8,015 nucleotides of DNA, from positions 1 to 8,015 of the forward strand of contig CAMLOC010000129.1 of the NCBI GenBank assembly GCA_946481465.1. Reading direction: 5' to 3'. This document shows positions 1-8,015 of the stretch, piece by piece. Source of the stretch: an uncultured Shinella sp. Lineage in GTDB: Bacteria > Pseudomonadota > Alphaproteobacteria > Rhizobiales > Rhizobiaceae. Position 1 is the first letter of the stretch. Every line of letters begins with the position of its first letter. A program made the translations under genes and the position numbers. Below the pieces are notes generated by a model. It did no database searches and was not told where the DNA came from. It saw nothing but the letters and a program-made list of their open reading frames with translations.

Positions 1-36
1 ATCTCCCCCCTTGAGGGGGAGATGGCCGGCAGGCCA
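1..36. repeat. Rhizobial-type intergenic palindromic repeat, two hairpins
   Basis: Bases 1-9 (ATCTCCCCC) pair perfectly with 15-23 (GGGGGAGAT) around the loop CTTGA. A second short hairpin follows at once: TGGCC (23-27) with GGCCA (32-36). The order CTCCCCC, TTG, GGGGGAG, then GGCCGGCAGGCCAGAG and GGGGTG up to about base 47 matches, from memory, a dispersed intergenic repeat of rhizobia and relatives. It lies 20 bases past the stop of the DUF1007 gene and could act as a transcript end or stabiliser for it, though no T-run is visible. The element may extend left of the window. Confidence 0.6.
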
Positions 37-56
37 GAGCGGGGTGGGACCGCGGC

Positions 57-698
57 TCAGCATGTCAGCTCCAGCCGGGTGGCGAAGAGTTTCGACATGT
101 CGGTTCCCGCCGGATCGTTGAAGAAGGCTTCCGTCAGGCTGTCCTGGTTCTGGGCGAGCACCTCGTCCGGATCCGGCCGCACGACGGTCCGCTTGCAGGC
201 GGCGAATTTGTCGCCGACGGCGATGAGATCGTCGTCCGAGGCGAAGTCCATGGCGGCATACATGGTGGGATCGTAGACGCCGAAGGTGAGCTTGCCCTTG
301 AGCGGCATGGCCTCGCCCGGCCTGACGGTGAAGAACATCAGGAGCTGCCCATCCTTATAGTCGACATTGATCGCGTCGGGCTTGGCGACCTTTATGGTTT
401 TGCCGTCCTCGGTGATCGTCGTGTAATAGCTGAACTCCTCCAGCGATTCGAGAACGGTCTGGCCGACCTCCGCGAGCTCGTCCGGATCGAGCGCCGCATT
501 GCTGTTCTTGTCGAAGTCCATCACGACGCTGGCCGAGAACATCTCGTCGAAACGCCAGACATTGCGCAATTCGCTGACCGTGCCGTCCTCGCCGGCCACC
601 ACTTCCAGCCGCGCTTCCGCGAAGATGTGCGGATGGGCGAGGGCCGCAGCCGGGGCGATGCAGGCTGCTCCGGCAACGAGGAGGGGGAGGAAGCGCAT
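57..698 (-). CDS. DUF1007 family periplasmic protein
   Basis: This is a 213-residue protein with a Sec signal peptide: basic MRF start, hydrophobic residues 4-20, and a likely cut after ALA21, so the mature protein begins HPHIF, the hallmark N-terminus of DUF1007. Residues 63-74 form an EF-hand-like loop with D63, N65, N67, D71, D73 and E74, with Ala in place of the usual Gly at loop position 6. Family members often lie beside RcnA/NicO-type nickel/cobalt transporters and are thought to be periplasmic partners in metal handling; any such neighbour would lie left of base 1 and cannot be seen. The ATG at 698 is chosen because an AAGAGGA ribosome site lies 8 bases upstream and the signal peptide starts there; the frame stays open upstream to 1700, but that stretch overlaps the LysR gene and looks like a shadow. 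Family call is firm, function is inferred. Confidence 0.9.
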   Translation of the reverse strand: MRFLPLLVAGAACIAPAAALAHPHIFAEARLEVVAGEDGTVSELRNVWRFDEMFSASVVMDFDKNSNAALDPDELAEVGQTVLESLEEFSYYTTITEDGKTIKVAKPDAINVDYKDGQLLMFFTVRPGEAMPLKGKLTFGVYDPTMYAAMDFASDDDLIAVGDKFAACKRTVVRPDPDEVLAQNQDSLTEAFFNDPAGTDMSKLFATRLELTC

Positions 699-784
699 GG
701 GATATGTCCTCTTGCGGCAGCGTTCAGGATCGACCGGCTGAATGTAACGCAAATGGGTCGGAATTGGGACCTTGCCGCGGCGCC

Positions 785-1690
785 CTACGCCTCGATGCCG
801 GGGTTGCGGCGGAACCAGCCGTGCAGGAAGTCGACGAAGGTGCGCACCTTCGCCGGCAGGTAGCGGCGGTGCGGGTAGATCGCGTAGATGCCGCGGTCGG
901 TCGGAAGGTAATCCTCCAGGATCGAGACGATCTTGCCGCTGTCGAGGCAATGGCGGGCGATGAAGGCCGGCACCTGCGCGACGCCGAGGCCGCTTGCCGC
1001 CGCACGCACCGCGGCCGTCGGGCTGTTCACCTCGATATGGCCGCCGACGGGCACCGAAAAGCCGCCGCCCTTCTCGTCGACGAAGCGCCAGTTGCTGTGC
1101 GACTTGCCGTTGGTGTCGATGATGCAGGGCAGGCGCGCGAGATCGCTCGGATGGTTGATCGGGCCGACCCGCTCCAGGAATTCCGCGCTCACGCAGATCT
1201 TCAGGTAGAAGTCGCCGAGCTTGCGGGCGATGAGGGCCGAATCCTCCAGACGCGTGATGCGGACGGCAACGTCGAACCCTTCTTCGACGAGATCGACGAA
1301 GCGGTCGTCCGAGACGATTTCCAGGGAGAGTTCCGGATGTTCCTTGCCGAAGTCGATGAGCGACTGGCCGATATCGGCGTCGACGAAGGTGCGCGGGGCG
1401 GAAACCTTCAACTTGCCGCGCAGGTCCGTGTTCTTCTCGCGCACCAGGTCGGCGAGGTTGTCGATCTCCTTGAGGATGTCGGAGGCGGTGCGGTAGTAGG
1501 TATGGCCAGCCTCGGTCATCGAGAACTGGCGGGTGGTGCGGTTGAGGAGAAGCGTTCCGAGTTCGTCTTCCAGCTCGCGCACATATTTCGACAGGAGCGC
1601 CTTGGACCGGCCGGTCTTGCGGGAGGCGGCGGAAAAGCCCTCGGCGTCGACGACGTCGATGAAGGCCCGGATTCGGGTCAGTGTGTCCAT
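785..1690 (-). CDS. LysR-type transcriptional regulator (CrgA-like group)
   Basis: This 301-residue protein has the standard LysR length. Residues 1-60 are the winged helix-turn-helix: MDTLTRIRAFIDVVDAEGFS, then an AASRKTGRSKALLSKYVREL recognition region, then LLLNRTTRQFSMTEAG. A linker helix spans about 62-90 and the two-lobed effector domain about 91-295, beginning RGKLKVSAPRTF. The pattern of NRTTR, then GxxYY, then FG-x-x-HPEL fits the large CrgA/DsdC-type group, whose effectors are diverse. The gene is transcribed away from the decarboxylase, 561 bases distant, so control of that gene is possible but not shown. Downstream, 86 bases separate it from the DUF1007 gene on the same strand. 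The ribosome site is modest (GGGGA only 3 bases from ATG). Target and ligand are unknown. Confidence 0.93.
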   Translation of the reverse strand: MDTLTRIRAFIDVVDAEGFSAASRKTGRSKALLSKYVRELEDELGTLLLNRTTRQFSMTEAGHTYYRTASDILKEIDNLADLVREKNTDLRGKLKVSAPRTFVDADIGQSLIDFGKEHPELSLEIVSDDRFVDLVEEGFDVAVRITRLEDSALIARKLGDFYLKICVSAEFLERVGPINHPSDLARLPCIIDTNGKSHSNWRFVDEKGGGFSVPVGGHIEVNSPTAAVRAAASGLGVAQVPAFIARHCLDSGKIVSILEDYLPTDRGIYAIYPHRRYLPAKVRTFVDFLHGWFRRNPGIEA

Positions 1691-1750
1691 ATGTCCCCAC
1701 GCGGCTGCGGCCAGAACGAAAGGCCGGTGCGTTTCATCATTCTCTGGAAA

Positions 1751-1787
1751 GCCAGTCCGGCGAATGTCGTGGCTGGCAAAATATTTT
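1751..1787. promoter_or_regulatory. Inverted repeat and AT-rich palindrome upstream of the LysR gene
   Basis: GCCAG (1751-1755) and CTGGC (1773-1777) form an inverted repeat with a 17-base gap, next to the perfect palindrome AAAATATTTT (1778-1787). It lies 60-100 bases upstream of the LysR start, where autoregulatory LysR sites usually lie. I do not see a clean T-N11-A LysR box, and no convincing -35/-10 pair for the minus-strand promoter, so the role is a guess. Confidence 0.25.
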
Positions 1788-1811
1788 CAATAGCATTCCG
1801 CAAAAAACCTC

Positions 1812-1840
1812 TTGATTACGACAGCGATTCTTCTTATCTC
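1812..1840 (+). promoter_or_regulatory. Candidate promoter for the decarboxylase transcript
   Basis: TTGATT (1812-1817) is followed after exactly 17 bases by TATCTC (1835-1840), preceded by an A-rich stretch (1802-1807). This would start transcription near 1847 and give a leader of about 400 bases, long enough to include the structured region described next. The -10 is a poor match, so another start between 1847 and 1910 cannot be excluded. Confidence 0.35.
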
Positions 1841-1904
1841 CCGCCTTGCCCAAAGTCGCACGTGCCTGTGGGTGTCCGCCGACCCTCGAATTGGTGAGGA
1901 AATC

Positions 1905-2075
1905 GGTAAGGTACCTGGAATTAACCCCTCCAGTCGTTTCTCCGGCCAACCGGAAGAGCGAGGACATCTTGAAGCAACGACGGTGCGGGCCTTTCTGGTT
2001 CTCTGCCGGCTTTCCATCAGCCGGGGTTACTGAAGAGGCACACCATCATTGCCGGACGTGCGGTCGGGTTTTCCT
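1905..2075 (+). ncRNA. speF-type structured leader of the ornithine decarboxylase mRNA
   Basis: Alphaproteobacteria, mainly rhizobia, carry a conserved RNA element (the speF motif) upstream of ornithine decarboxylase genes; its position, length and sequence here agree with my memory of it. Visible structure: CTGGA (1915-1919) pairs with TCCAG (1929-1933). GTCGTT (1933-1938) pairs with AACGAC (1976-1981), enclosing a TCCGG/CCGGA hairpin with loop CCAA (1941-1954) and the unpaired-looking GGACATCTTGAAGC. CCGGCT (2006-2011) pairs with AGCCGG (2019-2024), and GGTG (1982-1985) can pair with CACC (2041-2044) around it. The bounds are approximate and ligand and mechanism are not established. Reading frames open through this segment look accidental. 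Confidence 0.7.
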
Positions 2076-2206
2076 ACCAATCCATGGCAGACAAAGCGGA
2101 TCAAAGCCTAGGCGGGCTTCGTTCCATCGTTCGCGCATCATGCGCATGCTCGGTTCCGGGGTCTCCACCGGCTGGTTCCAGGGCGTGTTCGCATATGTCC
2201 TTTGTC

Positions 2207-2246
2207 CTCTGGGATTGTTCCCGGAGCAACCTGGATATGGGGAATA
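2207..2246 (+). promoter_or_regulatory. Leader hairpin and competing ribosome-site pairing upstream of the decarboxylase
   Basis: CTCTGGGA (2207-2214) pairs with TCCCGGAG (2219-2226), eight pairs including one G-U, around the tetraloop TTGT. The 3' arm also fits a second partner: TGTTCCC (2216-2222) can pair with GGGAATA (2240-2246), seven pairs including one G-U, which would cover the GGGGAA ribosome site at 2239-2244. The two pairings share bases 2219-2222 and cannot coexist. This is the shape of a translational switch, but no experiment supports it here. The rest of the 2076-2206 stretch holds small dyads only: AAGCC/GGCTT (2104-2119) and GCGCAT-C-ATGCGC (2133-2145). Confidence 0.4.
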
Positions 2247-2251
2247 CCGAC

Positions 2252-3385
2252 ATGGCCTCTGCACGCATTATCGACTTCCTGAACACCCGACGTCCCGACG
2301 GTCCGTGCCTCGTGGTCGACCTCGATGTCGTGCGCGACAATTTCAAGGCGTTCCGCCATGCGCTGCCCGACAGCGCCATCTACTATGCCGTCAAGGCCAA
2401 TCCGGCGCCGGAAGTGCTGCGCCTGCTCGCCTCCATGGGCTCCAACTTCGATTGCGCGTCCGTCGCCGAAATCGAAATGGCGCTCGACGCCGGCGCGACG
2501 GCTTCGCGCATCTCCTTCGGCAACACGATCAAGAAGGAGCGCGACGTCGCGAAGGCCCATGCGCTCGGCGTCTCGCTCTTTGCCGTGGACAGCCATGAGG
2601 AAGTCGAGAAGATTTCTCGTGCCGCGCCCGGCGCGCGCGTGTTCTGCCGCGTGCTGACGGATGGCGAAGGCGCCGAATGGCCGCTGTCGCGCAAGTTCGG
2701 CTGCGTGCCGCAGATGGCGGTCGACGTGCTCGTCTATGCGCACCAGCTCGGGCTCATTTCCTACGGCGTCTCGTTCCATGTCGGCTCGCAGATGACGAAG
2801 CTCGACGCCTGGGATTCGGCGCTCGCCGATGCCAAGCGCGTCTTCGTGCAGCTTGCCAAGCAGGGCATCGAGCTGAAGATGGTCAATATGGGCGGCGGCT
2901 TCCCGACGAAGTACCTGCGCGACGTTCCGTCGGCCGAAGCCTATGGCCAGGCGATCTTCGGTGCGCTGAAGAAGCATTTCGGCAACCAGATCCCGGAGAC
3001 CATCATCGAGCCGGGCCGCGGCATGGTCGGCAATGCGGGCGTGATCAAGGCGGAAGTCGTCCTCGTCTCGAAGAAGTCGGACAACGACAACCACCGCTGG
3101 GTCTTCCTCGACATCGGCAAGTTCGGCGGCCTTGCCGAAACCATGGACGAGGCGATCCGCTACCCGATCCGCACCGCGCGCGATCAGGATGCGATGGAGC
3201 CCTGCGTGCTCGCCGGCCCGACCTGCGATTCGGCCGACGTGCTCTACGAGAAGAACATGTATCCGCTGCCGATCACCCTTTCGATCGGCGACGAGGTTCT
3301 GATCGAAGGCACCGGCGCCTACACGACGACCTACTCGGCCGTCGCCTTCAACGGCTTCGAGCCGCTCAAGGCCTACGTCATCTGA
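2252..3385 (+). CDS. odc2: Ornithine/lysine decarboxylase, alanine-racemase-fold (type III)
   Basis: This PLP enzyme decarboxylates ornithine to putrescine and probably lysine to cadaverine, the entry step of polyamine synthesis in the cytoplasm. The 377 residues match the usual length of the rhizobial enzyme. Visible hallmarks: Lys48 in YYAVKANP (PLP Schiff base), His176 in FHVGS, the phosphate-binding GGGFP at 214-218 and EPGR at 253-256, Cys325 with Asp326 in GPTCDSAD (catalytic, from the partner subunit), and Tyr357 in GAYTTTYS (phosphate contact). The barrel domain covers about 20-265 and the beta domain the remainder, so the active site forms across a dimer. ATG 2252 is chosen for its GGGGAA ribosome site 7 bases upstream and the family-like start MASARIIDFLNTRRP; ATG 2237 (with GGAG 10 bases upstream) is possible, and the open frame back to 2084 lies in the leader RNA. 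Substrate preference between ornithine and lysine cannot be read from sequence. Confidence 0.95.
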   Translation: MASARIIDFLNTRRPDGPCLVVDLDVVRDNFKAFRHALPDSAIYYAVKANPAPEVLRLLASMGSNFDCASVAEIEMALDAGATASRISFGNTIKKERDVAKAHALGVSLFAVDSHEEVEKISRAAPGARVFCRVLTDGEGAEWPLSRKFGCVPQMAVDVLVYAHQLGLISYGVSFHVGSQMTKLDAWDSALADAKRVFVQLAKQGIELKMVNMGGGFPTKYLRDVPSAEAYGQAIFGALKKHFGNQIPETIIEPGRGMVGNAGVIKAEVVLVSKKSDNDNHRWVFLDIGKFGGLAETMDEAIRYPIRTARDQDAMEPCVLAGPTCDSADVLYEKNMYPLPITLSIGDEVLIEGTGAYTTTYSAVAFNGFEPLKAYVI

Positions 3386-3391
3386 CCACCC

Positions 3392-3417
3392 GGCGCTCCC
3401 GTCCCTGCGGGAGCGCC
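3392..3417 (+). terminator. Strong hairpin 3' of the decarboxylase gene
   Basis: GGCGCTCCCG (3392-3401) pairs perfectly with CGGGAGCGCC (3408-3417) around the loop TCCCTG, starting 6 bases past the stop codon. It is followed by AAACCC rather than a T-run, so it may act as a weak intrinsic terminator, a Rho-linked end or a 3' stabiliser, possibly letting some transcripts continue into the acetyltransferase gene. Confidence 0.6.
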
Positions 3418-3476
3418 AAACCCACAATTCGTTCCGGATACCGTTTGAATCGGTTTTGAGCACGGGAGGCCCAGAG

Positions 3477-4067
3477 ATGGCCACTGTTCTTGATTCTGTC
3501 CGCGCGTTCTTCGCGCATGCCGCCTTCACGATCGACAGGGAAAATGCCGGCGACGTCGTGGCGCGCGAGCGTCTGCTCGACCGCGTCATGGGCGAGGCCC
3601 GCTTCAAGAAGTCGTCGGAAAAGATCCGCCGCGGCCGCATGCCGGCCGAGGGCCTCGCGCTCGTCGCCCGCGATGCGGACGGCCATGTCATCGGCACCGT
3701 GCGCCTGTGGAATGTCGAGGCGGGCGTGGATTCCGACGGCAATGCCGTGCCGGCCCTGCTGCTCGGCCCGCTCGCCGTCGATTGCGACCATGAGGGCAAG
3801 GGCATCGGCGGTGCGCTGATGCGCGCGGCGATCACCGAGGCGCAGGGCTGCGGCCACGGCGCGGTGCTGCTGGTCGGCGATCCGGAATATTACGAGCGCT
3901 TCGGCTTCTTCGCGGACAAGGCGCACCATCTCGTCATGCCCGGCCCGTTCGAGCGCCGCCGCTTCCTCGGACTGGAGCTGAAGGACGGCTGGCTGGACGG
4001 CGCTGTCGGCGTGCTTGTCGCAAGCGGCCGCCGCCGGGTCGCAACGGAGCTGCGCAAAGCGGCCTGA
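3477..4067 (+). CDS. GNAT family N-acetyltransferase (YhbS-like)
   Basis: The 196-residue protein is a single-domain acetyl-CoA-dependent N-acetyltransferase. The acetyl-CoA motif A is seen at about 97-117: LGPLAVDCDHEGKGIGGALM, where EGKGIG is the Q/R-x-x-G-x-G pyrophosphate loop with Glu in the first position. Motif B is seen at 134-144 (GDPEYYERFGF), typical of COG3153/YhbS-like members. The acceptor is unknown. ATG 3477 is chosen for GGGAGG 7 bases upstream; a TTG at 3456 would add 7 residues and would put the ribosome site inside the gene. It lies 91 bases behind the decarboxylase in the same direction. That invites the idea of polyamine acetylation, but YhbS-like proteins are not classic polyamine acetylases, so this stays inference. 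Confidence 0.9.
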   Translation: MATVLDSVRAFFAHAAFTIDRENAGDVVARERLLDRVMGEARFKKSSEKIRRGRMPAEGLALVARDADGHVIGTVRLWNVEAGVDSDGNAVPALLLGPLAVDCDHEGKGIGGALMRAAITEAQGCGHGAVLLVGDPEYYERFGFFADKAHHLVMPGPFERRRFLGLELKDGWLDGAVGVLVASGRRRVATELRKAA

Positions 4068-4079
4068 GACGAGCCGGAT

Positions 4080-4108
4080 TTGACAGAAGGCCGGCAAGGC
4101 CTTATGTG
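4080..4108 (+). promoter_or_regulatory. Sigma70-type promoter with a palindromic spacer
   Basis: A perfect TTGACA (4080-4085) is followed by a 17-base spacer and TATGTG (4103-4108). The spacer plus the first T of the -10 hold the inverted repeat AAGGCC (4087-4092) / GGCCTT (4098-4103) with a 5-base gap, placed as an operator would be. It starts 12 bases past the acetyltransferase stop and points at the glyoxalase-like gene, predicting a start near 4115 and a leader of about 145 bases. The same dyad could instead be the acetyltransferase terminator hairpin. Confidence 0.5.
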
Positions 4109-4139
4109 CGGAGGCAGGGTGAGAGCCCCTGCCGTCCGC
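4108..4139 (+). promoter_or_regulatory. Long leader or terminator hairpin
   Basis: GCGGA (4108-4112) plus GGCAGGG (4113-4119) pair with CCCTGCC (4127-4133) and TCCGC (4135-4139): 12 base pairs with one bulged G (4134) and the loop TGAGAGC. It has no T-run after it. If the promoter just upstream is real, the inner stem would sit at the very 5' end of the transcript; otherwise it may end the acetyltransferase transcript. The remaining bases to 4259 hold no gene I can support. Confidence 0.4.
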
Positions 4140-4259
4140 GAGCGCAAGCTTTGGTGAAGTCTCTCTTACAGGACAATCGGTCTTCCAGCATCAGGCATGC
4201 GAACCGGTGGCAATGCGGGCTCCCTCCGAAAAGACGCATGCGCCCACTGGAGATCCGAC

Positions 4260-4706
4260 ATGCGTCCATCCTCGACGCCCCTTCCATCGCTCGACGCCCT
4301 GAAAGACCAGGCAAAGCGGCTGCGCGCCCGCTTTTGCGAAGACGGTCAGGCCGTTTCCCATTCCCGCGCCCTCGAGCTCATCGCCGCCCAATACGGCTTT
4401 CGCGACTGGAACACGTTGCATGCGGTCGTCGGCAACCGGCCGCCGTTCAATCCATGGATGCTCGGCGCGCGCGTGCGCGGCCACTATCTCGGCCAGCCCT
4501 TCGATGCCGAGGTGCGGGGCGTGCAGGCGCTGGCGGGTGAGCCCCGCCGCTACCGCATGGTGCTGCATTTCGACGAGCCGGTCGACGTGGTGACCTTCGA
4601 CAGCTTTTCCGCCTTCCGCCAGCGCGTGCATTGCACCGTCGACGAGACCGGCAGAACGGTGGAGAAGACCTCGAACGGCCGTCCGCATCTCGAACTGGAA
4701 TGGTGA
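4260..4706 (+). CDS. Glyoxalase superfamily-related small protein (Glyoxalase_8-like)
   Basis: This is a 148-residue cytoplasmic protein. Residues 8-58 carry a signature I associate with proteins annotated as glyoxalase superfamily protein: LPSLDALKDQAKRLRARF, then SHSRALELIAAQYGFRDWNT, ending LHAVVGNRPP. The second half (about 66-148), from WMLGARVRGHYLGQPFDAEV to the C-terminal HLELEW, looks like a small beta-rich domain found beside that helical part. No metal-binding His/Glu set typical of true glyoxalase I is evident, so an enzymatic role should not be assumed. ATG 4260 is chosen for GGAGA 6 bases upstream; the in-frame ATG at 4197 lacks a ribosome site. The gene ends 5 bases before the stop of the opposing barrel gene. 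Confidence 0.8.
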   Translation: MRPSSTPLPSLDALKDQAKRLRARFCEDGQAVSHSRALELIAAQYGFRDWNTLHAVVGNRPPFNPWMLGARVRGHYLGQPFDAEVRGVQALAGEPRRYRMVLHFDEPVDVVTFDSFSAFRQRVHCTVDETGRTVEKTSNGRPHLELEW

Positions 4707-4711
4707 GGCCC

Positions 4712-5878
4712 TCAGAACGAGCCGGCAAACCGAACCGCGAGGCCGTCGACCTTGAAGTCGGCGGCCTTGTCGTTTTCGCGGCGCACGAGACGGCTGTATT
4801 CCAAAGCCACCGTCGCGCCCTTGGGCAATGTATAGGCCAGCGTGGCGGCGAGTGATTTCGTGCGGGTGCGGTAGTCGTAGTAGAGCCAGTCGCTCTGGGC
4901 CTGCTCATAGGCGAGGGTGAGCTTCAGCTTCTCCGTAAGCGCCTTTTCCAGCGAGAGGCCGACGGTGCGCACGTCCTCTCCGAGCGGATCGTCGATATCG
5001 GCAAGCTGGATGTCGCGCGCGAGTTTCGCCTTCAGCACGGTGCCGTGCGGCAATTGCCAGGCCACCTCGCCCTTGAGGAAGGGGCGGGCGCGTTCCACGG
5101 TCGTGCCGAGATAGGGGCTGGCGATACCGACGACACCGGCCTCGGCCAGCAGGGTGATGCCGTTGGCGTAGACGCGGCCATAGGCGAGGGAACCGCGCAG
5201 CGTTTCGGCCGGAAAGCGCCCGAACGTCCTGCGCTCCGCGTCGCTGATGCGGCTTGCCCTGTATTGCAGCGTCGCACCCGCCTCGCCGCCGAGCAGCGGG
5301 CGGATGTGACCGCCGGTGACTTCGAGCAGGCCGTAGCCGGCTTCGAGCTGCGTGGGCTTCAGGCCGGCAAGGGTGAAATGCGCTTTGCCTCGATCGAGCT
5401 TCGAGATGGTCGTGGTCAGGTGGCTGCGGCCGCCCTGATGGTCCGCGGTCAGGCCGGCGCTCGCCGATGCGAAGACGTCGTCCTTGTGATAGCCGATCAA
5501 TGCGCCGGGCAAGGCGAGAAACAGGTCGCCGTTGCGCCGACGCTCGATGCCGCCCTTCAGCGTCAATTTCACCGCCCTGCCGAGATCATGGGTATAGCCG
5601 AGTTCCAGGCCGGCCGTGCGCTGGTCGGCGAAGCGATATTTCGCAATGCGCCGGGCGCTCGCGCTCAGCGCATAGGCCACCTGAGAGTCCTCCAGCGCCA
5701 GGCTGCCGCGCAAGGCGAGCTTCGCCTCGCTGAAAGAGGCCGGAAGGTCGCTCGTATCCTGAAAAATATTCGAGCTCCAGCCAGCGCCGATCTTGTAATC
5801 GAAGGTTGAATCGGCGTTTGCCGGGTTGTGCCAGGCCAGTATCGACGCCGCGCAAAAGAGGCTGCCAAGGAAGCGCAT
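4712..5878 (-). CDS. Outer-membrane beta-barrel protein
   Basis: The 388-residue protein begins with a signal peptide (MRFLGSLFCAASILAWHNPANA, likely cut after Ala22). The mature part is built of alternating polar/hydrophobic strands with turns, for example KIGAGWSSNIFQDT at 29-42, AGLELGYTHDLG at about 89-100 and TLAYEQAQSDWLYYD near the C-terminus. It ends with a strand closed by Phe (VDGLAVRFAGSF), the C-terminal signal read by the BAM complex. No plug, TonB box or TPR domain is seen, so it is most likely a simple barrel of roughly 14-18 strands; channel, adhesin or export roles are all open. ATG 5878 has AGGAG 9 bases upstream. It diverges from the small secreted protein gene at 6128, with which it may be co-regulated. 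I do not recognise a named family. Confidence 0.85.
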   Translation of the reverse strand: MRFLGSLFCAASILAWHNPANADSTFDYKIGAGWSSNIFQDTSDLPASFSEAKLALRGSLALEDSQVAYALSASARRIAKYRFADQRTAGLELGYTHDLGRAVKLTLKGGIERRRNGDLFLALPGALIGYHKDDVFASASAGLTADHQGGRSHLTTTISKLDRGKAHFTLAGLKPTQLEAGYGLLEVTGGHIRPLLGGEAGATLQYRASRISDAERRTFGRFPAETLRGSLAYGRVYANGITLLAEAGVVGIASPYLGTTVERARPFLKGEVAWQLPHGTVLKAKLARDIQLADIDDPLGEDVRTVGLSLEKALTEKLKLTLAYEQAQSDWLYYDYRTRTKSLAATLAYTLPKGATVALEYSRLVRRENDKAADFKVDGLAVRFAGSF

Positions 5879-5923
5879 CGGGTTCTGCTCCTGTCCGTTT
5901 CTGGAACAGAATCCTAGGGTTGC

Positions 5924-6031
5924 ATGGTTAAAAATTCCCTCAAAGGTTGATTTTCAACCAAGTTAGGCAATTTATGCTATCTGTAATTGTTATTGGTTGG
6001 GAATCGTTAAACTTGTCTACGTTATGGTTAA
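5924..6031 (-). promoter_or_regulatory. Two CtrA-like TTAACCAT boxes exactly 100 bases apart
   Basis: The 8-mer TTAACCAT, known as a CtrA half-site type in alphaproteobacteria, occurs on the minus strand at 5924-5931 and again at 6024-6031. The 100-base spacing is close to whole helical turns. A further TTAA lies at 6007-6010. No full TTAA-N7-TTAA site is present, so cell-cycle control is suggested but not established. Confidence 0.35.
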
Positions 6032-6081
6032 CTATTTGCTATGACTAGGGAATCCGGTTGAGTAAATCGATGCTTATATTA

Positions 6082-6118
6082 CCTTCGATTGTGCATCAGC
6101 AAGGTGCACAACCGAAGG
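6082..6118 (+). promoter_or_regulatory. Hairpin that covers the ribosome binding site of the small secreted protein
   Basis: CCTTCG (6082-6087) and TTGTGCA (6089-6095) pair with TGCACAA (6105-6111) and CGAAGG (6113-6118): 13 pairs, with a single A-C mismatch and the 9-base loop TCAGCAAGG. The 3' arm contains AAGG of the ribosome site AAGGAG (6115-6120), 7 bases before ATG 6128. The loop carries a second AAGG (6101-6104) that could compete for the CCTT arm. Melting or a bound factor could free the site, as in RNA thermometers and repressed leaders; it could also be a DNA operator. Confidence 0.55.
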
Positions 6119-6127
6119 AGAGAGAGC

Positions 6128-6418
6128 ATGAACAAGACCCGTATCATCGCCATCGCAACCGTCTTCGCAATCGCCGGTGCCGGCCAGGCCTCGGCCGGCG
6201 GCCTGCTCGGCGGCCTCGGCATCCTGAACAACAACAGGACGGGCGGCGTCGTGATCGCCCCGAGCGTCGGCGTCGGGGTCGGCAACATCCTCAGCGACAA
6301 TCACGGCAACAACGTGCTGAACGGCGTGCTCAACGGCACCCTGTCGGGCATCCTCAACGGCAACACGCTGGGGATTCTCGGCGGCAGCGACTGCGGCTGC
6401 AAGAAGCGCAAGCACTGA
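6128..6418 (+). CDS. Small secreted Gly/Asn/Leu-rich repeat protein
   Basis: This 96-residue protein starts with a clear Sec signal peptide (KTR basic start, hydrophobic 6-18, cut after ASA23), giving a mature protein of about 73 residues. The mature part is very rich in Gly, Asn, Leu and Val with almost no charge: GGLLGGLGILNNN (24-36), a Val/Gly stretch at 46-52, then four tetrapeptides VLNG, VLNG, TLSG, ILNG at 63-78 followed by NTLGILGG. It ends with CGC and a basic KKRKH tail (89-96). Such short repeats can stack as beta-strands in a solenoid or amyloid-like fold, as in secreted surface fibres; that is inference. No named family is recognised. ATG 6128 is chosen for AAGGAG 7 bases upstream and the signal peptide. 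The gene ends in front of a strong terminator. Confidence 0.85.
   Translation: MNKTRIIAIATVFAIAGAGQASAGGLLGGLGILNNNRTGGVVIAPSVGVGVGNILSDNHGNNVLNGVLNGTLSGILNGNTLGILGGSDCGCKKRKH
6314..6361 (+). repeat. Four 12-base coding repeats (V/T/I-L-N/S-G)
   Basis: Four consecutive 12-base units encode VLNG, VLNG, TLSG and ILNG. Units 1, 2 and 4 share CT[G/C]AACGGC, while unit 3 has drifted. This suggests expansion by tandem duplication followed by divergence under selection for the peptide pattern. Confidence 0.75.
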
Positions 6419-6451
6419 CCGCATCCATCCCCGCCCGTGCGGTCCGTGGGG

Positions 6452-6476
6452 CCCGGGAGAGCATCGCTCTCCCGGG
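6452..6476. terminator. Bidirectional terminator hairpin between convergent genes
   Basis: CCCGGGAGAGC (6452-6462) pairs perfectly with GCTCTCCCGGG (6466-6476) around the loop ATC, 11 pairs, followed by TCTTCCC. It lies 33 bases past the secreted-protein stop and 39 bases past the WD40 stop on the other strand, so it can serve both. The T-run is weak. Confidence 0.75.
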
Positions 6477-6515
6477 TCTTCCCGCGTTCAGGGGAGGCGG
6501 GCGACTGTGCCGCTT

Positions 6516-7505
6516 CTATCCTGCAAGATCGATGACGCCGCAATCGCCGGCTTCGCTGGCAAAAGCCAGAAGCTTTCCGTTCCGGCTCCAGGCCATCGCG
6601 GTGATCGCGCCCTTGCCGGGGCGGCGCAGCAGCACCTCGCGGCTGTCGGCGAACCTTGCGGCGAGCACCATGCCGTCGGAATAGCCGATGGCGACGACCT
6701 CTTCGGCGGGATGGCAGGCGACGGACGTCACCATCACGTCGGCGCGGGTGCCGAGTTCCAGCGGTGGCTTGCCCATCGGCCCGTCCTTGGCGGAGAACGG
6801 CCAGACGATCGCCGCCGGCGCGCCGGAGGAGGCGAGCCACTTGCCCTTCACCGACCAGGAGAGCGACTTCACCTTGGCCGGATAGCCGGTCATGCGCATG
6901 TGGCGGGTGTCCGCGCCGGGCTTGGTGTCGAGCTTCCAGCCGTGCAGGGCGTTTTCCTGCATGCTGGTGACGACGAAGCGGCCGTCCGGCGAGAAGGTGA
7001 TGCCGGTATGGGCGCCCTTCCATTCCAGGTCGACCGGCTGGCCGGCCATCGCCACCCAATGCAGAGAGGCGCCGTTGTAGCGCGCCACGCCGATGCGCAG
7101 GCCCTTCGGCGCGAAGGCGATGCCTTCCACCGAGCGGCTTTCGGCAAATTCCCTGATCGTGCCGTCGGCAAGGCGCACACGCGCCGTGCGACCTTCCGCG
7201 AAGCCGACCGCGCCCTGCGGCCCGGCGGCGACGACGGAAATCCACTTGCGCGGCACCTCGGCAAGAAGCGTCGCGGTGCCGTCGGCGGCGATGCGCTGTA
7301 CCTTGCCGTCCTCGCCGCCGGTGATCAGCGTATCGTTTGCCTCGTCGCGAATGCAGGCGAGCAGCCCGTCATGCGCCTCCGTGACCTTCTGGCCGTGATC
7401 GAGGCGGTGGATGGCGCCGGAGGCGGTGGCGAAGAACGGCACGTCGCCGAGAAAGGCGGCCGCGATGACGTGGCCGTCGAGATCAAGAGGAGCGACGGTC
7501 GGCAT
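6516..7505 (-). CDS. WD40 beta-propeller protein
   Basis: The 329-residue cytoplasmic protein (no signal peptide) is made of degenerate WD40-type repeats of about 40 residues. The clearest blades are ITFSPDGRFVVTSMQENALH with GWKL (169-192), IAFAPKGLRIGVARYNGASL with HW (129-150), LSWSVKGKWLASSG through WPF (215-237), VACHPAEEVVAIGYSDGMVL (262-281) and MAWSRNGKLLAFASEAGDCG (304-323), consistent with a single seven-bladed propeller. WD40 proteins act as binding platforms; the partner is unknown. The ATG at 7505 overlaps the stop of a 19-codon ORF (TGATG) and lies 58 bases behind the CobW-family gene, so it is probably translated by coupling within that operon; its own ribosome site is weak (GACGAGA). 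The context suggests a role beside the GTPase in metal handling. Confidence 0.88.
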   Translation of the reverse strand: MPTVAPLDLDGHVIAAAFLGDVPFFATASGAIHRLDHGQKVTEAHDGLLACIRDEANDTLITGGEDGKVQRIAADGTATLLAEVPRKWISVVAAGPQGAVGFAEGRTARVRLADGTIREFAESRSVEGIAFAPKGLRIGVARYNGASLHWVAMAGQPVDLEWKGAHTGITFSPDGRFVVTSMQENALHGWKLDTKPGADTRHMRMTGYPAKVKSLSWSVKGKWLASSGAPAAIVWPFSAKDGPMGKPPLELGTRADVMVTSVACHPAEEVVAIGYSDGMVLAARFADSREVLLRRPGKGAITAMAWSRNGKLLAFASEAGDCGVIDLAG

Positions 7506-7564
7506 CAGGTCTCGTCTTTCATGCGCAGGACGGTCTTCGGGCAGCGTTTCACATGTCCCGGCAT
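7505..7564 (-). CDS. 19-codon ORF bridging the CobW and WD40 genes
   Basis: The ORF reads MPGHVKRCPKTVLRMKDET. Its ATG (7564-7562) shares one base with the TGA of the CobW-family gene and its TGA (7507-7505) shares one base with the ATG of the WD40 gene, so both junctions are TGATG. It fills the whole gap exactly. It may be a short basic microprotein or simply a reading path that lets ribosomes move from one gene to the next. A GAGG lies about 12 bases upstream. No homologue is known to me. Confidence 0.4.
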   Translation of the reverse strand: MPGHVKRCPKTVLRMKDET

Positions 7565-8015
7565 CATGCCTGCTGCGCCTCGCAGGCCTTGAAGGTGCGC
7601 TCGATCTTCTCGCGGTCGAGGTCACGGCCGATGAAGACGAGGCGGCTTTCGCGCTTCTCGCCGTCCTTCCAGGCGCGCTGGTGGTCGCCCTCGACGATCA
7701 TGTGCACGCCCTGCACGACGTAGCGCTCGTCATCGCCGGCAAAGGCGATGATGCCCTTGAGACGCAGGATGTTCGGGCCGTCCGTCTGGGTGATCTTCTG
7801 GATCCAGGGGAAGAAACGGTCCGGGTTCATCTCGCCGCCGCGCAGCGAGATCGACTGCACCGTCACGTCATGGATCGGCGAGACGTCGTGGTCGTGGTGA
7901 TGGTGGCCATGGTCATGATCGTGGTGGTGATGGTCGTGATCATGATCATGGTGGTGTTGATCGTGGTCATGATGATGATGGTCATGGCCGCAATCGGGGC
8001 CGCAGACATGGTCCG
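7564..8015 (-). CDS. CobW-family (COG0523) GTPase, C-terminal part
   Basis: The last 149 residues are present and the N-terminal GTPase domain lies beyond the right edge. The visible part opens DHVCGPDCGHD, followed by a linker with 22 His and 9 Asp in 33 residues (7888-7986). Then comes the CobW C-terminal domain, beginning ISLRGGEMNPDRFFPWIQKI and continuing through NILRLKGIIAFAGDDERYVV, QGVHMIVEG and SRLVFIGRDLDREKIERTF. COG0523 proteins are GTP-driven metal chaperones or insertases for zinc, cobalt or others. The His/Asp linker and the CGPDC pair are typical metal-binding additions in zinc-linked members, but the metal cannot be decided here. The gene is first in the visible operon with the 19-codon ORF and the WD40 gene. 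Confidence 0.93.
   Translation of the reverse strand, partial: DHVCGPDCGHDHHHHDHDQHHHDHDHDHHHHDHDHGHHHHDHDVSPIHDVTVQSISLRGGEMNPDRFFPWIQKITQTDGPNILRLKGIIAFAGDDERYVVQGVHMIVEGDHQRAWKDGEKRESRLVFIGRDLDREKIERTFKACEAQQA
7888..7986 (-). repeat. His/Asp-coding low-complexity tract
   Basis: Thirty-three codons are made almost only of CAT/CAC and GAT/GAC, giving long GTG/ATG runs on the plus strand. Synonymous codons are mixed, so it is not a pure microsatellite, but tract length could still vary between strains by slippage in 3-base steps. It encodes the metal-binding linker of the CobW-family protein. Confidence 0.9.

Follow-up and report, generated by a model that had tools for sequence, protein, structure and literature searches.

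The inverted repeat in front of a small repeat-protein gene in the window (the whole stretch of 8,015 nucleotides from an uncultured Shinella sp. that was analysed here) is real and conserved, and in part misread if it is taken for a switch of the ribosome site. Comparison with homologous leaders suggests that a promoter and an inverted repeat probably share bases here; the inner half of the repeat would form a hairpin at the 5' end of the mRNA, perhaps as a stabiliser, and its ribosome-hiding arm would remain untranscribed. The original prediction held that this hairpin silences translation in the normal mRNA, and had named a transcription start inside the repeat as evidence against itself; the comparative geometry places the predicted start exactly there. 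The features referred to below are as follows.

4712-5878, minus strand: outer-membrane beta-barrel gene (Pfam BBP2_2), divergent from the small gene.
6007-6048, plus strand: AT-rich block with TTAAA, GTTA-N4-TAAC and TTT in rigid spacing, -85 to -44 of the predicted start.
6024-6031, minus strand: putative CtrA half-site TTAACCAT, identical to a half-site quoted in a passage of PMC3692519.
6058-6063, plus strand: predicted -35 element TTGAGT, its TTG found in 52 of 52 leaders at a fixed distance to the TA of the -10 element.
6080-6085, plus strand: predicted -10 element TACCTT (TA in 52 of 52 leaders, the sixth-base T in 50 of 52), its last four bases beginning the outer left arm.
6082-6090, plus strand: outer left arm, which can pair with the ribosome site and is predicted to be absent from the native mRNA.
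6091-6093, plus strand: predicted transcription start (+1 at about 6092), 7 nt past the last -10 base.
6091-6109, plus strand: 5'-terminal hairpin GUGCAUC-agcaa-GGUGCAC, predicted at -8.5 kcal/mol at 37 C.
6110-6118, plus strand: outer right arm, from the repeat search.
6115-6120, plus strand: ribosome-binding site AAGGAG.
6128-6418, plus strand: small protein gene (ATG at 6128; 96 amino acids with Gly/Asn/Leu-rich repeats).

The near-perfect inverted repeat that had been described at 6082-6118 is indeed present: two arms of 14 nt (6082-6095 and 6105-6118), 9 nt apart, are 93% complementary, with 13 of the 14 arm bases pairing. When 14-nt arms, a spacing of 3-12 nt and no more than a single mismatch are required, one such repeat occurs in the intergenic stretch 5879-6127 and in none of 1,000 dinucleotide shuffles of it; the whole window likewise holds one, and 0 of 30 shuffles do. 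In the predicted fold, 6082-6087 pairs with 6113-6118 and 6089-6097 with 6103-6111, giving a stem of 15 pairs (including one G-U) with one A-C mismatch and a 5-nt loop. The folding z-score of 6060-6180 is -2.19, 4 of 200 shuffles being equally stable. The overlap with the ribosome site also holds, since four of the six bases of AAGGAG (6115-6118) lie inside the 3' arm, 7 nt (6121-6127) before the ATG. The second AAGG that had been noted in the loop exists at 6101-6104, but both of its G residues are paired in the predicted fold. The hairpin region matched no Rfam family at gathering scores.

The 96-residue protein has an N-terminus that, judged by eye, is signal-peptide-like, i.e., resembles that of a secreted protein. 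It matched no Pfam or NCBIfam family and has 84 homologues at E ≤0.001 among 111 candidates; by source name most belong to Shinella, and the rest include Sinorhizobium sp. RAC02 and Agrobacterium rubi. A search of the Shinella literature on untranslated regions and hairpins led only to a paper on single-cell protein, and literature on stem-loops in relatives gave no title on the small-gene family among the matches listed. In all 24 loci from a genome scan (L001-L024) the beta-barrel gene is the divergent neighbour of the small gene, at 31-83% identity, and this conserved pairing suggests a shared function for the two proteins. Downstream of the small gene, at 6452-6476, lies a perfect 11-nt inverted repeat that is terminator-like but has too few T residues for the terminator scan.

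Besides these 24 loci, genus searches matched 18 of 21 genomes (Shinella member), 30 of 39 (Agrobacterium member) and 7 of 26 (Pararhizobium member), and a family sample matched 24 of 394 genomes, ten places of which were added to the loci. The 82 loci used, together with the window, gave 83 upstream regions, of which 52 are distinct over the last 75 nt: 20 Shinella-type, 9 Rhizobium-type and 23 Agrobacterium-type leaders, labels that we assigned from the sequences. Left out were L040, which duplicates the L001 locus from one and the same genome, and six weak homologues (L084-L089). The latter are more distant relatives of the small protein, of a GGLINVSPS type, with unrelated leaders. Within 160 nt, five of these six lack TTG-N19-TA altogether, and the one in L085 lies a mere 15 nt upstream of the ATG.

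TTG-N19-TA stands at a fixed place of the ungapped alignment in all 52 distinct leaders, compared to 360 of 10,400 mononucleotide shuffles at the same distance, a comparison to be read knowing that the pattern was picked after viewing the sequences and that the leaders are mutually related. The sixth base of the -10-like hexamer (-7) is T in all leaders except L080 and L081. The hexamers themselves vary (TACAGT 14, TACCTT 12, TATCCT 9, TACTGT 8, plus seven rarer forms), and neither the spacer from TTG to TA nor the stretch from TA to +1 has an invariant column in the 52 leaders. To judge from the alignment, a fixed TTG and TA around a free spacer is the pattern of a -35/-10 pair, i.e., promoter geometry. 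In the window the two hexamers are 16 nt apart and, with their key bases conserved, they have the arrangement of a sigma-70-type promoter, in which this spacing is 16-18 nt. Because the -10 element is placed at 6080-6085, the predicted +1 falls inside the inverted repeat, and we infer from this both the start itself and the absence of the outer left arm from the native mRNA. A scan of 5870-6520 for the E. coli consensus (9 of 12 bases) gave no promoter-like site, TTGAGT matching at 4 of 6 and TACCTT at 3 of 6 bases. Passages of PMC3616915 describe weak -10 conservation and a TTG-only class for Sinorhizobium promoters. With up to two mismatches, the promoter pattern occurs at one place in each of 8 genomes, adjoining the small gene (reversed-pattern control: 1 in 8), and it is therefore not a regulon marker. 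All 20 Shinella-type rows share a TTG/CAA at +1 or immediately before it, for which we found no explanation.

Stems with 5 or more pairs, at least 3 of them G-C, and a loop of 3-8 nt were sought in the leaders between -70 and a point about 13 nt ahead of the ATG. Such a stem starts between -3 and +3 of the predicted +1 in 49 of the 52 leaders and at exactly +1 in 38, and none starts at +3 or later over the scanned stretch. Stems starting upstream are scattered, no position before -3 being shared by more than 6 leaders. No 5-pair stem was found in L071, L080 and L081. The Agrobacterium-type stem, ACGCC-N4-GGCGT, is of unrelated sequence and sits in the same place; where the 5-pair stem is present (22 of 23 leaders) it ends 20-27 nt ahead of the ATG, the distance over all 49 leaders being 16-27 nt. 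In the 23 Agrobacterium-type leaders the hairpin at +1 excludes the ribosome site. As judged from these alignments, the place and structure of the hairpin at +1 are conserved and its sequence is not.

The original prediction had looked to the arms of homologues for compensatory changes, and such changes are present in a hairpin that is conserved. The inner five pairs reach 97.9% pairing among the 20 Shinella-type leaders, and their covariation score of 0.413 against 0.265 beats 500 of 500 shuffles, as expected of a structure kept by compensatory change, and the outer six pairs are 88.3% paired, with a score of 0.232 against 0.159 that 0 of 500 shuffles reach and that lies above every slid control; these shuffle counts are not corrected for kinship, which alone can yield such values, the backbone of the Shinella tree being open. 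Two of five shuffle measures do not set the inner stem apart (80 of 500 and 344 of 500). In the outer arm, the pair 7-35 gave a Fisher p of 0.019, uncorrected for relatedness; one outer pair reads CG in 8, UA in 7, UG in 2 and unpaired in 3 of the Shinella-type leaders, and L011 carries a double change from T-A to G-C.

The inner and outer parts of the stem differ in how they deviate from pairing. In the Shinella-type leaders the deviating cells of the inner five pairs comprise 11 G-U, 1 C-A and 1 other, and those of the outer seven pairs 8 G-U, 26 C-A and 1 other, 13 of the 26 C-A cells being at the pair that adjoins the inner stem; the four intervening pairs account for 4 G-U, 7 C-A and 2 other. 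Collapsed to distinct arm pairs, G-U versus C-A is 4 versus 1 for the inner and 7 versus 20 for the outer part. The inner stem of the Rhizobium-type leaders deviates by 0 G-U and 2 C-A. RNA stems tolerate G-U pairs and not C-A, and therefore the contrast is in keeping with an outer arm that stays out of the transcript, although as a signal of RNA versus DNA we consider it a modest one.

Folding predictions bear on the ribosome site directly. By our reading of the predicted folds, each of the 29 Shinella- and Rhizobium-type leaders pairs its -10 tract with the purine-rich region of the ribosome site, in changing registers, and in Shinella this tract co-varies. When the RNA starts at the predicted +1, the predicted unpaired fraction of AAGGAG in the window goes from 0.24 to 0.27, i.e., the site is hardly freed; the three group means go from 0.29 to 0.46, from 0.27 to 0.42 and from 0.33 to 0.37. 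A thermometer and an alternative fold onto the loop AAGG, both of which had been proposed, found no support. RNA thermometers pair the ribosome site, and a stem can likewise be drawn over the AAGG here; unlike in thermometers, however, folding at five temperatures predicts no opening between 20 and 50 C (exposure of AAGGAG 0.18 to 0.23 with the 5' end at 6060, and 0.25 to 0.27 with the 5' end at 6082), and there is no Rfam match. The absence of predicted opening leads us to set a thermometer aside. The proposed decoy AAGG occurs in the loop stretch of 6 of the 52 leaders, and CCUU forced onto it gives -2.5 versus -22.5 kcal/mol; with a fold predicted to be 20 kcal/mol worse and a motif that is not conserved, we reject it.

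That a longer or read-through transcript hides the ribosome site is possible, and this can be envisaged in two ways. The first is the switch as originally conceived, in which transcription comes from further upstream and the whole hairpin is in the mRNA, hiding AAGGAG until a factor opens it. The 15-pair stem does cover the ribosome site, the inner and outer arms both co-vary, and the upstream block could hold a promoter, with TTG at -79 in 32 of 52 leaders and TA...T at -55 in 27. Both key parts of this rival promoter, however, occur together in only 13 of 52 leaders (Shinella-type 0 of 20, Rhizobium-type 6 of 9, Agrobacterium-type 7 of 23), versus 50 of 52 for the main promoter (18 of 20, 9 of 9 and 23 of 23, respectively), and a promoter inside the AT-rich block was set aside on this count, surviving only as part of the switch. 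The switch also leaves the rigid TTG-N19-TA spacing unexplained, its ribosome-hiding hairpin was not found in the Agrobacterium-type leaders, and neither thermometer behaviour nor a conserved decoy accompanies it. We regard it as quite improbable.

The second way would keep the gene's own promoter in use and have longer transcripts from upstream fold the -10-derived arm onto AAGGAG and go untranslated, so that the same bases are a promoter in the DNA and a lock in the wrong RNA. This accounts for both the rigid promoter geometry and the covariation of the outer arm. In the sisters L009 and L011, compared by eye, all five stem differences keep or improve pairing. Against it, the upstream neighbour is divergent in 24 of 24 loci, so that co-directional read-through is not obvious, an arm of this kind is absent from the -10 element of the Agrobacterium-type leaders, and kinship alone can give the shuffle counts of the outer arm. 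A host gene with a -10 element that is at the same time an arm against the ribosome site, with only own-promoter transcripts translatable and longer ones locking themselves, is to our mind an unlikely arrangement. If it were true, the co-varying outer arm in Shinella would serve to keep the lock matched to the promoter. To our knowledge, such a built-in proof of transcript origin is known only from transposons. In the transposase leaders of IS10 and IS50 it is only the read-through RNA that hides the ribosome site, the inverted repeat spanning promoter and ribosome site and the native start omitting one arm. The geometry fits here, with a start that is predicted; in contrast to IS10 and IS50, this is a host gene without a transposon, and read-through is hypothetical. 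The 5'-UTR of the ISPpu9 transposase is similar in that a leader structure is predicted to cover the ribosome site, but there, according to passages of PMC8450116, the leader is long and mapped, and the proposal is that an antisense RNA opens the structure inside it.

A dyad that acts as a repressor site on the -10 element and +1, with an incidental RNA fold, seems very improbable. It would overlap -10 and +1, a common place for operators, and its outer pairs show C-A deviations with the freedom expected of a DNA site. However, the Shinella-type inner stem deviates by G-U rather than C-A (11 versus 1), and the Agrobacterium-type stem, of unrelated sequence, sits at the same place.

In the reading that we prefer, a promoter-embedded hairpin at the 5' end, the outer left arm would be the -10 element plus the bases up to +1 of a sigma-70-type promoter, and the inner part of the repeat (about 6091-6109) would form a hairpin at the very 5' end of the mRNA. 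The native transcript would start inside the repeat and miss the CCTT arm, and the hairpin would therefore leave AAGGAG unhidden. Such a paired 5' end would probably serve to retard decay, as it would hinder both the removal of pyrophosphate and the attack by RNase E that depends on the 5' end. In E. coli, a 5' hairpin impedes RppH and stabilises bla mRNA, as described in passages of PMC3997798, and by analogy mRNA stabilisation would be the most economical role of the stem. The stabilising 5'-terminal stem-loops of the ompA and papA type described there are similar in that a hairpin at the (here predicted) 5' end lies upstream of the ribosome site and precedes a gene for an envelope-related or secreted protein. 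Unlike in these examples, the start here is predicted, the stem sequence is replaced between groups and the repeat extends into the promoter.

If this is right, there is a gene family in the Rhizobiaceae with a hairpin tied to the first transcribed base, the sequence of which turns over and the place of which stays, and its leaders offer natural variants on which the protection of mRNA by its 5' end could be tested in alphaproteobacteria. The case would also show how, in raw sequence, a promoter can pass for a riboswitch when an inverted repeat overlaps it. Self-locking longer transcripts would be more novel, and if the outer arm is also selected, one short stretch would be a promoter in the DNA and a lock in a longer RNA.

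The AT-rich block at 6007-6048 is a probable activator site, and the gene would be driven by such a site near -60. In the ungapped alignment, columns -84, -82, -81, -70 to -68, -64 to -61, -57 and -56 are invariant in 52 of 52 leaders, among them TTAA at -64 and TT at -57/-56. Because the beta-barrel gene is the divergent neighbour in all 24 loci, the block may serve both genes. The putative CtrA half-site TTAACCAT (minus strand) is present in 27 of 52 leaders (Shinella-type 20 of 20, Rhizobium-type 7 of 9, Agrobacterium-type 0 of 23) and is close to Motif 2, TTTGTTAACCAT, as given in PMC3616915. Where the full CtrA site is TTAA-N7-TTAAC, the window has TTAA-N7-CTAT instead, and CtrA control of the small gene is only a lead.

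Elsewhere in the window, a gene with a His-rich stretch lies at 7564-8013 (minus strand), whose counterpart in L019 we take to be a CobW-like GTPase. The sole Rfam matches of the window at gathering scores are the alphaproteobacterial sRNA ar45 at 1848-1994 (plus strand, 165.2 bits) and the speF leader at 2004-2156 (plus strand, 107.6 bits), which stand in tandem and precede an ornithine/lysine decarboxylase-type gene.
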